The position numbers and the translations under genes were made by a program. The notes under the pieces were generated by a model. The model did not search any database. It saw only the letters and a program-made list of their open reading frames with translations, and was not told the origin of the DNA. Positions 1-64,000 of a stretch of DNA of 64,000 nt are shown piece after piece. This DNA comes from a virus: positions 1-64,000 of the IMG/VR virus record IMGVR_UViG_3300002143_000235; one strand, written 5' to 3'. How positions within the stretch are numbered: the stretch's first letter is position 1; every line of letters begins with the position of its first letter.

Positions 1-992
1 TAAATATCTGAAATGGTTGCTTCTATGATCTCCAAACGACTTGTTACTGAGTTATAATTGATAGTTGCATTTTTAATTGTATCACAGCCTTTAATCACAT
101 CAAATAGTTTACTTTTAAACTTATCCCACATATTTTTTACTGTTGTATAGTCGTCAACTAAATCTACAACAATTTTCATTCCATCTATGTTTGCTAAAAA
201 TTCATCATATGTTTTATAACGTTTTAACCAATTAATATTATCATCAAGATAAGAAGAAAGTCTAAGCATATCTTCTTGAGTAAGTTCGTCTGTAATAGCT
301 GATCGTGTTTGTAAAATAAAATAATCCATGAGTGCAAGAATATCTTCACTCTTGTTATGATAGTCTGCTCCACCAATATAACGAAACTCAAGGTAATTCT
401 TCCATTTTTTTTGAAAATTTACACCGTAATATTTTGTATCATCAGGTAGTGAAAACCCACCCATAATAGAATTTATTGCACCATCCGTATCAGTAAAACC
501 TTCAAAAGGTACAATCCATTTAATTGATCTTGCATAAATATTATTACGACGTGATGGAAATTTCGAATAAATGAAATCTTCATCAAGTGATAATATCATC
601 TTAATAACATTCAAATCTTTGACTTCCATATCTTCTAAAGATATATTGATATGAACAGAACAATGCTCATCTGTATAACCATTTTTCTTAATAAATTCAA
701 GCATTTTAATGATTGTCATTCGTGCATCCATCCATGTCATTGGACCGGTAATTAACTCCACCATTTCAGATCCACCCGAAAAATCTGGTTCAATTTTAAA
801 TGTTTTATCGGTAACCTCAAATGCTGTATGGTAAGCATTAAAACCCCAAACTTCTACAGGTTGTAGAGCAATGTTTAACATCTCAACAGTTTTTACATAG
901 CTGTGATTAGAAAAAAACTCAAACTCTATACCTACCTTGGCTTTCGAAAGTTCTTTCCAAGCATTCATGAAACGACTGTTGAATGTATCCAT
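1..992 (-). CDS. Amidoligase-like protein, cut by the window edge
   Basis: Open frame of about 330 codons starting at the ATG at 990-992 and running off the left edge. Seen in the translation, in order: an early G-I-E-F-E-F block, a G-G-S-E-M-V-E-L block, a C-S-V-H-I-N-I block and an L-E-F-R-Y-I-G-G block. This order (GxEFE, S/GGxE, HxHxN, EFR) is that of the amidoligase_2 family of the glutamine-synthetase/ATP-grasp-like fold, which makes peptide-like bonds using ATP. The substrate is unknown. A TATATA box lies just upstream on the minus strand. The family is inferred from motifs only. Confidence 0.55.
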   Translation of the reverse strand, partial: MDTFNSRFMNAWKELSKAKVGIEFEFFSNHSYVKTVEMLNIALQPVEVWGFNAYHTAFEVTDKTFKIEPDFSGGSEMVELITGPMTWMDARMTIIKMLEFIKKNGYTDEHCSVHINISLEDMEVKDLNVIKMILSLDEDFIYSKFPSRRNNIYARSIKWIVPFEGFTDTDGAINSIMGGFSLPDDTKYYGVNFQKKWKNYLEFRYIGGADYHNKSEDILALMDYFILQTRSAITDELTQEDMLRLSSYLDDNINWLKRYKTYDEFLANIDGMKIVVDLVDDYTTVKNMWDKFKSKLFDVIKGCDTIKNATINYNSVTSRLEIIEATISDI

Positions 993-1032
993 ACCTGTAT
1001 ATATGAAAATGGGTAACCTAAGTCACCCATTT

Positions 1033-1278
1033 TTATTTTTTCAAATCTGTAAGCATCATTGCTCGATCTCTAATAGCATCTTTTAGACATGCATTAGCTG
1101 TATCTGAATCGAACTGAACCTTATCTATTGTTAATTTTCTATATAGTCTATTATAAACAAATGTATAATTTTCCTCTGCTGTATTTAAGTACTGTAACAA
1201 ATCTGTCGCAGTAACACCACTTTCAAGGTAATCATCAAGTACATAATTTATGCAGACATAGATTGCATCTGTATTCAT
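1033..1278 (-). CDS. Small hypothetical protein (81 aa)
   Basis: Not recognised. Mostly helical, with no signal peptide or membrane segment. It lies 6 bases downstream of the 132-aa gene at 1285-1683 and 40 bases upstream of the amidoligase-like gene, in one minus-strand run, so co-transcription is likely. Confidence 0.55.
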   Translation of the reverse strand: MNTDAIYVCINYVLDDYLESGVTATDLLQYLNTAEENYTFVYNRLYRKLTIDKVQFDSDTANACLKDAIRDRAMMLTDLKK

Positions 1279-1284
1279 ATAGAA

Positions 1285-1683
1285 TTAAGAAAATTTAGAA
1301 GCTAACATATGAAAAAACAATGCTTTTTCTTGGATTGACATATTTGTTGATTTTTTTTCAGCAAGATCAAAAATATCAACAACTTGTTGTTTAACGTCTT
1401 CTTCAGAATCTTTAGCAATAATTGGTTTTGTTTTAATTTCAACTGACTCAACAACAGCTTCAATATTTTGAATATCATAAGGTAGTTGCATTTTTAATGA
1501 TCCGTGTTGTAAATATGATGATGAATCAATCATATTTTCAAGATCTGACATACAATTATCAACATGATAACCAGCATCACCTTCGCTTGAAGCTTCAACA
1601 GAACCTTCAACAACTACATTAACTGTAAATTTATACGTTCTTAGAGATTCATTCTCATTTACGTGATCTGTAAATTTTTTCAT
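1285..1683 (-). CDS. Hypothetical protein with a leader-like N terminus
   Basis: 132 aa, unknown function. The N terminus MKKFTDHVNENES looks like a T4-type capsid-targeting sequence (M-K-x-F-x-x-x-x-x-E) and is a divergent member of the leader family in this window. A beta-rich middle is followed by an acidic C-terminal helix. Its ATG overlaps the stop of the upstream gene by one base, so the two are probably translationally coupled. Confidence 0.55.
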   Translation of the reverse strand: MKKFTDHVNENESLRTYKFTVNVVVEGSVEASSEGDAGYHVDNCMSDLENMIDSSSYLQHGSLKMQLPYDIQNIEAVVESVEIKTKPIIAKDSEEDVKQQVVDIFDLAEKKSTNMSIQEKALFFHMLASKFS

Positions 1684-2402
1684 TATTTATCTTCTATCTT
1701 ATTTATTATTTCTTCTAGTACTGATGAAACTTCTGCAGTAAGTTCAATAAAATACTCGTCATTACCATCATTTTTATAGTACATCAATTGTTGAATTTCA
1801 AAATCGACACTACCATCATTTTCTGCAGGATTTTCATTTGTTTCTGGTGATGTTTCCCAAAAATTAGCATGATAATTTGATGTAACAACTAATGATACTT
1901 TTAAATCATCATTTATAAACGATGTCTCTTGTGTTGTTGTTTTATCATTTTCAAGATCTTTTACATATGGAATTTCATTTGCATATACATACCAACCGTC
2001 TCCAAATTCAACTACTTCAAATGTTCTATTAGGAACATTTGAATAGTTTGTTGTACGTTTTGTACGTGGCATTTTATACGCTTTAGCAACAACATTAACA
2101 AATGCTTCAATATCTTTTAAATGTTTAAGAGCTTCTAATTGTGCCTGAGTATTATCATCACTAAATTGCTCAAATGTTTTAATAACATATTCACGCTTTT
2201 CAGAAATAAACTTTGGGCTTGTTTTAATAGCTGTGATAATTTCACCCATGTTATCCTGTATAAATGTTGCAGATAATTCAGCAGGTGTATTTACAGGATC
2301 AACAAAATAGTTTTGTAAGATTTCAATTGCCTCTAGTTTATCAATATTCATTCCTGCCATGTAATCTACATAGAGTTGAATATCATTATATCTTCCGTCC
2401 AT
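1683..2402 (-). CDS. Hypothetical protein (239 aa)
   Basis: Not recognised. The first ~110 residues look helical; the C-terminal half is beta-rich and acidic with a W-Y-V-Y segment. An ATATATAA-type late promoter lies about 25-30 bases upstream on the minus strand (2424-2435), so this is probably the first gene of a late operon that runs left to the amidoligase-like gene. Confidence 0.55.
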   Translation of the reverse strand: MDGRYNDIQLYVDYMAGMNIDKLEAIEILQNYFVDPVNTPAELSATFIQDNMGEIITAIKTSPKFISEKREYVIKTFEQFSDDNTQAQLEALKHLKDIEAFVNVVAKAYKMPRTKRTTNYSNVPNRTFEVVEFGDGWYVYANEIPYVKDLENDKTTTQETSFINDDLKVSLVVTSNYHANFWETSPETNENPAENDGSVDFEIQQLMYYKNDGNDEYFIELTAEVSSVLEEIINKIEDK

Positions 2403-2423
2403 CTAAGGAATTATTTCATTTTT

Positions 2424-2435
2424 TTATATATATCA
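2424..2435 (-). promoter_or_regulatory. Putative late promoter (TTGATATATATAA type)
   Basis: The minus strand reads TGATATATATAA about 22-33 bases before the ATG at 2402. The same box at the same distance precedes many leader and structural genes here. Role inferred by recurrence and analogy to the T4 late promoter TATAAATA. Confidence 0.5.
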
Positions 2436-2446
2436 AACAGTTGAAA

Positions 2447-3334
2447 TCATATATCGAATTCACCAAAATCCATATCATCAGTATCTTGCTTGAAAGCCCC
2501 CGTTGTATAAGATATAATTTCTGTTTCCTGTATATTATTTGAAATAATAGAAAATTTAGTCCAACCTTTTGTTTTACCATATACTGGACTATTACCTGTA
2601 TTAATTCGTTTATCTAAGGTTGATAGTGAAATATTAAATTCAACACAAAATATTTTAAGATCTGATCCATTTACTTTATAAATAAATCCATTAGGAGCAA
2701 TAAATATATGATCAATAGATCTACTACTTTTTCTACCTTTATTAGCTATACTAATTTTATTACGCATTTCAGATGAAATTATAGCACCATAACGTGGATT
2801 ATTTTTTCCTTTAACTTTAGCTGAAATTTTTTCTTTACTGTTATTAGTGTGTTGATGTCCTTTAAAATAACCACCAACAGAAACTTGATGTGCTGTACGT
2901 AATTCTTTTTGAATTTTAGCTTGTTCAATACCATAAATTTCTTCGTAAGTTTTACCGCTATGATTAGGTGGACGATTATCTAAACAAAAATTACACAAAG
3001 GTCCACGTTTTACTGTTTCACCATCTATTGTACCAATTGCTTGAATACTTATAGTTTCATTGTTATATGCATCAGTTTCATTATTTGTAAAATAAATCTT
3101 TTCAATTATAGGTTCTAATCCTAATGATTGTATTTTTTCAAATTTATGTTTAAGAATTGAATTTAGTTTTTTGTTATTATTTTTAAAATTTTTAAAATGC
3201 TCTAAATAACGTTTATCTTTTCCTTTACCTAAATAAATAGGTTCAAATAAAAAACACAAATTTATGTTTTCATAAGTATATTTTCCAGGTTTTCTAGGAT
3301 CTAAATAAACATAATTATACCACATATCCATCAA
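2447..3334 (-). CDS. GIY-YIG homing endonuclease with NUMOD3 motifs and an NrdB-like C-terminal tail
   Basis: 295 aa. Residues ~5-60 hold a GIY-YIG nuclease core (Y-N-Y-V-Y-L-D-P then I-Y-L-G-K-G-K, a typical phage variant). Residues ~160-200 hold two NUMOD3-type DNA-binding repeats (N-x-x-x-K-x-K-I-S-x-x-x-K-G-K-N-N-P and a second copy), followed by a helix-turn-helix-like segment. The last ~23 residues are not endonuclease sequence: they repeat the C-terminal tail of the neighbouring NrdB (IISYTTGAFKQDTDDM then DFGEFDI). The start overlaps the end of the gene at 3315-3713. Probably a mobile element inserted at the 3' end of nrdB. Confidence 0.8.
   Translation of the reverse strand: MMDMWYNYVYLDPRKPGKYTYENINLCFLFEPIYLGKGKDKRYLEHFKNFKNNNKKLNSILKHKFEKIQSLGLEPIIEKIYFTNNETDAYNNETISIQAIGTIDGETVKRGPLCNFCLDNRPPNHSGKTYEEIYGIEQAKIQKELRTAHQVSVGGYFKGHQHTNNSKEKISAKVKGKNNPRYGAIISSEMRNKISIANKGRKSSRSIDHIFIAPNGFIYKVNGSDLKIFCVEFNISLSTLDKRINTGNSPVYGKTKGWTKFSIISNNIQETEIISYTTGAFKQDTDDMDFGEFDI
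2471..2520. repeat. Direct repeat, copy 1 of the nrdB 3'-end sequence
   Basis: Fifty bases matching 3740-3789 with one mismatch (position 2508 c versus 3777 g). This copy forms the C-terminal codons of the endonuclease. The two copies bracket a 1.27-kb insert. Confidence 0.9.
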
Positions 3335-3713
3335 TATAATTTATTTGTGTATTTTCAATTTTTATATATCGACCATCTGTATGAATTGATGCAAATTCCG
3401 GTAATTTATAACCATAAATAAATAATTTATTAACAAATACACATGGTGTAATATCAATTATTTTATCATTCTGTAATATTACAGAATGTTGGATAGCTAA
3501 TAATTCAGTATTTTCTTCATTTGTTAATAAATAGTATCCTAAAATTTTTTCACTATCGTGATTATCATAAATATATTTATTAACATTATTATGACAATCA
3601 TTCATTATGTAATTTGAAGTTAATGGTATATCTAAAATTAAACAATTTTCTGGTTTCATCTTTATAATAAAAGATGAAACCAAAGGAACAGATATTTCAG
3701 CTATTTTCCACAT
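3315..3713 (-). CDS. Hypothetical ORF inside the nrdB-adjacent mobile insert
   Basis: 132 aa, unrecognised, beta-rich and very AT-rich. It lies between nrdB (stop 2 bases upstream) and the endonuclease (overlapping starts), entirely within the segment bounded by the 50-bp direct repeats, so it probably arrived with the endonuclease. An internal ATG at 3657-3659 (MKPENC...) is buried in a perfect 12-bp hairpin and may be the real start. It could also be an endonuclease leader relic. Confidence 0.45.
   Translation of the reverse strand: MWKIAEISVPLVSSFIIKMKPENCLILDIPLTSNYIMNDCHNNVNKYIYDNHDSEKILGYYLLTNEENTELLAIQHSVILQNDKIIDITPCVFVNKLFIYGYKLPEFASIHTDGRYIKIENTQINYIDGYVV
3652..3681 (-). promoter_or_regulatory. 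12-bp hairpin covering a start codon
   Basis: GGTTTCATCTTT and AAAGATGAAACC pair perfectly around a 6-base loop. On the minus-strand mRNA the 3' arm contains AAAG-ATG, the internal start of the ORF at 3315-3713. No U-run follows, so a terminator is unlikely. Start-sequestering hairpins are a known control of phage homing endonuclease genes such as I-TevI. Confidence 0.6.
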
Positions 3714-3715
3714 TT

Positions 3716-4789
3716 TTAAATATTAAAATCGTCAAAAATCATATCATCAGTATCTTGCTTGAAAGCGCCCGTTGTATAAGATATAATTTGAGTTTGTTGT
3801 GGCGCTTCTTGAACAGCATTTCCACCAATCCAGTTACCAATCCATCCAATAGGATTTGCTACTTTTTCAAAAATTGGTTCCATTTTGATAATCTTCATAC
3901 GCTGATTTGTTAAATACTTCATATACTGAATAAGAATTTCAGCATTTAGACCAATCATTGAACCATCTTTAAACAAATATCTTGCCCAATCCATTTCTTC
4001 TTGAGCAGCGTCGCGGTACATTTGTGCTGTAATATCTTTACATTCAGCAACAACCTCATGAAAACCTTCACTAGCATCTTCAGCCATGATTTTCAAAATA
4101 AGTGATGAAAATCCCATATGCAAGTTCTCGTCACGTGCAATAAGTGATATGATCTTTGCATTACCTTCCATCTTCTTATTCTGTGCAAAAGCAAATGAGC
4201 AAGCGAATGAAACGTAAAAACGAATACCTTCAAGAATGTTGATAGATACAAGTGTTAAATATAATTTCTTTTTTTGATTGTGAATTGTATCATCTGGAAT
4301 TGCATTAATCAATTCATCATAATATTTTGTTACCGACATTGCACGATCAAGTATACGTTGATCAGTAAGAACTGTATCAAGTACTTCAGAAGGATTTGTA
4401 TAAATCTGTTTGATGATGTAGGTATAAGAATACGAGTGAAGAGTTTCCATGAATTCCCATGCTTTAGCAAACGCTTCAACTTCTGGATTTGTACAGTTCT
4501 CAAGTAAATGCGAAATTCCACGTGATTGAATTGTATCAAGCAAAATCTGGTATTTAAGGTTGAGTGTGAATACAACTTGTTGAAATTCAGGAAGTGAATT
4601 AAAGTCCATCTTATCCTTACTCAAGTTAATTTCTTCTGGTCTCCACATGTAAGCAAGTTGTTGCTTGAACATGTTGAAGATCTTTTCATATTTTGGATGA
4701 TCGTATCGTTGAACTCCCAAACCATGTGGGCCAAAGAACATCGGCTGTGAACGTGTGTCCTCAGTGCTTGTATTTATTATCGATTTCAT
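3716..4789 (-). CDS. nrdB: Ribonucleoside-diphosphate reductase class Ia, beta subunit
   Basis: 357 aa, near the usual class Ia R2 length. It houses the diiron-tyrosyl radical for reduction of NDPs to dNDPs with NrdA. Visible ligands: D85, E115-T-L-H118 and the E-N-L-H-M block for iron, and radical tyrosine Y122 in H-S-Y-S-Y. The C-terminal tail (D-T-D-D-M-I-F-D-D-F-N-I) resembles the E. coli R2 tail (D-T-D-D-L-S-N-F-Q-L) that docks into R1. It is preceded by nrdA in the same direction, with a hairpin in the 69-base gap. Its tail is duplicated in the endonuclease downstream. Confidence 0.95.
   Translation of the reverse strand: MKSIINTSTEDTRSQPMFFGPHGLGVQRYDHPKYEKIFNMFKQQLAYMWRPEEINLSKDKMDFNSLPEFQQVVFTLNLKYQILLDTIQSRGISHLLENCTNPEVEAFAKAWEFMETLHSYSYTYIIKQIYTNPSEVLDTVLTDQRILDRAMSVTKYYDELINAIPDDTIHNQKKKLYLTLVSINILEGIRFYVSFACSFAFAQNKKMEGNAKIISLIARDENLHMGFSSLILKIMAEDASEGFHEVVAECKDITAQMYRDAAQEEMDWARYLFKDGSMIGLNAEILIQYMKYLTNQRMKIIKMEPIFEKVANPIGWIGNWIGGNAVQEAPQQTQIISYTTGAFKQDTDDMIFDDFNI
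3740..3789. repeat. Direct repeat, copy 2 (native nrdB tail)
   Basis: Partner of 2471-2520 with 49 of 50 bases identical. It encodes the conserved part of the NrdB C-terminal tail. The identity stops abruptly at the last seven codons, which differ between copies. Confidence 0.9.
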
Positions 4790-4818
4790 ATCTTATTTGT
4801 GTTTTGATTATAGACTAG

Positions 4819-4850
4819 AATGCACTGAAAGTCTGACCTTCCAGTGCATT
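4819..4850 (-). promoter_or_regulatory. Hairpin between nrdA and nrdB
   Basis: AATGCACTG and CAGTGCATT form a 9-bp stem in the intergenic space. There is no following U-run on the minus strand, so RNA processing, mRNA stability or attenuation is more likely than termination. Confidence 0.5.
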
Positions 4851-4858
4851 TATTGGTA

Positions 4859-7141
4859 TTAGATAGAGCAAGCACCTCCTGCGCATGTTTCATCTGTACC
4901 CATATCATCAAGATCATCAGATTTTTTATCATCTGTGTTGGCATAGTAGATTGTCTTCAATCCCCATTTGTAGCTGTTGAAAATGTCAGTCATTACCGTC
5001 TTCAATGAGATTCCCTCAGCTGAGTACTCATAGTAGTGGTTTGCACTAATGGATTGATCAATCCATTTCTGAATGAAACCAACAATTTTTGTATAACCAT
5101 CATTAGATCCCATTTCAAATGCTTTTTGATATTTGTTCTTCAATCGAACAGACTCAGGAGCAACTTGTTTTACAACACCTGTCTTAGAACGCTTTGTAGT
5201 GATGAGTGATCTAATTGGTTCAATACCATTTGTAGCATTTTGAACTACTGCTGATGATTCTGCTGGCATAATAGCTGATAATACAGAATTGCGTAAACCT
5301 GCACCGTATTGTAATTCATATCTTAATGCTTCCCAATCACAAGAATATGGTCGTTTACATAATTCATCAAGATTTTTATTATATCGATCAATTGGTAAAA
5401 CACCTTGTGAATATGTTGTTTTATCATACCATTCACAAGCACCGAATTCTTTTGCTAATTTGTTTGATGCTACTAATAATGAATATTGAATTCGTTCAAA
5501 TAATTCATCAACTTTTTCGAGAGCCTCTGGATCAGTATATTTTAAATCTTGTTTAGCAAGCCAATATGCAAAATTAGTAACACCAACTCCTAAACTACGG
5601 CGTTTTAACATTTTTCTTGATGCATTAACTGGATAATCTTGGTGTTCAATTATAAAATCAAGTAATCGTACACAATATTCAGAACATTTATCTAGTTCTT
5701 CCATTGATTTTATATTTCCTAAATTAAGTGCTGCAAGTACACATAAAGCTATTTCACCTTCAGATAAATGTTCAGTTGATGGATCGTGGTCGATGTCATA
5801 AATTGATGTTAATTCTTTTGTTACTAAACATATTTCTACACATAGATTTGACATACGAACACGTTCAATGAATGGTGAATTAGAATTAACATTATCTATA
5901 TTCATGATATAGATTCTTCCAGTTCCAACACGCTCTTGGGCTATTAAATTCATTAATTCACGTGCCTTAATCGTCTTACGTTTTATTTTTTTATCATTTT
6001 CATATTTTACATACAATTCATCGAATTCAGCATTATCACCAAAAGCATCGTATAAACCTGGAACATCTGCTGGTGAAAATAAAGCAACATCTTCATTTTT
6101 TATAAAACGTTGAAAAATTAATTTTGATAATTGAATACCATAATCCATGTGTCGTACACGATTATCATCAGTTCCTTTGTTGTTCTTCAATATAACGACA
6201 TCTTCAATTTCTTGGTGCCACCAAGGAAAATAAATTGTTGCAGATCCTTTACGAATTCCACCTTGTGAACATGAATGTGTAGAGCTCTGAAATTGTTTAA
6301 AAAATGGAACAACTCCAGTATGTATAATTTCACCTCCACGAATCTCACTTCCAACACCACGAATTCTACCGCCATTAAGTCCAATACCAGCACGCTTAGA
6401 AACATATTTAGTAATTGCAGTATTTATGTGACAAATACTATCCAATGAATCACCAGTTTCTAATAATACACATGAACTATACTGTCTATTTGGTGTACGT
6501 ACACCAGCCATGATCGGTGTAGGTAATGATATTTTTTGCTGTGATATGAGATCATATAACTCTTTTACATGTTTTAATCTTACATCATGATCATAATTCA
6601 TAAATACTGTCATCGCTATAAGCATAAAAGCATATTGTGGCGTTTCGTAAATTGTTTTAGTTTTTCTGTGCTGAACCAAATACTTATCCATCAATTGCTG
6701 TAATCCAGCGTGTGTGAAATCATAATCACGTTTGTGTTTCAGATACAAATTCAATACAGAAACTTCTTCTGTTGTGTATTTCTCAAGAATGATTGGATCA
6801 TATACCTCACGTTTAATATTGTTAACAATCACATTCCATAAATGTGGCATATCTGTTTTTACCTCGAATACTTCTTTACGAAGAAGATAGTTTAAAAGAT
6901 TACCAGCCACATATTGATAATTCGGTGTACGCTCAGATATCATATCAACAGCAGATGTAATAAGTACATTGTGTATTTGACTTGTTTTAATTCCTGGAAA
7001 AAATTGAATTTCAGCATTCATAGCCACATCTGATGCTGAAACACCAGCAAGACCTTCTGTTGCCCATAAGAGCACCTTATTAATTTTTTCCGCATCTAAT
7101 GGTGTTTTTTCACCGTTTCGTTTAGTCACTTTTAACTCCAT
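4859..7141 (-). CDS. nrdA: Ribonucleoside-diphosphate reductase class Ia, alpha subunit
   Basis: 760 aa, nearly identical in length to E. coli NrdA (761). The N-terminal ATP-cone starts V-T-K-R-N-G-E-K; then come the active-site cysteine pair C224 and C467, catalytic N432-L-C434-V-E436, the radical-transfer tyrosines Y732-Y733 and the C-terminal thioredoxin/glutaredoxin-accessible C753-x4-C758 (C-A-G-G-A-C). It reduces NDPs to dNDPs for phage DNA synthesis. No intein or frame break is seen. Divergent from the ATPase gene at 7421 across a 279-base control region. Confidence 0.97.
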   Translation of the reverse strand: MELKVTKRNGEKTPLDAEKINKVLLWATEGLAGVSASDVAMNAEIQFFPGIKTSQIHNVLITSAVDMISERTPNYQYVAGNLLNYLLRKEVFEVKTDMPHLWNVIVNNIKREVYDPIILEKYTTEEVSVLNLYLKHKRDYDFTHAGLQQLMDKYLVQHRKTKTIYETPQYAFMLIAMTVFMNYDHDVRLKHVKELYDLISQQKISLPTPIMAGVRTPNRQYSSCVLLETGDSLDSICHINTAITKYVSKRAGIGLNGGRIRGVGSEIRGGEIIHTGVVPFFKQFQSSTHSCSQGGIRKGSATIYFPWWHQEIEDVVILKNNKGTDDNRVRHMDYGIQLSKLIFQRFIKNEDVALFSPADVPGLYDAFGDNAEFDELYVKYENDKKIKRKTIKARELMNLIAQERVGTGRIYIMNIDNVNSNSPFIERVRMSNLCVEICLVTKELTSIYDIDHDPSTEHLSEGEIALCVLAALNLGNIKSMEELDKCSEYCVRLLDFIIEHQDYPVNASRKMLKRRSLGVGVTNFAYWLAKQDLKYTDPEALEKVDELFERIQYSLLVASNKLAKEFGACEWYDKTTYSQGVLPIDRYNKNLDELCKRPYSCDWEALRYELQYGAGLRNSVLSAIMPAESSAVVQNATNGIEPIRSLITTKRSKTGVVKQVAPESVRLKNKYQKAFEMGSNDGYTKIVGFIQKWIDQSISANHYYEYSAEGISLKTVMTDIFNSYKWGLKTIYYANTDDKKSDDLDDMGTDETCAGGACSI

Positions 7142-7420
7142 AGTTGTTATTATGTTTTAATTATTGTAGTCTTATATATGTGTTGAATTCCTCAAAGTTT
7201 GAGTTCACACCTCTGCATTATGTGGTCAAAAAATATTATTAGTATATTTCAATATCGAAAATTAAAAAGTGTGCCACATATGTAATACATGCATACGTAT
7301 TAGACAAATGCTATGGATTTTGATATATAATAAAAACATTTTAAAAAAATATTTTTCAAAAGCATACCACGGATTAAATATTTTACCTATATTCGTATCG
7401 TTCAATTAATAATTAAGATT
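7142..7420. promoter_or_regulatory. Divergent control region between nrdA and the RecA-fold ATPase gene
   Basis: No credible gene. It holds a long imperfect hairpin around 7179-7210 (CTCAAA/TTTGAG core with GTG/CAC ends), a TGTGCCACATATGTA motif at 7270-7284 followed by a dyad (TAATAC/GTATTA at 7283-7302), and a near-consensus -7 box TATATTCG at 7388-7395 about 25 bases before the plus-strand gene. Both flanking genes probably start here. Confidence 0.5.
7388..7395 (+). promoter_or_regulatory. Putative Bacteroidota-type -7 box (TATATTCG)
   Basis: One base off TAnnTTTG, 26 bases before the ATG at 7421. Likely early or middle promoter for the ATPase gene. Confidence 0.4.
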
Positions 7421-8500
7421 ATGTCTCAGAAATCACAAGCATTAAATTTTCTCGCTTTTCTTGAAAAAGGAGCACATACTAAAAAAGAAGCAATTCAATT
7501 GTTTGTTAATAGTAATCCTGAAGCAAATGTGAATAACTTCAAGTTCTATATAAACGCTGCAATCAAATCTGGTGAATGGACTCCAAAAGTAGAAGAGGTA
7601 ACTTCATCAATTCTTGGTCTTCCAGCGATTAAAGAATCAAATGTTGTTCCATTTAAAGTTACAACAGTAGATCCAACAATTCTTCGTGATGAAAATTTTA
7701 AAGCATTCAAAACGGGAACAGCAGTCGATCGCATTGCTTCTAAACGTGATGGTGTCATGCCTGGTTGTGTATATGTAGTTCCTGGTGAATCAGGTGCAGG
7801 AAAAACAACAGTTTGTGTAAATATTGCTACTTATCTTAAAAGAAACAATCCTGGATTTACGGCTGGTTTTATTTCAGCTGAAATGGTTCTTGAAGATTGG
7901 ACTGATGAAGTATATGACAATAAGGATCTTGCAGATCTTGAAACAATTTTCATGCTCGATTACCTTGATGCTGATAACTACCTTGATGTACTTGTTCAAG
8001 CATTGAGTACATGGAATTTTATTGTTCTTGATTCGTTTGAAGTTATTCTTGATCAAATTAAAGAGATTAAAGGATGGACAGGAAAAAAAGCTGAAGCATA
8101 TCTCATCAATATTTTACGTCAAGCAGCTGATGAAAGTCGTTGTACAATTTTCGCGATTCAACATTTCACTAAAGGTGGTACTTATGCAGGATCAAGCAAA
8201 TTAAAACATATGCTTACAGGAATGTTGTATGTTCGTTTTGATGAAGGCGGTGAACGTTACATCGAGTTTGCTAAAAATCGCCGCGCTGGACATATGGTTA
8301 ACAAACGTCTATACTTTACAAAATGTAAAGAAACTGGTAAATTATTGTTTGACGGTAACAAATTTGAAATGCATGAAGCACAACGAGAATTTTCTGTGTC
8401 TGAGGTTAGTAAAATCAAAGAAGAAGAAAATGAATTTGATGCATTATTAGAGCAAGTAAAACTTCGCGAAACTGAAACTTCTGTATTAGTTGAAGCATAA
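7421..8500 (+). CDS. RecA-fold P-loop ATPase (RadA/DnaB-like), replication or recombination
   Basis: 359 aa. An N-terminal ~110 residues of unknown fold precede a RecA-type ATPase: Walker A G-E-S-G-A-G-K-T-T near residue 127, a Walker B-like F-I-V-L-D-S, then I-Q-H-F-T-K-G-G-T-Y-A-G-S-S and K-N-R-R-A-G. The last two blocks are laid out as in RadA/Sms and DnaB-type helicases. It could be a UvsX-like recombinase, a helicase core or a RadA-type branch-migration motor; the sequence alone does not settle which. It has its own promoter and terminator. Confidence 0.65.
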   Translation: MSQKSQALNFLAFLEKGAHTKKEAIQLFVNSNPEANVNNFKFYINAAIKSGEWTPKVEEVTSSILGLPAIKESNVVPFKVTTVDPTILRDENFKAFKTGTAVDRIASKRDGVMPGCVYVVPGESGAGKTTVCVNIATYLKRNNPGFTAGFISAEMVLEDWTDEVYDNKDLADLETIFMLDYLDADNYLDVLVQALSTWNFIVLDSFEVILDQIKEIKGWTGKKAEAYLINILRQAADESRCTIFAIQHFTKGGTYAGSSKLKHMLTGMLYVRFDEGGERYIEFAKNRRAGHMVNKRLYFTKCKETGKLLFDGNKFEMHEAQREFSVSEVSKIKEEENEFDALLEQVKLRETETSVLVEA

Positions 8501-8506
8501 AAAGAA

Positions 8507-8545
8507 AAAAAATCACATCAAATGTTTTGTGTGTGATTTTTTTTT
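8507..8545 (+). terminator. Intrinsic terminator
   Basis: AAAATCACA and TGTGATTTT arms followed by a run of T, directly after the ATPase gene. Confidence 0.8.
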
Positions 8546-8546
8546 C

Positions 8547-8554
8547 TATATTTG
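8547..8554 (+). promoter_or_regulatory. Bacteroidota-type -7 box (TATATTTG)
   Basis: Exact TAnnTTTG match 43 bases before the ATG at 8598. A TTTG lies about 17 bases upstream, overlapping the preceding terminator. Confidence 0.55.
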
Positions 8555-8597
8555 TATTGTAAAACAAACAATTAAACACATTTAACGTATAAAAATT

Positions 8598-9740
8598 ATG
8601 AGAAGACACATTAGCCAACACGTAGAAGCAAAAACAGCAGAACAGTTCTCGACCTTCAAACAAGGAGCCATGAATAGCGGAGTTGTTCGCAAGGTTGTTT
8701 TTCTTAATGAAATTGTTATCGTAAATGAAACCACTATTATGGTTAAGGGTGCTAAATTTGGTATGCACGCTGAAGCATTCAAACAACTCGTAAAATTCAT
8801 TGGACTTGATAGTAAAATTCTTGAGTCTATTGAAAAATCTCTTGGTGAACAAGTTTCACAAAAATTGCTTGATGTTATGAAACATGCAATCATGAGTCGT
8901 GATATTGCAAAACAACAAGTTTGTCTTTTGGTAAATACAAAAACAATTGAAATTGTTGGAATCAAAAAACGTGCTGAGGGAGTTCTTTCAAATAATGCAT
9001 TCTTTGATTTGTTTGAACAAACAATGAACAACCATACAGGAATGCAAATCAAAGATATGTCAGTAACACCCTCTGGCGGAATTACAATCTCTGTAACAAA
9101 CACCAATTGGGAATTTAATGTACCTGGAGTTACTGATGAAGTATTTCAATCAGGTTTGACATTCATCAATATGCACGATAAAACTATTGTTGTTCCATTT
9201 AATGAGCGTTTGACTTGTACAAATGGTATGGTAACAGCAGAAAATGGTTTGGCTATTACATTGACTGATGATAAAGCCGGAAGTCTTGAGGCATTCTTCT
9301 CAGCAGTTACAAAAATTCAACAAAATTCTCAATTTGAGGATGAATTTAAAGCACAAATTCGCAAATTGATGTCTACTCAAGCATCGTATTCTGAAATGCT
9401 TATGTGTCATAAAGCATTGGTTTATAATGTCCAAGATGAAACAAATCTTGAAGTTGCTGAAACAATGGAATCATTCATTCCAGTACGTGAAATGAAACAA
9501 GCTTACCTTGCTAAGAATGTTGATCTCAATACATTAAAAGCATCAACACACAAAACAATTCGTACAATGCTTACAGGTTGGGAACTTGTTAACGCTCTTA
9601 CAGACGTTGCATCTCACCCTCAACGTGAAGGATTGAATTTGAAATACGGAAACTCAATCTTCGAACTTCAAAGAACTGCTGGTAGACTTGCATTCAAATC
9701 ACCGTTAGATCTTGAAAATCGAGTAATTCAACTTTTCTAA
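8598..9740 (+). CDS. DUF932-like protein of unknown function
   Basis: 380 aa. A central stretch with P-F-N-E-R-L-T-C-T-N-G-M and a helical C-terminal half resemble the DUF932 phage/plasmid family, by layout only. No catalytic motif is evident. Monocistronic, with its own -7 box and a strong terminator at 9770-9799. Expression between the ATPase gene and the leader-gene block suggests an early DNA-metabolism role. Confidence 0.45.
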   Translation: MRRHISQHVEAKTAEQFSTFKQGAMNSGVVRKVVFLNEIVIVNETTIMVKGAKFGMHAEAFKQLVKFIGLDSKILESIEKSLGEQVSQKLLDVMKHAIMSRDIAKQQVCLLVNTKTIEIVGIKKRAEGVLSNNAFFDLFEQTMNNHTGMQIKDMSVTPSGGITISVTNTNWEFNVPGVTDEVFQSGLTFINMHDKTIVVPFNERLTCTNGMVTAENGLAITLTDDKAGSLEAFFSAVTKIQQNSQFEDEFKAQIRKLMSTQASYSEMLMCHKALVYNVQDETNLEVAETMESFIPVREMKQAYLAKNVDLNTLKASTHKTIRTMLTGWELVNALTDVASHPQREGLNLKYGNSIFELQRTAGRLAFKSPLDLENRVIQLF

Positions 9741-9769
9741 CAATTATTAATTGAACACTTTTAATTGTT

Positions 9770-9799
9770 AAAACCCGGACCAATTGGTCCGGGTTTTTT
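9770..9799 (+). terminator. Strong intrinsic terminator
   Basis: AAACCCGGACC-AATT-GGTCCGGGTTTTTT, an 11-bp perfect stem with T-run after the gene at 8598. Confidence 0.9.
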
Positions 9800-9801
9800 A
9801 G

Positions 9802-9809
9802 TATATAAA
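9802..9809 (+). promoter_or_regulatory. Putative late promoter (TATATAAA)
   Basis: TATATAAA 21 bases before the ATG at 9830, right after a terminator. First gene of a run of leader-bearing genes. Confidence 0.5.
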
Positions 9810-9829
9810 AAGAAACGATACATTTCTGA

Positions 9830-10915
9830 ATGTTTACTAATATACATCATTGGCTTCTTATTGAATCTTTTACACCATCAAAATTACGCAGTCCTGAATC
9901 AGTAGTTGCTCCAGAAAATCTAAAGGATATTGATTGGAAAGATTTACAGATTGTTGAACTTGGTGATGATGGAAATAATATGATCAATCTTGGTATTCAA
10001 TTACCAGGTGAAGACAAACCAAATGATGGTATTGTTCTTGATATTCAAATGATACATGATGAGTTATACCAACCACATATGTTCTTCTCAGCTGAAATGC
10101 AAGGTGGTGGACTCGGTTTCAAAGTCCTTCTTAAATTTATTCATGAGTTTGGACACTTCTATTCTGGTGACGGGCGCCAACAAAATAAGACACAGATTCC
10201 TGTAATTTTTGATAAGTTAAAAGCACAAGGTGATATTGATGCATATCGGTTACCACATGGTCATTTATTTATATTAAAAAGCAATCCTGACCGTAACTAT
10301 TTGGTCAATAAATACGTAAATAAAGAGAAAAAGATGATTACAACAATAGATGAGTTCTGCTCTGTAAATGAATCTAGTTCTGAACCAAGAATGATGTCTT
10401 TTATCATTCCTGAAAAGAAAAACTGGATCGAGCAGGGTGAAAATGTAGGTATACGTTTCATGGGAAAAACATATTGGATTAAAGAATCAGATCGTAAATT
10501 TTTTGAAGACAATATTGGTAACTCTATTGGATTTAAATATTTTCCTAGTGCAATGTATGTTGAGATGCCAACAGTATTGAAACAAAACATTGTAGCAAAG
10601 ACTGAATCATTTATATCTGAGTCTGATCTACGTAACTATTCAACATTAAATAAAGTCCATCATCTTTTAAAAAATGATAAAGTCACTGTTTATTATTTTG
10701 GACCACATGATACTCCTGATACAGCATTAAAATTTGATGCAAAAATTGTTACACCGCCATACATCTCACGTAACAATGTAGAAGCTGTAGTTAGATCCAT
10801 AGATCCAACAGGTGAAAAATACTTAGGTGACGGAGTTGTATGGTATAAACGTGGACGTTGGGTACATGTTGGAAAATGGAATACCCGAAAAGTAAATAAG
10901 AGAATACTACGATGA
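9830..10915 (+). CDS. Two leader-bearing proteins fused in one frame
   Basis: 361 aa. The N terminus MFTNIHHWLLIESF has the capsid-targeting layout with a predicted cut after L-I-E. A second complete leader, MITTIDEFCSVNESS, occurs in the same frame at codon 169 (ATG at 10334-10336) behind a purine-rich AGAGAAAAAG. Part 1 has G-G-G-L-G-F-K-V-L and H-E-F-G-H; the former fits a GNAT-like acetyl-CoA loop, the latter looks like HExxH but is probably part of the same helix. Part 2 is unrecognised. It may be read as one chain and cut twice, or part 2 may also start internally. Confidence 0.6.
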   Translation: MFTNIHHWLLIESFTPSKLRSPESVVAPENLKDIDWKDLQIVELGDDGNNMINLGIQLPGEDKPNDGIVLDIQMIHDELYQPHMFFSAEMQGGGLGFKVLLKFIHEFGHFYSGDGRQQNKTQIPVIFDKLKAQGDIDAYRLPHGHLFILKSNPDRNYLVNKYVNKEKKMITTIDEFCSVNESSSEPRMMSFIIPEKKNWIEQGENVGIRFMGKTYWIKESDRKFFEDNIGNSIGFKYFPSAMYVEMPTVLKQNIVAKTESFISESDLRNYSTLNKVHHLLKNDKVTVYYFGPHDTPDTALKFDAKIVTPPYISRNNVEAVVRSIDPTGEKYLGDGVVWYKRGRWVHVGKWNTRKVNKRILR

Positions 10916-11310
10916 TTACAACAATAAAACAATTCAAACGTATAAATGAAAATCACGATGGTGTTGCTGCAAGCATAATTAGTAGATTTAGTAACATTTC
11001 AACCATTGATGAGGTTCGTGCATTCTTCAAAGCATTAATAGATGAACTCAGTTTATCATTTCACCCAGATGATTCATTTGACGGATATGGAAATCATGTT
11101 AATGGTCAATGGGTTGATTTATTTACACCAGAAGAAGCTACACAACTTGATGCAATTATGCAACAGTGTTGGAAAGTTTGTTACGATAATAATACTGATA
11201 TTTATACAATAGGTATGATACTTATGGGATATGAACCTGAAACTGGTACAGACACAACAATCGACCCTGCTGATATACATATTTACAAAAGTGTATTGGA
11301 CATTCAATAA
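10912..11310 (+). CDS. Leader-bearing protein of unknown function (132 aa)
   Basis: The leader MITTIKQFKRINENH predicts a cut after I-N-E. The mature part is acidic and helical with no known domain. The ATG overlaps the previous stop (ATGA), so translation is probably coupled. Confidence 0.65.
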   Translation: MITTIKQFKRINENHDGVAASIISRFSNISTIDEVRAFFKALIDELSLSFHPDDSFDGYGNHVNGQWVDLFTPEEATQLDAIMQQCWKVCYDNNTDIYTIGMILMGYEPETGTDTTIDPADIHIYKSVLDIQ

Positions 11311-11320
11311 TACTCAAACC

Positions 11321-11330
11321 ATATATAAAA
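11321..11330 (+). promoter_or_regulatory. Putative late promoter (ATATATAAAA)
   Basis: Ends 20 bases before the ATG at 11350 in a 39-base gap. Confidence 0.5.
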
Positions 11331-11349
11331 AAAAGATATTTTAAACATA

Positions 11350-11745
11350 ATGTTCACATCAATAAATGAATGGAAGTCTCTAAATGAGATGAATCAACAA
11401 GAGATCAAATTATCATTTAATCTCAATACACCATACAAATGGGGACCTGGATGGACAGGAACACCAGAACAACATGAAGAGATGGATGGAATAGCTGCCG
11501 GTATAATTGGTATGTTACAATTACAAGATAAACATAATGAATGGAACGTTCCTGAAGCAACTGGAACTGGTATTGTGCAATATGCATATCTTCACCCAAT
11601 GGAATATGTATTCAGACTCAGTGAAAACGATCGTGTAACAATAGATAGAATTATCGATGTAGTAAAAAAGACTATAAGTATGACAGACTTTGTTAATATT
11701 GAAAGTATCAAACTGAAAACGCCAGAAGGTTATACAACATTATAA
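11350..11745 (+). CDS. Leader-bearing protein of unknown function (131 aa)
   Basis: The leader MFTSINEWKSLNEM has a predicted cut after L-N-E. The rest has a mixed alpha/beta profile and no recognised motif. Followed by a perfect terminator. Confidence 0.65.
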   Translation: MFTSINEWKSLNEMNQQEIKLSFNLNTPYKWGPGWTGTPEQHEEMDGIAAGIIGMLQLQDKHNEWNVPEATGTGIVQYAYLHPMEYVFRLSENDRVTIDRIIDVVKKTISMTDFVNIESIKLKTPEGYTTL

Positions 11746-11747
11746 AG

Positions 11748-11772
11748 AAAGGACAACAATTGTTGTCCTTTT
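11748..11772 (+). terminator. Intrinsic terminator
   Basis: AAAGGACAACAATTGTTGTCCTTT: fully palindromic 12-bp arms then TT, separating the leader genes from the thymidylate-synthase-family gene. Confidence 0.8.
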
Positions 11773-11809
11773 CTATTAAACAACTTGTGTTTAAATATGT
11801 ATAATCACC

Positions 11810-12916
11810 ATGACAAAATCAAACACATTAGACACAAAATACCTTGATCTGGTACAGGATATCATTTCAAATGGTTATGACAGCGGTGATCGTACTGGAA
11901 CCGGTACACGCAAACTTTTTGGTAAGATGATCAGACATAATATGTCTGAAGGCTTCCCACTCCTCACATCAAAGAAGATGTTCTTTAAAGGTGTATTCCA
12001 TGAACTTATTTGGTTTCTAAAAGGAGACACAAACATCAAATACCTTGTAGACAATAATGTTTACATCTGGGTAGGAGACTGCTACAAAAAATACGCAACA
12101 CTCTGTTCAGCTAACTCAGATGAATTCAATGAATGGATGCGTGATAATGGAGATGGAACACTTTCTATGTTTACCCGTGATGAATTCATTGAAAAGATCA
12201 AGACTGATGATATCTTTGCTGCAAAGTGGGGTGAATTGAATAAGGTTTATGGCGCAGAATGGGTAAACTGGCGCGACCAAGTGAATCAAATTCAGGAACT
12301 TATTGATACACTTAAAAACAATCCTGATTCAAGACGTATGCTAGTTACAGCATGGGATCCGATCAATGTTGCAAAGGCAGTTCTTCCACCATGTCACTAT
12401 GCTTTCCAGGTATTTACACGTGAACTTACCTTAGAAGAACGAAAGAACATTTTCTTTGATACAAAAAATAATTATTACCATCCTCATTATGATAATGATA
12501 CACGTAGTAATTTGAACAGTTATGCGATTGCTGACGGTGATTTATTTTTTGAAGATCTCATGAACGAACCGTCTATCAATGTTCCAAAGCGTTCAATATC
12601 ATTGATTTACAATATGCGTAGCGTTGATATTGGGTTAGGAATTTGTTTTGATGAAGCACTATATGGCTTATTATTACAAATGATTGCACAATGTGTAAAT
12701 ATGATACCAGAAGAACTTGTGTGCTCACTTGGGGATACACATCTTTATAATAATCATATCGAGCCTATCAAAGCCCAATTTAAAGCTGAACACTTTGATC
12801 TTCCTATTGTATCACTAAATCCTGACGTTACGGACATCTTCCAATTCAAGTTTGAAGACATCACTGTTTATAACTATCAATCAAGTCCAGTAATAAAATT
12901 AGAGCTTTCTAATTAA
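11810..12916 (+). CDS. Thymidylate synthase family enzyme, possibly acting on dCMP
   Basis: 368 aa, about 100 longer than bacterial ThyA. Seen: phosphate-binding R-T-G-T-G-T near residue 28, R175-R176, catalytic C195 in L-P-P-C-H, R270-S-x-D, and H311/Y313 in G-D-T-H-L-Y. There are two insertions, one of ~30 residues near 100-130 and one of ~45 residues at 205-250. The position equal to E. coli Asn177 (L-P-F-N-I) is D281 (I-C-F-D-E). In this family that Asn recognises uracil, and Asp is found in dCMP hydroxymethylase (T4 gp42). It may therefore methylate or hydroxymethylate dCMP rather than make dTMP. The adjacent dCMP deaminase argues for an active dUMP route, so the activity is unsettled. 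Confidence 0.85.
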   Translation: MTKSNTLDTKYLDLVQDIISNGYDSGDRTGTGTRKLFGKMIRHNMSEGFPLLTSKKMFFKGVFHELIWFLKGDTNIKYLVDNNVYIWVGDCYKKYATLCSANSDEFNEWMRDNGDGTLSMFTRDEFIEKIKTDDIFAAKWGELNKVYGAEWVNWRDQVNQIQELIDTLKNNPDSRRMLVTAWDPINVAKAVLPPCHYAFQVFTRELTLEERKNIFFDTKNNYYHPHYDNDTRSNLNSYAIADGDLFFEDLMNEPSINVPKRSISLIYNMRSVDIGLGICFDEALYGLLLQMIAQCVNMIPEELVCSLGDTHLYNNHIEPIKAQFKAEHFDLPIVSLNPDVTDIFQFKFEDITVYNYQSSPVIKLELSN

Positions 12917-12933
12917 ATTATCAAATAAATTAG

Positions 12934-12941
12934 TATATTTG
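12934..12941 (+). promoter_or_regulatory. -7 box (TATATTTG) immediately before the dCMP deaminase gene
   Basis: Exact TAnnTTTG ending 4 bases before the ATG at 12946. If used, transcription would begin at or just after the start codon (a leaderless message). Confidence 0.5.
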
Positions 12942-12945
12942 TGGT

Positions 12946-13386
12946 ATGTGTGATACAAAACATACCATATATCTTAAAATGTGCATGGAGCTTGCAGAGG
13001 CATCAAAATGTCGCAAGCTCCATGTTGCATCACTTATTGTGCATAAACACAAGATCATTGCAACTGGTGTAAATGGAACTCTTCCAGGACACGAAAACTG
13101 TTGCGATAAATTTGCTCATCTTACAGATGATGAATTTGTAAATGCACATAATGGCTGGTCGAGTAGAAATGAAATTCATGCCGAGATGTCTGCACTTCTT
13201 ACTGCTGCAAAATCATCTACTGAGATCAAAGAAGACAGTATCATGTACTGTACACATGAACCATGTGACAATTGTGCTAAACATATTGCTTATACAGGAA
13301 TCAAAGAAGTATACTTTATTCATAAATATCATAACAATCTATCTGATAATATTTTTGGTTTGACTCTAAAACAACTTTCAATTTGA
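12946..13386 (+). CDS. Deoxycytidylate deaminase
   Basis: 146 aa, normal for phage dCMP deaminases (T4 cd family). It deaminates dCMP to dUMP. Zinc-binding H-A-E near residue 79 and P-C-x-x-C near residue 107 are intact, and an N-terminal C-x10-H-E-N-C-C stretch could bind a second metal as in T4 Cd. Next to the thymidylate-synthase-family gene, as expected for pyrimidine supply. The next Met (codon 12) would remove part of the first helix, so the listed start is preferred. Confidence 0.92.
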   Translation: MCDTKHTIYLKMCMELAEASKCRKLHVASLIVHKHKIIATGVNGTLPGHENCCDKFAHLTDDEFVNAHNGWSSRNEIHAEMSALLTAAKSSTEIKEDSIMYCTHEPCDNCAKHIAYTGIKEVYFIHKYHNNLSDNIFGLTLKQLSI

Positions 13387-13393
13387 TATATAA
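13386..13393 (+). promoter_or_regulatory. Putative late promoter (ATATATAA)
   Basis: TTGATATATAAG, 20 bases before the ATG at 13413; it shares AAGTGAAA with the one at 13623. Confidence 0.5.
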
Positions 13394-13412
13394 GTGAAAG
13401 ATTTTTTTACTA

Positions 13413-13610
13413 ATGTTAACTAATATAAACGAATTTAAATCGGAAGCCCATAAATTTTGGTGGAATAGATTAGGACAATCTACAAAAATTGATATTTGTC
13501 GACGTTCTAGTTCTAAAGTTAGTGGGCTTAGTGGTTGTGGTTTATCAGATTTTAATCCTGATAAACTTTCAGATCATACAATTAAAGCTCTTTATAATTT
13601 GAATCATTAA
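13413..13610 (+). CDS. Small leader-bearing protein (65 aa)
   Basis: MLTNINEFKSEAHKF begins like the leader family, but no clear I/L-x-E cut follows; S-E-A is the closest. The rest is short, with K-V-S-G-L-S-G-C-G-L-S repeats and two Cys. Unknown function; possibly a truncated internal protein. Confidence 0.5.
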   Translation: MLTNINEFKSEAHKFWWNRLGQSTKIDICRRSSSKVSGLSGCGLSDFNPDKLSDHTIKALYNLNH

Positions 13611-13622
13611 ATTTATCAATTA

Positions 13623-13630
13623 ATATATAA
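13623..13630 (+). promoter_or_regulatory. Putative late promoter (ATATATAA)
   Basis: Twenty bases before the ATG at 13650, followed by GTGAAA as at 13386. Confidence 0.5.
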
Positions 13631-13649
13631 GTGAAACCGTCAATTTGAC

Positions 13650-14243
13650 ATGATCACTTCTATTGATAAATTTCGTCAACTTAATGAGAATCAGCAAGCT
13701 GATTTACAGCAGCTTGCATCAGAAATAAAACGTACTTATCCACAGTGTCGATTTAGTATTCGAACATCATACAATACTATTCGTATTGCAATTATTTCTG
13801 CACCTATAGAATTACGTCTTGATTCATCAAGAACAAACGAACCAGTAAATCATTATTACATCAAATCAAATTATGCTGATATGCCTCAAGCACAAGAGTT
13901 GCTTCAAGGTATTGCAGATATTGCTCTTCGTAATAATCGTGAAGTTTCACATGATGGTGATTATGGAAGTATACCCAATTACTATGTAACAATGACTGTT
14001 GGTGAATGGGATAAACCTTTCACTGTGGCTGGATCAACTGTTACACAATTACCTGTTGAATCAACAAATGAAGCAGCAATGAAAGAACATTATGTTCTTT
14101 TTAAAGGTGATGATGTATTAGGTGGTTTTAATACTAAAGAAGAAGCATTAATTGCTTTTGCACAACAACCTAAAACGGTTAATAGATGGAGAGAGCAAGC
14201 ACAGCTTTACAAATTAATCAAAGAAAATAAAATTGTTCGCTGA
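13650..14243 (+). CDS. Leader-bearing protein of unknown function (197 aa)
   Basis: The leader MITSIDKFRQLNEN predicts a cut after L-N-E. A second candidate site, L-P-V-E-S followed by T-N-E-A near residue 142, splits an N-terminal domain from a C-terminal ~50-residue helical segment (H-Y-V-L-F-K-G-D-D). No known domain recognised. The stop overlaps the next ATG. Confidence 0.65.
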   Translation: MITSIDKFRQLNENQQADLQQLASEIKRTYPQCRFSIRTSYNTIRIAIISAPIELRLDSSRTNEPVNHYYIKSNYADMPQAQELLQGIADIALRNNREVSHDGDYGSIPNYYVTMTVGEWDKPFTVAGSTVTQLPVESTNEAAMKEHYVLFKGDDVLGGFNTKEEALIAFAQQPKTVNRWREQAQLYKLIKENKIVR

Positions 14244-15430
14244 TGAGAATCATATACACACAACAAGCCATTCCAAATCAGATAAATAAATCTATATTCT
14301 TAGCTGGTCCATCACTTCGTCCTGGACAGGATGGAATATCATGGCGTATAAATGCTTTAGAAATTCTTCGTGTACTTGAATACGATGGTGTTGTGTTTGT
14401 ACCTGAATCTGAAGATGGAAGTTTTGATGATAATTTCAACTGGAAAACACAAGTCATGTGGGAGTCGAAATGTCTACGTATGTCTGACAATATTTTATTT
14501 CACATTAATCGTAATATTGAATCTGGATTATTAGGTCTTACAACAAATGATGAATGGGGATTTTGGAAGGACTCAGGTAAATGTGTACTTTCTATTGAAT
14601 CTGGAGCAGACAAAACAGATTATCAAGAGTGGTGGGCTAAAGAACTTAAAGTTCCGACATTCAATGATTTATTTAGTGCACTTCGTCATATTATAAAGAT
14701 ACAACAAGATGCACCACGTGTTGATGGTGAACGAATGATACCACAAGAAATTTGGTTGCTTGATCAGTTTCAATCTTGGTATAAACAATTAAAAGCAAAT
14801 GGAAACTGGATCAGTGATGCTCGAGTTTTAAATACCTATCGCATTCCTTCAAACAATAAAATATTTGCATTTTCTCTTTGGGTAAACGTTTTTATTCGTA
14901 ATGAAAATCGTTACAAAAATAATGAATTTATATTCTCAAGACCTGATATCAGTTCATGTGTGATGTATTATCCAAATAATAATTTGATGGATACAGAGAT
15001 TGTTCTTGTATCTGAATTCAGATCACCAGTTAATAATACAAAAGGCCTTGTTTATGAAATACCGGGTGGTTCCAGTGTGAAACCTGGTGAAGATCCAATG
15101 GCTGTTGTTATTGAAGAACTCAAAGAAGAAACAGGAATCGGCGGGATGAATCTTGCACGACTTGAATACATTAGTGCACGTCAACTAGCAGCAACAATTC
15201 TTACACATAAATGTCATTTGTATGGTTATACTATGTCTGATGCAGAGTATATAAATGTTAAGAACAATGTAGGTAAGATTTTTGGAAACGAAGCTGACAC
15301 AGAAAGAACAGAACTACATATTTTTACACTGCAAGAGATTATAGATAATGATTATATTGATTGGTCGAATCTTGGTATGGTAATGAATGTATTAAACACA
15401 ACAACTATAAAAAACAGTCCTAATGTATAA
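14243..15430 (+). CDS. Nucleoside 2-deoxyribosyltransferase-like / Nudix hydrolase fusion
   Basis: 395 aa. Residues ~15-150 match nucleoside 2-deoxyribosyltransferase-like proteins (I-F-L-A-G-P at the start, then W-x-x-x-x-M and D-N-I-L-F). Residues ~220-380 form a Nudix domain with box G-G-S-S-V-K-P-G-E-x7-E-E-L-K-E-E-T-G-I; the usual R-E is E-E. No leader, although leader genes surround it. Such fusions likely act on modified nucleotides or ADP-ribose-type compounds; the substrate cannot be read from the sequence. Confidence 0.75.
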   Translation: MRIIYTQQAIPNQINKSIFLAGPSLRPGQDGISWRINALEILRVLEYDGVVFVPESEDGSFDDNFNWKTQVMWESKCLRMSDNILFHINRNIESGLLGLTTNDEWGFWKDSGKCVLSIESGADKTDYQEWWAKELKVPTFNDLFSALRHIIKIQQDAPRVDGERMIPQEIWLLDQFQSWYKQLKANGNWISDARVLNTYRIPSNNKIFAFSLWVNVFIRNENRYKNNEFIFSRPDISSCVMYYPNNNLMDTEIVLVSEFRSPVNNTKGLVYEIPGGSSVKPGEDPMAVVIEELKEETGIGGMNLARLEYISARQLAATILTHKCHLYGYTMSDAEYINVKNNVGKIFGNEADTERTELHIFTLQEIIDNDYIDWSNLGMVMNVLNTTTIKNSPNV

Positions 15431-15840
15431 TGTATACAACAATCAATGAATTTCGTACAAATGAAAGATATGACAATCATAATAGAGTAATACCGCGTGA
15501 TTTCTTCAATGAATCTAAATTATTGAAGTGTATGGGACAGCTAGCTTTAAAAATTCTTGATGGTAGAGTTCCTGAAGGAATAACTATTGAGATAGAAGAA
15601 TCTGGTGAAGCTTTCAATATTGCTTTATCTAATGAATATGATTGCTTATATGTTACAAACTATCCAATAACAGTTAATGGTGAAAATGTTTTTTTTGGTA
15701 CAACATATAATTCAAAAGCTTTGTACCCTATGGTATGTTATGATGATGATGTAGAATTTAATGTATTTGATGATCAAGGTAATTTTACAAATAAATTTAT
15801 TGAACAATTTGTAAATCAAACAGAAAATGTTCAGGCATGA
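15430..15840 (+). CDS. Leader-bearing protein of unknown function (136 aa)
   Basis: The leader MYTTINEFRTNER lacks the usual I/L-x-E but has T-N-E-R. F-F-N-E-S occurs again at residue 26, a second possible cut. The remainder is an acidic beta-rich domain. The ATG overlaps the previous stop. Confidence 0.6.
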   Translation: MYTTINEFRTNERYDNHNRVIPRDFFNESKLLKCMGQLALKILDGRVPEGITIEIEESGEAFNIALSNEYDCLYVTNYPITVNGENVFFGTTYNSKALYPMVCYDDDVEFNVFDDQGNFTNKFIEQFVNQTENVQA

Positions 15841-16829
15841 TAACAACAATCAATGAATTTCGTGCAATTAATGAGATTGGTGAAGGTACGAAATCATATA
15901 ATTATACAATAGAACCATCACCTTTTGGTGGATATTCTGGATTTTTTATTACTGAACGTAATGAAGAATATGAAATTTATATGACACATACGTACACACA
16001 AGATGGTGAAAAAACAAATATTTCATTTGATTTAAAAGGATATGATCATGAAGCAGATAAAGAAACTAATACACATGATCAATATCGTATTATGACAACA
16101 ATTATATTAGTTGTAAAAGATGTATTAAAAAGAGAACCAGGTATTAATATTATTGAATTTGAGGCTAAAGAGAAAAAAATAGGGTCAACAAATCAACGAT
16201 TAATGTTATATCTAGCTTATGCTAAAAAACATCTTGGCCCAGAATGGCAAATATTAAAAGGTGTAAACTCCGCAACAATTATAAAAGGAAAACCAGGTTT
16301 AGAATATACAAAGAGTATTGATTCATTAAATGATGAATCAACTAATGAAAGTCTATCATTTCCAGCAGCACATGGCATCAACCAGGAAGTTGCTGTTGTT
16401 GATATTGATGGTAATCTCCAATACAGTGGAAGGGTGTCAAAGGTATCATTCACTGCACAGAAAGTTTTCTATGATGTAGTAAGTGATTATGACGGTACTA
16501 TTGAATGTGATATTGATTCAGTATTTGTAGAACGTTCTATTGGTATTATTTCTGAAACTGAAATGGAAGAGATGTTTGGTAAAGAAAAAACTGAAGAAAT
16601 TCTTACACGTAAAAATGAATCTAGGGCATCAAATTTACAATCTACAAATCTTACATATAAGAGTGTTGAACGTAATGACATTTTATGGCTTACGGTTATG
16701 CTAAAACCACGTAACTCAGCACCTGGTAACAGAATGGGTGAAATGGGTGTTGTTAAAGTTCGTGTACTTGATACTTTTTATGGTATGGATAAACTTAAAC
16801 ATTTGAAAGCAACAGATAAGATAATGTAA
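15837..16829 (+). CDS. Leader-bearing protein of unknown function (330 aa)
   Basis: The leader MITTINEFRAINEI has a predicted cut after I-N-E. Further S-T-N-E-S (residue ~170) and R-K-N-E-S (~260) segments divide the chain into three beta-rich parts, consistent with multiple maturation sites. Residues ~175-230 could be an SH3- or KOW-like barrel (V-A-V-V-D-I-D-G). Overlaps the preceding stop by 4 bases. Confidence 0.6.
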   Translation: MITTINEFRAINEIGEGTKSYNYTIEPSPFGGYSGFFITERNEEYEIYMTHTYTQDGEKTNISFDLKGYDHEADKETNTHDQYRIMTTIILVVKDVLKREPGINIIEFEAKEKKIGSTNQRLMLYLAYAKKHLGPEWQILKGVNSATIIKGKPGLEYTKSIDSLNDESTNESLSFPAAHGINQEVAVVDIDGNLQYSGRVSKVSFTAQKVFYDVVSDYDGTIECDIDSVFVERSIGIISETEMEEMFGKEKTEEILTRKNESRASNLQSTNLTYKSVERNDILWLTVMLKPRNSAPGNRMGEMGVVKVRVLDTFYGMDKLKHLKATDKIM

Positions 16830-17689
16830 TGCCAGATCCAATAGTAACTATAGAAGCATACATAACTGAACTTGGTAATAATTTTGCTATAGATGTGGCC
16901 AGTATTGTAAATTTTGTAAATGTTGTGAATTTTGTAAATGATAACAAATATTTTGATAATTTGCATATTGCTGGTCAGTTATTATTTATGAATACATTTT
17001 TGGAAAATTTACCACAAGCAATAATTGATTTTAAGACATCAATTGGTGATATCAAACCAGACGAATTAACTGGATTTGATATCAATAAATTATTATGCGC
17101 ACTTGATTACGCAATTAATAAATTTCCAACTGAATTTGATGCTACATACTATAATGAATTATCGTCGCCAACAATTGGTACAAAATTCCCAGTTAATATA
17201 ATAACTGACCCAAAAACACAAGTTGAATGGATTACACTTGTAAATACTAATACAAGTGATGGTACTGTTGAAAAAATAACTGGTGGTACGGGTTGGAACG
17301 CAAAAGCAAATTTTAAAATACCTACTAATAAACAATTTAAAATAGAATTTAAGTTAGCTGGTGTATATAGCGATTCTTTTGGCGGTGTTACATATGCTGA
17401 TATTAATTCACATTACACTGATATTCAATATGCTATATCTGTTTCTGGTACATCATATTACCTATATTCTAATGGCACGAATTTAACATCATTTGGTGGT
17501 TATGTAGCAGGTGATGTGCAACGTATTGATCGGTTAAATAATGAAATTAAATATTATGTTAATGACGTTTTAAAATACACACTACCTACTTCTGGTGATG
17601 GTCCAAATTCTAATGGTTATATGTTATTTGATTGTTCAATTTATCAAGAAGGCGGACGCATAGAAAATATATTATTAACGTATCTATAA
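16829..17689 (+). CDS. Hypothetical virion-type protein with a lectin-like C terminus
   Basis: 286 aa without leader. The N-terminal half is helical; residues ~120-286 form a beta-sandwich pattern rich in Gly/Tyr/Asn (F-K-I-E-F-K-L, then I-K-Y-Y-V-N-D-V-L-K-Y), similar in layout to concanavalin/LamG-type domains of phage fibres. A role in particle structure or host-surface binding is an inference. Confidence 0.5.
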   Translation: MPDPIVTIEAYITELGNNFAIDVASIVNFVNVVNFVNDNKYFDNLHIAGQLLFMNTFLENLPQAIIDFKTSIGDIKPDELTGFDINKLLCALDYAINKFPTEFDATYYNELSSPTIGTKFPVNIITDPKTQVEWITLVNTNTSDGTVEKITGGTGWNAKANFKIPTNKQFKIEFKLAGVYSDSFGGVTYADINSHYTDIQYAISVSGTSYYLYSNGTNLTSFGGYVAGDVQRIDRLNNEIKYYVNDVLKYTLPTSGDGPNSNGYMLFDCSIYQEGGRIENILLTYL

Positions 17690-17708
17690 ACTTATTCATT
17701 GATATTAT

Positions 17709-18476
17709 TTGATTATGTTAAACAATTGGATATTTTTTTATAAAATGTATATGAATAATACACATAACTTAATTGGTGTCGATCCATCTATTATATCTAC
17801 TGGTGTAGTGATAAATGGCAAAGCATTCAACTACTGCAGAGAATCAGATGCAAAGAATACAAAACTAACAAAGCTCAGCAAGTGGTTTGATTTATGTAAA
17901 GATGTCATTACTTATCGCTATATAAATCTTGATTATGTTGAAGGATACTCAGCTAATGAAATTCAAAAAATGAAATTGTATGATGCAATCACTACAATGA
18001 TTCTTGAAGACATTAAAAAAGAGATTGATTCAACACTCCCAACCAAGATTGCAATAGAGGGATACTCATATTCATCCGCTGCAGGTGATATAATCGACTT
18101 AGTGACGTTTTCTACGCTTCTAAGAAGGAAACTACTTACAATCACGTCAGACATCACCATACTCGCCCCAATGAGCTTAAAACTGGAAACATGCAAGCTT
18201 ACTTACATACCTACTGAAAAAAAAATAGGCGGAAAGAATCCAAGAATTGAATATACATATCGATCAAAGCTTGGAATTGCTGGTGGATCTTTCACTAAAC
18301 CAGACATGTACTTAGCACTCATTGAAAATGATAATCTAAATGATAAGTATTGTTCATTTCTTAAGGAACACAAGATGAGTATCATGTTTTTAAAAACAAT
18401 CAAGAAACCTCTTGAAGATGTCAATGATGCCTATTTGCTTTACTTATTGCTTTTAAACAATCGTGTTGGTGTTTAA
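17709..18476 (+). CDS. RuvC-like (RNase H fold) Holliday junction resolvase
   Basis: 255 aa from a TTG; ATGs at 17745 or 17751 (MNNTHNLIGVDPS) are more likely starts. The acidic series of the fold is visible: D in G-V-D-P-S, E in I-A-I-E-G-Y, K-P-D in F-T-K-P-D-M and D in D-V-N-D-A-Y. It likely resolves branched DNA before packaging, a job done by gp49 (unrelated fold) in T4. Located at the edge of the leader-gene block. Confidence 0.65.
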   Translation: MIMLNNWIFFYKMYMNNTHNLIGVDPSIISTGVVINGKAFNYCRESDAKNTKLTKLSKWFDLCKDVITYRYINLDYVEGYSANEIQKMKLYDAITTMILEDIKKEIDSTLPTKIAIEGYSYSSAAGDIIDLVTFSTLLRRKLLTITSDITILAPMSLKLETCKLTYIPTEKKIGGKNPRIEYTYRSKLGIAGGSFTKPDMYLALIENDNLNDKYCSFLKEHKMSIMFLKTIKKPLEDVNDAYLLYLLLLNNRVGV

Positions 18477-18549
18477 TTTTATTATTTTTCATATATAAAA
18501 GAAAAATTCACGAACATGTTTATATCAATAAATGAATACCGTAAATCAA
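18467..18549 (+). repeat. Tandem-duplicated promoter and leader segment, copy 1
   Basis: About 83 bases covering the last codons of the RuvC-like gene, the ATATATAA box and the first ~12 codons of the leader gene at 18516. Copy 2 is at 18937-19020 with few differences. Confidence 0.85.
18491..18500 (+). promoter_or_regulatory. Putative late promoter (ATATATAAAA)
   Basis: Sixteen bases before the ATG at 18516, inside the duplicated segment. Confidence 0.5.
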
Positions 18550-18887
18550 ATGACAAAAAAACTAGTTTATCATCAGAAAAATATAATATACAAGAATCAG
18601 CTTTTCATGATGAATCTGAATATGCAATAACATTAGCCAATGAAAATGGATTTCAATTTTCTATAGATCAAAAAAATAATGCACAATATGTTTATACATT
18701 ACCTGTTAATATAGGTAATATTTCTACAGTAACATATAAACTGTTACGTATTCCTGGTTCATTTCAACAATGGCGTATTAATTGTGAAGTTGTATTTAAT
18801 GATACAATAAAACAGCCTGGAAAATTAAAAAAATCTTTGTTTTGTATCTCATCTTTATGTGATTTTACAGTTAATATTTCACAATAA
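18516..18887 (+). CDS. Leader-bearing protein, paralogue of the next gene's C terminus (123 aa)
   Basis: The leader MFISINEYRKSNDK lacks an exact I/L-x-E-S site (N-I-Q-E-S follows at ~30). Residues 40-110 (G-F-Q-F-S-I-D, Y-V-Y-T-L-P, Y-K-L-L-R-I-P) align with the last ~85 residues of the 322-aa protein at 18987, so the two are paralogues. Function unknown. Confidence 0.6.
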   Translation: MFISINEYRKSNDKKTSLSSEKYNIQESAFHDESEYAITLANENGFQFSIDQKNNAQYVYTLPVNIGNISTVTYKLLRIPGSFQQWRINCEVVFNDTIKQPGKLKKSLFCISSLCDFTVNISQ

Positions 18888-18946
18888 TGTTCACAAAGAT
18901 CTTAGACTGAAAAATATTTGAAGCGAAGACAAATAGTGGTGTTTAA
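18887..18946 (+). pseudogene. Fossil 5' end of a leader gene, homologous to the gene at 19959
   Basis: Reading from the ATG at 18887 gives MFTKILD, a TGA stop, then KIFEAKTN and a second stop. The gene at 19959 begins MYTKILDWKIFEAKT; the TGG Trp codon has become TGA. Only ~50 bases of homology remain before the duplicated promoter segment starts. Confidence 0.75.
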
Positions 18947-19020
18947 TTTTATTATTTTTCATATATAAAAAAAAAACCAACACAACATGTTTGTATCAAT
19001 AAATGAATACCGTAAATCAA
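18937..19020 (+). repeat. Tandem-duplicated promoter and leader segment, copy 2
   Basis: Copy of 18467-18549, including the tail codons of the RuvC-like gene, which here are non-coding. Confidence 0.85.
18961..18970 (+). promoter_or_regulatory. Putative late promoter (ATATATAAAA)
   Basis: Duplicate of the 18491 box, 17 bases before the ATG at 18987. Confidence 0.5.
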
Positions 19021-19955
19021 TCAATGAAACTATTACAAATTCACAAGATTTACTTACAGCATACCAATCATATGGTTTTGAATTAGATCGTAATACAGGT
19101 GGTATTGTTAAAGATTTATCAAATGATTTTTACATTATTATAAGATACGCTGATCCAATGGAAGAAATAAATGATACAACATTAGTTGTATGTAATGATG
19201 ATATTGAAAAATATATTGTTCTTACTGGTGATGATAATATCAAGACATTCCTAGATAATGGATTTAATGATTTTGAAAATGCTATTATTAACGATCCTAA
19301 TAAAGCCGATCAAATTGCACAACAATTTGGATTTGTTAATGAAATAATGGTTAATGAAACAAATCAAACATTAAATGGACACATAGGTGAATTTGATTGG
19401 AATGAAATTAATAATATTACAGCAAAATTACATGTTATTGGATTAAATGATGTTAAATTTTATTATGGAAATACAGATAATTTTCATTATTTGTATCCAG
19501 AATGGAATTTCATCATAAATAATGAAAAATATAAACTTGTAACACAAGATAAAGATTTAATAAATGGTGAATTTGTTATTCGTAAATATATAAATGGATT
19601 TTCGAAAGGATATGTTGTCAATGGATCATTAAATGATTGTATAACATATCTAACATCTATTATAAATGAACTTCATAATGAAGCTGTAAATCCAGTAGAT
19701 TATATGGGCCGTGACCAAGCTATTGAAATAGCAAATTCTTTAGGATTCGCTTTTGATATTTCATCAAAATACCATAGTCATTATGTATGGACTGAAAACA
19801 TTAACAGTTCTGTTATTAGTTCTATTGAATATCGATTATATAAAGTTAGTGGTATTCGATGGAAAATTTCAAGTCGTATAACTTATGCATTAATTAATTC
19901 TGAAAATGTTAGTGAAGTTAACACTATTAGTGATGTTTGTTGGTTTGATATTTAA
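18987..19955 (+). CDS. Leader-bearing repeat protein (322 aa)
   Basis: The leader MFVSINEYRKSINET predicts a cut after I-N-E. Short I-A-x-x-x-G-F segments recur at ~110 (Q-I-A-Q-Q-F-G-F) and ~240 (E-I-A-N-S-L-G-F), suggesting repeated modules; the last module is paralogous to the 123-aa protein upstream. V-N-E and M-V-N-E-T near residue 120 may be a further cleavage site. Function unknown. Confidence 0.6.
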   Translation: MFVSINEYRKSINETITNSQDLLTAYQSYGFELDRNTGGIVKDLSNDFYIIIRYADPMEEINDTTLVVCNDDIEKYIVLTGDDNIKTFLDNGFNDFENAIINDPNKADQIAQQFGFVNEIMVNETNQTLNGHIGEFDWNEINNITAKLHVIGLNDVKFYYGNTDNFHYLYPEWNFIINNEKYKLVTQDKDLINGEFVIRKYINGFSKGYVVNGSLNDCITYLTSIINELHNEAVNPVDYMGRDQAIEIANSLGFAFDISSKYHSHYVWTENINSSVISSIEYRLYKVSGIRWKISSRITYALINSENVSEVNTISDVCWFDI

Positions 19956-19958
19956 ATT

Positions 19959-20930
19959 ATGTATACAAAAATTTTAGACTGGAAAATATTTGAAGCAAAG
20001 ACAAAAAAGATGGGAGAATATGATCTTGTCATTGTCGATGTGCAAGAGCCTTTCAAAAAGTTCTTTGGTGATGCTTACTTGGAAGCATTAGAAGATTATT
20101 GTGAAGATTTTAGTCGTGTATTTCAGATCTATGATATAAACGATATTGACGAACCAGATTACCTCTTTCCAAATCAAACACTTACCATTACTAAAGAATA
20201 TGGTGGTGAACTTAATGAAGAAGATGTGGAATACTATTTCACTGAACCAATGCGTGAATCAATTTATCAAAAATTTGAAACAGGATTTCAGGAACGTGAT
20301 ATGTTTGAGACTATTAATGGTGATTATTTTATTTATGTAGATGGTGCACATGAGTGGTTTATATGTACCAGAGAAATGGCAGATCTTTTCAAAGGTTTTA
20401 AAACAAATGGTCGTAAAATTATACTTGTAGGTGGAGCAGCAAATGAATGTCTCAAGGACATCTACGTAACTATGCGAGCTTTTGATGTGAATGTTGAATA
20501 CAATGCACAATATGTGTATTCATCTAAAGGAAGTCAATATCAAAAACCTGTATTAGAACGTATAGAAATTGATAATATTATTAATGCATCAATTGGTACA
20601 AAATTACCTGAGAGTGATATTTATCAGTATGTTCAAAATATACATTCTGATTATGATGGAGGTTTTGTTGATGGTAATCTAGGTGAACGTATTGAAGAAT
20701 ACAACTATTATACTCTTAAGGATGTATCAATAAGTCATATAGATTTGGATGAATTTTACATTGACGATTCAATCGTAGATGAATATGAGGAGCAATTCAA
20801 ACATTCAAATACGTATCCGCCAATTGTTTTGGGTCACGATTTTAGTATAATTGATGGAACACATAGATCTAATGCATTAGCTCAAGCTGGTGTTACAACT
20901 ATTAAAGCATGGGTTGGTAGTTACGAATGA
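19959..20930 (+). CDS. Leader-bearing isochorismatase-like / ParB-Srx-like fusion
   Basis: 323 aa. The leader MYTKILDWKIFEAKT predicts a cut after I-F-E. Residues ~20-190 fit the cysteine-hydrolase (isochorismatase/nicotinamidase) fold: nucleophile-support D in V-I-V-D-V-Q and the Cys in G-G-A-A-N-E-C-L-K-D. Residues ~245-323 fit the ParB/sulfiredoxin-like fold (P-P-I-V-L-G then I-I-D-G-T-H-R-S-N-A-L). The pairing suggests a nucleotide- or NAD-related reaction, but the substrate is unknown. Confidence 0.65.
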   Translation: MYTKILDWKIFEAKTKKMGEYDLVIVDVQEPFKKFFGDAYLEALEDYCEDFSRVFQIYDINDIDEPDYLFPNQTLTITKEYGGELNEEDVEYYFTEPMRESIYQKFETGFQERDMFETINGDYFIYVDGAHEWFICTREMADLFKGFKTNGRKIILVGGAANECLKDIYVTMRAFDVNVEYNAQYVYSSKGSQYQKPVLERIEIDNIINASIGTKLPESDIYQYVQNIHSDYDGGFVDGNLGERIEEYNYYTLKDVSISHIDLDEFYIDDSIVDEYEEQFKHSNTYPPIVLGHDFSIIDGTHRSNALAQAGVTTIKAWVGSYE

Positions 20931-21559
20931 TCACAACAATAGCACAATATCGTTTCCTGTGTGAGTCTGTAGGTCAGATCAAATTTACAAATTTACACAT
21001 TGATCATGCATACCAGCAAGATGATTTCCGTCTTGAAGCGCATGTTGGCAATCATCTTGTTGCTTACGCTGATTATTCAGAATACCGTGGACAGTATTCA
21101 ATTAAAATGATTGAGGCACTTGTTAAAGGTCATGGGTATGGTAAAGCTATAATGCATGAACTTGCAAAAATGTATGGATATGAAAATATCACACGCGGTA
21201 ATTTCACAGAAGATGGATTCAAATTACGTCAAAAGGTTGATAAAGAATTGGGATTTGATTATGATAAGTGGTTAGAATCAAAAAACAAACATCTTACTAA
21301 AGAAGAAACAATTGATAAAATTGAAAAAAAATATCCAAGTATTGCTAAGTTTATGTCAGATTTGTGTTTGTTTGGTAAAGATGCATGGTTAAAGTTAGAT
21401 CGATCAGTGTCTAATTGTTTAGAAGCTGATACTGATTTAGATATGAATGATATAGCTGATATAGCATCATGGATTAAAAACTCTGCAACAAATGACAATC
21501 CTACTGATGTAGATGTACCATATCCTATACGAGCAGATTTGAAAAAACTTATAGAATAA
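20927..21559 (+). CDS. Leader-bearing GNAT-type acetyltransferase
   Basis: 210 aa. The leader MITTIAQYRFLCESV predicts a cut after L-C-E. Residues ~15-110 follow the GNAT fold with the acetyl-CoA loop V-K-G-H-G-Y-G-K-A and a following helix. Residues ~115-210 are a helical extension without a known match. If packaged, it could modify host proteins at infection onset, comparable in principle to T4 Alt, an injected ADP-ribosyltransferase. Confidence 0.65.
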   Translation: MITTIAQYRFLCESVGQIKFTNLHIDHAYQQDDFRLEAHVGNHLVAYADYSEYRGQYSIKMIEALVKGHGYGKAIMHELAKMYGYENITRGNFTEDGFKLRQKVDKELGFDYDKWLESKNKHLTKEETIDKIEKKYPSIAKFMSDLCLFGKDAWLKLDRSVSNCLEADTDLDMNDIADIASWIKNSATNDNPTDVDVPYPIRADLKKLIE

Positions 21560-21648
21560 TTTCAATATTTCTTTCATAATTACTAAACATTCATCTACCA
21601 TAGTGGTATAATATATGTAAATAGAATTAAAAAGAATTAAAGGAAATT

Positions 21649-22689
21649 ATGGCAACACAAGATGACGTTTTTAACCTGAAGAACAACGAGCAAGCAAGCA
21701 CGTATCTTCAAGAAAAAAAATCTAACAGCGACGGTCTACTTAGACCAAAATTAGAAGAAGGACGCGATGGAAAACGCGAATTAGTAGTTCGATTTTTACC
21801 AAACCTATCTAAACAGGGCAAGATTGGTCCTACAGCAATTGAAAAGCACATTCACTACGCAAATTTTAAAGCAAATCCAGAACTTCAAGGTTACTATGAT
21901 TGTTTAAAAAATGCAAATATTGGAGAAAAATGTCCATTGTGTGATGCATACTGGGCATTGAAAAACTCTAAAAATCCTGCTGAACAAGACAAAGCTGGAC
22001 TTATTAGTCGAACAACTAAATACTATGCTTACGTATTGGTTGTTGAAGACAAACAAGTTCCTGACAACGAAGGCAAAATATTTATCTTCCCATTCGGATA
22101 TAAAATCTTTGCTAAGATGAAAGCGATGGCTGAAGCGACACGTAAACCATGTCAAGTAGAAGACCTTATCCATGGTGCAAATCTTAACTTGGTTATCCAA
22201 GAAGTTGCTGGATTCTACAACTACGACGCATCTATGTTTGAAGCACCAGAGCCTATTGAAATTGATGGAAAAACTTTAAAAGTAGACGCAGACGGAACAA
22301 TTTCTCCAAAAGAACGTCAACGTGTTGTTGATTTCCTTTTATCAAGAGATAAAGAACTTGATGAGTTTATGCCACAACGTTGGACAGAAGAACAACACCA
22401 AAAAGTATCAAGCATTATTGCTATTTTAACAGGTGTACCAGTTAATGGAAGTAACTTCAATAATGCTGCTCCAACAGCTGCTCCCGTTACTTCTGCAGCA
22501 TTCTTTGGAGACGAAGATGACGAAGATGAACAGGAAACTCCTGCCGCAAAACCAGTAAAAGCTACAAAAGCTACAAAAGCACCGGCTGCTGTAGTTGAAG
22601 AAGTTGAGGTTGAGGAAGATATTGCATCTGAAAAATCAGTAGCTGCAGCTCGTAAACGCTCAAGTAAATTCTTTGACGATGAAGATTAA
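21649..22689 (+). CDS. 32: Single-stranded DNA-binding protein, gp32 type
   Basis: 346 aa (T4 gp32 is 301). A zinc site equivalent to T4 H64/C77/C87/C90 is seen as H67/H69, C85, C95 and C98 (C-P-L-C). The N-terminal basic stretch (residues 30-45) resembles the cooperativity region, and the C terminus is a long acidic Ala/Pro/Lys-rich linker ending F-F-D-D-E-D, the protein-recruitment tail. Coats ssDNA in replication and recombination. Purine-rich AAAGGAAATT lies before the ATG. Ends in a strong terminator. Confidence 0.93.
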   Translation: MATQDDVFNLKNNEQASTYLQEKKSNSDGLLRPKLEEGRDGKRELVVRFLPNLSKQGKIGPTAIEKHIHYANFKANPELQGYYDCLKNANIGEKCPLCDAYWALKNSKNPAEQDKAGLISRTTKYYAYVLVVEDKQVPDNEGKIFIFPFGYKIFAKMKAMAEATRKPCQVEDLIHGANLNLVIQEVAGFYNYDASMFEAPEPIEIDGKTLKVDADGTISPKERQRVVDFLLSRDKELDEFMPQRWTEEQHQKVSSIIAILTGVPVNGSNFNNAAPTAAPVTSAAFFGDEDDEDEQETPAAKPVKATKATKAPAAVVEEVEVEEDIASEKSVAAARKRSSKFFDDED

Positions 22690-22707
22690 TCATCATTAAA
22701 AAAGATG

Positions 22708-22740
22708 AAAAGACCAATCCAAAGATTGGTCTTTTTTTTT
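22708..22740 (+). terminator. Intrinsic terminator after gp32
   Basis: AAAGACCAATC-CAAA-GATTGGTCTTT with nine T. Confidence 0.9.
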
Positions 22741-22776
22741 CTTAAGTTAACAATAACAAAAACGATAAATAACATA

Positions 22777-23766
22777 ATGGATTTTTTAAATAAACCATAC
22801 GTGCGCAGAGGTGCACCAGATTCTGATACATTTATACCCATCCAAGTAGACAACGGTTTTGTTGTTTTTGAAAATGGTGCACGATGTAAAGAAGAAACAT
22901 TTAACACAGATTTTGTTGCGGTAGGTACAGTTAATGAATCTGCAAGTCATGTTGATATTATTAACGCTGAAAAAATAGATCCAGATGCATTTTTTATGGG
23001 ATCCAGTGAAGCAACTAAAAAATTGATCATGGGACAAGTAGATAATCCAGGGCAAACAGCTCCACGTATTGTAAATCAACCAGGTGGTGTAGTTAGTATA
23101 GATGGTAATCCATCAGCATTAGCAAATACTATGTATGAAAATCCATATGAACGTGCTAATGTTGATGATACGACTTTAGGATCTACTCCCATGTCTACAA
23201 CACAACAAATTGCTTTAACACCAGCAGAAACAAGATTACCTGAATATGATGTATTTGATCGTGTTAAAAAGTCTGAAACAATTGACATAAATATTACATT
23301 TAAGTTATCTCTTCCTAGACCAGAAAAACTTGATGCTATGAATGATTTATTTGAAACATCATTCACTGCTTATCTTGCCAAACAATACATTAAAGAAAAT
23401 CTAGTAAAAAATCCTATTACTGTTCAAATGGCAATTAAAGACGCTATAGAAGAATGGATGGAAGAACAACTTTATGGTAAAACTAAATCAAAATCACGGG
23501 CTAAAGCTGGCGCAAAGAAAACTACAACACCAGTTAAACCACGTCGAAAACTAGTTACAAAGAAACCAGTAATAACTGATAAATCAACACCAGTTAATGA
23601 TATATTGTCTACGCTAAATCAAGGTGCAATAGTTTATACAATTAACAATGATGAAGAGCTTGCAGAAATGCGTAAAAAACTAGTAGATTTATATGATAAC
23701 AATCCACAATCAGATGATATTGTTGTCATAGAAGACGTAATTAATGCATATACTAATCCAGCATGA
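22777..23766 (+). CDS. Hypothetical protein with a basic linker (330 aa)
   Basis: The start is set at the ATG at 22777 (MDFLNKPYVRRG), because an upstream in-frame ATG would run through the gp32 terminator. Residues ~200-250 are helical; 255-290 are Lys/Arg/Thr/Pro-rich (K-S-K-S-R-A-K-A-G-A-K-K). V-N-E-S at ~50 resembles a prohead-protease site. Unrecognised; possibly a virion or scaffold-type protein. Confidence 0.55.
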   Translation: MDFLNKPYVRRGAPDSDTFIPIQVDNGFVVFENGARCKEETFNTDFVAVGTVNESASHVDIINAEKIDPDAFFMGSSEATKKLIMGQVDNPGQTAPRIVNQPGGVVSIDGNPSALANTMYENPYERANVDDTTLGSTPMSTTQQIALTPAETRLPEYDVFDRVKKSETIDINITFKLSLPRPEKLDAMNDLFETSFTAYLAKQYIKENLVKNPITVQMAIKDAIEEWMEEQLYGKTKSKSRAKAGAKKTTTPVKPRRKLVTKKPVITDKSTPVNDILSTLNQGAIVYTINNDEELAEMRKKLVDLYDNNPQSDDIVVIEDVINAYTNPA

Positions 23767-24140
23767 GAGTAAGAGATTTATATATTACAGAATCAAAACG
23801 TATCATTGATGAATACAACACAGTGATGAGTAAATTAGATCATTATAATGATTTACTTGCTGAACACAAGATCAAAGTTAATGAGATGTTAATCATTCTT
23901 GGAAATATTGAGTTATCAACAGATCTTGATAATGTAAAGGGTGCTAGAATTAATGCACTGATGTCAGACTACGATCGAATCACACTTGACTTGGAGACAC
24001 ATCTCAAACAATACATCAAGGAAATTGAGACTCTAAAAGAAGCAAGTAAAGTTGTTTATCAAAAGATAATGACAGAATATGCTGATGTTCCAGAGACAGT
24101 GTTACAAACACAAATAAAAAAACAGTTAGAAGAACTCTAA
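23763..24140 (+). CDS. Coiled-coil protein (125 aa)
   Basis: Almost entirely helical with heptad spacing. The N terminus MRVRDLYITES ends in I-T-E-S, compatible with an I-x-E cut, but lacks the standard leader. Overlaps the previous stop by 4 bases. A terminator overlaps its last codons. Confidence 0.55.
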   Translation: MRVRDLYITESKRIIDEYNTVMSKLDHYNDLLAEHKIKVNEMLIILGNIELSTDLDNVKGARINALMSDYDRITLDLETHLKQYIKEIETLKEASKVVYQKIMTEYADVPETVLQTQIKKQLEEL

Positions 24141-24149
24141 CTGTTTTTT
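24117..24149 (+). terminator. Terminator overlapping a stop codon
   Basis: AAAAAACAGTTAGA and TCTAACTGTTTTTT form a 14-bp stem, and the stop codon lies in the 3' arm. Its symmetry would also work for the opposing giant gene. Confidence 0.8.
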
Positions 24150-24152
24150 GTT

Positions 24153-27100
24153 TTATAACTGATTATAATCAAAGTTAAAATTATAATCAAATACACTCAA
24201 ATTAACTGGATAGATATTCAGTTGTGGTTGGATAGTAATAGGTAAAGAGTATGATTTAATTGCTTTACGTGTACAACCATATCCTGAATGCCAATAGACC
24301 TCAACCACAAAGTATGGATCCACTAATTCATTAACAGTAAATCCTACTTGGTCAAGAACAGTTTTATAATCACGAATAATTTGAACATTTGGTAATCGAT
24401 CAATTGATGTTTTTTCCCATACTGAACTTAATCCAGGTACTTGTGTATGTTGTGTAATAAGATTACTAACCCATATTGCATTGTTGTAAAAAACGTAGCT
24501 ATCAACAAGATATGAAATGTTTGTCCATTGTTCTAATTGGAATGTACGAATCTTATATTCATACCAATTTTGTGGCGCAGCAGATGTAAATTCAACACGA
24601 ATATCATAATTGTTTGAACCTTCTGTTACTGGCTGTAAATAACCAGACACATCAAAATCAATACTATCAGCATATTCCTCAACTCTGTAATTTTTTGTCA
24701 TATATGTATCATGTTGGATAATGAAATCATTACGCATTTGGTACTTACCATTTATATCAGTAATTTTTGTACCAATTGGTATAATATTCTCAGTCAACCA
24801 ACGCTTAAGACCTAACAATTTTACTTTGACTTCGTCAAGTGAATATGCATCAACAAAATTACCATCCTCATCAGTGATACGATAATTTAATGAAAACAAA
24901 TTTGTTTTTCTATAGCCAGCATTACGAAGTGTTTCATATCCAACATTAGAATACGTATATCCAGCAACATCCTTGTTAAGTAAGTTGAGCAGTTCAAGAT
25001 TAAAAAGTTGACCAAATTTCTTGTTTTCCGGGTCGATGTTTTGAAAATATTCAGTGAATGTCAAATCGTTGTATCCAAAGAAATTGATAGCCTGGATAAC
25101 ACTCTTGTATGAAGAAAGTGAGTTAAACAATTCACCATAGATTTCGATGAGTTCTTTTCTTTTTCTATTAAGTAAAATCCAGTCAACACCTTCTTCTTTG
25201 ATATCAGCCTCACGAAATATAAAGAAATCTTGCATTTTAAGAATATTCAAGTTTCTGTTATCAAGATTAATTCGGTGACGTTCATCTTCATCCTCTGATT
25301 CACCATATACATCAAAATATGACACAACTTTAGGTAATACTGATACAGACACTTCTAAACGTCTATTGAGCATAATTGGATCACCATTGATATCTACAAA
25401 AGGCATAGTATTCTTAGGAACAACACACACACTTGTTTCATTTGTCACATTTACTGTAAAATACAATCTATTTGTTTGAACATCACTAATTGTAAATTTT
25501 AAACCAGCATTCTTTAATATTCCAAGTTGTTGTCCATCGGCATCCATATCTTTTGCTGTAAATACAACATCTTGTCCAGTTCTAAACCCCAGCAAACGTA
25601 AATCAATAGGTATTGATAATGATTGTAATTCAACATAATTTTCATTAAATACCCATAAATCATCAATAAGATTGACATCAGTAAGTAAAGTAAATTTAAT
25701 ATCTTCAACTAATTCTAGGTGAAGACGTGCTTTGTTCCAACCTTCAAACCCTGCACGATATCCAATAAATACTTGCATAGGGTCTGGCTCAATATCTCCA
25801 TCAAATGCTTCATCCGTAAATGGTATTGTATATGATAACGTATCAAATATAGTTTGTTGCACAAGTGGATTACTAATTTGTGTAATATCTGTATTTGGTG
25901 TGAAATTCAATTGCAATTGAATTTCACCATCCAGTCCACAAAGTGGTATCGGACCGTTGTATGCTGGAAAGTATGGAAACGCTGGAACTAATTGTGATCC
26001 AGAGAAGTCATATAAGAAGAAATCATTGATTTGGGTATTGTACCAAGTCCATCTAAATTTAGCGCGTTCAGCGAGGTCTGTGGTACCCATACGTGGATAA
26101 CGTATAAAGTAATCAGATACTATATTTATAGCAAATGCTAGTGCTTGATTCCAGAAAGATCCTTGATATGATAATGAAATACGTTGATCAGTAATAGCAA
26201 CAACATTATATGATCTATTTTGTATATTCATAAACGCACCATTTATACTCAATTTCTGACCAACTGAATAATAAGATGAAAAATCATATAGACCTGGTGC
26301 ACAAATAATTTCATTACCTGCTACTACACCACCGTTGTTCACTGTAGAATAGAGTGTTTCATATACAGCTACATCACCCATCTTTGGAAGGTAACCAAGA
26401 TTATATGATATATCTAAACGTTTTTCTGGATCACGAACATCAATCTGAATGATAGAAGTAGCTGGAACATTTACTACAATAATATTCAATGAATCAAGAA
26501 TTGGACCATGTGTTGTTACCCAGTCAGCAACAGTCTGATCATCATCAGTATTGAATGGTGTTGCATATTGAATACCATCAATTGTAATAATTAATTGTGA
26601 TTTAATATTGTTGATGTTCGTATCCATGTAACGTGTTACACAGTTTGTTGCATCTGTATTAACAAGTGTGATAATTATAGGAACATTCGGATATGCTGCA
26701 GTAATACGAATTGTATCATTTACTATATTTGTTGTTGTATTGAGTATATCAATTCCAATTTTTGATAATTCTACTGTGTAACCTGCAACAAATGCAGCAA
26801 GTGTTGTTGCCACATCAGTAGTGAATGGTGTATAATAATTTCGTCCATTAATAATAATAGCAAGACCACTTGGATCAATAACTGAAAATACGATAGATCG
26901 TTGATAAACTGAACTGTGCTCTGTATATTCATGATAAATATCAAGTGATTCCTTAACACTAATTGGATAAACATCATATGTTTGGGTTGTAACAATAAGT
27001 GGTGTTACGACTTCAGTATTAGATATACTTGAAAAATTTACAACAATATATGAATCTGTAAACTCTGTAGTAATTTCAAGTGTATCAGTATCAACATTAT

Positions 27101-28232
27101 ATGTAAGATCAACACCACCAGCCATCTCAGCTAAAGCATTACTGTATTGTGCGACAATTGTGTCATATGTAAGAGGTAATGAATAAACGTTATTATTATC
27201 CAATACAACTTCTTGATCGATTAAAATATTGTTTCCTGCAAGAAAAATCTGACATGTTACTGTCTCTGTTACAAGAGACGTATTAACAGTTATTGTACTA
27301 GTTGTTCTATCAATGGATTCAACAATATGTGTAGCAAGGTTAGTAAGTGATACTACACCATTATCTAATACTTGAATTTGATCATTAACCTTCAAAAATG
27401 AAGGAATATATGGCATATAAATTGTTTGACCATTAAAATCTGTACTACCATTACTTACCATAATATTAGATGTACGGATCTGAATATTTAACAACACACG
27501 ATCTCCAGCAATTGGTGTGAATGCACCAGGAGCAAGGAAGAATGCATCTTTTTGACGAACATTACAAACTGTATCAACCGTATAGAGTCCGTCTGCATCC
27601 GTATTACCAACTAATGATAATTTTTTATTTGGATAAAGCTTTGCTGTAATACTAGTTTCATTATAAGCTGGTTCACCAACAGTTTTTTGTACAAGTTCAA
27701 TCACGTCAAGCGGTACAATCTGTGCATTCAAGATGTTAAATGTAGGAAGTGCGTTGTCATTTGTTGTTGTCGTGTATACAAGAACACGACCAGTCTCGAC
27801 AGCCAGAATCTTGAATACTTGTGTGTTAATAATATTTGTATCAAAATCATTATTATGAAAACCATTCAAATCCGTAAAATTACACCACATTCCTTTATAA
27901 AAATCTTTCTCTATACCTGCAGCATAGATCCACTTTGTATTATAGTTTGCATCGTTGTTTACAACCTGAATATCAGTAATGGTATAGGCATTCAACGCAC
28001 CGGGTATGGTAGTCATCCCATTCGTGTTGAATGCCTGGAAGCGCTCAAGTGTTGCGCTAAATGTATTGTTGCTACCATCCAATTTTTCGAATGCGTAAAT
28101 GCCTTGTGTCTTGTATGTATCTACAGAATTCTTGTCAAAGAATATAGAAGAAGAGTGAACCAATGTCTCAGCATTGAAATCAGTATTTAACTGGTGTCCC
28201 TCTTTGTTGAAGAAGATCAAATTTTCTGTCAT
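24153..28232 (-). CDS. Giant virion structural protein (1359 aa)
   Basis: Beta-rich, Thr/Asn/Asp-rich throughout with many D-T-x-x-I-T repeats in residues ~300-650; a helical segment near 1030-1130 (R-K-R-K-E-L-I-E-I-Y-G) is followed by a C-terminal domain containing E-Y-K-I-R-T-F-Q and W-H-S-G-Y-G-C. Size and composition fit a baseplate wedge or tail-fibre-network protein, but no T4 gene is recognised. A putative late promoter lies just upstream (28236-28246). Confidence 0.65.
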   Translation of the reverse strand: MTENLIFFNKEGHQLNTDFNAETLVHSSSIFFDKNSVDTYKTQGIYAFEKLDGSNNTFSATLERFQAFNTNGMTTIPGALNAYTITDIQVVNNDANYNTKWIYAAGIEKDFYKGMWCNFTDLNGFHNNDFDTNIINTQVFKILAVETGRVLVYTTTTNDNALPTFNILNAQIVPLDVIELVQKTVGEPAYNETSITAKLYPNKKLSLVGNTDADGLYTVDTVCNVRQKDAFFLAPGAFTPIAGDRVLLNIQIRTSNIMVSNGSTDFNGQTIYMPYIPSFLKVNDQIQVLDNGVVSLTNLATHIVESIDRTTSTITVNTSLVTETVTCQIFLAGNNILIDQEVVLDNNNVYSLPLTYDTIVAQYSNALAEMAGGVDLTYNVDTDTLEITTEFTDSYIVVNFSSISNTEVVTPLIVTTQTYDVYPISVKESLDIYHEYTEHSSVYQRSIVFSVIDPSGLAIIINGRNYYTPFTTDVATTLAAFVAGYTVELSKIGIDILNTTTNIVNDTIRITAAYPNVPIIITLVNTDATNCVTRYMDTNINNIKSQLIITIDGIQYATPFNTDDDQTVADWVTTHGPILDSLNIIVVNVPATSIIQIDVRDPEKRLDISYNLGYLPKMGDVAVYETLYSTVNNGGVVAGNEIICAPGLYDFSSYYSVGQKLSINGAFMNIQNRSYNVVAITDQRISLSYQGSFWNQALAFAINIVSDYFIRYPRMGTTDLAERAKFRWTWYNTQINDFFLYDFSGSQLVPAFPYFPAYNGPIPLCGLDGEIQLQLNFTPNTDITQISNPLVQQTIFDTLSYTIPFTDEAFDGDIEPDPMQVFIGYRAGFEGWNKARLHLELVEDIKFTLLTDVNLIDDLWVFNENYVELQSLSIPIDLRLLGFRTGQDVVFTAKDMDADGQQLGILKNAGLKFTISDVQTNRLYFTVNVTNETSVCVVPKNTMPFVDINGDPIMLNRRLEVSVSVLPKVVSYFDVYGESEDEDERHRINLDNRNLNILKMQDFFIFREADIKEEGVDWILLNRKRKELIEIYGELFNSLSSYKSVIQAINFFGYNDLTFTEYFQNIDPENKKFGQLFNLELLNLLNKDVAGYTYSNVGYETLRNAGYRKTNLFSLNYRITDEDGNFVDAYSLDEVKVKLLGLKRWLTENIIPIGTKITDINGKYQMRNDFIIQHDTYMTKNYRVEEYADSIDFDVSGYLQPVTEGSNNYDIRVEFTSAAPQNWYEYKIRTFQLEQWTNISYLVDSYVFYNNAIWVSNLITQHTQVPGLSSVWEKTSIDRLPNVQIIRDYKTVLDQVGFTVNELVDPYFVVEVYWHSGYGCTRKAIKSYSLPITIQPQLNIYPVNLSVFDYNFNFDYNQL

Positions 28233-28235
28233 GAA

Positions 28236-28246
28236 TTATATATTGA
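28236..28246 (-). promoter_or_regulatory. Putative late promoter (TCAATATATAA)
   Basis: The minus strand reads TCAATATATAA only 3 bases upstream of ATG 28232, closer than usual. Confidence 0.4.
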
Positions 28247-28304
28247 AAAGACTTCAATTTGTCTGAATGTTCAAACAATTATAAAACAAGGATGTAAAAG
28301 AAGT

Positions 28305-28856
28305 ATGACAAATTCAAAACAAAATAAACAAACAATACATGTAAATCTGTTTGCAGGACCAGGAACGGGTAAAAGCACAACGGCAGCAGGCGTCTTTTCA
28401 AAATTAAAGCAGCAGGATATTGACTGCGAATTGATATCTGAATACGCAAAACAGTTGGTATGGGAAGAATCATTTCCTAAGATGTCTAATCAAATTTATA
28501 TTTTTGGTAAACAGCACAAAAGACATCATATTCTTGATGGTAAGGTTGATGTTGTTATCACTGATTCACCATTTCCTTTGGGACTTATATATGATGAAGG
28601 TAGAACTGAATTTCTAAAAGAGTTATGTATGTCAGAATATAACAAACTCAACAATATAAGCATCTTCATCAGTCGTAAGAAAAAGTACAATCCTAATGGG
28701 CGCATGCAAACACTTGATCAAGCAATTGAAAAAGACAACGAAGTTCGTTCATTCTTAGAAGAGAATGGTATACACTATATAACACTAGACGGCGACGAAA
28801 CATTGATCGATCAGGTCGTTACATTGGTGAACAATGCCCTTAAAAATAGGAAATAA
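28305..28856 (+). CDS. P-loop ATPase/kinase (NadR/AAA_28-like)
   Basis: 184 aa from the ATG at 28305 (MTNSKQNKQT); the longer frame from 28194 would overlap the divergent giant gene. Walker A is G-P-G-T-G-K-S-T-T. The layout of A-G-V-F-x-x-L, E-Y-A-K-Q-L and I-T-D-S-P-F-P-L-G is that of AAA_28 / nicotinamide-riboside-kinase-like proteins. It probably phosphorylates a nucleoside or nucleotide. Four bases upstream of the next gene. Confidence 0.65.
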   Translation: MTNSKQNKQTIHVNLFAGPGTGKSTTAAGVFSKLKQQDIDCELISEYAKQLVWEESFPKMSNQIYIFGKQHKRHHILDGKVDVVITDSPFPLGLIYDEGRTEFLKELCMSEYNKLNNISIFISRKKKYNPNGRMQTLDQAIEKDNEVRSFLEENGIHYITLDGDETLIDQVVTLVNNALKNRK

Positions 28857-28861
28857 TCCAC

Positions 28862-29668
28862 ATGACTATAAACACAATAGAAAGCGTTCGTAAAAAACTT
28901 AAGCATTTCGATGACGATAAATTTGTATTCGATCCTGAAGCACACGTTTATACATATGATGGTAAAATTATGTATGGAACAACATCGCTTCTGGATAAAC
29001 GCTTTATAAAACAATTTGATTCAGATTACTGGTCTAAAAAGAAAGCAGCTGAACGCGGTGTTGATCAAAGTGTTGTTCTTGGTGAATGGGACGCAAAACG
29101 TGACCGTTCATGTGATCTTGGTCACATGGTCCATGATTATATTGAAAACTTTTACGAACTCAATTCAACTCAACTTCCACCAGATGAAGAAGCTGTTGAA
29201 CGTATCGAAAAGTGGCATGCAATCTATGAAAGTAGATTGAATCAACTTGAATCAATTGGATCTGAAATCCGTGTCTTCTCAAAGAAATGGAACATTGCAG
29301 GGATGATCGATAAGCTTTATCTTTTTCAGAATGCAATAATCATTGGTGACTGGAAGACAAATAAGCAGATCAAGACTGATAAAGATTTTGCGTTTGATAA
29401 GTTGCTGTCACCATTCGATAAGTATAAAGCAAACGAGATTAACAAGTATTCATTACAACTTTCTATCTATGCACTAATTCTTGAAGAGGCTGACATAAAT
29501 GTTGAATATTTCTTCATCTGTCACATACCATCTAAGGGTGATGCACAGATTTACAAGCTTAAAGATTTCAGATCAGAACTGAGAACTTACTTCAATCACC
29601 AATTGATTGTTGAAAATATTGATTTTGACGTAGCAAAAAATCCAGATAAAATGGACATTATTTGGTAA
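28862..29668 (+). CDS. PD-(D/E)XK superfamily nuclease
   Basis: 268 aa. The core motifs are in order: G-M-I-D-K-L, then I-I-G-D-W-K-T-N-K (the D-x-K pair) and the downstream Y-S-L-Q-L-S-I-Y-A-L helix typical of RecB/Cas4-type nucleases. Likely a DNA exonuclease in recombination or host-DNA turnover. No iron-sulfur cysteine set is seen, so it is not a full Cas4. Confidence 0.75.
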   Translation: MTINTIESVRKKLKHFDDDKFVFDPEAHVYTYDGKIMYGTTSLLDKRFIKQFDSDYWSKKKAAERGVDQSVVLGEWDAKRDRSCDLGHMVHDYIENFYELNSTQLPPDEEAVERIEKWHAIYESRLNQLESIGSEIRVFSKKWNIAGMIDKLYLFQNAIIIGDWKTNKQIKTDKDFAFDKLLSPFDKYKANEINKYSLQLSIYALILEEADINVEYFFICHIPSKGDAQIYKLKDFRSELRTYFNHQLIVENIDFDVAKNPDKMDIIW

Positions 29669-29676
29669 TTATTTCG

Positions 29677-29684
29677 TATATTTG
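29677..29684 (+). promoter_or_regulatory. -7 box (TATATTTG)
   Basis: Exact TAnnTTTG 17 bases before the ATG at 29702, in the 33-base gap after the nuclease gene. Confidence 0.5.
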
Positions 29685-29701
29685 TATTAAATATCAAAGA
29701 A

Positions 29702-30301
29702 ATGAGTAAAGCAATAATTATTGAAGGCTCACGAAACGTAGGTAAAACACATCTACTCAAATCGTTGGATCTTCCAAATAACACATATAAATTTCCATTT
29801 GCATCGTACTTCAACGATTGCTTTAAGAATGATTTTGAGGGAGACTGGACGACTGTAAATGGACGACCAGAACTTTCATATTTTTCATTAGCATCTGACA
29901 TTGCCGTTCTTGATTTTATTAAACAAGGTCATATCACACACGACATCTTACTAGATCGTAATTTCTTATCTACACTAGTATTTGGAATTCTTACAACACG
30001 AATTACGTATGAACAAGCGTTAAATCAATTACAATGGATAATGAATAACTATGGTGATATTATAAATATCATCTGTATTCGTTCAAATTCTAGTGATAAA
30101 GATTCACGTGATAAAGATTCATGGGAAGTATACAATAAAGAGGAAACAGATCGTTTGTATAACACATTACTTTATGAATGTGATAAATGTAATCATGCAT
30201 CATTTTTTGCAAATGATTATAGCACACAAGCAATGAGTGAAGATTCACTTATTAAATTTAAACAAAAGATTATGTCACTTATGACAGATCTTCCACGATA
30301 A
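29702..30301 (+). CDS. P-loop nucleotide kinase-like protein
   Basis: 199 aa. Walker A G-S-R-N-V-G-K-T at residue 9, with a dNMP-kinase-like layout (D-R-N-F-L-S-T near 82 matches the D-R-x-x-x-S lid region of thymidylate kinases; K-E-E-T-D-R-L-Y late). It likely phosphorylates deoxynucleotides. Has its own early-type promoter and is followed by a structured intergenic RNA. Confidence 0.65.
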   Translation: MSKAIIIEGSRNVGKTHLLKSLDLPNNTYKFPFASYFNDCFKNDFEGDWTTVNGRPELSYFSLASDIAVLDFIKQGHITHDILLDRNFLSTLVFGILTTRITYEQALNQLQWIMNNYGDIINIICIRSNSSDKDSRDKDSWEVYNKEETDRLYNTLLYECDKCNHASFFANDYSTQAMSEDSLIKFKQKIMSLMTDLPR

Positions 30302-30402
30302 TTACTAGTTGGGCATGTCACAGTGAGTGTTTAGATGGGTTTGAATCCCAGCTTGTCCTTAAAGTGTAAAATAGGAAACTTTTTACTGCTAGTATTTTTT
30401 TT
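30301..30402 (+). ncRNA. tRNA-like structured RNA with terminator-like tail
   Basis: The 121-base gap between two plus-strand genes contains: an outer stem TACTAG (30303-30308) / CTAGTA (30389-30394); a T-arm-like hairpin TGGG-TTTGAAT-CCCA; an acceptor-like pairing GGGCATG / CTTGTCC (6 of 7); a short CAC-AGTGA-GTG hairpin; and GTAAAA/TTTTAC before a run of eight T. It has no room for a full cloverleaf (about 50 bases between the acceptor arms). It could be a tRNA relic, a tRNA mimic or a regulatory RNA. Confidence 0.45.
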
Positions 30403-30422
30403 AATTAATAAACAGATAAACT

Positions 30423-30962
30423 ATGTCAGCAATTACACAAGATTTTATGTTTGAGACAGACGACTTAAACGATTTTTTACATGTTGCCAAAATGATGTTA
30501 CCAGTTTTATTTCATGCTGGTAATAATGAAAATCTACAATACCATAACATGTATTATGATAAATCTGAAAAACCACGTTATTGGTTTATGTTACCAGATG
30601 CTACAGGTAAAAAAGTACCAAAACGTAAATATGTATTATGTCTTACACATCATTTGTCAAAACCGTCCTCACCAAATGAAAATATTGTACCAATGGTATT
30701 CAAATTGAATGATGATGCAGTTATTCCATGGGATAGAAAATTGAAGTGGAAAAAATCAAGTTATAAACCACTACTTGAAGCAATTCGTGAATCTATTAGT
30801 ATTGATGAATCAAATTTTCGAAAAGAATTTCCAATAAATGGTTGGATTAAAGATGAATGTGAATATGATGGTTCATCAGGAATGAATTATAAAATGGAAT
30901 GGAAAGACTGTACACCTGAATCATTATACATCTCATTAGGTTATACTTATTATAGTAAATAA
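30423..30962 (+). CDS. Hypothetical protein (179 aa)
   Basis: Unrecognised. Alpha/beta with a W-F-M-L-P-D segment, a basic K-V-P-K-R-K patch and an aromatic C terminus. The stop overlaps the next ATG. Confidence 0.55.
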   Translation: MSAITQDFMFETDDLNDFLHVAKMMLPVLFHAGNNENLQYHNMYYDKSEKPRYWFMLPDATGKKVPKRKYVLCLTHHLSKPSSPNENIVPMVFKLNDDAVIPWDRKLKWKKSSYKPLLEAIRESISIDESNFRKEFPINGWIKDECEYDGSSGMNYKMEWKDCTPESLYISLGYTYYSK

Positions 30963-31192
30963 TGTTAACAAGCAAATTCTTAAAGCAATACATACTTCAA
31001 CATGAAGCATTGAAACTAATGACCAATTTCAAACGTACTCATGGTCTTACTTTACATGATAAAATATTGATGAAGAATGTAAATAGATATTTAAATAAAT
31101 TACAAAATTTAAATACTACACCTGATGTAGGTGACGTTGTAATTGATAAGAAAAATATTGAAATCTACAGACGGCGTTATACGTTAAAATAA
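30962..31192 (+). CDS. Small basic protein (76 aa)
   Basis: Lys/Arg-rich and helical, unrecognised. Overlaps the end of the opposing gene at 31177 by 16 bases (convergent). Confidence 0.5.
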   Translation: MLTSKFLKQYILQHEALKLMTNFKRTHGLTLHDKILMKNVNRYLNKLQNLNTTPDVGDVVIDKKNIEIYRRRYTLK

Positions 31193-31500
31193 CGGAATCC
31201 TTGAAATCCCTTCATTGGAACTGGAACAATTCTATGTAATTGTCCAGTTCTTTCAATGAATTTTCCTATCCACTGTTGTCCAGTAGTAGAGCATGTGAAA
31301 GTTTTTTCACTCTTTCCTGATACAATGTGGTATCCGATTACATTTCCATTGTAACAAATATAACATTTTGAACCAGTATTAACATCTGGAAAATTTGCTA
31401 CTTTAAAATTAAGTATAGCACCTTGTTCAGCAGCATCTAATTCTTTTTGATACTCTTCCCATTTTATTGATTTAGGAATAGTTATAATAATATCTCTCAT
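31177..31500 (-). CDS. PUA-like-fold small protein (107 aa)
   Basis: The order K-V-A-N-F-P, G-S-K-C-Y-I-C-Y-N-G, V-I-G-Y-H-I-V-S-G and G-F-R-Y-F resembles small EVE/ASCH/PUA-like domains common in phages, which bind modified bases in RNA or DNA. The fold call rests on pattern only. Single gene behind a TATAAT-like upstream region. Confidence 0.4.
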   Translation of the reverse strand: MRDIIITIPKSIKWEEYQKELDAAEQGAILNFKVANFPDVNTGSKCYICYNGNVIGYHIVSGKSEKTFTCSTTGQQWIGKFIERTGQLHRIVPVPMKGFQGFRYFNV

Positions 31501-31532
31501 ATTTTTGTATTATAATTTATTAATAAATGATA

Positions 31533-32135
31533 TTAATACCAAGGTTTGTTAGTTTTGACAGCTGAAAAATTATAATTAAAATTATTACCAACATCACCTT
31601 TCTTTATGATGTTAACTACTGCACCTTTTTTGTAATAATTTGGAATATCTTCATTTATATCCATTGTATCAAGTTTAGCAATTATTTCATTTGCACGTTT
31701 CTTAGAAATACGAAGAAATTGAATCATTCTTTCTTTAAACTCATTTACATTTTTATAAGTCTCTTCAAATCCCATTGATTGTCTTGAACCAATTTCTTCA
31801 CTGTGTTTAATAAATATGTAGTACACAGGATCGATATATTTTTCTTTCACTCTTACATGTACCCATTCGTCCACAATATCAACATTAACATCGTATATAG
31901 GCCATTTTAATTTGATCTCTTTAGCTACTTTGTATGCATCATCAATATCTTCTTGACCAGGTGTTTCATCTCCACTGTGTTCACGTGTTGTAAACATAAT
32001 TTCATTGTCATCAGAATTACCATCATTATAATATAATGTGGTACCTATATAGTTTTCCATAAAATCTATAATTTGTTGAAAGTCTGAACTACGTGATTCA
32101 TTTATTTTTTTCCATTCGTTAATTGTTGTTATCAT
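31533..32135 (-). CDS. Leader-bearing protein (200 aa)
   Basis: The leader MITTINEWKKINESR predicts a cut after I-N-E before S, a near-perfect capsid-targeting layout. The mature part is acidic alpha/beta, unrecognised. It ends the five-gene minus-strand leader cluster; its ATG overlaps the stop of the gene before it. Confidence 0.7.
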   Translation of the reverse strand: MITTINEWKKINESRSSDFQQIIDFMENYIGTTLYYNDGNSDDNEIMFTTREHSGDETPGQEDIDDAYKVAKEIKLKWPIYDVNVDIVDEWVHVRVKEKYIDPVYYIFIKHSEEIGSRQSMGFEETYKNVNEFKERMIQFLRISKKRANEIIAKLDTMDINEDIPNYYKKGAVVNIIKKGDVGNNFNYNFSAVKTNKPWY

Positions 32136-32755
32136 AGTAGTGGTTTTGAATTGTTTCCTATTTCTGATCCATCTGAAGTTCTTCCAGCGTTGATCTCTTG
32201 AGCTGTCACCAGCTTTATTTTTGAATCTGGTTGATCAAGTAAATCCATAATAATAGCTTGTTTTTCAGGTGTAAATGATACATCATAAATTTCAAAATAC
32301 CTGTAACTTTCTACATTATTGAATACACCCTTATCAAATATAACAGTTTTGTATGTCGCTGTAAAATCAGATACCCCAAGTGCATCAAAGATGTGTTCTT
32401 CTTCAACTAATTCTTCCATCAATTCGCGATCGATACTTGTTTCACGACCTTGTTTCATATTGAACCATTCAAGGTATTCATTAAGATTACTTTCTGGCAT
32501 CCAAAATCTAAGATCTGGTGTCTCCCGTTCGAATTCACAACCTAATCCTTGTAGAAAAGATAATGCTTCCGTATGGTACTCTGTAGCACCACCAAATGGA
32601 GTATAGATAGTATTTCCCTTAGCTGCTGAACTATGATTGACACATAACAAGTATTTACCATCTATGACGATACGAGCCAAAGCAGAACAACTCACTCTGA
32701 TTTTTTGATCAGTTGATTCGTATATTTTACGCCATTGGTTTATTGTTGTTATCAT
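32132..32755 (-). CDS. Leader-bearing Nudix-fold protein, similar to SMODS-associated Nudix
   Basis: 207 aa. The leader MITTINQWRKIYEST predicts a cut after I-Y-E. The mature part begins A-L-A-R-I-V-I-D-G-K-Y-L-L-C-V-N, then T-P-F-G-G, D-L-R-F-W-M-P, W-F and R-E-T-x4-R-E-L-M-E-E-L. A long insertion separates G-G from R-E-x-x-E-E. This layout recalls the Nudix domain associated with SMODS nucleotidyltransferases in bacterial immunity; that link is by memory of the pattern and needs a profile search. Confidence 0.6.
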   Translation of the reverse strand: MITTINQWRKIYESTDQKIRVSCSALARIVIDGKYLLCVNHSSAAKGNTIYTPFGGATEYHTEALSFLQGLGCEFERETPDLRFWMPESNLNEYLEWFNMKQGRETSIDRELMEELVEEEHIFDALGVSDFTATYKTVIFDKGVFNNVESYRYFEIYDVSFTPEKQAIIMDLLDQPDSKIKLVTAQEINAGRTSDGSEIGNNSKPLL

Positions 32756-33351
32756 TATTCAAAGTTAACAATTTTATATACATTATTTGGTAAATATGTT
32801 TTAAGATATTCTTGATTACTTTTAGATGTAGTTATTTTAACTATTTTTTTTACAATATTAGTTATATCACCAGATGTTGAGCGAAACTCTTTTTCATGAC
32901 TAAGATTTTCACCGGGCATACTATCATCATATTCATAAATAAGAGGTAAATCTTTAATATCAAACATTAATCTAACATCTATTTCTTGACCATCGTCAAA
33001 TTGTTTAAATACCCATAAGTCACTATCAACAGTAAAAGATATTGCATTATTAAACTGTTTTAATGTATTTGAATTAATAATTTCAATTAAATGTTTTATA
33101 GTAGTAAAATGATAAACGAATTGTATTGCTGATATTTCACCACCAGCCCACTCATATTCCTTCGAATCACCGTCTAAAATCACAAAATAAATTAGATCGT
33201 CTCCATCATTATTAATTTTTGATATTCGTGCATTATGATAATCACCATTCCAATCATGGACATAAACTGGTTGATTGATTGTAAATATTGGTTTTGTTTT
33301 ATATGAAATACTTTCGTTAAATTGTTTCCATTCATTAATTGTTGTTATCAT
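32755..33351 (-). CDS. Leader-bearing protein (198 aa)
   Basis: The leader MITTINEWKQFNESI predicts a cut after F-N-E. Residues ~25-75 look like a small beta-barrel (V-Y-V-H-D-W-N-G, Y-F-V-I-L-D-G), and 80-150 resemble a short domain starting F-V-Y-H-F-T-T-I-K-H-L, as in small phage ART-like or DUF4433-like folds. The call is too weak to name. Confidence 0.6.
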   Translation of the reverse strand: MITTINEWKQFNESISYKTKPIFTINQPVYVHDWNGDYHNARISKINNDGDDLIYFVILDGDSKEYEWAGGEISAIQFVYHFTTIKHLIEIINSNTLKQFNNAISFTVDSDLWVFKQFDDGQEIDVRLMFDIKDLPLIYEYDDSMPGENLSHEKEFRSTSGDITNIVKKIVKITTSKSNQEYLKTYLPNNVYKIVNFE

Positions 33352-34211
33352 ATCTTGTCAGGTGGGCATTCTATCCATTCATTACCTGTCCATTTAAACC
33401 AACCTGGTTCATTAGGACAGCCAACTTCATTTTCTATTTCTACTGATATTTTATCAGATTGTTTATAATCAATTGCAACAGCGTCTTTCATAAAGTATTC
33501 TAAGTCTTCAGAAAACGGATTTGCATCACCCAAACAAACAAATATTTTTATTTGATCTGGATTATAAAATACATCACCGTATTCACCATTACAAATAATA
33601 GCGATGGCTGTTGCATATCTTTGCAATTTATCATTATCAATAACATCATTTTGAACAGAAACAAAATGTATTGTTTCTGTTACAGATCTATCTGACATTA
33701 AACTTAATGGCTGATCAGTTGGAGAAAAATATCCTAATTGTTTTTCTATTTCAATACGTCCTGAATCTTTATCATTTAAAAAATTAGGACAATATCCGTC
33801 TTCAAGTTCTAAAACACGCTTTTGAACATACGACATTATTGTAATATATTCTTCACCATTATCATGAAGAAAATCATCTTGAGGTACATTTTCAAGGTTT
33901 TCTTCTAAAAGTGTTTTTACATGATTAAGAACCTCATTCCATAAACGAAAACCTTTTTGCATACAAACAAGGGCCATTGTAATACAAAATTGATTATGCC
34001 AAAATTTTGAACCGTGCCATGAATTATCAACATTGTTAAAATAACCTTGAAGTTTATCATTTACAAAATTATCAATAGCTGGTGTTAATTCAGCTCCAAA
34101 AGTATCAGCAATAGAATCATCATAATACTGACTCGGCCAATATGACATTGATCCTTCTTTAATTAAATTATTCTTGTTATGAATGCGCCATTCATTAATT
34201 GTCGTTATCAT
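33348..34211 (-). CDS. Leader-bearing protein (287 aa)
   Basis: The leader MITTINEWRIHNKNN lacks the usual Glu at the cut; L-I-K-E-G (residues 16-20) is the likely I-x-E-G site. A helical N-terminal domain is followed by a C-terminal ~70 residues ending G-W-F-K-W-T-G-N-E-W. Unrecognised. Confidence 0.6.
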   Translation of the reverse strand: MITTINEWRIHNKNNLIKEGSMSYWPSQYYDDSIADTFGAELTPAIDNFVNDKLQGYFNNVDNSWHGSKFWHNQFCITMALVCMQKGFRLWNEVLNHVKTLLEENLENVPQDDFLHDNGEEYITIMSYVQKRVLELEDGYCPNFLNDKDSGRIEIEKQLGYFSPTDQPLSLMSDRSVTETIHFVSVQNDVIDNDKLQRYATAIAIICNGEYGDVFYNPDQIKIFVCLGDANPFSEDLEYFMKDAVAIDYKQSDKISVEIENEVGCPNEPGWFKWTGNEWIECPPDKI

Positions 34212-34729
34212 AAAGTATAAAGTTTACTTTCTATCTCTGGAAATTCACCAGGAAATAATTCAAAATGACGTTCGTATGACCCATCGATTCTAATGGGTTT
34301 ATCCATTACTAAAAATTTTCCATCACCAAAATCATCACCTATCTGACCTTTGATATATTGATTGTCAGATACTTTATAATAAATAATATCATTTAATTTT
34401 AACGATGATAAATCTGTAACTAATTTATAAGCTGCTTCAACTGGTGCACTATTGTTTAGAACATCTAATGCTTTTTTAATAGCCCCAGGATTAAGAATAT
34501 TTACTTGATTATTTTCATCTTTTACTGCAAGGTACGTACCAGTAGGAATGTGATATCCCATAGGATTGTGTGGAACTTGTACATTAAATTTTTTATATAA
34601 ATCAAGTCGTTCGCCGTAACCCAAAATGGTTACCACACCGCGATTATAGAGATCAAGCTTTTTACCGATAAGCTTATCGTAATGTGCATTTTCATTGTGT
34701 TGCATCCACTCATTAATTGTTGTTATCAT
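34208..34729 (-). CDS. Leader-bearing protein (173 aa)
   Basis: The start is at 34729 (MITTINEWMQHNENA), not the longer frame, because this ATG overlaps the upstream stop (ATGA) and restores the leader. The mature part has K-K-L-D-L-Y-N-R-G-V-V-T-I-L-G and two short barrel-like repeats. Unrecognised. Confidence 0.6.
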   Translation of the reverse strand: MITTINEWMQHNENAHYDKLIGKKLDLYNRGVVTILGYGERLDLYKKFNVQVPHNPMGYHIPTGTYLAVKDENNQVNILNPGAIKKALDVLNNSAPVEAAYKLVTDLSSLKLNDIIYYKVSDNQYIKGQIGDDFGDGKFLVMDKPIRIDGSYERHFELFPGEFPEIESKLYTL

Positions 34730-35574
34730 ATCTTTATCATGTACCAATTGAACCAGTAATATACTGGTTTTTTTATATAAATTGTTTTTTCTTTGTAGAT
34801 AGCTTTGATTCTATTTTCATCACTATGAATAACATCAATTGCATCACCCTCTAATATCCTTATGTACTGACCAAGTTCAGTCTGTACAATAATTTCATGT
34901 GCTACAGATCTGTATACACCAGGTTTCACCTTAAACCAATCCTTTATGTGTGACCAGACACGTCCTACAACACGTATTTGAGATTCTTTGTCAAAGCTTT
35001 TCATGTCTGGTGTAACAAACTGTGGTCTATCACCTAGTTCACTATCATTACCAACATTTAAGAATTTACCCCATATTTCATCTTCCATATCGTTTAATTT
35101 GAAACGGATATAGATATTTAAACCAAGTCCATGTGAGCATGGAACCATTTGCATAATACGCAGTCCAGAAATAGTTATTACATCCTGGTCATTCAATGTT
35201 TTCATGTTAAGATAAGCAGCAATACCATTCGGAAACATCTGCTTAATTACCATAGTTGCATTGTGGTAATTTTGTATTGTACTTTTTTTAGAACCTGTTG
35301 GATGAGCACCAAACCGTGCACTCCACGTACTCATTGGATTATTATTAAAATAAATTGCTGCTGGTACTAAACGGTCAGATTTTATATCTGTGTCACCTTG
35401 TTGAATTTTTTTTGATGATTTAGGATTTGGACAAGAATCATCACGCATCCAATCAGGAAGTTCATAATTTGGATCAAAACAAATATCTGTAAAATCAACA
35501 CTATTTGACGTACTACCGTCAAGATAAGGATTAAAATTTTCTAAAACTTGTTTTTTTGTTTGTAAGTACTTCAT
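34726..35574 (-). CDS. Hypothetical protein heading the five-gene leader cluster (282 aa)
   Basis: Unrecognised; no standard leader (MKYLQTKKQVLENFN has a loose L-E-N). Beta-rich C terminus with E-L-G-Q-Y-I-R-I-L-E-G-D-A-I. First gene behind a late promoter box 7-16 bases upstream; the five leader genes downstream overlap stop-to-start. Confidence 0.55.
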   Translation of the reverse strand: MKYLQTKKQVLENFNPYLDGSTSNSVDFTDICFDPNYELPDWMRDDSCPNPKSSKKIQQGDTDIKSDRLVPAAIYFNNNPMSTWSARFGAHPTGSKKSTIQNYHNATMVIKQMFPNGIAAYLNMKTLNDQDVITISGLRIMQMVPCSHGLGLNIYIRFKLNDMEDEIWGKFLNVGNDSELGDRPQFVTPDMKSFDKESQIRVVGRVWSHIKDWFKVKPGVYRSVAHEIIVQTELGQYIRILEGDAIDVIHSDENRIKAIYKEKTIYIKKPVYYWFNWYMIKI

Positions 35575-35580
35575 GTCAAT

Positions 35581-35590
35581 TTATATATCA
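35581..35590 (-). promoter_or_regulatory. Putative late promoter (TGATATATAA)
   Basis: On the minus strand just before the ATG at 35574, serving the leader cluster. Confidence 0.45.
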
Positions 35591-35645
35591 ATTTCAAACA
35601 TTTTGTATTATAATTAATACAATTAAAAAAAAATATATTATCTTT

Positions 35646-35849
35646 ATGGCAACAAAAAGTAAACACCGTAAAAATCATAAAGCAAAGGTTCAATCGCGTA
35701 ATAATCAAAAGTTACAAGAAAAAAAACATCATACACATCGTCTAACTAAAATGTTTGCAGAAATGCTAAAAGAACAACAAGAAAACATTACAAAAGAAGA
35801 TACAAATGTTACTGATGTAATACTACCTGAAACAGTGTCAATTACATAA
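35646..35849 (+). CDS. Small highly basic protein (67 aa)
   Basis: Start set at the ATG at 35646 (MATKSKHRKNHKAK); the first half is Lys/Arg/His-rich and the second acidic. May bind nucleic acid. Ten bases upstream of the Nudix gene, so probably in an operon with it. Confidence 0.55.
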   Translation: MATKSKHRKNHKAKVQSRNNQKLQEKKHHTHRLTKMFAEMLKEQQENITKEDTNVTDVILPETVSIT

Positions 35850-35859
35850 TAACAAACAT

Positions 35860-36531
35860 ATGGAAAATGATTATAAACCACCTGTTTTTAAAAACAGGCA
35901 TAACGAAAAGTACGATACCGTTGATGGTGTTAAATGGGATTCTAGAGCGTGTGCAGTTGTTGCTCACGTATGGTGTCAAGTAATCCACACAAATGACATG
36001 ATCACGAATTATGTTCTTGTAGGCAAACGTGGAACTGGTGGTGACAATCCAGGTTTACTTAATCTTCCGTGTGGATATATTGATTGGGATGAAACATTAG
36101 CAGAAGCTGCTGCACGTGAAGTGTGGGAAGAAACTGGTCTTGATCTTAATTTTTATGCTGACAAAATCAGTGTGATGGCATTGGATGAACCTTGGTACGT
36201 TAATACAAATCCAACTGAAAATCGTCAAAATATATCATTACATACAGCAGTTGTTATCACACTGAACGAGACTGATAAACTTCCTGAATTGTCTCTTGAC
36301 AACATGGAAGAGGATGAAAGTGATGGTGCTTACTGGTTTCCAATTCACGATATCCTTGAATCGGATCCTGAATTGTGGGCTTTTAAACACAAAGAGCGTA
36401 TCATTCATTTTATGAATTACTTAGTTGCTTTTCTTGATGAAAATGTTCCTGATGTTCTTGATGAAAATGTTCCTTACTTAGTTGATTTTCTTGATGAAAA
36501 TGCTCCTGATATTTCTAGTGAACTAGATTAA
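35860..36531 (+). CDS. Nudix hydrolase with C-terminal repeat
   Basis: 223 aa. A canonical Nudix box G-Y-I-D-W-D-E-T-L-A-E-A-A-A-R-E-V-W-E-E-T-G-L spans residues ~68-90, preceded by L-L-N-L-P-C-G. No leader. The C-terminal ~40 residues carry three L-D-E-N-(V/A)-P units encoded by near-identical DNA (36431, 36455, 36488), an acidic tail that can vary in length. Likely hydrolyses a nucleoside-diphosphate derivative. Confidence 0.85.
   Translation: MENDYKPPVFKNRHNEKYDTVDGVKWDSRACAVVAHVWCQVIHTNDMITNYVLVGKRGTGGDNPGLLNLPCGYIDWDETLAEAAAREVWEETGLDLNFYADKISVMALDEPWYVNTNPTENRQNISLHTAVVITLNETDKLPELSLDNMEEDESDGAYWFPIHDILESDPELWAFKHKERIIHFMNYLVAFLDENVPDVLDENVPYLVDFLDENAPDISSELD
36431..36507 (+). repeat. 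Three 20-base repeats in the Nudix gene
   Basis: TTCTTGATGAAAATGTTCCT at 36431-36450 and 36455-36474, and with one change at 36488-36507. All stay in frame. Confidence 0.9.
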
Positions 36532-36541
36532 ATAAATATGA

Positions 36542-36570
36542 GAAGAGGGAGAATTTATTCTCCCTCTTCT
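36542..36570. terminator. Bidirectional terminator-like hairpin
   Basis: GAAGAGGGAGAA-TTTA-TTCTCCCTCTTC between convergent genes; it overlaps the 3' end of the minus-strand gene. Confidence 0.6.
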
Positions 36571-37265
36571 TCTTCACGTGATATACGTTCTCGTTCTTTT
36601 TGTGCTGCAACAATATCATGAATGTTTTGAGTCAATTCTGCTTGACTTACTATCACACGTTTATCTTCTACATTTTTTGTATCTAATTCAGCTGCAATTT
36701 TTTCTTCTTCATTTTCAAATCCGAATGTAGCTGCATAATTTTTCCAATATGTATCACATTTGTTAAGTAATGTATCTGTAGCATTCATATTGTTACGAAG
36801 TTCTTGCTGTGCTTTGTTTACAGAATCAAACATTTCTTTACTCGGATCCCCACCGTCAATTGTTTCCTGAAGTTGAATGAGGTTTGCTTCACTAATCTCT
36901 TCCATTAATAATAACCGGGCGTATTTACGTGCATCATTTTGTTGTAAATCTTTTACACGTGGTGCTTCAAGTGTTTTTGGATTTTTGACATATGTCTTAA
37001 TAATATTCAATATTACTTGATCAGCATATCTATTATGATTAGTTTTCTTTTCATCATAATCTATATACTTAATATCTGTAGATGTAGGTAAATCAGACTG
37101 ATCTGCAGTAAACGAAGATGTATCAAACTTATGTGGATCAGAATGTAAAATTGCTTCAAGTTCATCAAGACGCTCTTTAGTAGCTGATATTTTTTTAACT
37201 TTTGGTACGACTGGTTTTGCACCACCACTATTGGCTGGATCTAAAATATTATCGATGTCGCTCAT
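36555..37265 (-). CDS. Helical acidic protein (236 aa)
   Basis: Long helices, a Pro/Lys-rich N terminus and a Glu/Arg-rich end (K-E-R-E-R-I-S-R-E-E-E-E-G-E). Size and helicity resemble small terminase or scaffold-type proteins, but no specific motif supports either. Its ATG overlaps the upstream stop. Confidence 0.5.
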   Translation of the reverse strand: MSDIDNILDPANSGGAKPVVPKVKKISATKERLDELEAILHSDPHKFDTSSFTADQSDLPTSTDIKYIDYDEKKTNHNRYADQVILNIIKTYVKNPKTLEAPRVKDLQQNDARKYARLLLMEEISEANLIQLQETIDGGDPSKEMFDSVNKAQQELRNNMNATDTLLNKCDTYWKNYAATFGFENEEEKIAAELDTKNVEDKRVIVSQAELTQNIHDIVAAQKERERISREEEEGE

Positions 37266-38563
37266 AATTTATCTGTTTTCTTTGTTAATTTTTTCTTATC
37301 ATCAGTAGCATTTGTATCACCAAATAATGATCCAATTTCTGGATAGACATATCCTTTTGCATCAGTTTCCCATTTAATATTAGGAAACTTAGACATGTCT
37401 GTAAGTTTGCTATAATTTGATAATTTAGTATTAAAATTGAATAATGACTCAACGCGTACTTGAATCTTGCGTACCAACGTATTGAGATGTTCAAGAGCAA
37501 TTTCATTTATAATACCAATTCCTTGTTTGTGCGGTCGCTGAAATGAAGAAAGTAATATTTTTAACAAGTATTCCAATTTAGAATGCATATTAACATTTTG
37601 AATTGTTGTTTTATCCTGAATCAGAGCTTGATTAATACGAAATTTATCAGTATTAAAAAATGCTGGAACAACAAATTTAAACTGTAGTATGTTGTCTCTA
37701 TTTTTTTCAACATACATATTAAATAATTTTGATATTAAATTAATGTATACTAATTCACGTACTGTACCCTGTATTTCAATTGTATCTAAATCTATGGTCA
37801 ATAACCATTGCATAAAATTAAAAAGTAAAATTGAATACACGTCTGAAAATTCAGAATCTGTTTTTAATATCATTTTTTGATATAATGGATTTAATATCTC
37901 CATTGTAATTTCCTGTTGTTCGTTTGTAAAGCGAATAACAATTTTTTCAAGATTATTCTGATATCCTGATGTTTTTAAATATGATGTTTGTGTAAATGGA
38001 TTTAAAATCTTGTAAAAAAATTCAGCGAAATTTGATTCTTTAAATACTAATGATAAATCTTTTTCTGATGTATTTAAAAAGAAATTGATTGCTGAAAGTT
38101 GTTTATCACTCAATCGTCCTTTATAAATAATAGGGAGTGTTTCAACACCGAGCAAATCAGCATAAGTATTTAGTTCGTTTATATCACGTGAATATATTTT
38201 TCCATATTTACAGATACATGTCAAAATTAGGTGATTCTTTGGAATGCGATCATAGCGAATATTTGCTGGTTGTTCATCAGGAAAATATTCGAAACAAAAA
38301 TACATATTTGCACGAATTAAATCTGTTACTTCATTTGGAAGCGAAAGTAAATAAGCCCAAGCCCATTTGTAATATTTTTGTGTAGCTAAATCAATAATAT
38401 TTACTGGTGTTTGGTTGATATTTTTTGGTCGAATATTCCAATTACCGTTTGCATAGTTACACCATATTTTACTTGCTTGTACATCTTCGTACACAACGAT
38501 CTCTTGGTTGGATAGTTTATTGATGAAGACATCGGACTCCATATTAGTATTTCTTAAAATCAT
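37262..38563 (-). CDS. RNA-ligase-like nucleotidyltransferase with a degenerate active site
   Basis: 433 aa (an ATG at 38542 is an alternative start). The order E-Y-F-P-D-E-Q, I-R-Y-D-R-I-P-K-N-H-L-I-L and D-x-L-G-V-E-T-L-P at residues ~100-170 matches phage RNA ligases of the covalent nucleotidyltransferase fold. Motif I (K-x-D-G) would align with A-S-K-I-W-C-N-Y, so Asp and Gly are missing and activity is doubtful. The remaining ~250 residues are helical and unrecognised. Confidence 0.4.
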   Translation of the reverse strand: MILRNTNMESDVFINKLSNQEIVVYEDVQASKIWCNYANGNWNIRPKNINQTPVNIIDLATQKYYKWAWAYLLSLPNEVTDLIRANMYFCFEYFPDEQPANIRYDRIPKNHLILTCICKYGKIYSRDINELNTYADLLGVETLPIIYKGRLSDKQLSAINFFLNTSEKDLSLVFKESNFAEFFYKILNPFTQTSYLKTSGYQNNLEKIVIRFTNEQQEITMEILNPLYQKMILKTDSEFSDVYSILLFNFMQWLLTIDLDTIEIQGTVRELVYINLISKLFNMYVEKNRDNILQFKFVVPAFFNTDKFRINQALIQDKTTIQNVNMHSKLEYLLKILLSSFQRPHKQGIGIINEIALEHLNTLVRKIQVRVESLFNFNTKLSNYSKLTDMSKFPNIKWETDAKGYVYPEIGSLFGDTNATDDKKKLTKKTDKL

Positions 38564-38611
38564 AAAAATAACAATATCTGTTTTTATTGCTTGTAGATTT
38601 ATATATAGACT

Positions 38612-38860
38612 ATGGACTTATCCACACTTCATAATTTTAGCAAAGATGCGTGGTATCGTGGTCACAAACGCATCAAAGTTTTATCAGGAACAGATGAAGT
38701 TCTTTACTTTTCTAATAATGATGTTGTTCAAGTAAAGGGTACTGAACTCTATATAAACAAACAGCTTGTATCAAATATCCCAGACATGACTGCTGAAGAA
38801 GTGATAATACTTTATATAAATTACCTGAAAACAAAGGGATATAAATTTTTGAATATGTAA
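38612..38860 (+). CDS. Small hypothetical protein (82 aa)
   Basis: Unrecognised, alpha/beta. TTTATATATA lies about 10 bases before the ATG. Followed after one base by the degenerate Nudix-like gene. Confidence 0.5.
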   Translation: MDLSTLHNFSKDAWYRGHKRIKVLSGTDEVLYFSNNDVVQVKGTELYINKQLVSNIPDMTAEEVIILYINYLKTKGYKFLNM

Positions 38861-38861
38861 T

Positions 38862-39410
38862 ATGGATCTAATGAGTTGCACACCACCAACACCAACAAAA
38901 GTGTTATTTGAAACACCTGAAATTAAAGTATTAAAGGTCAATGGACAAACAGTAACACAATCTTCTGATGTAATTGTTTGCCTTCCATATCTTGTAGAAC
39001 GTGCATCTTTACTATTTCGTTACACCCCAGAAAAAGCATTCTCTGTTGTTAATCCAAACATAGATAAATATGTTACAGCTCTTAACATTACAATGGAAGA
39101 AGGCGAAACACCAGCTGAAGCGATTAAAATTGGTCTTAAATACATATATGGTCTCGAATTAAAGAATTTTGAACCTGAGATCCAACCAGCAATGTTTGTT
39201 GCGCCAGGATCAGCTACACGCTATCATGTTTGCATCATGCCATTAATGAATCATAATTTTGAACAAATACAACCAGACGAATCAATGAAACTACAGATGA
39301 TAAATTCGAATGTTATTTTTCAAACTAATGAACTTAATAACCTTATAATTTACGATATCTTGACAAAATATACACTTGATATTTTCAAAGATAAATATCT
39401 TCTTTATTAA
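38862..39410 (+). CDS. Degenerate Nudix-like protein (182 aa)
   Basis: The core E-E-G-E-T-P-A-E-A-I-K-I-G-L-K-Y-I-Y-G-L-E-L at ~88-108 lines up with a Nudix box (G-E-x-x-x-E-A-x-x-R-E-x-x-E-E-x-G), but the metal-binding E-E pair is replaced. Probably a non-hydrolytic binder, or a chance resemblance. Confidence 0.4.
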   Translation: MDLMSCTPPTPTKVLFETPEIKVLKVNGQTVTQSSDVIVCLPYLVERASLLFRYTPEKAFSVVNPNIDKYVTALNITMEEGETPAEAIKIGLKYIYGLELKNFEPEIQPAMFVAPGSATRYHVCIMPLMNHNFEQIQPDESMKLQMINSNVIFQTNELNNLIIYDILTKYTLDIFKDKYLLY

Positions 39411-39412
39411 TT

Positions 39413-39459
39413 GCGTCACCGTAGGTGAATGCATTGGCATCGTGAAGCCGTACTCACGC
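39413..39459 (+). ncRNA. Compact structured RNA before a terminator
   Basis: GCGT/ACGC close a 47-base element containing CACC-GTA-GGTG and ATGC-ATTG-GCAT hairpins, immediately followed by a strong terminator. It sits between convergent genes and does not code. No match to a known RNA class is recognised. Confidence 0.4.
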
Positions 39460-39481
39460 ACAGCACCTGGGTGCTGTTTTT
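39460..39481 (+). terminator. Intrinsic terminator
   Basis: CAGCACC-TG-GGTGCTG followed by TTTTT. Confidence 0.85.
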
Positions 39482-39484
39482 ATT

Positions 39485-41755
39485 TTAAATATTACCATAC
39501 TGTGGTAGTTTAACCTGCGGTGATGCATCATCAACAAGAATTGTAAGATGTGCATCATTTACAAACGATTGGTTTAATACAATATTACGTTTCCCTGTAG
39601 CAATAGGCTGATTGAACACAAATAAATTAGTAATATACCAACGTTTTAAATTACCTTGATTACTCATAGTATCATTTCCTCCTATAAACATATCACTTGT
39701 ATGTGTAAATAGATCTGGTACAATATCAAATATGCGTCCTTTTAACTTAATTAACTTAGAATCAGTATTTAGCATACCGTCTTCAGTTTGACGCTTATAT
39801 ACTACAATATCAAGCTTCTGTTTGATTTGATCCATACTGACTAAAAAACATCTCCATTCACCATTTGTCATAACATCAGCAATCGGTAATGAATACACAG
39901 ACTGATTGAATGTGAACGTAAATAAGCCATCAAACAGATTAACTTTGTAACCCTTGTTTGTGGTATAATCGTAATTACTAAAAATTGTTGTATCATGTGT
40001 CGGATCATACAATTCAGGTTTAAACCAGAACGCTATTGATCTGTTGTCGGCCTTTCCAACAACACCATCTTTGTAATTGTACTCAACAAGTTTAACACCA
40101 GGTGATTTCACCGGCATATCATAATGTTGTTTTGATATAGTAAGCGTTGCATTCCAGATATCTGTAACAATGTGTTTAACTGATGGTGCAACAGCTTTGA
40201 TATGATTCATAACTGTTGTATCTGTAATTTGTTGTGACGGATTAACAACACCAATAGAGTCTTTATCCGGTGCAATCTGTGCTCCGTATTCATCTGTATC
40301 AATATCAAAGAGTCCATCAAGTGTAGTATATTTAACAAGAGAATCTGTAATATCTTTTGCTGTTTGCCCTTGTGTTGTATTTGCATACTGACGATTTGCA
40401 TTTTGATCGTATTTTTTAAGCATAACACGGTAGTATGTCTCAGCCAGCATTAATCCACGTGATGGGAACATCTGTTCGACCTCCCACAATTGATTCATGT
40501 TACAGAAATACAAATAATCCTTTTTACTTGGTCTAAACTCTACACCAAATACACGCTTGAATGTATCCTTCATAATGTGAATTTCAAACGATTGAATAAG
40601 ATCCAGGTTAAATCCAGAAAAAGTAACGTTCTCAGTAGGAAATGCGTTGTCAGGAACAATAATTCGCATATCCTTCATTGCAATGACATTTGTCAATGTG
40701 TGAGTGTGTAAAAAATGATCAGTACCTTTCTTATCTGTATCTGTGAGAAAATACTGAACAGCCCAAGAGTTAGTTGCCTCAACATACTGATTCAATTGAT
40801 TTTGTAGATCAATTTGATTCTGAAATAACGTTGTATCATTCAACTGTTTGAACATACTTGTTGAACATGCATCACCGCAATCAGTAGTCTCATTAAGTCC
40901 TGGTGTTACAATTGCACATGATGAACAGCAAGAGCCATCAACTTTATCAGCACAACCATCAATACATGGGTCCGAAGGTGTTGGTGTTATTGGTTTTGGT
41001 AAACATTGCGATTTTAGACCATACTTTGCAGTTGTCTTGTAATTTGCAGAAATGTTTTGAAAATCACCTAATAGTTCAAGATCTTCAAGTACTACATTAC
41101 CTGTTCCATTATTTGTAAATGAGAATTGAAAGTTGGTAAACTTTAATCTCTCGAATCTACTTTTACGTAGATTATCTTCAGTTAAGAATGTCCAATCAGA
41201 CCAGTGTCGTCCTTGTGTTGCAGTATAACGATACCTGATCGTTATATCACTCTCTGATCCTGTAATAAATGCAATATTGTATCCAGTGATTGCAAAGACT
41301 TTGTACGTATCCTGATTCATGTAGACGCGTGTATCACCAGGCCCAAGGATAATACCATCAGTTGCTTCAATAAACGGTAATCGTGTTCCATTTACGGTCA
41401 TTGACACCAACTGGATAGGTTGAGCATCAGTAATTACCGTAGTAAATTTAAATTCTAACCAAACATCACTATTTGTAGGAAAACTTGGTATTTCATTAAA
41501 ATCAAGAGATAGTGGTTGCCAGTTACTATACAATTGATTATCAAAAGTCCATCTGTATTCGATGTTAAAATAATTTGTTGTACTAAGACCATTAGCAATA
41601 TAAGACCATCCAGTAAATTCATTTACATGTGCAATTCCTGGAAGGTGACGTACTATAAATGATTGTCCATCAGCTATAAAATTACCTTCTTCTATTTCGA
41701 ATGTAATTATTAATGACTGTTCTAATGTGTCGTTAATTGAAAAATGATTGATCAT
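39485..41755 (-). CDS. Virion structural protein with a Cys-rich segment and LamG-like domain (756 aa)
   Basis: Beta-rich N-terminal ~230 residues; a cysteine-rich stretch of ~45 residues near 240-290 (C-I-D-G-C, C-C-S-S-C, C-G-D-A-C); a helical middle; and a C-terminal concanavalin/LamG-like domain (S-I-A-F-W-F-K-P, then G-E-W-R-C-F-L-V-S-M-D). Fits a tail-fibre or baseplate component with a ligand-binding tip. The cysteine cluster is unusual for a virion protein and may bind metal. Confidence 0.6.
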   Translation of the reverse strand: MINHFSINDTLEQSLIITFEIEEGNFIADGQSFIVRHLPGIAHVNEFTGWSYIANGLSTTNYFNIEYRWTFDNQLYSNWQPLSLDFNEIPSFPTNSDVWLEFKFTTVITDAQPIQLVSMTVNGTRLPFIEATDGIILGPGDTRVYMNQDTYKVFAITGYNIAFITGSESDITIRYRYTATQGRHWSDWTFLTEDNLRKSRFERLKFTNFQFSFTNNGTGNVVLEDLELLGDFQNISANYKTTAKYGLKSQCLPKPITPTPSDPCIDGCADKVDGSCCSSCAIVTPGLNETTDCGDACSTSMFKQLNDTTLFQNQIDLQNQLNQYVEATNSWAVQYFLTDTDKKGTDHFLHTHTLTNVIAMKDMRIIVPDNAFPTENVTFSGFNLDLIQSFEIHIMKDTFKRVFGVEFRPSKKDYLYFCNMNQLWEVEQMFPSRGLMLAETYYRVMLKKYDQNANRQYANTTQGQTAKDITDSLVKYTTLDGLFDIDTDEYGAQIAPDKDSIGVVNPSQQITDTTVMNHIKAVAPSVKHIVTDIWNATLTISKQHYDMPVKSPGVKLVEYNYKDGVVGKADNRSIAFWFKPELYDPTHDTTIFSNYDYTTNKGYKVNLFDGLFTFTFNQSVYSLPIADVMTNGEWRCFLVSMDQIKQKLDIVVYKRQTEDGMLNTDSKLIKLKGRIFDIVPDLFTHTSDMFIGGNDTMSNQGNLKRWYITNLFVFNQPIATGKRNIVLNQSFVNDAHLTILVDDASPQVKLPQYGNI

Positions 41756-41760
41756 ATCTT

Positions 41761-41768
41761 ATATATAA
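41761..41768 (+). promoter_or_regulatory. Putative late promoter (ATATATAA)
   Basis: Twenty bases before the ATG at 41789; its position argues for that start. Confidence 0.5.
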
Positions 41769-41788
41769 AAGAAATAGAAGATCAAGCA

Positions 41789-43150
41789 ATGACTGTATTT
41801 AGTAACAGCATCTTACCATCATCTGGTAAAGTAATCAAGGTGTATAATAGTAAATTTGTTGCTGTTAATGGTGCAAATACGCTTAATTCATTACCATTAT
41901 GTGATGTGAAGATCCCGTTTCAAAACTATCAACGATTAAATATTACAATTGCAAAAGCACAGACAGATTTTATTCTTGCTTTTAATACACTTGGTATCAA
42001 ACCGACATTTCTTGCAATCACTGTAAAATACTGTGGTACAACGTCTTCTCTTAATTACCTTAAATGGAAATTTCAAAACAGTTCTGATATAAAGCGATCA
42101 TTAACATCTATGATGGTACTTACTGCAACTACGTCAAATCCTATTGAACCAATCTTAATTGATAATCCAAATCCTGATTGTCCTGTAACACTTGAAATTC
42201 TTGTTGCAACTACATCAAATGATTATTTAGGAGATACTTCAGCATTTATTTATCTTAATGAACTTACATTTGATAAGGTTCATACATTCCAAGAAATAGC
42301 ATCTGAAATATTTGCATTTCTTAATTCAACTGAAACACTTGTAGGTACCGTTAATGTGTCTGATATTACAAATGCTTATTACGTATCAGCAAACAATCGT
42401 ATTGTACTTGATGTTGCAAGCAACAACGATATTGTACTTGATTTTATTGATGAATACAATGCACTCCAAGCTTTATCTGCTATTAGTTGGGTAATGGCAG
42501 ATCCTATAAATAGAGCTCTTCCAAAAACGGCTGATATTATTGCACCAGTAATTATTTATACTGGACAAGTAATTACTGGTGAAGCCAATGTGGATCTTCA
42601 AGATTACACTGCAACTACATATACAAAACTTGATTTTATAACACAATGTATTGCTACTGTTACAGATAACATAGATGGAGCTATTACACCGTCTGCTGCA
42701 GATATAACATTTACTTCGCAGACCACAGTTGTCAATTCTATTGTTGAATCTGGAACATATACGGTATCTATAAATATCAGCGATATTGCTGGTAATGTAA
42801 TAACCGATGAAATAATGCTTATTGTTACTGGTGTTGCATCAGATAATATTCCACCTGTTATCAATTACACAAATATTGTTACTGGTGTTACAATCACACC
42901 TATGTCGCTTGCATCAGCTGGTGGTGTGATATCAAAAAACGATATCAAAATTGCTACTATTCTTTCTGTAACGGATAATGCTGATGGGAACATTCCATTG
43001 AGTAGTGTTGCTGTATCTATTATTGATGATGGAACATTAATGGCCGTAACATCTATTACTGCTACTGGATCCTATTCAATAACATTTACTGTTCAGGATG
43101 CTGTCGGAAATATAAAATCTGAAACATTAGGATTAATAGTCAACGCATAA
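41789..43150 (+). CDS. Virion protein with two Ig-like (HYR-type) domains
   Basis: 453 aa from the ATG at 41789 (MTVFSNSILP), chosen because the late promoter box lies inside the longer frame. The N-terminal ~270 residues are beta-rich. Two related modules of ~90 residues follow, each with T-V-T-D-N-x-D-G and G-T/S-Y-T/S-V/I-x-x-x-(I/V)-x-D-x-x-G-N, as in bacterial Ig/HYR repeats of surface proteins. Likely a decoration or fibre protein. Confidence 0.65.
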   Translation: MTVFSNSILPSSGKVIKVYNSKFVAVNGANTLNSLPLCDVKIPFQNYQRLNITIAKAQTDFILAFNTLGIKPTFLAITVKYCGTTSSLNYLKWKFQNSSDIKRSLTSMMVLTATTSNPIEPILIDNPNPDCPVTLEILVATTSNDYLGDTSAFIYLNELTFDKVHTFQEIASEIFAFLNSTETLVGTVNVSDITNAYYVSANNRIVLDVASNNDIVLDFIDEYNALQALSAISWVMADPINRALPKTADIIAPVIIYTGQVITGEANVDLQDYTATTYTKLDFITQCIATVTDNIDGAITPSAADITFTSQTTVVNSIVESGTYTVSINISDIAGNVITDEIMLIVTGVASDNIPPVINYTNIVTGVTITPMSLASAGGVISKNDIKIATILSVTDNADGNIPLSSVAVSIIDDGTLMAVTSITATGSYSITFTVQDAVGNIKSETLGLIVNA

Positions 43151-43158
43151 GGCTATTT

Positions 43159-44826
43159 TTAAGTTCGCTGAATAGTTGTCATATTTGAGAATGTTGTCTT
43201 ATTGACAGCAATGATTTTATCAAAAAACCATTCCTTCAATTCTGTGTGGTGTACAAGAAAGATATTAATTTTTCGTTCGTGTGCAAATGCTTTCAACAAA
43301 ATTAATATGTCATCAATACCCTCTAAATCAATAGTTGTAAATACTTCATCAAGAATAAGAATATTCATATCCTTACGTTGTCTCAATATTTTGATATAGG
43401 CAAGCATAATAATCAAATTAATACGTTTTGATTCACCGGACGATAATGTCTCTGGATCGATCTCATTATTGAATTCATAAATATGTGCATCAAAATTATT
43501 ATCTAATTCAACTTTGAAATACATTCTTAAATGTTCAAGATCTTCTTTGATATATGCATTGATAGGATCTAATACAGAATTGATAAAATCACGTTTAACA
43601 CCATTCTCACCCCATATTGGAAGCAATGTATCATATACAAATTTCATCTTTTGTAACTCAAGATATTCTGATGATTTTTCTTGAAGTTTATCTTCATTTG
43701 ATTTGATATTAATTTCAAACTCATCCAGATCATCCGTTTTCTGACTTTTAAGGAGCTTTCGCTCGCTTTTGAGTGCTGATGCATCAGATAAAATAGTTTG
43801 TAGCTCCTGTGTGATTAAATTGAATTGTATTCGAAAATCTGAAAGTTCTTTCTTTGCCTCTGTAATTTTTGTTTTTACCGATTCATCAACATTTGTCAAA
43901 GCTAAAAGTTTATCTTCTAACTCAGGAATAATATCAAGTTCAGCACTTAAATCTGAATGACATGTAGGACACTTACCACTTTTATACAAAGTTATCTTTT
44001 GCTCAGTCGAACGATAATCGCGTGAGATATTACTTCTTTTTGTATCCAGCTTTGAAATTCCGTTTTGAAATTCGATAATAAGTTCATCAAGTTCTTTTTT
44101 TTGATCTTCAACTGTAATGAATTGTAATTCATAATCAGCAAGCAATTCAGCTATCTCAGCAAGACGATCATCGTTGTTTGTTTTTTTCTTTTCTGTAAGA
44201 CGAACAACTGACTCACGAAGTTCTTCAATGTTATCATGATAAATCTGTAATTCACGACTGAGCCCTGAAACATTAATGTCGTTATTCTTTTGAAGTTGTT
44301 TTAAAATTTTGTTGAGGTCATTGATCTCCTCAAGTGTAAACAATTTATCAAGGAGCATGCGTTTCTCCTCTGGTGTCATTGAAATAAAATTACGAAAATT
44401 ATTTACATTCATTGAAATAATCGATTTGAAAGTATTATAATCAAGTCCAATCTTTTCAACTATTTTTTGATCTATTTTTCCAGCTTTCGTATAGGGTATG
44501 TTATCAATAGATAAATTTGTCTTAATGGCTGATGAAGTAGATTCCATAGATCGTTTAATCTGTAACTGTTCATCTGTATCTAAAATAACACCTACTTCCA
44601 TACCAGAATTAGTACGATTTGGAAAGTTTATCTTGGGAAGTTTTTTTCCACGTTTGTTATGTTCTTCACCAAATACAGCAAGATCTAAAGCTGTTAACGC
44701 ACTCGATTTTCCTGATCCGTTTTTTCCTACTAATAATACTAATTCACCTTCATCTCCAAGTGTTATTGAATGTTTTACATTTCCGTATGATTTGTAGTTT
44801 TTCCACCACCAACTTCTAATTTTCAT
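43159..44826 (-). CDS. 46: Recombination endonuclease subunit, gp46/SbcC/Rad50 type
   Basis: 555 aa from the ATG at 44826 (MKIRSWWWKNYKSYG), which overlaps the upstream stop; T4 gp46 is 560. Walker A G-K-N-G-S-G-K-S-S near residue 35, coiled coils split by a zinc-hook C-P-T-C near 290, the signature L-S-S-G-E-S-K-R and Walker B I-L-I-L-D-E-V-F near 495. With gp47 (not in this window) it resects DNA ends for recombination-dependent replication. Confidence 0.93.
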   Translation of the reverse strand: MKIRSWWWKNYKSYGNVKHSITLGDEGELVLLVGKNGSGKSSALTALDLAVFGEEHNKRGKKLPKINFPNRTNSGMEVGVILDTDEQLQIKRSMESTSSAIKTNLSIDNIPYTKAGKIDQKIVEKIGLDYNTFKSIISMNVNNFRNFISMTPEEKRMLLDKLFTLEEINDLNKILKQLQKNNDINVSGLSRELQIYHDNIEELRESVVRLTEKKKTNNDDRLAEIAELLADYELQFITVEDQKKELDELIIEFQNGISKLDTKRSNISRDYRSTEQKITLYKSGKCPTCHSDLSAELDIIPELEDKLLALTNVDESVKTKITEAKKELSDFRIQFNLITQELQTILSDASALKSERKLLKSQKTDDLDEFEINIKSNEDKLQEKSSEYLELQKMKFVYDTLLPIWGENGVKRDFINSVLDPINAYIKEDLEHLRMYFKVELDNNFDAHIYEFNNEIDPETLSSGESKRINLIIMLAYIKILRQRKDMNILILDEVFTTIDLEGIDDILILLKAFAHERKINIFLVHHTELKEWFFDKIIAVNKTTFSNMTTIQRT

Positions 44827-45071
44827 ATAACTTTTAGTAATTCTATTAATGTGTATTTGTTGAGTATCCATGTAAGAATGATATCACAATTAAGTTCATT
44901 ATCGTCTTCATGTAGTGTAATAAATGGCGGCAGATGTTCATGAACAAACATGATACATTCACATGTACAAACATCTGTAATTATATTGAATATGAGAGCC
45001 TTACCAAGTGTAGTCTCAGTTTTTACTGCACCTAGTAGTGAAGCAAACTCAATATCTATAATATTCTCCAT
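44823..45071 (-). CDS. Small hypothetical protein upstream of gp46 (82 aa)
   Basis: Unrecognised, with a C-x-C and hydrophobic C terminus. Position suggests translational coupling with gp46. Confidence 0.5.
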   Translation of the reverse strand: MENIIDIEFASLLGAVKTETTLGKALIFNIITDVCTCECIMFVHEHLPPFITLHEDDNELNCDIILTWILNKYTLIELLKVI

Positions 45072-45117
45072 CGTGAGTTATACGTAAAATTTCAACAGTT
45101 GTTTGATATATAATTAT

Positions 45118-45471
45118 ATGAAAAAATTCATTTCCAAAATTTTAAGTAAAATCGCGGCATCATCTATTCAAGGTAATACTACATCAACACCACGTGTACA
45201 GTCATATATTATTCTAGTACCGATTCTTTTGATGTCTACTATTTTTATAGGTTTTGAAGTGAGTCATCTTATTTATTGCCTTTATTATACAAAAGACTAT
45301 GTAATATCATCTGAAATTATTATCATATTTGGAATGCTTTTATCACATCACTTAGCACTCATTTTCTCTCGTAGAAAATCACAATCTATTGAAGATATAA
45401 AAGGATCAAAAAAAGAAGAGGTCAGCAAATTGCCAACCTCTGAAATGAATAATGATAATTCAATTAATTAA
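45118..45471 (+). CDS. Two-TM membrane protein, holin candidate
   Basis: 118 aa from the ATG at 45118 (MKKFISKILSK), after a TTTGATATATAA box. A basic N terminus, two membrane helices at ~30-55 and ~65-85, and a charged tail (S-R-R-K-S-Q-S) match class II holins by layout only. No endolysin gene is adjacent. Confidence 0.45.
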   Translation: MKKFISKILSKIAASSIQGNTTSTPRVQSYIILVPILLMSTIFIGFEVSHLIYCLYYTKDYVISSEIIIIFGMLLSHHLALIFSRRKSQSIEDIKGSKKEEVSKLPTSEMNNDNSIN

Positions 45472-45950
45472 CAAATTCTATTAATTATTTTTTTTACTTG
45501 TCCACTTCGAACACATTGCCAATCTTGGACAGTCACTGTTTGAAGATTTTCAATATTTATTTTGAATAATTCATGTAATGTATCAAGATTTGTAATTCCA
45601 ATATTAAATGCTGGATCATTACTCTGGTAATTTGTAGGAACTTTTCTCAAAAATGTACGAACATTGTCAAGTAACAATTGTTTGTTCATATGTAAACGCT
45701 TTTCAAATTCAAAGCTTTTATTTTCAATAAGCTCTTTAACATACTGTTTGAATTTATAAGCAATATCATTAGTATAGATTACACCTGTTAATCCAATAAC
45801 AAATGCATCCTCCTCTTTCATAATAAATTCTTCATCCTGTTGAACTATTTCTACAATAGTTGCTTTAGGTACACCATGTAAACAGAAGTGTACGTATTTG
45901 TCCCATACAAAACGCTCGATAAGATCTGATGGTTTGATTGTAATTGTCAT
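45468..45950 (-). CDS. Hypothetical protein (160 aa)
   Basis: Unrecognised, helical C-terminal half. Convergent with and overlapping the membrane protein gene by 4 bases. Confidence 0.5.
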   Translation of the reverse strand: MTITIKPSDLIERFVWDKYVHFCLHGVPKATIVEIVQQDEEFIMKEEDAFVIGLTGVIYTNDIAYKFKQYVKELIENKSFEFEKRLHMNKQLLLDNVRTFLRKVPTNYQSNDPAFNIGITNLDTLHELFKINIENLQTVTVQDWQCVRSGQVKKIINRIC

Positions 45951-45968
45951 ATTTTTATCTTCTTTGTT

Positions 45969-46295
45969 TTAGTATATTGAAAAGTTATTCTTCTTTAAAA
46001 TAACTCTAGCTAGTGTTTCGTATAATGTACAATATTCAATAAATAATATTTCATTTAATGCTATATGTTCCATCCACTCACCACCAATATTAAATGTTTT
46101 TAAATTTTTCTTTAATATAGCTTCAATTCTATATGCGACAGCACGATCATCTACTTCATAAAGCGCATTAATGCCTATGATATTCGGATTTGCTGTCTTC
46201 AGTTCTTTAAGACGCTTCTCTGGATGCCTAGACAATCCAACTTTCCATTGAACAAGACCCTCAATATTTGCACTTATAAGGTAAATGTTATACAT
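45969..46295 (-). CDS. T5orf172-type GIY-YIG-related protein (108 aa)
   Basis: The layout Y-L-I-S-A, W-K-V-G-L-S-R-H-P-E-K-R-L-K-E-L-K-T-A-N-P, E-A-I-L-K-K-x-L and G-E-W matches the T5orf172 nuclease-like family. Almost only the domain is present; it may be a free endonuclease or a DNA-binding accessory. Confidence 0.7.
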   Translation of the reverse strand: MYNIYLISANIEGLVQWKVGLSRHPEKRLKELKTANPNIIGINALYEVDDRAVAYRIEAILKKNLKTFNIGGEWMEHIALNEILFIEYCTLYETLARVILKKNNFSIY

Positions 46296-46551
46296 TTGTT
46301 CTTAATTTATTTGGAGTGAAGTTACCTTGTTCATCAATAATGTTCCACATAGAATTCACCCAGCGTATATATAATCGTTGTGAAATTGTAGATTCTTCGG
46401 CTTTTCGATATCCACTACACCAGTTTTTGTACTTCATCACTAAAACATGTACTTTTGCATCATGGTATGGATTATCTGAAAAATGCACACCCTGACTGAA
46501 AGCTTGAAATCCCTCTGCCTCACCACCATGTAACTGTAAATAATAACTCAT
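46288..46551 (-). CDS. Small hypothetical protein (87 aa)
   Basis: Unrecognised. Starts overlap on both sides, in an operon with the HD hydrolase. Confidence 0.5.
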   Translation of the reverse strand: MSYYLQLHGGEAEGFQAFSQGVHFSDNPYHDAKVHVLVMKYKNWCSGYRKAEESTISQRLYIRWVNSMWNIIDEQGNFTPNKLRTNV

Positions 46552-47153
46552 CCTTTTAATTGTGTTAGTTCAGCATAGCGTTGTTCTTTAACAGCATCCC
46601 ATTTTGCCTGCATAGAAGCCATGTAAAATTTCATATTATCGTAGAACTTAAACTGTTCATCAATAAAAGGTGATAGCTGTTTTCCAAACTCTATTCTAAG
46701 TCCCTGGAAAAGTTTAACAATACTCAAATCCTGGATGAGGTATCCCATATCAGCATCACGAATAATTTTTGCACCGACTGTCAAATTTTCTTCAGATGTA
46801 GTATAAGGGAATTCTGTAACTTTGATTAAATATTCGACCTCTTTAACATTGAACGATGCACCATTTAATATCACATATGTTCTAAGCCCAATAATAGCAT
46901 TATTAATATTTTCACTGTCTTTTAGTTTACCACCACTATGTGCATAATCATGAAATAAAGCTGCAACATAAAGTTCTAATTCATTTACTTTATGTTGTGT
47001 TTCAGACTCATTATTGTAAATCATGTTTGCTGTTTCAAATACAACAAACAAATGATCAATTCCATGATATGGTAGATTATTGGATGGATTATTTAGATTT
47101 ATGTATCTGATGATTTTTATCAATTCTGGATACCGTTCGTAAATTTGAATCAT
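46548..47153 (-). CDS. HD-domain phosphohydrolase
   Basis: 201 aa. Metal motifs H-G-I-D-H near 29, H-D-Y-A-H near 69 and D-A-D near 134 are complete for the HD fold. Probably hydrolyses a nucleotide or cyclic nucleotide; which one is not readable. Confidence 0.75.
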   Translation of the reverse strand: MIQIYERYPELIKIIRYINLNNPSNNLPYHGIDHLFVVFETANMIYNNESETQHKVNELELYVAALFHDYAHSGGKLKDSENINNAIIGLRTYVILNGASFNVKEVEYLIKVTEFPYTTSEENLTVGAKIIRDADMGYLIQDLSIVKLFQGLRIEFGKQLSPFIDEQFKFYDNMKFYMASMQAKWDAVKEQRYAELTQLKG

Positions 47154-47183
47154 GTCAATTATACGAACAATATATGAAAATGT

Positions 47184-47645
47184 TTAAGATTCTCTACGTC
47201 TTTCTCGTTCTAAGTCTTTTTCTTTTAAACTAGCTCTTTTATCGTATAATTTTTTACCTGTAACGACAGCTATCTCAAGTTTCCACTTACCATCTTGATT
47301 ATAAAAAAGTTTTGATGGAACAACTGTATGACCTTTAATTTCCAAGCGCTCACGGATTTTGTTAAGTTCTTTTTTGTTCAGTAGTAATCGTCTATTCTGC
47401 GCTTCTTTATCTGTTACATTTTTATTCTGAACCATATGATTTTTCATTGGTGTGATTTTAGAATTATGTAAAACAAAATCATTATCTATAAAAATACAAT
47501 AAGCAGCATCTAGTATACATCCATTAGTTTTTAAGGATGCAACCTCCCATCCTTCTAACATAACACCAGCAGTAAATTTATCGTGTACTGTATAAAGAAA
47601 ATTTAATTTTTTAAATGTATAACTGCGCTGTTTCATATAATTCAT
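47184..47645 (-). CDS. smpB: SmpB (tmRNA-binding protein) homologue
   Basis: 153 aa (150 from the ATG at 47636). Aligns along its length with bacterial SmpB: G-W-E-V-x-S-L near 32, I-T-P-M near 65, R-R-L-L-L-N-K-K-E-L near 86, and G-K-K-L-Y-D-K-R-x-x-L-K-E near 130, followed by a short basic tail. SmpB delivers tmRNA to stalled ribosomes and its tail enters the mRNA channel. No tmRNA was found in the window. The start overlaps the HNH gene. Confidence 0.88.
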   Translation of the reverse strand: MNYMKQRSYTFKKLNFLYTVHDKFTAGVMLEGWEVASLKTNGCILDAAYCIFIDNDFVLHNSKITPMKNHMVQNKNVTDKEAQNRRLLLNKKELNKIRERLEIKGHTVVPSKLFYNQDGKWKLEIAVVTGKKLYDKRASLKEKDLERERRRES

Positions 47646-48477
47646 ATTTTTTTAATAATTCAACAAGTTTTGGTTGATTCAAATCAATTGAAATAACATC
47701 ATTTTTTACTGGATTTATTCCACGTGTAACAATTTTTATGAGATTTGGTTTCCACCAATCTGGAAGAAATTTAGGTTTTCCATATTTAATAAAATGTAAC
47801 TTCCAAATAACAATCATATTTTCTACACCCAAATAATTTATAACTTGTTCTATTGGATCAGGAAAAAGTATAGATTCCATTCCACGTTGTAGTTCAGCAT
47901 CAGTAAAATTCCATCTATCACGAATACCATCAATTCTCATTTGCATATAAACTTGTATCGATGGTGGAATTTGATGTTTATGATTTATTAAAGCATTTAC
48001 ATATTTAGTAATTTCTCTCCACTCTCGATACTTATCACTATTACGTCGAAAATCAAAATCAGCATAAAGAATATGTTTAAATAATGTTGCATGTTGCTCG
48101 TAATCATTATGCGCTTCACGTGTAAGCAATAATAAATCCATTGAATTTTTATCCTTGTACGCATTAGGAAACAATTTTCTAAATTGTGTAGGAACAACAT
48201 GATGTTTAGTTAAATTATTTGACTCACCTGTTATAACACAAATATTTTCTCTATTACCAAGTATTACATTTGGATCACCATATCCACGTGGTTCAAATGT
48301 CAATCCAAACGATTTAGGACCGATTTGTTCAGCTAAACCACGTTGTAAATACCAATTTGCACGTTTAGCTGAACAGAAACACATAAGTGTACCATCAGGA
48401 TGAAAAAGACTATAATTTTCATATGGTGCTGATTCAAGGCAATGCATAGAATTTGAATTTATTGTTGTTGTTTTCAT
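47611..48477 (-). CDS. HNH-type nuclease-like protein (288 aa)
   Basis: The N-terminal ~75 residues form a domain with F-H-P-D-G-T-L-M-C and a Cys-x5-Ala pattern. Residues ~78-125 resemble HNH nucleases (C-V-I-T-G, T-K-H-H-V-V-P, L-T-R-E-A-H-N-D-Y-E). The C-terminal ~150 residues are unrecognised. May be a free-standing endonuclease. Confidence 0.65.
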   Translation of the reverse strand: MKTTTINSNSMHCLESAPYENYSLFHPDGTLMCFCSAKRANWYLQRGLAEQIGPKSFGLTFEPRGYGDPNVILGNRENICVITGESNNLTKHHVVPTQFRKLFPNAYKDKNSMDLLLLTREAHNDYEQHATLFKHILYADFDFRRNSDKYREWREITKYVNALINHKHQIPPSIQVYMQMRIDGIRDRWNFTDAELQRGMESILFPDPIEQVINYLGVENMIVIWKLHFIKYGKPKFLPDWWKPNLIKIVTRGINPVKNDVISIDLNQPKLVELLKKYELYETAQLYI

Positions 48478-48538
48478 GTTTACAATTCAATATTTATTGT
48501 AAATAATTTATTATTGTATGTGTACCCGGTCGCTTTGT

Positions 48539-49093
48539 TTAAAAACGATCAATGTACTTGCGGAAGATCTTTGCAATATTAATAGCATCATCAATTCCCC
48601 TGTGTGGTGTTCCATCAAATGTTAACTTTTCAAACATGATTGCGCCACCAAGACCCATTCCTTTTTTAAGCTTATTCCACTCAGCATGAAGATGTTTCAA
48701 ACTACGATGATTATCCTCTGTGATGAAGTCCACATCCATTTTGTTCAATTTTAAATCATCACGCAATTGATTACGATCGTAATGACCCCAACTCACAAAC
48801 ATAGCATCGCCTGCCCATTCAAAGAAATCATTTAAAACCTCTTCAGCTGGTTCTGCATTGTCTACATCTGACTGTACTATTGTCGTCAGACTTGTACAGA
48901 AATTGGAGATGTGTTTGAATTTCTTTGGTTTCAGAAAGTGTGAGAACACATCGATCTGATTTCCGTCCTGGTCAAGTTTTACAGCGCCAATTTCGATGAT
49001 TTCGTTCTGAAATCCTACTGGTTTTTTTTCACTTGTATTTTCTCGATCATAGCATGTAGCTTCTAAATCGACTATCACGTATATTTTTTGCAT
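48539..49093 (-). CDS. DEDD 3'-5' exonuclease (DnaQ/ERI1-like)
   Basis: 184 aa. Exo I D-L-E-A-T near residue 9, Exo II near 95 (S-W-G-H-Y-D) and Exo III with R-G-I-D-D-A near 165; E-I-I-E-I-G-A-V is typical of the RNaseT/DnaQ/ERI1 group. The H-R-G-I-D-D spacing marks the DEDDh type. Substrate (RNA or DNA) unclear. Confidence 0.85.
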   Translation of the reverse strand: MQKIYVIVDLEATCYDRENTSEKKPVGFQNEIIEIGAVKLDQDGNQIDVFSHFLKPKKFKHISNFCTSLTTIVQSDVDNAEPAEEVLNDFFEWAGDAMFVSWGHYDRNQLRDDLKLNKMDVDFITEDNHRSLKHLHAEWNKLKKGMGLGGAIMFEKLTFDGTPHRGIDDAINIAKIFRKYIDRF

Positions 49094-49212
49094 AATTCTT
49101 CGTATTTATTAAATTTTCTAGTTAAATAAGTCTCACTATCATTGTAAAGATAGCACAATATTTTAAATGCATTGTTGTTAGAGAAAGATACTATAAATGT
49201 CTTTGTTTTCAT
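49075..49212 (-). CDS. Small ORF (45 aa) upstream of the exonuclease gene
   Basis: ATG at 49210-49212, reading MKTKTFIVSFSNNNAF..., stop at 49075 overlapping the exonuclease start by 19 bases. Mixed hydrophobic/charged, unrecognised. It fills most of a gap and lies just below a terminator, so it may be a real coupled gene. Confidence 0.35.
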   Translation of the reverse strand: MKTKTFIVSFSNNNAFKILCYLYNDSETYLTRKFNKYEELCKKYT

Positions 49213-49225
49213 ATTTTTAATTTTA

Positions 49226-49255
49226 TAAAAAAACCGGAGTCTTTTAAACTCCGGT
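49226..49255 (-). terminator. Intrinsic terminator of the LemA-like gene
   Basis: ACCGGAGT-CTTTTAA-ACTCCGGT with a T-run on the minus strand. Confidence 0.85.
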
Positions 49256-49274
49256 CTCTTCGTGTTTTTATTTG

Positions 49275-49820
49275 TTATTCAAAAGCGTTCTCATAAGTAT
49301 CCACACCTGTTCGCATGGTCTCTTTCGTTTGTGCGGTAGAGGTAACTTCGTATTTCAACTCACTGTTATTTGATAGAAACATACGTGACCAGAATTTGGT
49401 ACGCAATTGATCGTGTTGATTCTTAACATCGGCTAAACGTTTCTGCACATTTGCATAGTCTTTACGTAAAGCTTCTACTCGCTGCATCAAATCGGTATAC
49501 ATTTTATCACTAAAATTTGGATTATCCTCTTTAATGAATGTCATCAAAGCACCTTCGTTTGAGTTACGACCAGTAACAACTGTTGCATACAAGTCTTTAA
49601 TTGTTCCTTCGTATGATTTTTTCAAACCTCCAAAATCTTTCATCGTGTTCTTGAACGCGTCAAACTGACCTTCACGATTTGCTAGTTCCGCTGTAAATGT
49701 TGCGCGAAGTTCTGCATCACGATCGTAAACCGATGTGTACTGTGAAAATGTTACCAATCCCATGATTGCGATAAATGCTACTATCACTAGTGCAATTGCT
49801 TTTCCTTTTGTAATTTTCAT
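49275..49820 (-). CDS. LemA-like membrane-anchored protein
   Basis: 181 aa. An uncleaved N-terminal membrane helix at ~8-28 (A-L-V-I-V-A-F-I-A-I-M-G), then long helices with N-R-E-G-Q-F-D-A-F, like the R-R-x-D-L-I-P-N region of the LemA family. Has its own TATATTTG box and terminator, a separate transcription unit. Possibly a host-derived accessory gene acting at the inner membrane. Confidence 0.45.
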   Translation of the reverse strand: MKITKGKAIALVIVAFIAIMGLVTFSQYTSVYDRDAELRATFTAELANREGQFDAFKNTMKDFGGLKKSYEGTIKDLYATVVTGRNSNEGALMTFIKEDNPNFSDKMYTDLMQRVEALRKDYANVQKRLADVKNQHDQLRTKFWSRMFLSNNSELKYEVTSTAQTKETMRTGVDTYENAFE

Positions 49821-49846
49821 ATTTGTTTATTTGAATTTGTATGACA

Positions 49847-49854
49847 CAAATATA
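49847..49854 (-). promoter_or_regulatory. -7 box (TATATTTG) for the LemA-like gene
   Basis: Exact match on the minus strand, 27 bases before the ATG at 49820. Confidence 0.55.
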
Positions 49855-49872
49855 CTAAAAAAATATTACGAA

Positions 49873-50412
49873 TTACGAAATAGGAATATTTTTTTCAGTT
49901 GGCAACTGAATCGTCACACTCAGCACACCATTTGCATAGACAGAACTTTCTACTGTTGCACCAATTTCCACCGATGCTTTCAATAAAAAACTAGAATTAT
50001 CTGCAGTTAAATTATCATGATATAATGTAAGGTGTTGTTTACTATGATTAAGAATTAACTCACCCTTTGGAATACCTGGTACAAAAAATTTGATATCATA
50101 ACGATTATTTTTGACTGGTGTTGTATTGATCACAAACGGATTTGGTTGTTCTAAATTAGATTCATCACTTACTGTTACAGAACTTGATTCTGGTTTACAC
50201 ACATCTTTATCATGTAAAACATCCTTAAAAAATTTATCAATGATCTTTTCTATTTGTAATATCATGATATCATTCAAAACAGTATTGTTTGTATTTACCA
50301 TGAATTTACTTTTTACCTTATCAAGAATTGTATTCAATGACGAATTAGGTTTCTTCAATTCTTCACGAATAAAATTTGTAATTTGTTCAATTAATTTGCT
50401 ATCTATTAACAT
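49873..50412 (-). CDS. Small heat-shock protein (Hsp20/alpha-crystallin)
   Basis: 179 aa. The C-terminal ~90 residues form the alpha-crystallin domain: F-F-V-P-G-I-P-K-G-E-L, then I-G-A-T-V-E-S-S-V-Y-A-N-G-V-L-S-V-T-I-Q-L-P, ending N-I-P-I-S (an I-x-I anchor). The N-terminal ~85 residues are helical and unusually long. Hsp20 genes are known in T4-like cyanophages. Likely a holdase in virion assembly. Confidence 0.8.
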   Translation of the reverse strand: MLIDSKLIEQITNFIREELKKPNSSLNTILDKVKSKFMVNTNNTVLNDIMILQIEKIIDKFFKDVLHDKDVCKPESSSVTVSDESNLEQPNPFVINTTPVKNNRYDIKFFVPGIPKGELILNHSKQHLTLYHDNLTADNSSFLLKASVEIGATVESSVYANGVLSVTIQLPTEKNIPIS

Positions 50413-50459
50413 AATATCTTTTTTACAAATATGCTAATCATATGTCAACCGAAGAAATA

Positions 50460-50675
50460 TCAACTCATATAATTAGCATGGTTGCTCACAGTAAAACACA
50501 ATTCCAATGCATATATAAATTTTCTTATAACATTATCTTTATTTGCATCACTTACAATTGGTCCACCTTTTCCTTTTTCTGTAAACGACATTGTATAGGA
50601 TCTTCCGTCAAAAGCAATAGTAGCATGTTTAACCATCTCCACTCCATCCTTCAACCCAAAAAAGAAATTGGTCAA
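50460..50675 (-). CDS. Small hypothetical protein (71 aa)
   Basis: Unrecognised. The ATG 13 codons in (M-V-K-H-A-T-I-A-F-D-G-R-S-Y-T) is the likely start. The antisense ORF in the same span is less convincing. Confidence 0.45.
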   Translation of the reverse strand: MTNFFFGLKDGVEMVKHATIAFDGRSYTMSFTEKGKGGPIVSDANKDNVIRKFIYALELCFTVSNHANYMS

Positions 50676-50713
50676 GCACCAAGCCGTTGAAGTAGTAGAT
50701 TATGTCTATAGTT

Positions 50714-51649
50714 TCAAATGTGTTCGTGTTTATTCATATTTTTTCTTTTAAAGCATTTGTTTTCATAAAATTCAGGCATAAAACGTTTCATCCAACCATT
50801 AACTTTTTGATATGGTTTTTCAATCAATTTAGCAACACTTTGTACCCAACCAGTTTTAGAAAAATCAATATTGCTATTAATAATTTTTTCAATTTTTATT
50901 TTTTCAATTTGATTATATATTTCAGTAACTGCTTTATTATAATCATAGCGTTTACCATATTTAGCTTTTGACTTTTTTATTTCTGTATAAAAATATAATC
51001 GATCATCATAATTTTTCATCTTAGATGTACCTATAAAATCTAAAAATTCAGCAATTTTTAGATTTATATCATCATCATAGCGAATTCTAAAAATTCGCCA
51101 ACCTTGTTCTGTTAAATACAAATCACGTTTTATATCATGTTCTACTCTTTTATTACCATTAATAAAATGACATTTACCGTCTAACTCAACTGCGACTTTT
51201 TCATTTATAAATGCAAAATCAATAAAATATGGAAATACACAATATTCAGATACAACATCATATTTTTTAAATATATCAATAGCTGTAGCCTTATCAAAAA
51301 AAGATGATTCTAAAAAAGACATTTGTCCTAAACTTCTTCTTTCCCAAGCTGTTTTACCAGTACGTTTTTTTAAATAATCAACTCGTTTAATTCGCATTTT
51401 TTCGCGTGTTTCATCGGTAATAATTATTTGTGATCTAAGTTTTTTATAACAATTATTATCACCACATGTTTTATTAAAACTAATTCCACCACGATGTGAA
51501 CATAATTTATTACATATTGTACATTTTGGAATCACAAAATTTTCATATTGCTGATAATATTCCAAAACTGAAATATCATATCTTTTTAAATATTGTGTTA
51601 AAGCTTTAATACTAATTAATTCTTTATTATCTATTTTACAAAATACCAT
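50714..51649 (-). CDS. Vsr-like (EDxHD/DUF559-type) homing endonuclease
   Basis: 311 aa. Residues ~40-70 form a C-x2-C...C-x4-C zinc ribbon. Residues ~115-200 form the PD-(D/E)XK-type core: I-D-F-A-F-I, A-V-E-L-D-G-K-C-H-F, E-H-D-I-K-R-D and G-W-R-I-F-R-I-R, as in Vsr-like homing nucleases. The C-terminal ~100 residues are basic, DNA-binding type. Behind a TTTGATATATAA box, next to tRNA-Gln; phage tRNA regions are common homing sites. Confidence 0.7.
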   Translation of the reverse strand: MVFCKIDNKELISIKALTQYLKRYDISVLEYYQQYENFVIPKCTICNKLCSHRGGISFNKTCGDNNCYKKLRSQIIITDETREKMRIKRVDYLKKRTGKTAWERRSLGQMSFLESSFFDKATAIDIFKKYDVVSEYCVFPYFIDFAFINEKVAVELDGKCHFINGNKRVEHDIKRDLYLTEQGWRIFRIRYDDDINLKIAEFLDFIGTSKMKNYDDRLYFYTEIKKSKAKYGKRYDYNKAVTEIYNQIEKIKIEKIINSNIDFSKTGWVQSVAKLIEKPYQKVNGWMKRFMPEFYENKCFKRKNMNKHEHI

Positions 51650-51658
51650 GTTTTACTT

Positions 51659-51668
51659 TTATATATCA
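51659..51668 (-). promoter_or_regulatory. Putative late promoter (TGATATATAA)
   Basis: On the minus strand 10-19 bases before the ATG at 51649. Confidence 0.45.
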
Positions 51669-51701
51669 AACTTTAATTATCAGTCAATGCCATGATTTTG
51701 T

Positions 51702-51787
51702 TATCCAGGTAGGGCTCGAACCTACAGTGGGATTACTCCTCTCTTCCGATTCAAAGTCGGACGTGTTGCCAATTACACCACTGGATA
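51702..51787 (-). tRNA. tRNA-Gln (UUG) with a long variable arm
   Basis: Perfect 7-bp acceptor TATCCAG/CTGGATA; D arm GTG/CAC; anticodon arm TCCGA-CTTTGAA-TCGGA with U33 and anticodon TTG; T arm GTAGG-TTCGAGC-CCTAC. The variable region is ~19 bases with a GGA-GTAA-TCC hairpin, typical of class II tRNAs (Leu/Ser/Tyr) and not Gln. Confidence 0.8.
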
Positions 51788-51841
51788 ATTTAATATTTTT
51801 TATTGTAACACCACGTGATGCCATTTCACTAATCAACAATA

Positions 51842-51872
51842 AAAAAAGCCGTTCAATTTTGAACGGCTTTAG
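51842..51872 (-). terminator. Intrinsic terminator
   Basis: AAAGCCGTTCA-ATTT-TGAACGGCTTT with a T-run on the minus strand, ending the transcript of 51962-52357. Confidence 0.85.
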
Positions 51873-51897
51873 TAAACTTTAAAGAATACAATACCAT

Positions 51898-51951
51898 TCA
51901 ATCCGAAAATTGTTGCTGTTGAAGTTGTTGGTATGTGCTCATTAATGTCAT
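51898..51951 (-). CDS. Tiny Gln-rich ORF (17 aa)
   Basis: MTLMSTYQQLQQQQFSD and stop, between the gene at 51962 and a terminator; purine-rich AAAAGAACGATT upstream. It fits neatly inside the transcript but is too short to be sure. Confidence 0.25.
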   Translation of the reverse strand: MTLMSTYQQLQQQQFSD

Positions 51952-51961
51952 AATCGTTCTT

Positions 51962-52357
51962 TTAAAAATTATTCTTGTTATTAAATAGCTGATAGTCATA
52001 TGACAAGAATGCATATGTCTTTGCTTTATTATAAATACTAATCCTAGTATCATTTACTTCTTCAATTGTTGGTGATTCTGATAACAGATATCTACTTACC
52101 CAATCTGCTATTGGAATTGCCTGAATATTAAATTGTGCCACACTCCATTCCTGTCTTGTGTAAACTATAGGTGCATCATCCAATCTTCCTTCAAAAAGCA
52201 TGAAAAACTGTCGGTAATCGAAAGAATTATCATACGATGCTGGAAGCGGTGGATTTGAACTAATTTCAGGATAAAAAGTTTTTGAAGTCAAAATCTTTAT
52301 AATCTGTTGTTTATCAGCCAATGTTGCGCCGGTAATTTTAAAATATCTACTAGCCAT
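51962..52357 (-). CDS. Hypothetical protein (131 aa)
   Basis: Unrecognised, alpha/beta, with F-D-Y-R-Q-F-F and a D-W-V-S-R-Y segment. TATATAAC lies upstream on the minus strand. Confidence 0.5.
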   Translation of the reverse strand: MASRYFKITGATLADKQQIIKILTSKTFYPEISSNPPLPASYDNSFDYRQFFMLFEGRLDDAPIVYTRQEWSVAQFNIQAIPIADWVSRYLLSESPTIEEVNDTRISIYNKAKTYAFLSYDYQLFNNKNNF

Positions 52358-52404
52358 CTGTGTTTTTTATTTATTGTTATATATTCATCGTCACAAATGA
52401 TTAA

Positions 52405-52797
52405 TTAAACACTATTACGTTTATCAAATAATTTCTGATTGTGTATTCGTTTTTTCTTATCAATTCTGTTTTGAAAATCTAGTAACAATGGTTCAGGAAT
52501 CTTGATGTTACGTGTAGTAAACTCTTTCAAGATTTCCTCTTCAGTAAAAGACCAATCTGCAATCCCGTCACTCCATTCATTTACCCATAAACCCCAACTC
52601 TTTTTTCCTGTCAATACACCTGTTAAGATATTTGAGTGTCTTGTAACAGGAATCTTTCCAAGTTGGTATTCACCATTTTCAATTTTTCTAAAACAAAATT
52701 TTCCGTCGTCCTCGTTTGGATCGAACTCTATCTTGACAGCAGAACCACAGAATGTACAAATACCTGATCTGTATATTTGAAGAAAGAAAGTGAACAT
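52405..52797 (-). CDS. Hypothetical zinc-ribbon-like protein (130 aa)
   Basis: One C-T-F-C pair near residue 14 (a second pair is absent), an acidic middle and a basic C terminus (R-I-D-K-K-K-R-I-H-N). Unrecognised; possibly nucleic-acid binding. Precedes the tRNA gap. Confidence 0.45.
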   Translation of the reverse strand: MFTFFLQIYRSGICTFCGSAVKIEFDPNEDDGKFCFRKIENGEYQLGKIPVTRHSNILTGVLTGKKSWGLWVNEWSDGIADWSFTEEEILKEFTTRNIKIPEPLLLDFQNRIDKKKRIHNQKLFDKRNSV

Positions 52798-52898
52798 CTC
52801 ATTGAAACCATCACTGTATTTCTTTAACTTCCTGTGTGTCCTACTGTCGTTTATGCGTCCAGCCTTTTCATCTCTATCATTTTATTTTTAATTTTTGT

Positions 52899-52971
52899 GG
52901 ATGTAAGGTGATTCGAACACCTATCAACATGACCAATACAGCGGTTATTTTACTATTAAAACTATACACCC
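52899..52971 (-). tRNA. tRNA with an irregular anticodon arm (identity unresolved)
   Basis: Acceptor GGGTGTA/TACATCC, D arm GTTT/AAAT and T arm AGGTG-TTCGAAT-CACCT are clear. The best anticodon arm is TAACC-GCTGTATT-GGTCA, with an 8-base loop and one mismatch; the anticodon could be GTA (Tyr) or TGT (Thr). A different fold exposes CAT. Confidence 0.5.
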
Positions 52972-52982
52972 ATTTATAATGT

Positions 52983-53055
52983 GGAGAAGATGAGAATCGA
53001 ACTCACCACAAAAATCTTGCAAGGATTCTTCGCCAGCCTTGGTACATGCTTCCCC
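52983..53055 (-). tRNA. tRNA-Ala (UGC)
   Basis: Acceptor GGGGAAG/CTTCTCC, anticodon arm GAATC-CTTGCAA-GATTT with U33 and anticodon TGC, T arm GTGAG-TTCGATT-CTCAT. The D arm is weak. Confidence 0.65.
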
Positions 53056-53094
53056 AATTTCGGTTTTATTTCACAGACCGAAAACTGTCTCAGT

Positions 53095-53167
53095 GCGAGA
53101 AGTGGGACTCAAACCCACAACTCCTGACTTGGAAGGCCAGTACTCTAATCAATTGAGCTATTCTCGC
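53095..53167 (-). tRNA. tRNA-Gly (UCC)
   Basis: Perfect acceptor GCGAGAA/TTCTCGC, D arm AGCTC/GAG, anticodon arm CTGGC-CTTCCAA-GTCAG with anticodon TCC, T arm GTGGG-TTTGAGT-CCCAC. Confidence 0.9.
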
Positions 53168-53238
53168 AATTTCAATAAACCTCTTTTTGTCTCAATAAAC
53201 TTTAACACTTTATCGTTACAATTTTTACTTTATTGTTG

Positions 53239-53312
53239 TACACCCTGCAGGATTCGAACCTGCGACATCTTCCATGTAAAAGAAGCGCTCTACCAACTGA
53301 GCTAAGGATGCA
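53239..53312 (-). tRNA. tRNA-Val (UAC)
   Basis: Acceptor TGCATCC/GGGTGTA, D arm GCTC/GAGC, anticodon arm CTTCT-TTTACAT-GGAAG with anticodon TAC, T arm GCAGG-TTCGAAT-CCTGC. Confidence 0.88.
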
Positions 53313-53322
53313 TATCTTTTGT

Positions 53323-53392
53323 ACTCTTTGAAGGAATCGAACCTTCTCCCTTAGCATGTCGAGCTAGTATTCTACCGTTAAACCAAAAGAGC
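53323..53392 (-). tRNA. tRNA, anticodon by position GAC (Val?), atypical loop
   Basis: Acceptor GCTCTTT/AAAGAGT and T arm GAAGG-TTCGATT-CCTTC are clear. The anticodon stem is TAGC/GCTA with loop TCGACAT, putting C at the conserved U33 position. Decoding and function are uncertain. Confidence 0.6.
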
Positions 53393-53401
53393 ATAAAATG
53401 A

Positions 53402-53429
53402 AAAAGTCCGGCGGGTTGGCCAGACTTTC
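53402..53429 (-). terminator. Hairpin with U-run between the structured RNA and tRNAs
   Basis: AAAGTC/GACTTT outer and GGC/GCC inner stems, followed on the minus strand by TTTTT. May be a terminator or a processing signal. Confidence 0.5.
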
Positions 53430-53446
53430 AAATGTTATTATTTAAA

Positions 53447-53521
53447 TTTTAACATAGAATGATCTGGCTGGGAAGTCTCCCGGCTTGGCCTTGCACCGCT
53501 TGTGCTACTACTATGTTAAAA
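53447..53521. ncRNA. Structured RNA in the tRNA cluster, not a tRNA
   Basis: An 11-bp outer stem TTTTAACATAG/CTATGTTAAAA encloses a GCTGGGA-AGTC-TCCCGGC hairpin and a GCAC-CGCTT-GTGC hairpin. It is tRNA-sized with an acceptor-like stem and D-arm-like hairpin, but has no T arm or anticodon arm. Direction is uncertain; G-U pairs favour the plus strand, while neighbours are on the minus. Confidence 0.5.
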
Positions 53522-53584
53522 ATTGTTTTCATGTTTATTATATTGTATATATCAAGAAAGTTTGTTCCTTCTATCAATTTTTTA

Positions 53585-53592
53585 CAAATATA
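53585..53592 (-). promoter_or_regulatory. -7 box (TATATTTG) for the tRNA cluster
   Basis: Exact match on the minus strand, upstream of the structured RNA and the minus-strand tRNAs. Confidence 0.5.
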
Positions 53593-53642
53593 CGTCTTAT
53601 TTTTTAATTAACGAAATATATTTGCATTTTTTTATTAATTAA

Positions 53643-54200
53643 TCATGATACGACCCATGCATTTCCATATGTCTTGCATATAGCTCGGCATCGTTCTAAA
53701 AATTCATTAAACTCCTCATCAGAATTAAATTCTTCAGAATTATCAAAAGCATCAGAAAAATGTCGTGACAATACGTTATTGGCCCAATCGTAATCTTTAC
53801 CTTCAGCAATGTGCATATCTATATCAATTACACCATCATATTGAAGTGCCACCACTTTAGCCAACAATAGACTTAATTCATAGGCATCTGTTACTAATCC
53901 TGTCTGTGCTGATTTTGCAGGTGACATAACTTTAAAAGATTCATTCATCCATTTTTCTTTTGGATTTTTGATATCAAGTTTATCAAGTTCTTTTTCAGTT
54001 ACAACTTTGTAATTTTTATCACCATCGAAATCTTTTAATGCATCTTTTGCATCATTTTTAAATTCCCATCCTGATTCAACTTTCTTTTTAGAAATATTAA
54101 CTACAAAGAATTTATAAGCTTCAACGTCTTTCTTGTATTGTTTATCAGCCTTCTTTCCTTCATTTATGAATTGCTTAAACTGATTAAATTCTGTTATCAT
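53643..54200 (-). CDS. Leader-bearing protein (185 aa)
   Basis: Start set at the ATG at 54200 (MITEFNQFKQFINEGKK), which places the leader at the N terminus; the longer frame overlaps the neighbour. Predicted cut after I-N-E before G. The mature part is Lys-rich then acidic (D-N-S-E-E-F-N-S-D-E-E-F), unrecognised. Confidence 0.65.
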   Translation of the reverse strand: MITEFNQFKQFINEGKKADKQYKKDVEAYKFFVVNISKKKVESGWEFKNDAKDALKDFDGDKNYKVVTEKELDKLDIKNPKEKWMNESFKVMSPAKSAQTGLVTDAYELSLLLAKVVALQYDGVIDIDMHIAEGKDYDWANNVLSRHFSDAFDNSEEFNSDEEFNEFLERCRAICKTYGNAWVVS

Positions 54201-54237
54201 ATAGTTTATTGGTATCTTTTTTATTATATAGTATTTA

Positions 54238-55242
54238 TCAGAAATAAGTACGTGGTTCGATGATGATTCCAAGCTTTGGAATAGATTTTGTCTTCTCCTT
54301 GCTGTAGAAATTGAATTTAACAATCGGTCCCATGAAATGAAATTCTGCACCGTCTTCAAGATTAAATGCATCAATCAATTGTTTGTACTCTTCATTCGCG
54401 ATCTTTGGTGAAATAATAAATCTATCACCTGGTTTAAGTTCCATTGGTTTTAATGTATTTTCAAACTCAAGACTGAATTTTCTTGAACTTCCTTTTTCAT
54501 CAATAACAAGACGACGAATTTTCTTTTTCTTTGGACCTTCAGGATAGTTAACCAAAATCTCCATACCATCATAAATCACAAATTCTTTATTCGGTACAAG
54601 TTTCTTTAATTCCATTGGAATAGCTGTTGGTGAATATATAGCAGCTTTTGGTTGATTTTTGTTTTCTTCAGCATTTAATTCTTTTTCTGCTGGTGTTAAC
54701 ATTGTGTCTGGATTATTCTTAAGATTAACAGCAGGGTAAAGTTTTGCAAACTCAATATCAGTAATATCTAAATCAATAATTGTATTCTTACGTTTACGAT
54801 CATCAAATGATAAAACATTCATATCAATATCACGAAGCTGCTTGAGTTCCTTTGCATCATGCGCAAGTATTTTATTATAAATATCTCGGTTACTAAATGA
54901 AAAAGGATAAAGTAATAATGTTACCACTGTCTGATTCACAACAAGTGCAACATAAACATTACCAACACTCTTATCAATTTGAATTTCTGCTTGAATTAAT
55001 CTACCACCTTGACGAAAATAAAGATTTCCAAATGTTATAGCTATCGGTGAAATGGCTGTTGCTGTCTTATCTAATATATTCAATCCATAATGATACATTG
55101 CCTTACGGAAACGGTACTCAGCTTTTTGTGGATCATCCAACTTATTTAAAATTACTGCGTTACGTATTCTAAGACTAAAACGGTTATCACTATCATATGC
55201 ATAATGCTTAGAGAAGAAGAATTCGTTAATGGATGTAATCAT
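54238..55242 (-). CDS. Leader-bearing protein (334 aa), variant leader
   Basis: Start set at the ATG at 55242 (MITSINEFFFSKHYA); no I/L-x-E cut follows closely, so processing is uncertain. The mid-part has helical segments; residues ~200-330 hold repeated short beta motifs (M-E-L-K-K-L-V-P-N, M-E-L-K-P-G-D-R). Unrecognised. Confidence 0.55.
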   Translation of the reverse strand: MITSINEFFFSKHYAYDSDNRFSLRIRNAVILNKLDDPQKAEYRFRKAMYHYGLNILDKTATAISPIAITFGNLYFRQGGRLIQAEIQIDKSVGNVYVALVVNQTVVTLLLYPFSFSNRDIYNKILAHDAKELKQLRDIDMNVLSFDDRKRKNTIIDLDITDIEFAKLYPAVNLKNNPDTMLTPAEKELNAEENKNQPKAAIYSPTAIPMELKKLVPNKEFVIYDGMEILVNYPEGPKKKKIRRLVIDEKGSSRKFSLEFENTLKPMELKPGDRFIISPKIANEEYKQLIDAFNLEDGAEFHFMGPIVKFNFYSKEKTKSIPKLGIIIEPRTYF

Positions 55243-55316
55243 TTCTTTATTTTGATACAAATTTGTATAATTGCTAACAAGGGTTCGTTAAAACTCTGCA
55301 CAGTTATATATAGATT

Positions 55317-55604
55317 ATGGATAATAAATTAATAGAAGCATTTGATGCTTTCATGAGACAACAGGCTAAACGTGTAGAACGATTTGACAATGACAATGCA
55401 ATTATCTACAATATCTACAAATCGTTATTTAAAAACGACACGGACGATGAACAAAAATTACTTAATATTACTGAGGAGTTTGTTGAATTAGATATAATTG
55501 TTCATATTCCAGCAATGATTCTTACAGAAGACGGTACATATTACCCTGGTGAAGATAATTATGATCCAAATATTGAATTCTTTTCTGTCATGATTTCAAA
55601 ATAA
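55317..55604 (+). CDS. Small acidic protein (95 aa)
   Basis: Unrecognised; acidic, helical first half. A TTATATATA box lies about 10 bases upstream. Overlaps the end of the opposing polymerase gene by 17 bases. Confidence 0.5.
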   Translation: MDNKLIEAFDAFMRQQAKRVERFDNDNAIIYNIYKSLFKNDTDDEQKLLNITEEFVELDIIVHIPAMILTEDGTYYPGEDNYDPNIEFFSVMISK

Positions 55605-56730
55605 GACGTTCAAGACAATTATCAAATATTTGTTTGACTTCATTATAATACTTCTCTTGAACAATAACACTATCATGTACAGTAATAAATTTTACATGTG
55701 GTAGTTTAAACATTAATTCAGGTACAACAGTTCGGTACATAAATTCCGACTCTAATCTTTGGAGTTGTTGGGCAATTACTTTGTAGTTGCCCTGTTCTCG
55801 TTTAAAATCACTTATCCATTTATAAACATTTGGATAAAGTGAATTAAATAATTGATTCCAGTAACCTTTATTCATATTTCTACCAAATAATACTGAATAA
55901 GTATTTACCTTTACTTCTTTGCGTGTGAATTCATTATTTGCTGCATCTTTCAATCGCTCATAAATTTTACCACTAAGTACATCTTTATCAAATGAATCAA
56001 AATCAGTAAATTTATGCTGTTGCATAAGTAAATACAGAAAAAATGGTTGCGAATTACTGATGTCAATCTCCTTAAGTGGTTCTCCATCAATTGATAAAAA
56101 TCGTGATCGAATTTCGCGTTTCAACACTGTATAATTTGTATGAAATCTTCCATAGATATCAAAACTATGATAGATGTCCTTTGATGTAATTTTAGCACAA
56201 GTAGTTGAATTAACAAACATTGCCCGCTGATCTGTTTTCATGTTTTCACGCAACCAGTTTATTGCACCAGTATGATCAAGCTCAACAGTATACAAATCAG
56301 ATACAAGTTTGTTTTTTACACGCTCATCTACCTGATCGAATGTTGATCTAATATTTTCCATTTTAGATACAATCTGATTTGCTATCTCAACACCAGTTGT
56401 CATATATTCTAAATCCTTTGCTATCTCAGTTAGTTTATATGTTTTACTTCTATTACCAGCACTATAATTTTTAGACATGTAAATAAATCCACCTTCCATC
56501 AAATATTCAATATAACGCAAATAATAACCGCCATACAACCACTTCATTATTTTTGAACTGAGCTTCATAGAGTCCTTGTTAAACATCACATATTTTGAGA
56601 TAAACATGTCAATGATATTTATCAGATGAGCTGTTTTGAGTCGATTACCACGAAAGACAATTGTCTTTGCAGTATAGAGCTCATCAAACATGGGGCTTAT
56701 GTACTTTATTTGTCGCATTCTGCTATTCAT
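55588..56730 (-). CDS. Minimal PolA-family polymerase-like protein without exonuclease
   Basis: 380 aa from the ATG at 56730 (MNSRMRQIKYISP); the frame continues upstream to 56817 but crosses the motif shared with 7270. The order G-R-F-H-T, then I-D-I-S-N-S-Q-P (motif A), T-R-K-x2-K-x3-Y-S-V-L-F-G-R-N (motif B) and T-V-H-D-S (motif C) is that of family A polymerase palms. No 3'-5' exonuclease domain is present; the N-terminal ~150 residues look like a winged helix. May be a primer polymerase or repair enzyme. Confidence 0.6.
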   Translation of the reverse strand: MNSRMRQIKYISPMFDELYTAKTIVFRGNRLKTAHLINIIDMFISKYVMFNKDSMKLSSKIMKWLYGGYYLRYIEYLMEGGFIYMSKNYSAGNRSKTYKLTEIAKDLEYMTTGVEIANQIVSKMENIRSTFDQVDERVKNKLVSDLYTVELDHTGAINWLRENMKTDQRAMFVNSTTCAKITSKDIYHSFDIYGRFHTNYTVLKREIRSRFLSIDGEPLKEIDISNSQPFFLYLLMQQHKFTDFDSFDKDVLSGKIYERLKDAANNEFTRKEVKVNTYSVLFGRNMNKGYWNQLFNSLYPNVYKWISDFKREQGNYKVIAQQLQRLESEFMYRTVVPELMFKLPHVKFITVHDSVIVQEKYYNEVKQIFDNCLERLILKS

Positions 56731-56783
56731 ACTGAATGCTGACAAGTTTGTTTGAAAGGGTTGAAGAAAAAACTGTACATTTT

Positions 56784-56798
56784 TGTGCCACATATGTA
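56784..56798 (+). promoter_or_regulatory. TGTGCCACATATGTA motif, copy near topoisomerase
   Basis: Fifteen bases identical to 7270-7284; 147 bases before the topoisomerase ATG (the other copy is 151 before the ATPase ATG). A dyad GCAC-ATA-GTGC follows at 56804-56814. Confidence 0.55.
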
Positions 56799-56930
56799 TT
56801 ATAAGCACATAGTGCATATGTGTGTATGTGTGTAAATAATTTTACAATAAATATTTTTATTAAACATTTTAATTTTTTGCAAATAAAAGAACATATATAA
56901 GCATGAAAAATTTATCGGCAATCAACTAAA

Positions 56931-59900
56931 ATGGCAAAGGAAAAAAGCATTGAAGATGTTTACAAAAAACTCTCACAGGAAGAACACGTATTAGTAAGAC
57001 CTGATACCTATGTAGGTTCAGTAATACCACAAGAAAAAATGATGTGGTGCTACGAAAACGATGCAATTATAAAAAGAAACGTGCGGTATATTCCAGCATT
57101 TTTAAAATTATTTGATGAGATTCTTACAAATGCTTCTGACCATGTACAACGTGGTGGAAAAGTAAAAAATATTAAGGTAAACATTACAGATGATTGGAAA
57201 ATCACCGTATGGAATGATGGAACGGGTATTCCTGTTGTTTTACATAAAGAACACAATGTCTATATTCCTGAATTAATTTTTGGTCACTTATTAACTGGAT
57301 CTAATTATGATGATGATGATGAGCGTTTTGGTGCGGGTCGTAATGGTCTTGGATCTAAACTTGTATCAATATTCTCAAAAGAATTTGTTATTGATTGTGC
57401 AGACGGAAAGAAACATTACTTTCAAACATTTAGTAACAACCTTGCTATCAAATCTGTGCCTGAAATAAAAGCAAGTAAACAATCATATACATCTATTTCA
57501 TATCTAACTGATTTTGATCGTTTACCAATCAAGGGATTGGAACGTGACACACTTGCACTTTGTATGAAACGTATGCTTGATATTGCTGTATACAATCCTA
57601 CAGTTAATGTGTATTTCAATGATGAATTGATTAAAATTAATAATCTTGCAGACTGGTGTCAGATGCACATCGATAATGATGACGAATTGTTTTTAGAGAC
57701 TGTAAATGATAGATGGTCAATTGGTCTTGCTCAATCTAAATCAGATGTGTTTGATCACTGTTCTATTGTTAATGGTAACACGACATGGCAAGGGGGAACA
57801 CATGTTGATGCTATTATGAATCAAGTTGTAAAGAAACTTGTTGAAGACCTTACAAAAGGAAATAAAGGTATCAAGATTAAACCAGTTGATGTAAAAAATA
57901 AGTTTCATTTATTTTTGGTTTGTAAAGTAGCAAACCCAACTTTTGATACACAAACAAAAGAAAACTTAACTATCAAGATTCAGGATAAATTTGAACTTTC
58001 TGAGAAGTTGTACAAACAACTCATGAAGTCAGAAATTATTAAATCTATTATTGAGTGGGTTCAATTACGTGAACAGGCTGAATTAAACAAACTGAATAAA
58101 AAATCTGCTGGTAAGACAGTACGTATTGAAAAACTTGTTGATGCACACAAAGCAGGAACAAATGAAGGTCACAAATGTTCAATTATTTTAGCTGAAGGTG
58201 ACTCAGCTCTTCAATCTGTACTTTCAGGTTTATCTGTTGTTGGTCGTGATTATTTTGGTGTCTTTCCACTCAAGGGTAAAGTATTGAATGTTCGTGATGT
58301 TAAAATAAGTCGTATAACAGACAACGAAGAAATTAGAAAGATCTTACAATTTATTGGACTTGTTCCAGGTAAAAAATATGAATCACTAAGTGAACTTCGT
58401 TATGGACGTGTTATATTCATGACGGATGCCGATGTCGATGGAACTTCAATTAAAGGACTACTTATCAACTTCATTCATAATTTTTGGCCGGAGCTTCTTG
58501 AGCTTGGATTCTGTTTTGAGTTCATTACACCGATCGTGGTTGCACGAAAAGCAAAACTAGTAAAAGAATACTACAACTTATCAAACTATCACACAGACAA
58601 AGAAAATGGTAAACTGAACGGCTACACGATTAAATATTATAAAGGTCTTGGAACAATTAAAGGTGAAGAGATTAAAATCATGTTCAAGGATTTGAACAAA
58701 CACCTTATTCCGTTTGAATACAATGCAATTCGTGACAATGATAAAATTGACATGGTATTTAGAAAAGATCGTGCAAACGATCGTCGTGAATGGTTGCTTG
58801 GTTACAAAGGTGAGATCATTCCAGACAAGTTTGGAAAATCAAATCGCATTGATGAATTTATCGATACAGAATTCATTCAGTTCTCGAATGCTGATAACAT
58901 TCGTTCTATTCCAGGAATGATTGATGGATTTAAACCATCACAACGTAAGATCATGTTTGCAGCTTTTAAGAAGCTTGGACATACAGAGCGAGATGAAATC
59001 AAGGTAGCACAATTTGGTGCTTACACAGCTGAGGTGAGTAGTTACCATCACGGTGAGGTATCATTGATGCAAGCAATTGTTGGAATGGCACAGGATTTTG
59101 TAGGAGCAAACAATCTTTCACTATTAATGCCATCTGGTCAATTTGGAACAAGAACAAATCCAAGTGCAAGTGCAAGTCCTCGTTATATTTTTACATACTT
59201 GAATCCGTTAACACGTTACATATTCAGAAAAGAAGATGATTCAATCTTGAATTACCTCAATGAAGATGGTCAGAATATTGAACCAGAATTTTATCTTCCT
59301 ATTATTCCAATGCTTTTGGTTAATGGTGCAGCAGGGATTGGTACAGGGTGGTCAACAGACATTCCAAAATACGATCCAATGGATCTCATCGAAATTGTAA
59401 AACGTAAACTTGTTAAGGAAAACTTAAAATATCAAGTTAGTCCATCATATAAAGGTTGGAAAGGTGAATTAGATTGGAATGAAGAAAAAAATAGTTATAC
59501 ATCAAAAGGAATATTTAAAACATCTAAGAAAGGTGTAATTGTTACAGAATTACCGATTGATATATCAACTGACAAATTCATCGCAACACTTGACAAATTA
59601 GTTGATGAAAAAAAGATTAAATCATATATTGATAACTCTACAGATACAACAGTTAATGTCGAGGTTGTTTTAAATGGTGTGAGCAAAGATGTTGCAGGGT
59701 TGCTAAAATTAAGTAACAGTATCTCAATGAATAACATGAACACTTTCTTGGATAACAAGATTGTGAAGTGGACAACAACTGAAGACATGATTAACACATG
59801 GATTGATATCAGACTTAGTTGGTACGAAAAGCGTAAGATTCAATGGATGAGTGTTTTGGAACAACAGTTTGATCGTTACGATAATTTGCTTGGATTTATC

Positions 59901-60179
59901 AAGGGTGTAATTGATGGTGAAATTTTAATCAATAATCGAAAGAAAGACGTGATTATAAAAGATCTTGAAACAATGGACTTTATGAAAATTAATGATAGTT
60001 ATGATTACCTCTTGAACATCCCAGTTTATCACTTTACGACTGAAAAGTTTGATGAATACAAAAAGATGGCAAAAAATATGCGATTAGAACTTAAAGAATA
60101 CAAATTGATGAATCCTGCTGATATATGGCAGAAAGATTTAAAGGAACTTGAAGAACAACTGATTAAGGCTGGTTATTAA
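56931..60179 (+). CDS. Single-chain type IIA DNA topoisomerase (eukaryote-like fusion)
   Basis: 1082 aa, combining functions split among gp39, gp60 and gp52 in T4. GHKL ATPase: N67 in N-A-S-D-H, N-D-G-T-G-I-P, G-R-N-G-L-G-S-K-L, and Q-T-K near 350. TOPRIM: E422-G-D-S and D499-A-D-V-D503. Breakage-reunion: catalytic Y752 in S-P-R-Y-I-F, closest to eukaryotic A-S-P-R-Y-I-F. The C-terminal ~300 residues form the coiled-coil gate. Relieves supercoiling for replication. Ends in a terminator hairpin overlapping the stop. Confidence 0.93.
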   Translation: MAKEKSIEDVYKKLSQEEHVLVRPDTYVGSVIPQEKMMWCYENDAIIKRNVRYIPAFLKLFDEILTNASDHVQRGGKVKNIKVNITDDWKITVWNDGTGIPVVLHKEHNVYIPELIFGHLLTGSNYDDDDERFGAGRNGLGSKLVSIFSKEFVIDCADGKKHYFQTFSNNLAIKSVPEIKASKQSYTSISYLTDFDRLPIKGLERDTLALCMKRMLDIAVYNPTVNVYFNDELIKINNLADWCQMHIDNDDELFLETVNDRWSIGLAQSKSDVFDHCSIVNGNTTWQGGTHVDAIMNQVVKKLVEDLTKGNKGIKIKPVDVKNKFHLFLVCKVANPTFDTQTKENLTIKIQDKFELSEKLYKQLMKSEIIKSIIEWVQLREQAELNKLNKKSAGKTVRIEKLVDAHKAGTNEGHKCSIILAEGDSALQSVLSGLSVVGRDYFGVFPLKGKVLNVRDVKISRITDNEEIRKILQFIGLVPGKKYESLSELRYGRVIFMTDADVDGTSIKGLLINFIHNFWPELLELGFCFEFITPIVVARKAKLVKEYYNLSNYHTDKENGKLNGYTIKYYKGLGTIKGEEIKIMFKDLNKHLIPFEYNAIRDNDKIDMVFRKDRANDRREWLLGYKGEIIPDKFGKSNRIDEFIDTEFIQFSNADNIRSIPGMIDGFKPSQRKIMFAAFKKLGHTERDEIKVAQFGAYTAEVSSYHHGEVSLMQAIVGMAQDFVGANNLSLLMPSGQFGTRTNPSASASPRYIFTYLNPLTRYIFRKEDDSILNYLNEDGQNIEPEFYLPIIPMLLVNGAAGIGTGWSTDIPKYDPMDLIEIVKRKLVKENLKYQVSPSYKGWKGELDWNEEKNSYTSKGIFKTSKKGVIVTELPIDISTDKFIATLDKLVDEKKIKSYIDNSTDTTVNVEVVLNGVSKDVAGLLKLSNSISMNNMNTFLDNKIVKWTTTEDMINTWIDIRLSWYEKRKIQWMSVLEQQFDRYDNLLGFIKGVIDGEILINNRKKDVIIKDLETMDFMKINDSYDYLLNIPVYHFTTEKFDEYKKMAKNMRLELKEYKLMNPADIWQKDLKELEEQLIKAGY

Positions 60180-60189
60180 ACCGGCTTTT
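60165..60189 (+). terminator. Terminator overlapping the topoisomerase stop
   Basis: AAGGCTGGTT and AACCGGCTTTT arms around the stop codon. Confidence 0.6.
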
Positions 60190-60203
60190 GTCATATATAC
60201 AGT

Positions 60204-60713
60204 ATGATAACAACGATTAATGAATGGCGCATATTTAATGAATCACAAGAACGTGTGACGATCTTGATGCGTGGTATTCCAGGATCTGGAAAATCTACAC
60301 GTGCCAAACAATTAGTAGGTAATGGTGTTATTCATTCTACAGATGATCTGATAGAAGCACAGGGCGATTATAATGATTTTTTTGCTAAAATGATTGAAGC
60401 AAAAGATTTTACACCACTCATCGAGTTACATGGGAAAAATCTAGCCAATGCAATTGAATCTATGAAATCTGAAATATCACCAGTCATCATAGATAACACA
60501 AATCTCAAAATGGTGGATGTTAAGCCGTATGTCGTAGCTGCACAAGAATTAGGATATGTTATTGTGATAGAAGATATTGGAACAGGTGGATTAACAGCTG
60601 AAGAATTAGCTGCTCGAAATACACATGCTGTACCATTGAATGTTATCGAGAATATGATCAAAACACATCAAGCTGAAAGTCCTTTTACAGTTGAAAGAAT
60701 TCTAAACGCTTGA
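60204..60713 (+). CDS. Leader-bearing PNK-type P-loop kinase
   Basis: 169 aa. The leader MITTINEWRIFNESQ predicts a cut after F-N-E. The mature part starts at once with a kinase: R-G-I-P-G-S-G-K-S-T near 24, H-S-T-D-D near 47, I-I-D-N-T-N near 97 and P-Y-V-V-A-A-Q-E-L-G-Y, as in polynucleotide-kinase/zeta-like AAA_33 proteins. If ejected with the DNA it could act on host RNA or DNA ends, nucleotides or other small substrates. It follows the topoisomerase after a TATATA box. Confidence 0.7.
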   Translation: MITTINEWRIFNESQERVTILMRGIPGSGKSTRAKQLVGNGVIHSTDDLIEAQGDYNDFFAKMIEAKDFTPLIELHGKNLANAIESMKSEISPVIIDNTNLKMVDVKPYVVAAQELGYVIVIEDIGTGGLTAEELAARNTHAVPLNVIENMIKTHQAESPFTVERILNA

Positions 60714-61337
60714 TTATTTGAAATCGTTTGGTCCTACTGGTTGAAAGTTTTGAATATTTTCAGCAATCTGAAAAGCTGAATTAATTATAGGTACAAGATC
60801 ACTTGTGATGATATCTGTTGTAAGTCTGTGTCCGAAATGTGCATAATGTACATTACCTGGAAATTGTTTTTCACACAGTTTTGAGCAATTTACTATATCG
60901 TCTTGTGTTCCAATAAGGACATGTGTACTTTTTCGATCTTCCCAACTCATATTATTGAACTGAGTAGATTGAAGTCTATACAATTCTGTCATCTGAGCTT
61001 CTGTAAATATTACATCAGTTTCATTGTTTACACGTCTATTGTGAAATATGTGCCCACCAGGATAGATTACTTTTGTAGGTATTTCGAAAGCTGGATTTAC
61101 AAGTATTTTATTTGTGCCGTGTAGTAAATTTGCGTAGAATCCACCCAATGATGTACCAATGATCAGATCAGGCTTTTCAGACGATACCAAAGCATGAAGC
61201 ATAGTTATAGCTTCAGTAGGATCTACTGGTATATCTGGAGTGATAAATGTAGAATTAGGAAATGCACGTTGAAGAAAATTCGACGTGGTGGAGATGCCAG
61301 CAGATAACCAGCCATGTATGTAGAGTATTTTTTTCAT
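60714..61337 (-). CDS. YqiA-like alpha/beta hydrolase (UPF0227)
   Basis: 207 aa. Oxyanion region Y-I-H-G-W, nucleophile elbow G-T-S-L-G-G, acid D in G-T-Q-D-D-I-V and His in F-G-H-R-L-T match YqiA/UPF0227 esterases in order. A phage copy is unusual. Has its own TATATTTG box at 61352-61359. Confidence 0.8.
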   Translation of the reverse strand: MKKILYIHGWLSAGISTTSNFLQRAFPNSTFITPDIPVDPTEAITMLHALVSSEKPDLIIGTSLGGFYANLLHGTNKILVNPAFEIPTKVIYPGGHIFHNRRVNNETDVIFTEAQMTELYRLQSTQFNNMSWEDRKSTHVLIGTQDDIVNCSKLCEKQFPGNVHYAHFGHRLTTDIITSDLVPIINSAFQIAENIQNFQPVGPNDFK

Positions 61338-61351
61338 ATTGTTTTACATTA

Positions 61352-61359
61352 CAAATATA
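61352..61359 (-). promoter_or_regulatory. -7 box (TATATTTG) for the esterase gene
   Basis: Exact match on the minus strand, 15 bases before the ATG at 61337. Confidence 0.5.
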
Positions 61360-61372
61360 ACAACATTTTTTG

Positions 61373-61900
61373 TTATATAATATTTCCAATAAGCATTTTT
61401 TCTATTTCTTTTCCAGCTATAAGACGTGTATAATGAAATCCATCCGGATTTAAATTCAATAATTCTTTGTTAAGTATCTCACCAACAAGTGTATTAGGTA
61501 CAGGTAATCCACCCATTTTTAACATTTTATTTTCAAGAGCACCACTAACTTCAGCCCATGCATTACGATCAATCATACGCAAATCTTCTTCAAGAATATG
61601 AAATAACCATTGTTTTCCCAACATGGAACCATCGCTTCCACCTCCAACTAGTTTACGTCCTCGAAGATTTTTATATACTGCAACAGCAACAACTTTACCG
61701 CCCTTTTTAACAAGTTTCCAAAGCCATGACTCTGCTATTAATGATTCTACATCAGGTGCTGATAAAAATCCACCAATAGGAGCATAACTCATCTGTAGAA
61801 TATCCCAAACTTCATTAGCATATTTACGCATGTCGTCTTGAAATAAGTTCACAAATCCTTCGTGTATATGATCCCTGTAATCATTATATAATGTTATCAT
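61373..61900 (-). CDS. Leader-bearing protein (175 aa), GNAT-like layout
   Basis: The leader MITLYNDYRDHIHEGF predicts a cut after I-H-E before G. The mature part has K-V-V-A-V-A-V-Y-K and R-G-R-K-L-V-G-G-G-S-D-G-S then a helix, compatible with a divergent GNAT fold. A TATATAA-like box lies upstream. Substrate unknown. Confidence 0.55.
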   Translation of the reverse strand: MITLYNDYRDHIHEGFVNLFQDDMRKYANEVWDILQMSYAPIGGFLSAPDVESLIAESWLWKLVKKGGKVVAVAVYKNLRGRKLVGGGSDGSMLGKQWLFHILEEDLRMIDRNAWAEVSGALENKMLKMGGLPVPNTLVGEILNKELLNLNPDGFHYTRLIAGKEIEKMLIGNII

Positions 61901-61942
61901 ACATTATATAGATAAAATTGACAATCTATTTTCAATGTTTTG

Positions 61943-61950
61943 ATATATAA
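61943..61950 (+). promoter_or_regulatory. Putative late promoter (ATATATAA)
   Basis: TTTTGATATATAA, 19 bases before the ATG at 61969. Confidence 0.5.
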
Positions 61951-61968
61951 AAAAAATGTTTCAAATAG

Positions 61969-63051
61969 ATGATAACAATATTTAATGAATTCAAACAATC
62001 ATTGGTGAAACCAACATCTCAAATTAATGAGAGTTCTGAAAATACATATGCAAAAGGTTTAAGTGATATAAATGAACCGCGTCCATCAAGGATGAAAGCA
62101 CCAAGTAGTGAATATCCACATGAATTCCCACTTTTTAATAGTAGAAATCCGCGTGGTGGATTATATATTCAAGATCAAATGAATGACATGTTTATTGATA
62201 AATATGGTGAAGAACGTGGAAATGCAATGTTCCAGGGTATTTTAAATGCACCTAAACATGGGGCATTTTTTCAATTAGGAGATAAGATTGCACGTGAAAA
62301 ATCAACAATGATTAATGATCTTGGAATTGCATATGGTCCAGGTACAGATTTTAATGGTGATTATTTTATGTATTCATATTTTTCGCTTTGGAAGGCTTGG
62401 ATGGATAAGAATGGCTACAAATATGTCATTCCAACTCCGGAGGAAACAGAAGCAAAGAAAGCAATGAAAATTGCAGCTGAAGAACTTGCTAAAGAACAAG
62501 AACGTCAAGCAGAAGTAACAAGACGTAATGAGGGCAATAAAAAAATATTTGATAGTAAAATGCAAGCATTAAGACAACGTTTTGGAAAACTACTTGACAT
62601 TAAACCTGATGCAAAAGATTTAGATCGCCTTAAAAATATAACTACAAAAAGTCCTTGGTCAATGGAAACTTTTGTTCAGAAGATGTCTAACTCTATTAAA
62701 GATGCTACAAAAGCAGCAAGACGTGGAACAGCTATTATTTCATTAATTGGAACAAATGTATCAAAATATAATGCACTTGATCTTGCTGAAATATTTTTTA
62801 AAAGAGCATTACAATTAGGAGCTGTAACAGAAGGATTAGTATATGAAGCTATCATGCAATCAACCGATGAATATGATGTAAAAACTATCAATCTTAATAC
62901 ACATACCTACATGTATGGTAATTCTAAAATACAAAGAAAAATTGATTCTTATGTCAAAGCCAACAACTTAACACGTTTTGATAATGAATGGCAATATGGT
63001 GCACATCTTGATGGAACATTTAATGTTAATTTCAAAGTTTTAAAACAATGA
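61969..63051 (+). CDS. Leader-bearing protein (360 aa)
   Basis: MITIFNEFKQSL begins the leader; the likely cut is after S-Q-I-N-E before S at residue ~24, a longer propeptide than usual. The mature part has an R-N-P-R-G-G segment, then long Lys/Glu/Ala-rich helices (residues 160-200) and a helical C terminus. Unrecognised; helices suggest DNA or scaffold contact. Confidence 0.6.
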   Translation: MITIFNEFKQSLVKPTSQINESSENTYAKGLSDINEPRPSRMKAPSSEYPHEFPLFNSRNPRGGLYIQDQMNDMFIDKYGEERGNAMFQGILNAPKHGAFFQLGDKIAREKSTMINDLGIAYGPGTDFNGDYFMYSYFSLWKAWMDKNGYKYVIPTPEETEAKKAMKIAAEELAKEQERQAEVTRRNEGNKKIFDSKMQALRQRFGKLLDIKPDAKDLDRLKNITTKSPWSMETFVQKMSNSIKDATKAARRGTAIISLIGTNVSKYNALDLAEIFFKRALQLGAVTEGLVYEAIMQSTDEYDVKTINLNTHTYMYGNSKIQRKIDSYVKANNLTRFDNEWQYGAHLDGTFNVNFKVLKQ

Positions 63052-63332
63052 TAACCTCAATCAACGAATGGCAAAAGATAAATGAGGAATTTCCACCGAG
63101 TAATTTTGATGATGTTGAATCAATATCTGACACAAAGTGTAGTGAATTTACCCCAGAAGAATTGGATCAAGCCTTAGGTTTCTTGGTTAATTATGGAATG
63201 GATTATATTGAGAATGAAGGAAGTGTTTATGAATTTATTCAAAATAGAGATGAAGATAATCTAAATGATGAAAGTGTCAAAAAGATGCTTGACTTATTAA
63301 TACGAATTAGAGCCAAATATGAAGGATCTTAA
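63048..63332 (+). CDS. Leader-bearing protein (94 aa)
   Basis: The leader MITSINEWQKINEEF predicts a cut after I-N-E. Acidic helical remainder. Overlaps the previous stop by 4 bases; terminator follows. Confidence 0.65.
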   Translation: MITSINEWQKINEEFPPSNFDDVESISDTKCSEFTPEELDQALGFLVNYGMDYIENEGSVYEFIQNRDEDNLNDESVKKMLDLLIRIRAKYEGS

Positions 63333-63337
63333 ATAGA

Positions 63338-63363
63338 AAAGGAGAGCAATTGCTCTCCTTTTT
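63338..63363 (+). terminator. Intrinsic terminator
   Basis: AAAGGAGAGC-AATT-GCTCTCCTTTTT. Confidence 0.85.
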
Positions 63364-63365
63364 CA

Positions 63366-63743
63366 TTATAGTTTGTCTTTAGTAACATAGACAGTGATTG
63401 TCTTCTCTTTCGGAAAGACTTCAGGACCAATTGTATCAGCAGCTATACCATTATATGATGTGTAATATCCAGAAATTCTGATGAAAACATCGTGACGCTC
63501 AAAATAAAAAACCCCCCACCAATCTTCATTTTCATGAGATCCACTTGAATCCACTTCTTTGAATGGACCAAAGTCTTCAAGTTTTACTGCATTTTCGTCT
63601 TGTTCATCATCATCATCGTCATCAAAACTATGACGATCATCGTAATCTTCATCAGCAATTTCGTTTGCATCGATATCCGAGTTCCATAACAGCTCAAGGA
63701 TTTGATCCCCGGTAAGTTTTCCTTCTGGAATTTTTGTTGACAT
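63366..63743 (-). CDS. Acidic protein, paralogue of the next gene (125 aa)
   Basis: An Asp/Glu-rich N-terminal half (D-D-D-D-D-D-E-Q-D-E), then a conserved C-terminal domain W-G-V-F-Y-F-E-R-H-D-V-F-I-R-I-S-G-Y-Y-T-S-Y that matches the partial gene at the right edge. Highly acidic; could mimic DNA or bind host factors. Function unknown. Confidence 0.6.
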   Translation of the reverse strand: MSTKIPEGKLTGDQILELLWNSDIDANEIADEDYDDRHSFDDDDDDEQDENAVKLEDFGPFKEVDSSGSHENEDWWGVFYFERHDVFIRISGYYTSYNGIAADTIGPEVFPKEKTITVYVTKDKL

Positions 63744-63765
63744 TGTATTGTTTATTAATTGTTAC

Positions 63766-64000
63766 TTATTCATAAACTGTAATCATTACTTTTTTAGGAC
63801 GAACTTCTTCACCGTATCCATTTTCAAATTCTGCCCCTTCGTATGATGTATAATATCCAGTAGTTTTGATGTAAACATCGTGATCTTCAAAATATTTTAC
63901 AGAGTACCAGTCATCACCTTGACCTTCACCACCATACTGATCAACTTCTTCCCAAAGTCCAAGACCTTCCAGATTTTTGTTGAAATCACACCCTGCAAAT
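63766..64000 (-). CDS. Paralogue of 63366-63743, cut by the window edge
   Basis: 78 codons visible, ending at the TAA at 63766-63768. W-Y-S-V-K-Y-F-E-D-H-D-V-Y-I-K-T-T-G-Y-Y-T-S-Y and V-M-I-T-V-Y match the neighbour. The start lies beyond the window. Confidence 0.7.
   Translation of the reverse strand, partial: FAGCDFNKNLEGLGLWEEVDQYGGEGQGDDWYSVKYFEDHDVYIKTTGYYTSYEGAEFENGYGEEVRPKKVMITVYE

Follow-up and report, generated by a model that had tools for sequence, protein, structure and literature searches.

Why should a phage carry smpB, and what would the protein do there? In trans-translation, alanyl-tmRNA and SmpB together fill the vacant A site when a ribosome has stalled where a broken message ends; the tag is decoded next, after which the ribosome is set free and its product is handed to ClpXP or a similar protease. 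We analysed a window of 64,000 bases (bases 1–64000 of the 313,708-base virus record IMGVR_UViG_3300002143_000235; record coordinates continue those of the window), in which an earlier note had read a full SmpB homologue from the letters. The phage copy could, according to that note, keep translation running when host mRNA is cut, alter tagging, or poison trans-translation. Below, G000 is the window's own phage record, and G010, G012 and similar labels are other viral contigs.

A complete smpB gene in a myophage-like genome

The record contains matches to a portal, a major head protein, a head-maturation protease, a tail sheath and a baseplate wedge protein. These virion-gene matches indicate that it is a myophage-like virus and no bacterial contig. 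The smpB ORF lies on the minus strand, about which the earlier note was silent, in the following surroundings:

46548..47153, minus strand: HD-like ORF directly downstream of smpB (G012 counterpart, 46% identity)
47184..47645, minus strand: smpB, 153 aa, start at 47645 and stop at 47184
47611..48477, minus strand: HNH-like ORF directly upstream of smpB (G012 counterpart, 48% identity)
48539..49093, minus strand: RNase_T / DnaQ-like exonuclease (Pfam RNase_T, 4e-22; G012 counterpart, 54% identity)

The first codons of smpB overlap the 3′ end of the HNH-like ORF, and Met4 is an alternative start. The 153-aa product scores 128.4 bits against Pfam PF01668 (E 2.5e-37, cut-off 27), 129.5 bits against the equivalog TIGR00086 (above its cut-off of 119.1) and 129.6 bits against PRK05422 (slightly below its cut-off of 130). 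Its top PDB sequence match is the Thermotoga SmpB 7ljp (5e-22). The AlphaFold2 model, with 35 phage SmpBs as input alignment, has a pLDDT of 79.9 and shows a beta-barrel with a C-terminal helix or helical tail; all of its 20 best PDB fold matches are SmpB (E 1.6e-10 to 9e-4). The complete ORF, the family scores and the fold thus agree with the homology first proposed. The G-W-E-V, L-L-L-N and G-K-K-x-x-D-K-R blocks cited for it are all found, and alignments show that the tmRNA- and ribosome-contacting motifs GxEVxS, LLLN and GKKxxDKR are kept. The tail extends 16 residues past DKR, and in the PDB-search alignment the protein ends some five residues before E. coli SmpB does. Relative to the E. 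coli protein, His136 is replaced by Tyr and Trp147 by Leu (E. coli numbering). The central loop exceeds that of the nine other aligned phage SmpBs by three residues or more. In a tree, the SmpBs of the window phage and G012 form a long-branched, phage-only pair (support 100), the deep placement of which is weak (long branch, low inner supports); the best-scoring bacterial SmpBs are mainly from Bacteroidota.

The neighbours of smpB had been described as HNH, exonuclease and HD genes that may cut nucleic acids. The exonuclease holds up, the HD-like ORF falls just under the Pfam HD cut-off (20.7 bits versus 22), and the HNH-like ORF carries an HNH-like stretch, TKHHVVP, with no match at E 0.01 in a Pfam search. 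The order exonuclease, HNH-like, smpB, HD-like and GIY-YIG-like is kept in G012 at 46–58% identity; the functional tie suggested between these genes and smpB is thus supported as synteny only. A more telling neighbour is found elsewhere in the genome, where clpP lies immediately upstream of ssrA. The window also contains five tRNA genes at 51700–53392 (minus strand; Gln, Gly, two Val and one more), the fifth of which, at 52898–52971, was detected by Rfam only, and more tRNA groups lie at ~150 kb and ~282 kb of the phage record.

A phage tmRNA with a 35-residue tag

A genome search for a phage tmRNA, one of the checks proposed for the smpB reading, succeeded. The RNA gene and its surroundings are:

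140864–141493, plus strand: clpP from ATG, outside the window (GTG start possible 30 b upstream)
141585–141966, plus strand: ssrA, outside the window in the same record (Rfam RF00023)
141676–141783, plus strand: tag frame including stop, 35 aa
~141971–141997, plus strand: terminator-like hairpin and T run, GGCTTCAA-ATTC-TTGAAGCC, directly 3′ of ssrA

This locus, 94 kb from smpB, scores 87.1 bits against RF00023 (gathering cut-off 47). Its acceptor stem, GGGGGUG/CACCUCC, pairs at 7/7 bp, the third pair being G:U, that is, G3:U70, the pair that sets alanine identity. The T-arm pairs at 5/5 bp, the conserved CAUGUAG segment is found, the first pseudoknot has a stem GGUGA/UCACC (by eye), and the predicted fold beats shuffles (z –3.7). 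ARAGORN reported no tmRNA either in the window or at the tmRNA locus. Other tmRNA-model matches in this record, W06 and W07 were rejected as tmRNAs, being short and far under the cut-off; many of these short matches overlap or adjoin tRNA genes. Upstream of the RNA, GTTCTTTGATTTAT, ending at the tmRNA 5′ end, is common to G012 (L164) and G017 (L168); its less well kept counterpart in G000 (L002), just upstream of ssrA, is GTTCATTGACTTCT, and TATATTTG occurs further upstream of ssrA in G012 and G017. GTTCTTTGATTTAT and TATATTTG resemble the Bacteroidota boxA and promoter, which hints at a Bacteroidota host.

The tag frame begins at nt 92 of the tmRNA, its first codon GCA following AAUAAAC, and encodes ANTKNSAAFAQIAADLGANAVTTVNDTADIVEFAA, 35 residues ending in EFAA. 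The commonest tag length among 97,179 tmRNAs in a database is 10 aa (PMC11915505). Comparison with relatives argues that the long tag is real: the G010 tag, ANTKNSAFSKIAEALAPSSFSNEVISTEDNVLMAA, has the identical start nucleotide and 35-aa length (the G010 ClpP is 70% identical), and the G000–G010 tag alignment was matched by 0 of 1000 shuffles. Moreover, tag-frame differences in huge phages number 26/17/51 at codon positions 1/2/3 (p 5e-5; five pairwise comparisons, two of them sharing G035), and this third-position excess indicates that the amino-acid sequence of phage tags is under selection. The G012 tag has 38 aa (ANFKNETSFNKLVSDLGGSVEVSSTAVVTETAFELATA), and tags elsewhere in huge phages have 20–35 aa (median of long tags 26 aa), with families of equal length in G016/G017 (26 aa), G006/G028 (22 aa), G034/G035/G039 (26 aa) and G055/G056 (21 aa). 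The tag of the 735-kb phage LR756501, GDYKMNAEDMMSIPTSLTGKVATESFVEDLVLA, has 33 aa; in Lak phages and G025 the tag has the usual 10 aa. Most long-tag tmRNAs were missed or shortened by ARAGORN.

The majority of phage tags are still Ala-terminated, and the mostly retained Ala-Ala ends suggest that the tags are still Clp degrons. As candidate reasons for the 35-aa length we consider a longer free tail to engage the protease, an adaptor site within the ANTKN segment (the E. coli SspB adaptor site is AANDENY) and evasion of host adaptors. Mycobacteriophage Bxz1 is an older phage that carries a long tag.

clpP directly precedes ssrA

The clpP stop lies 91 b from the ssrA start, on the same strand. 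The product has a CLP_protease domain (233 bits, Pfam) with the triad Ser113, His138 and Asp188, and the Ser-His-Asp columns are invariant across five phage ClpPs. The clpP–ssrA order is found in G000 and four more phage species (G010/G011, G012, G016 and G017; gaps of 48–101 b), the G016 and G017 ClpPs being 34–35% identical to that of G000; by position alone, the chance of such adjacency is ~2e-4 to 2.5e-3 per genome. The two genes are not necessarily cotranscribed, since those of G017 are separated by a terminator-like hairpin. Nor is the linkage general among viruses: a tmRNA stood beside clpP in only 4 of 80 viral ClpP loci, all four from the G000/G010/G012 lineage, in a stringent structural scan that missed 8 of 19 known tmRNAs used as positives.

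No TIGR00382 (ClpX) match was found in the phage record, which may be incomplete, and none of the Walker-A ORFs listed for it resembles ClpX; with no ClpX match, the idea that this phage encodes a complete ClpXP was rejected. A role of the phage ClpP as head protease is unlikely because a match to a distinct head-maturation protease occurs in the capsid block at 94971–97364 and an additional weak ClpP-family match lies at 262449; running counter to this rejection, PHROGs classes ClpP-like proteins mostly as head maturation. A metallopeptidase-like ORF with weak M20/M28/M42 similarity, under Pfam cut-offs, occurs near ssrA in G016 (L165), G017 (L168), G023 (L169), G006 (L057) and G028/G029, and perhaps degrades peptides from Clp.

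Proposed function of the phage pair

Both dedicated components of the rescue step, SmpB and tmRNA, are present and intact by sequence. We consider it likely that together they perform functional trans-translation and deliver tagged products to Clp proteolysis. Ribosome rescue by the pair is well supported by the sequences of both partners; we infer the routing of tagged products to the phage's own ClpP, as we do binding, charging, tagging, degradation and timing. SmpB and the phage tmRNA would act on ribosomes stalled on truncated mRNA, where the tmRNA reading frame would be swapped in as template. The charged Ala and the 35-residue tag with its EFAA end would be added to the product, and the ribosome would be freed at the stop codon of the tag. 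A host unfoldase, for example ClpX, would then most likely unfold the tagged product, and degradation would fall to ClpP, for which the phage carries a gene of its own beside ssrA. The ribosome, EF-Tu, alanyl-tRNA synthetase and unfoldase would be supplied by the host. The gain for the phage would be that ribosomes and amino acids are kept available while host or phage mRNA breaks down. The phage thus probably runs its own version of stalled-ribosome clean-up during infection. The absence of a ClpX match in the record, the 94-kb gap and the SmpB tail shorter by about five residues weigh against this reading, as do the phages in which only one of the two partners was detected and the hairpin between clpP and ssrA in G017.

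More tentatively, some huge phages may maintain a separate line, in which a protease with phage ClpP as a component reads the long phage-specific tag in preference to others; broken products would then be recycled under phage control, apart from the host's own tag.

The pair could also serve a takeover, in which it outcompetes the host pair and its tag is read poorly or differently by host proteases or adaptors, so that phage proteins are spared or substrates are redirected to a phage-controlled protease. The tags, unlike bacterial ones and two to four times longer, and the adjacency of clpP and ssrA in five phage species are in keeping with this, but the mostly retained Ala-Ala ends point to tags that are apparently still Clp degrons, and Lak phages and G025 have the same genes with ordinary 10-aa tags. 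We regard a takeover as possible but unlikely.

Distribution of smpB and ssrA in large viral records

A tmRNA was found in 23 of 33 SmpB-bearing viral records of ≥100 kb (15 standard and 6 permuted above the cut-off, two below it), a count that includes many near-copies and fragments and is descriptive, not a test. We tested the association in 27 large viral contigs picked for a ClpP gene alone: a tmRNA is present in 9 of 10 contigs with smpB versus 6 of 17 without (Fisher test, p 0.014; p 0.004 after merging three near-copies), one of the nine tmRNAs being under the Rfam cut-off. Of the phages with a proteobacterial-type SmpB, 6 of 7 have a permuted tmRNA, versus 0 of 12 others (p 3e-4), which suggests that SmpB and tmRNA are matched sets, though a common host lineage could also explain it. 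Some phages have a tmRNA with no SmpB detected and others smpB with no tmRNA found (e.g. G044); host and phage parts may hence be interchangeable.

Gene spacing varies: smpB lies within ~1 kb of ssrA in G025 (L162) and G028 (L166) versus 94 kb in the window phage. Permuted two-piece tmRNAs are seen in the huge-phage contigs L174, L175, L178, L180 and L382–L388, certain of them with long tags, e.g. GKNNNFSVNFGPVAQTAAPKAMMAAA. The two sub-cut-off tmRNAs among the 33 records adjoin a group I intron. In LR756501 (L054 1272–1844) and viral contig G031 (L173 1318–1923), such an intron is located at the 3′ end of a sub-cut-off tmRNA match, as if the tmRNA were interrupted in the T-loop region; group I introns are known in bacterial tmRNAs (PMC11915505). 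A GOLLD RNA is present in the 634,780-b phage LR745206 (L050 2540–2945; Rfam RF02032, 287 bits).

The tRNA-like domain of tmRNA is conserved and is what SmpB proteins generally bind, so the phage protein may accept host tmRNA through it. That it chiefly serves host tmRNA, boosting or modifying host trans-translation with the phage tmRNA secondary, would fit the 94 kb between the two genes and the smpB genes of G044 and some other records in which no tmRNA was found. Co-occurrence of smpB and ssrA and the matched sets suggested by permuted tmRNAs speak against it, and we rate it somewhat less probable than a takeover.

It is improbable that SmpB acts as an inhibitor, tying up host tmRNA or blocking the decoding site. 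The somewhat short tail without Trp147 would allow it, and mycobacteriophage DS6A provides a precedent for phage interference, as a tRNA-like-domain-only RNA of its kind inhibits tmRNA (PMC4131195); against this, the tmRNA-binding and DKR tail motifs are kept, and the genome encodes a cognate tmRNA of full length whose tag is under selection. Of the three possibilities raised at the outset, continued translation and altered tagging fit that full-length tmRNA and its unusual 35-aa tag, and poisoning is disfavoured because SmpB is complete, the tRNA-like domain of the tmRNA is intact and the tag frame is under selection.

Least credible is that smpB is a bacterial gene at a prophage edge or on a mis-assembled bacterial stretch: many small smpB phage records look like this (in Klebsiella, Escherichia and Staphylococcus records smpB is often at the record end), but virion genes in the same record, conserved neighbours in the second viral contig G012 and the phage-only SmpB pair already contradict it unless the whole record is chimaeric.

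Relation to known systems and significance

The window phage resembles the bacterial ssrA/smpB system in SmpB fold and motifs and in a one-piece tmRNA with a G3:U70 acceptor stem, T-arm, resume codon and Ala-ending tag. It differs in that both genes are phage-borne and 94 kb apart, the tag has 35 aa versus ~10 (PMC11915505), and clpP directly precedes ssrA. A 2014 search found a handful of phages with ssrA and no phage SmpB; smpB was found on bacterial chromosomes only, save one plasmid and some organelle-targeted nuclear copies (PMC4131195). Mycobacteriophages such as Bxz1, Bacillus phage G and methylophage Melnitz likewise carry ssrA (PMC4131195, PMC9004378) but, unlike the window phage, have no reported SmpB. 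Prevotella Lak phages (MK250015–MK250029) and the 636-kb phage LR756504 are closer, with tmRNA, SmpB and ClpP in one genome. Unlike the window phage, they also have ClpX (as two same-frame pieces in Lak-A2 and Lak-C1), their clpP is not beside ssrA, and the Lak tag has 10 aa (DDEIDFRMAA).

The same two genes have been listed among huge-phage translation genes and ascribed to ribosome rescue (Al-Shayeb et al. 2020, PMC7162821); that paper leaves Clp and proteases unmentioned and, in the passages found, tag length and pairing undiscussed. The presence of tmRNA and SmpB in huge phages was thus already known, and the long selected tags and the clpP–ssrA linkage appear to be new; in the literature, of which coverage was incomplete, we found no paper that describes such linkage or treats long phage tags as a class. 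The 2020 survey called tmRNAs with ARAGORN (PMC7162821), which misses the tmRNA of the window phage and misses or truncates most long-tag tmRNAs, and it may therefore have undercounted them. More generally, phage tmRNAs are probably under-counted, since the long selected tags of many huge phages are mostly overlooked or shortened by this program.

The tag features needed for recognition by Clp protease become directly testable. Cleavage of mRNA and tRNA is a common anti-phage defence, and it strands ribosomes on broken messages. With SmpB, tmRNA and a protease subunit of its own, a phage could keep ribosomes active despite such cleavage.
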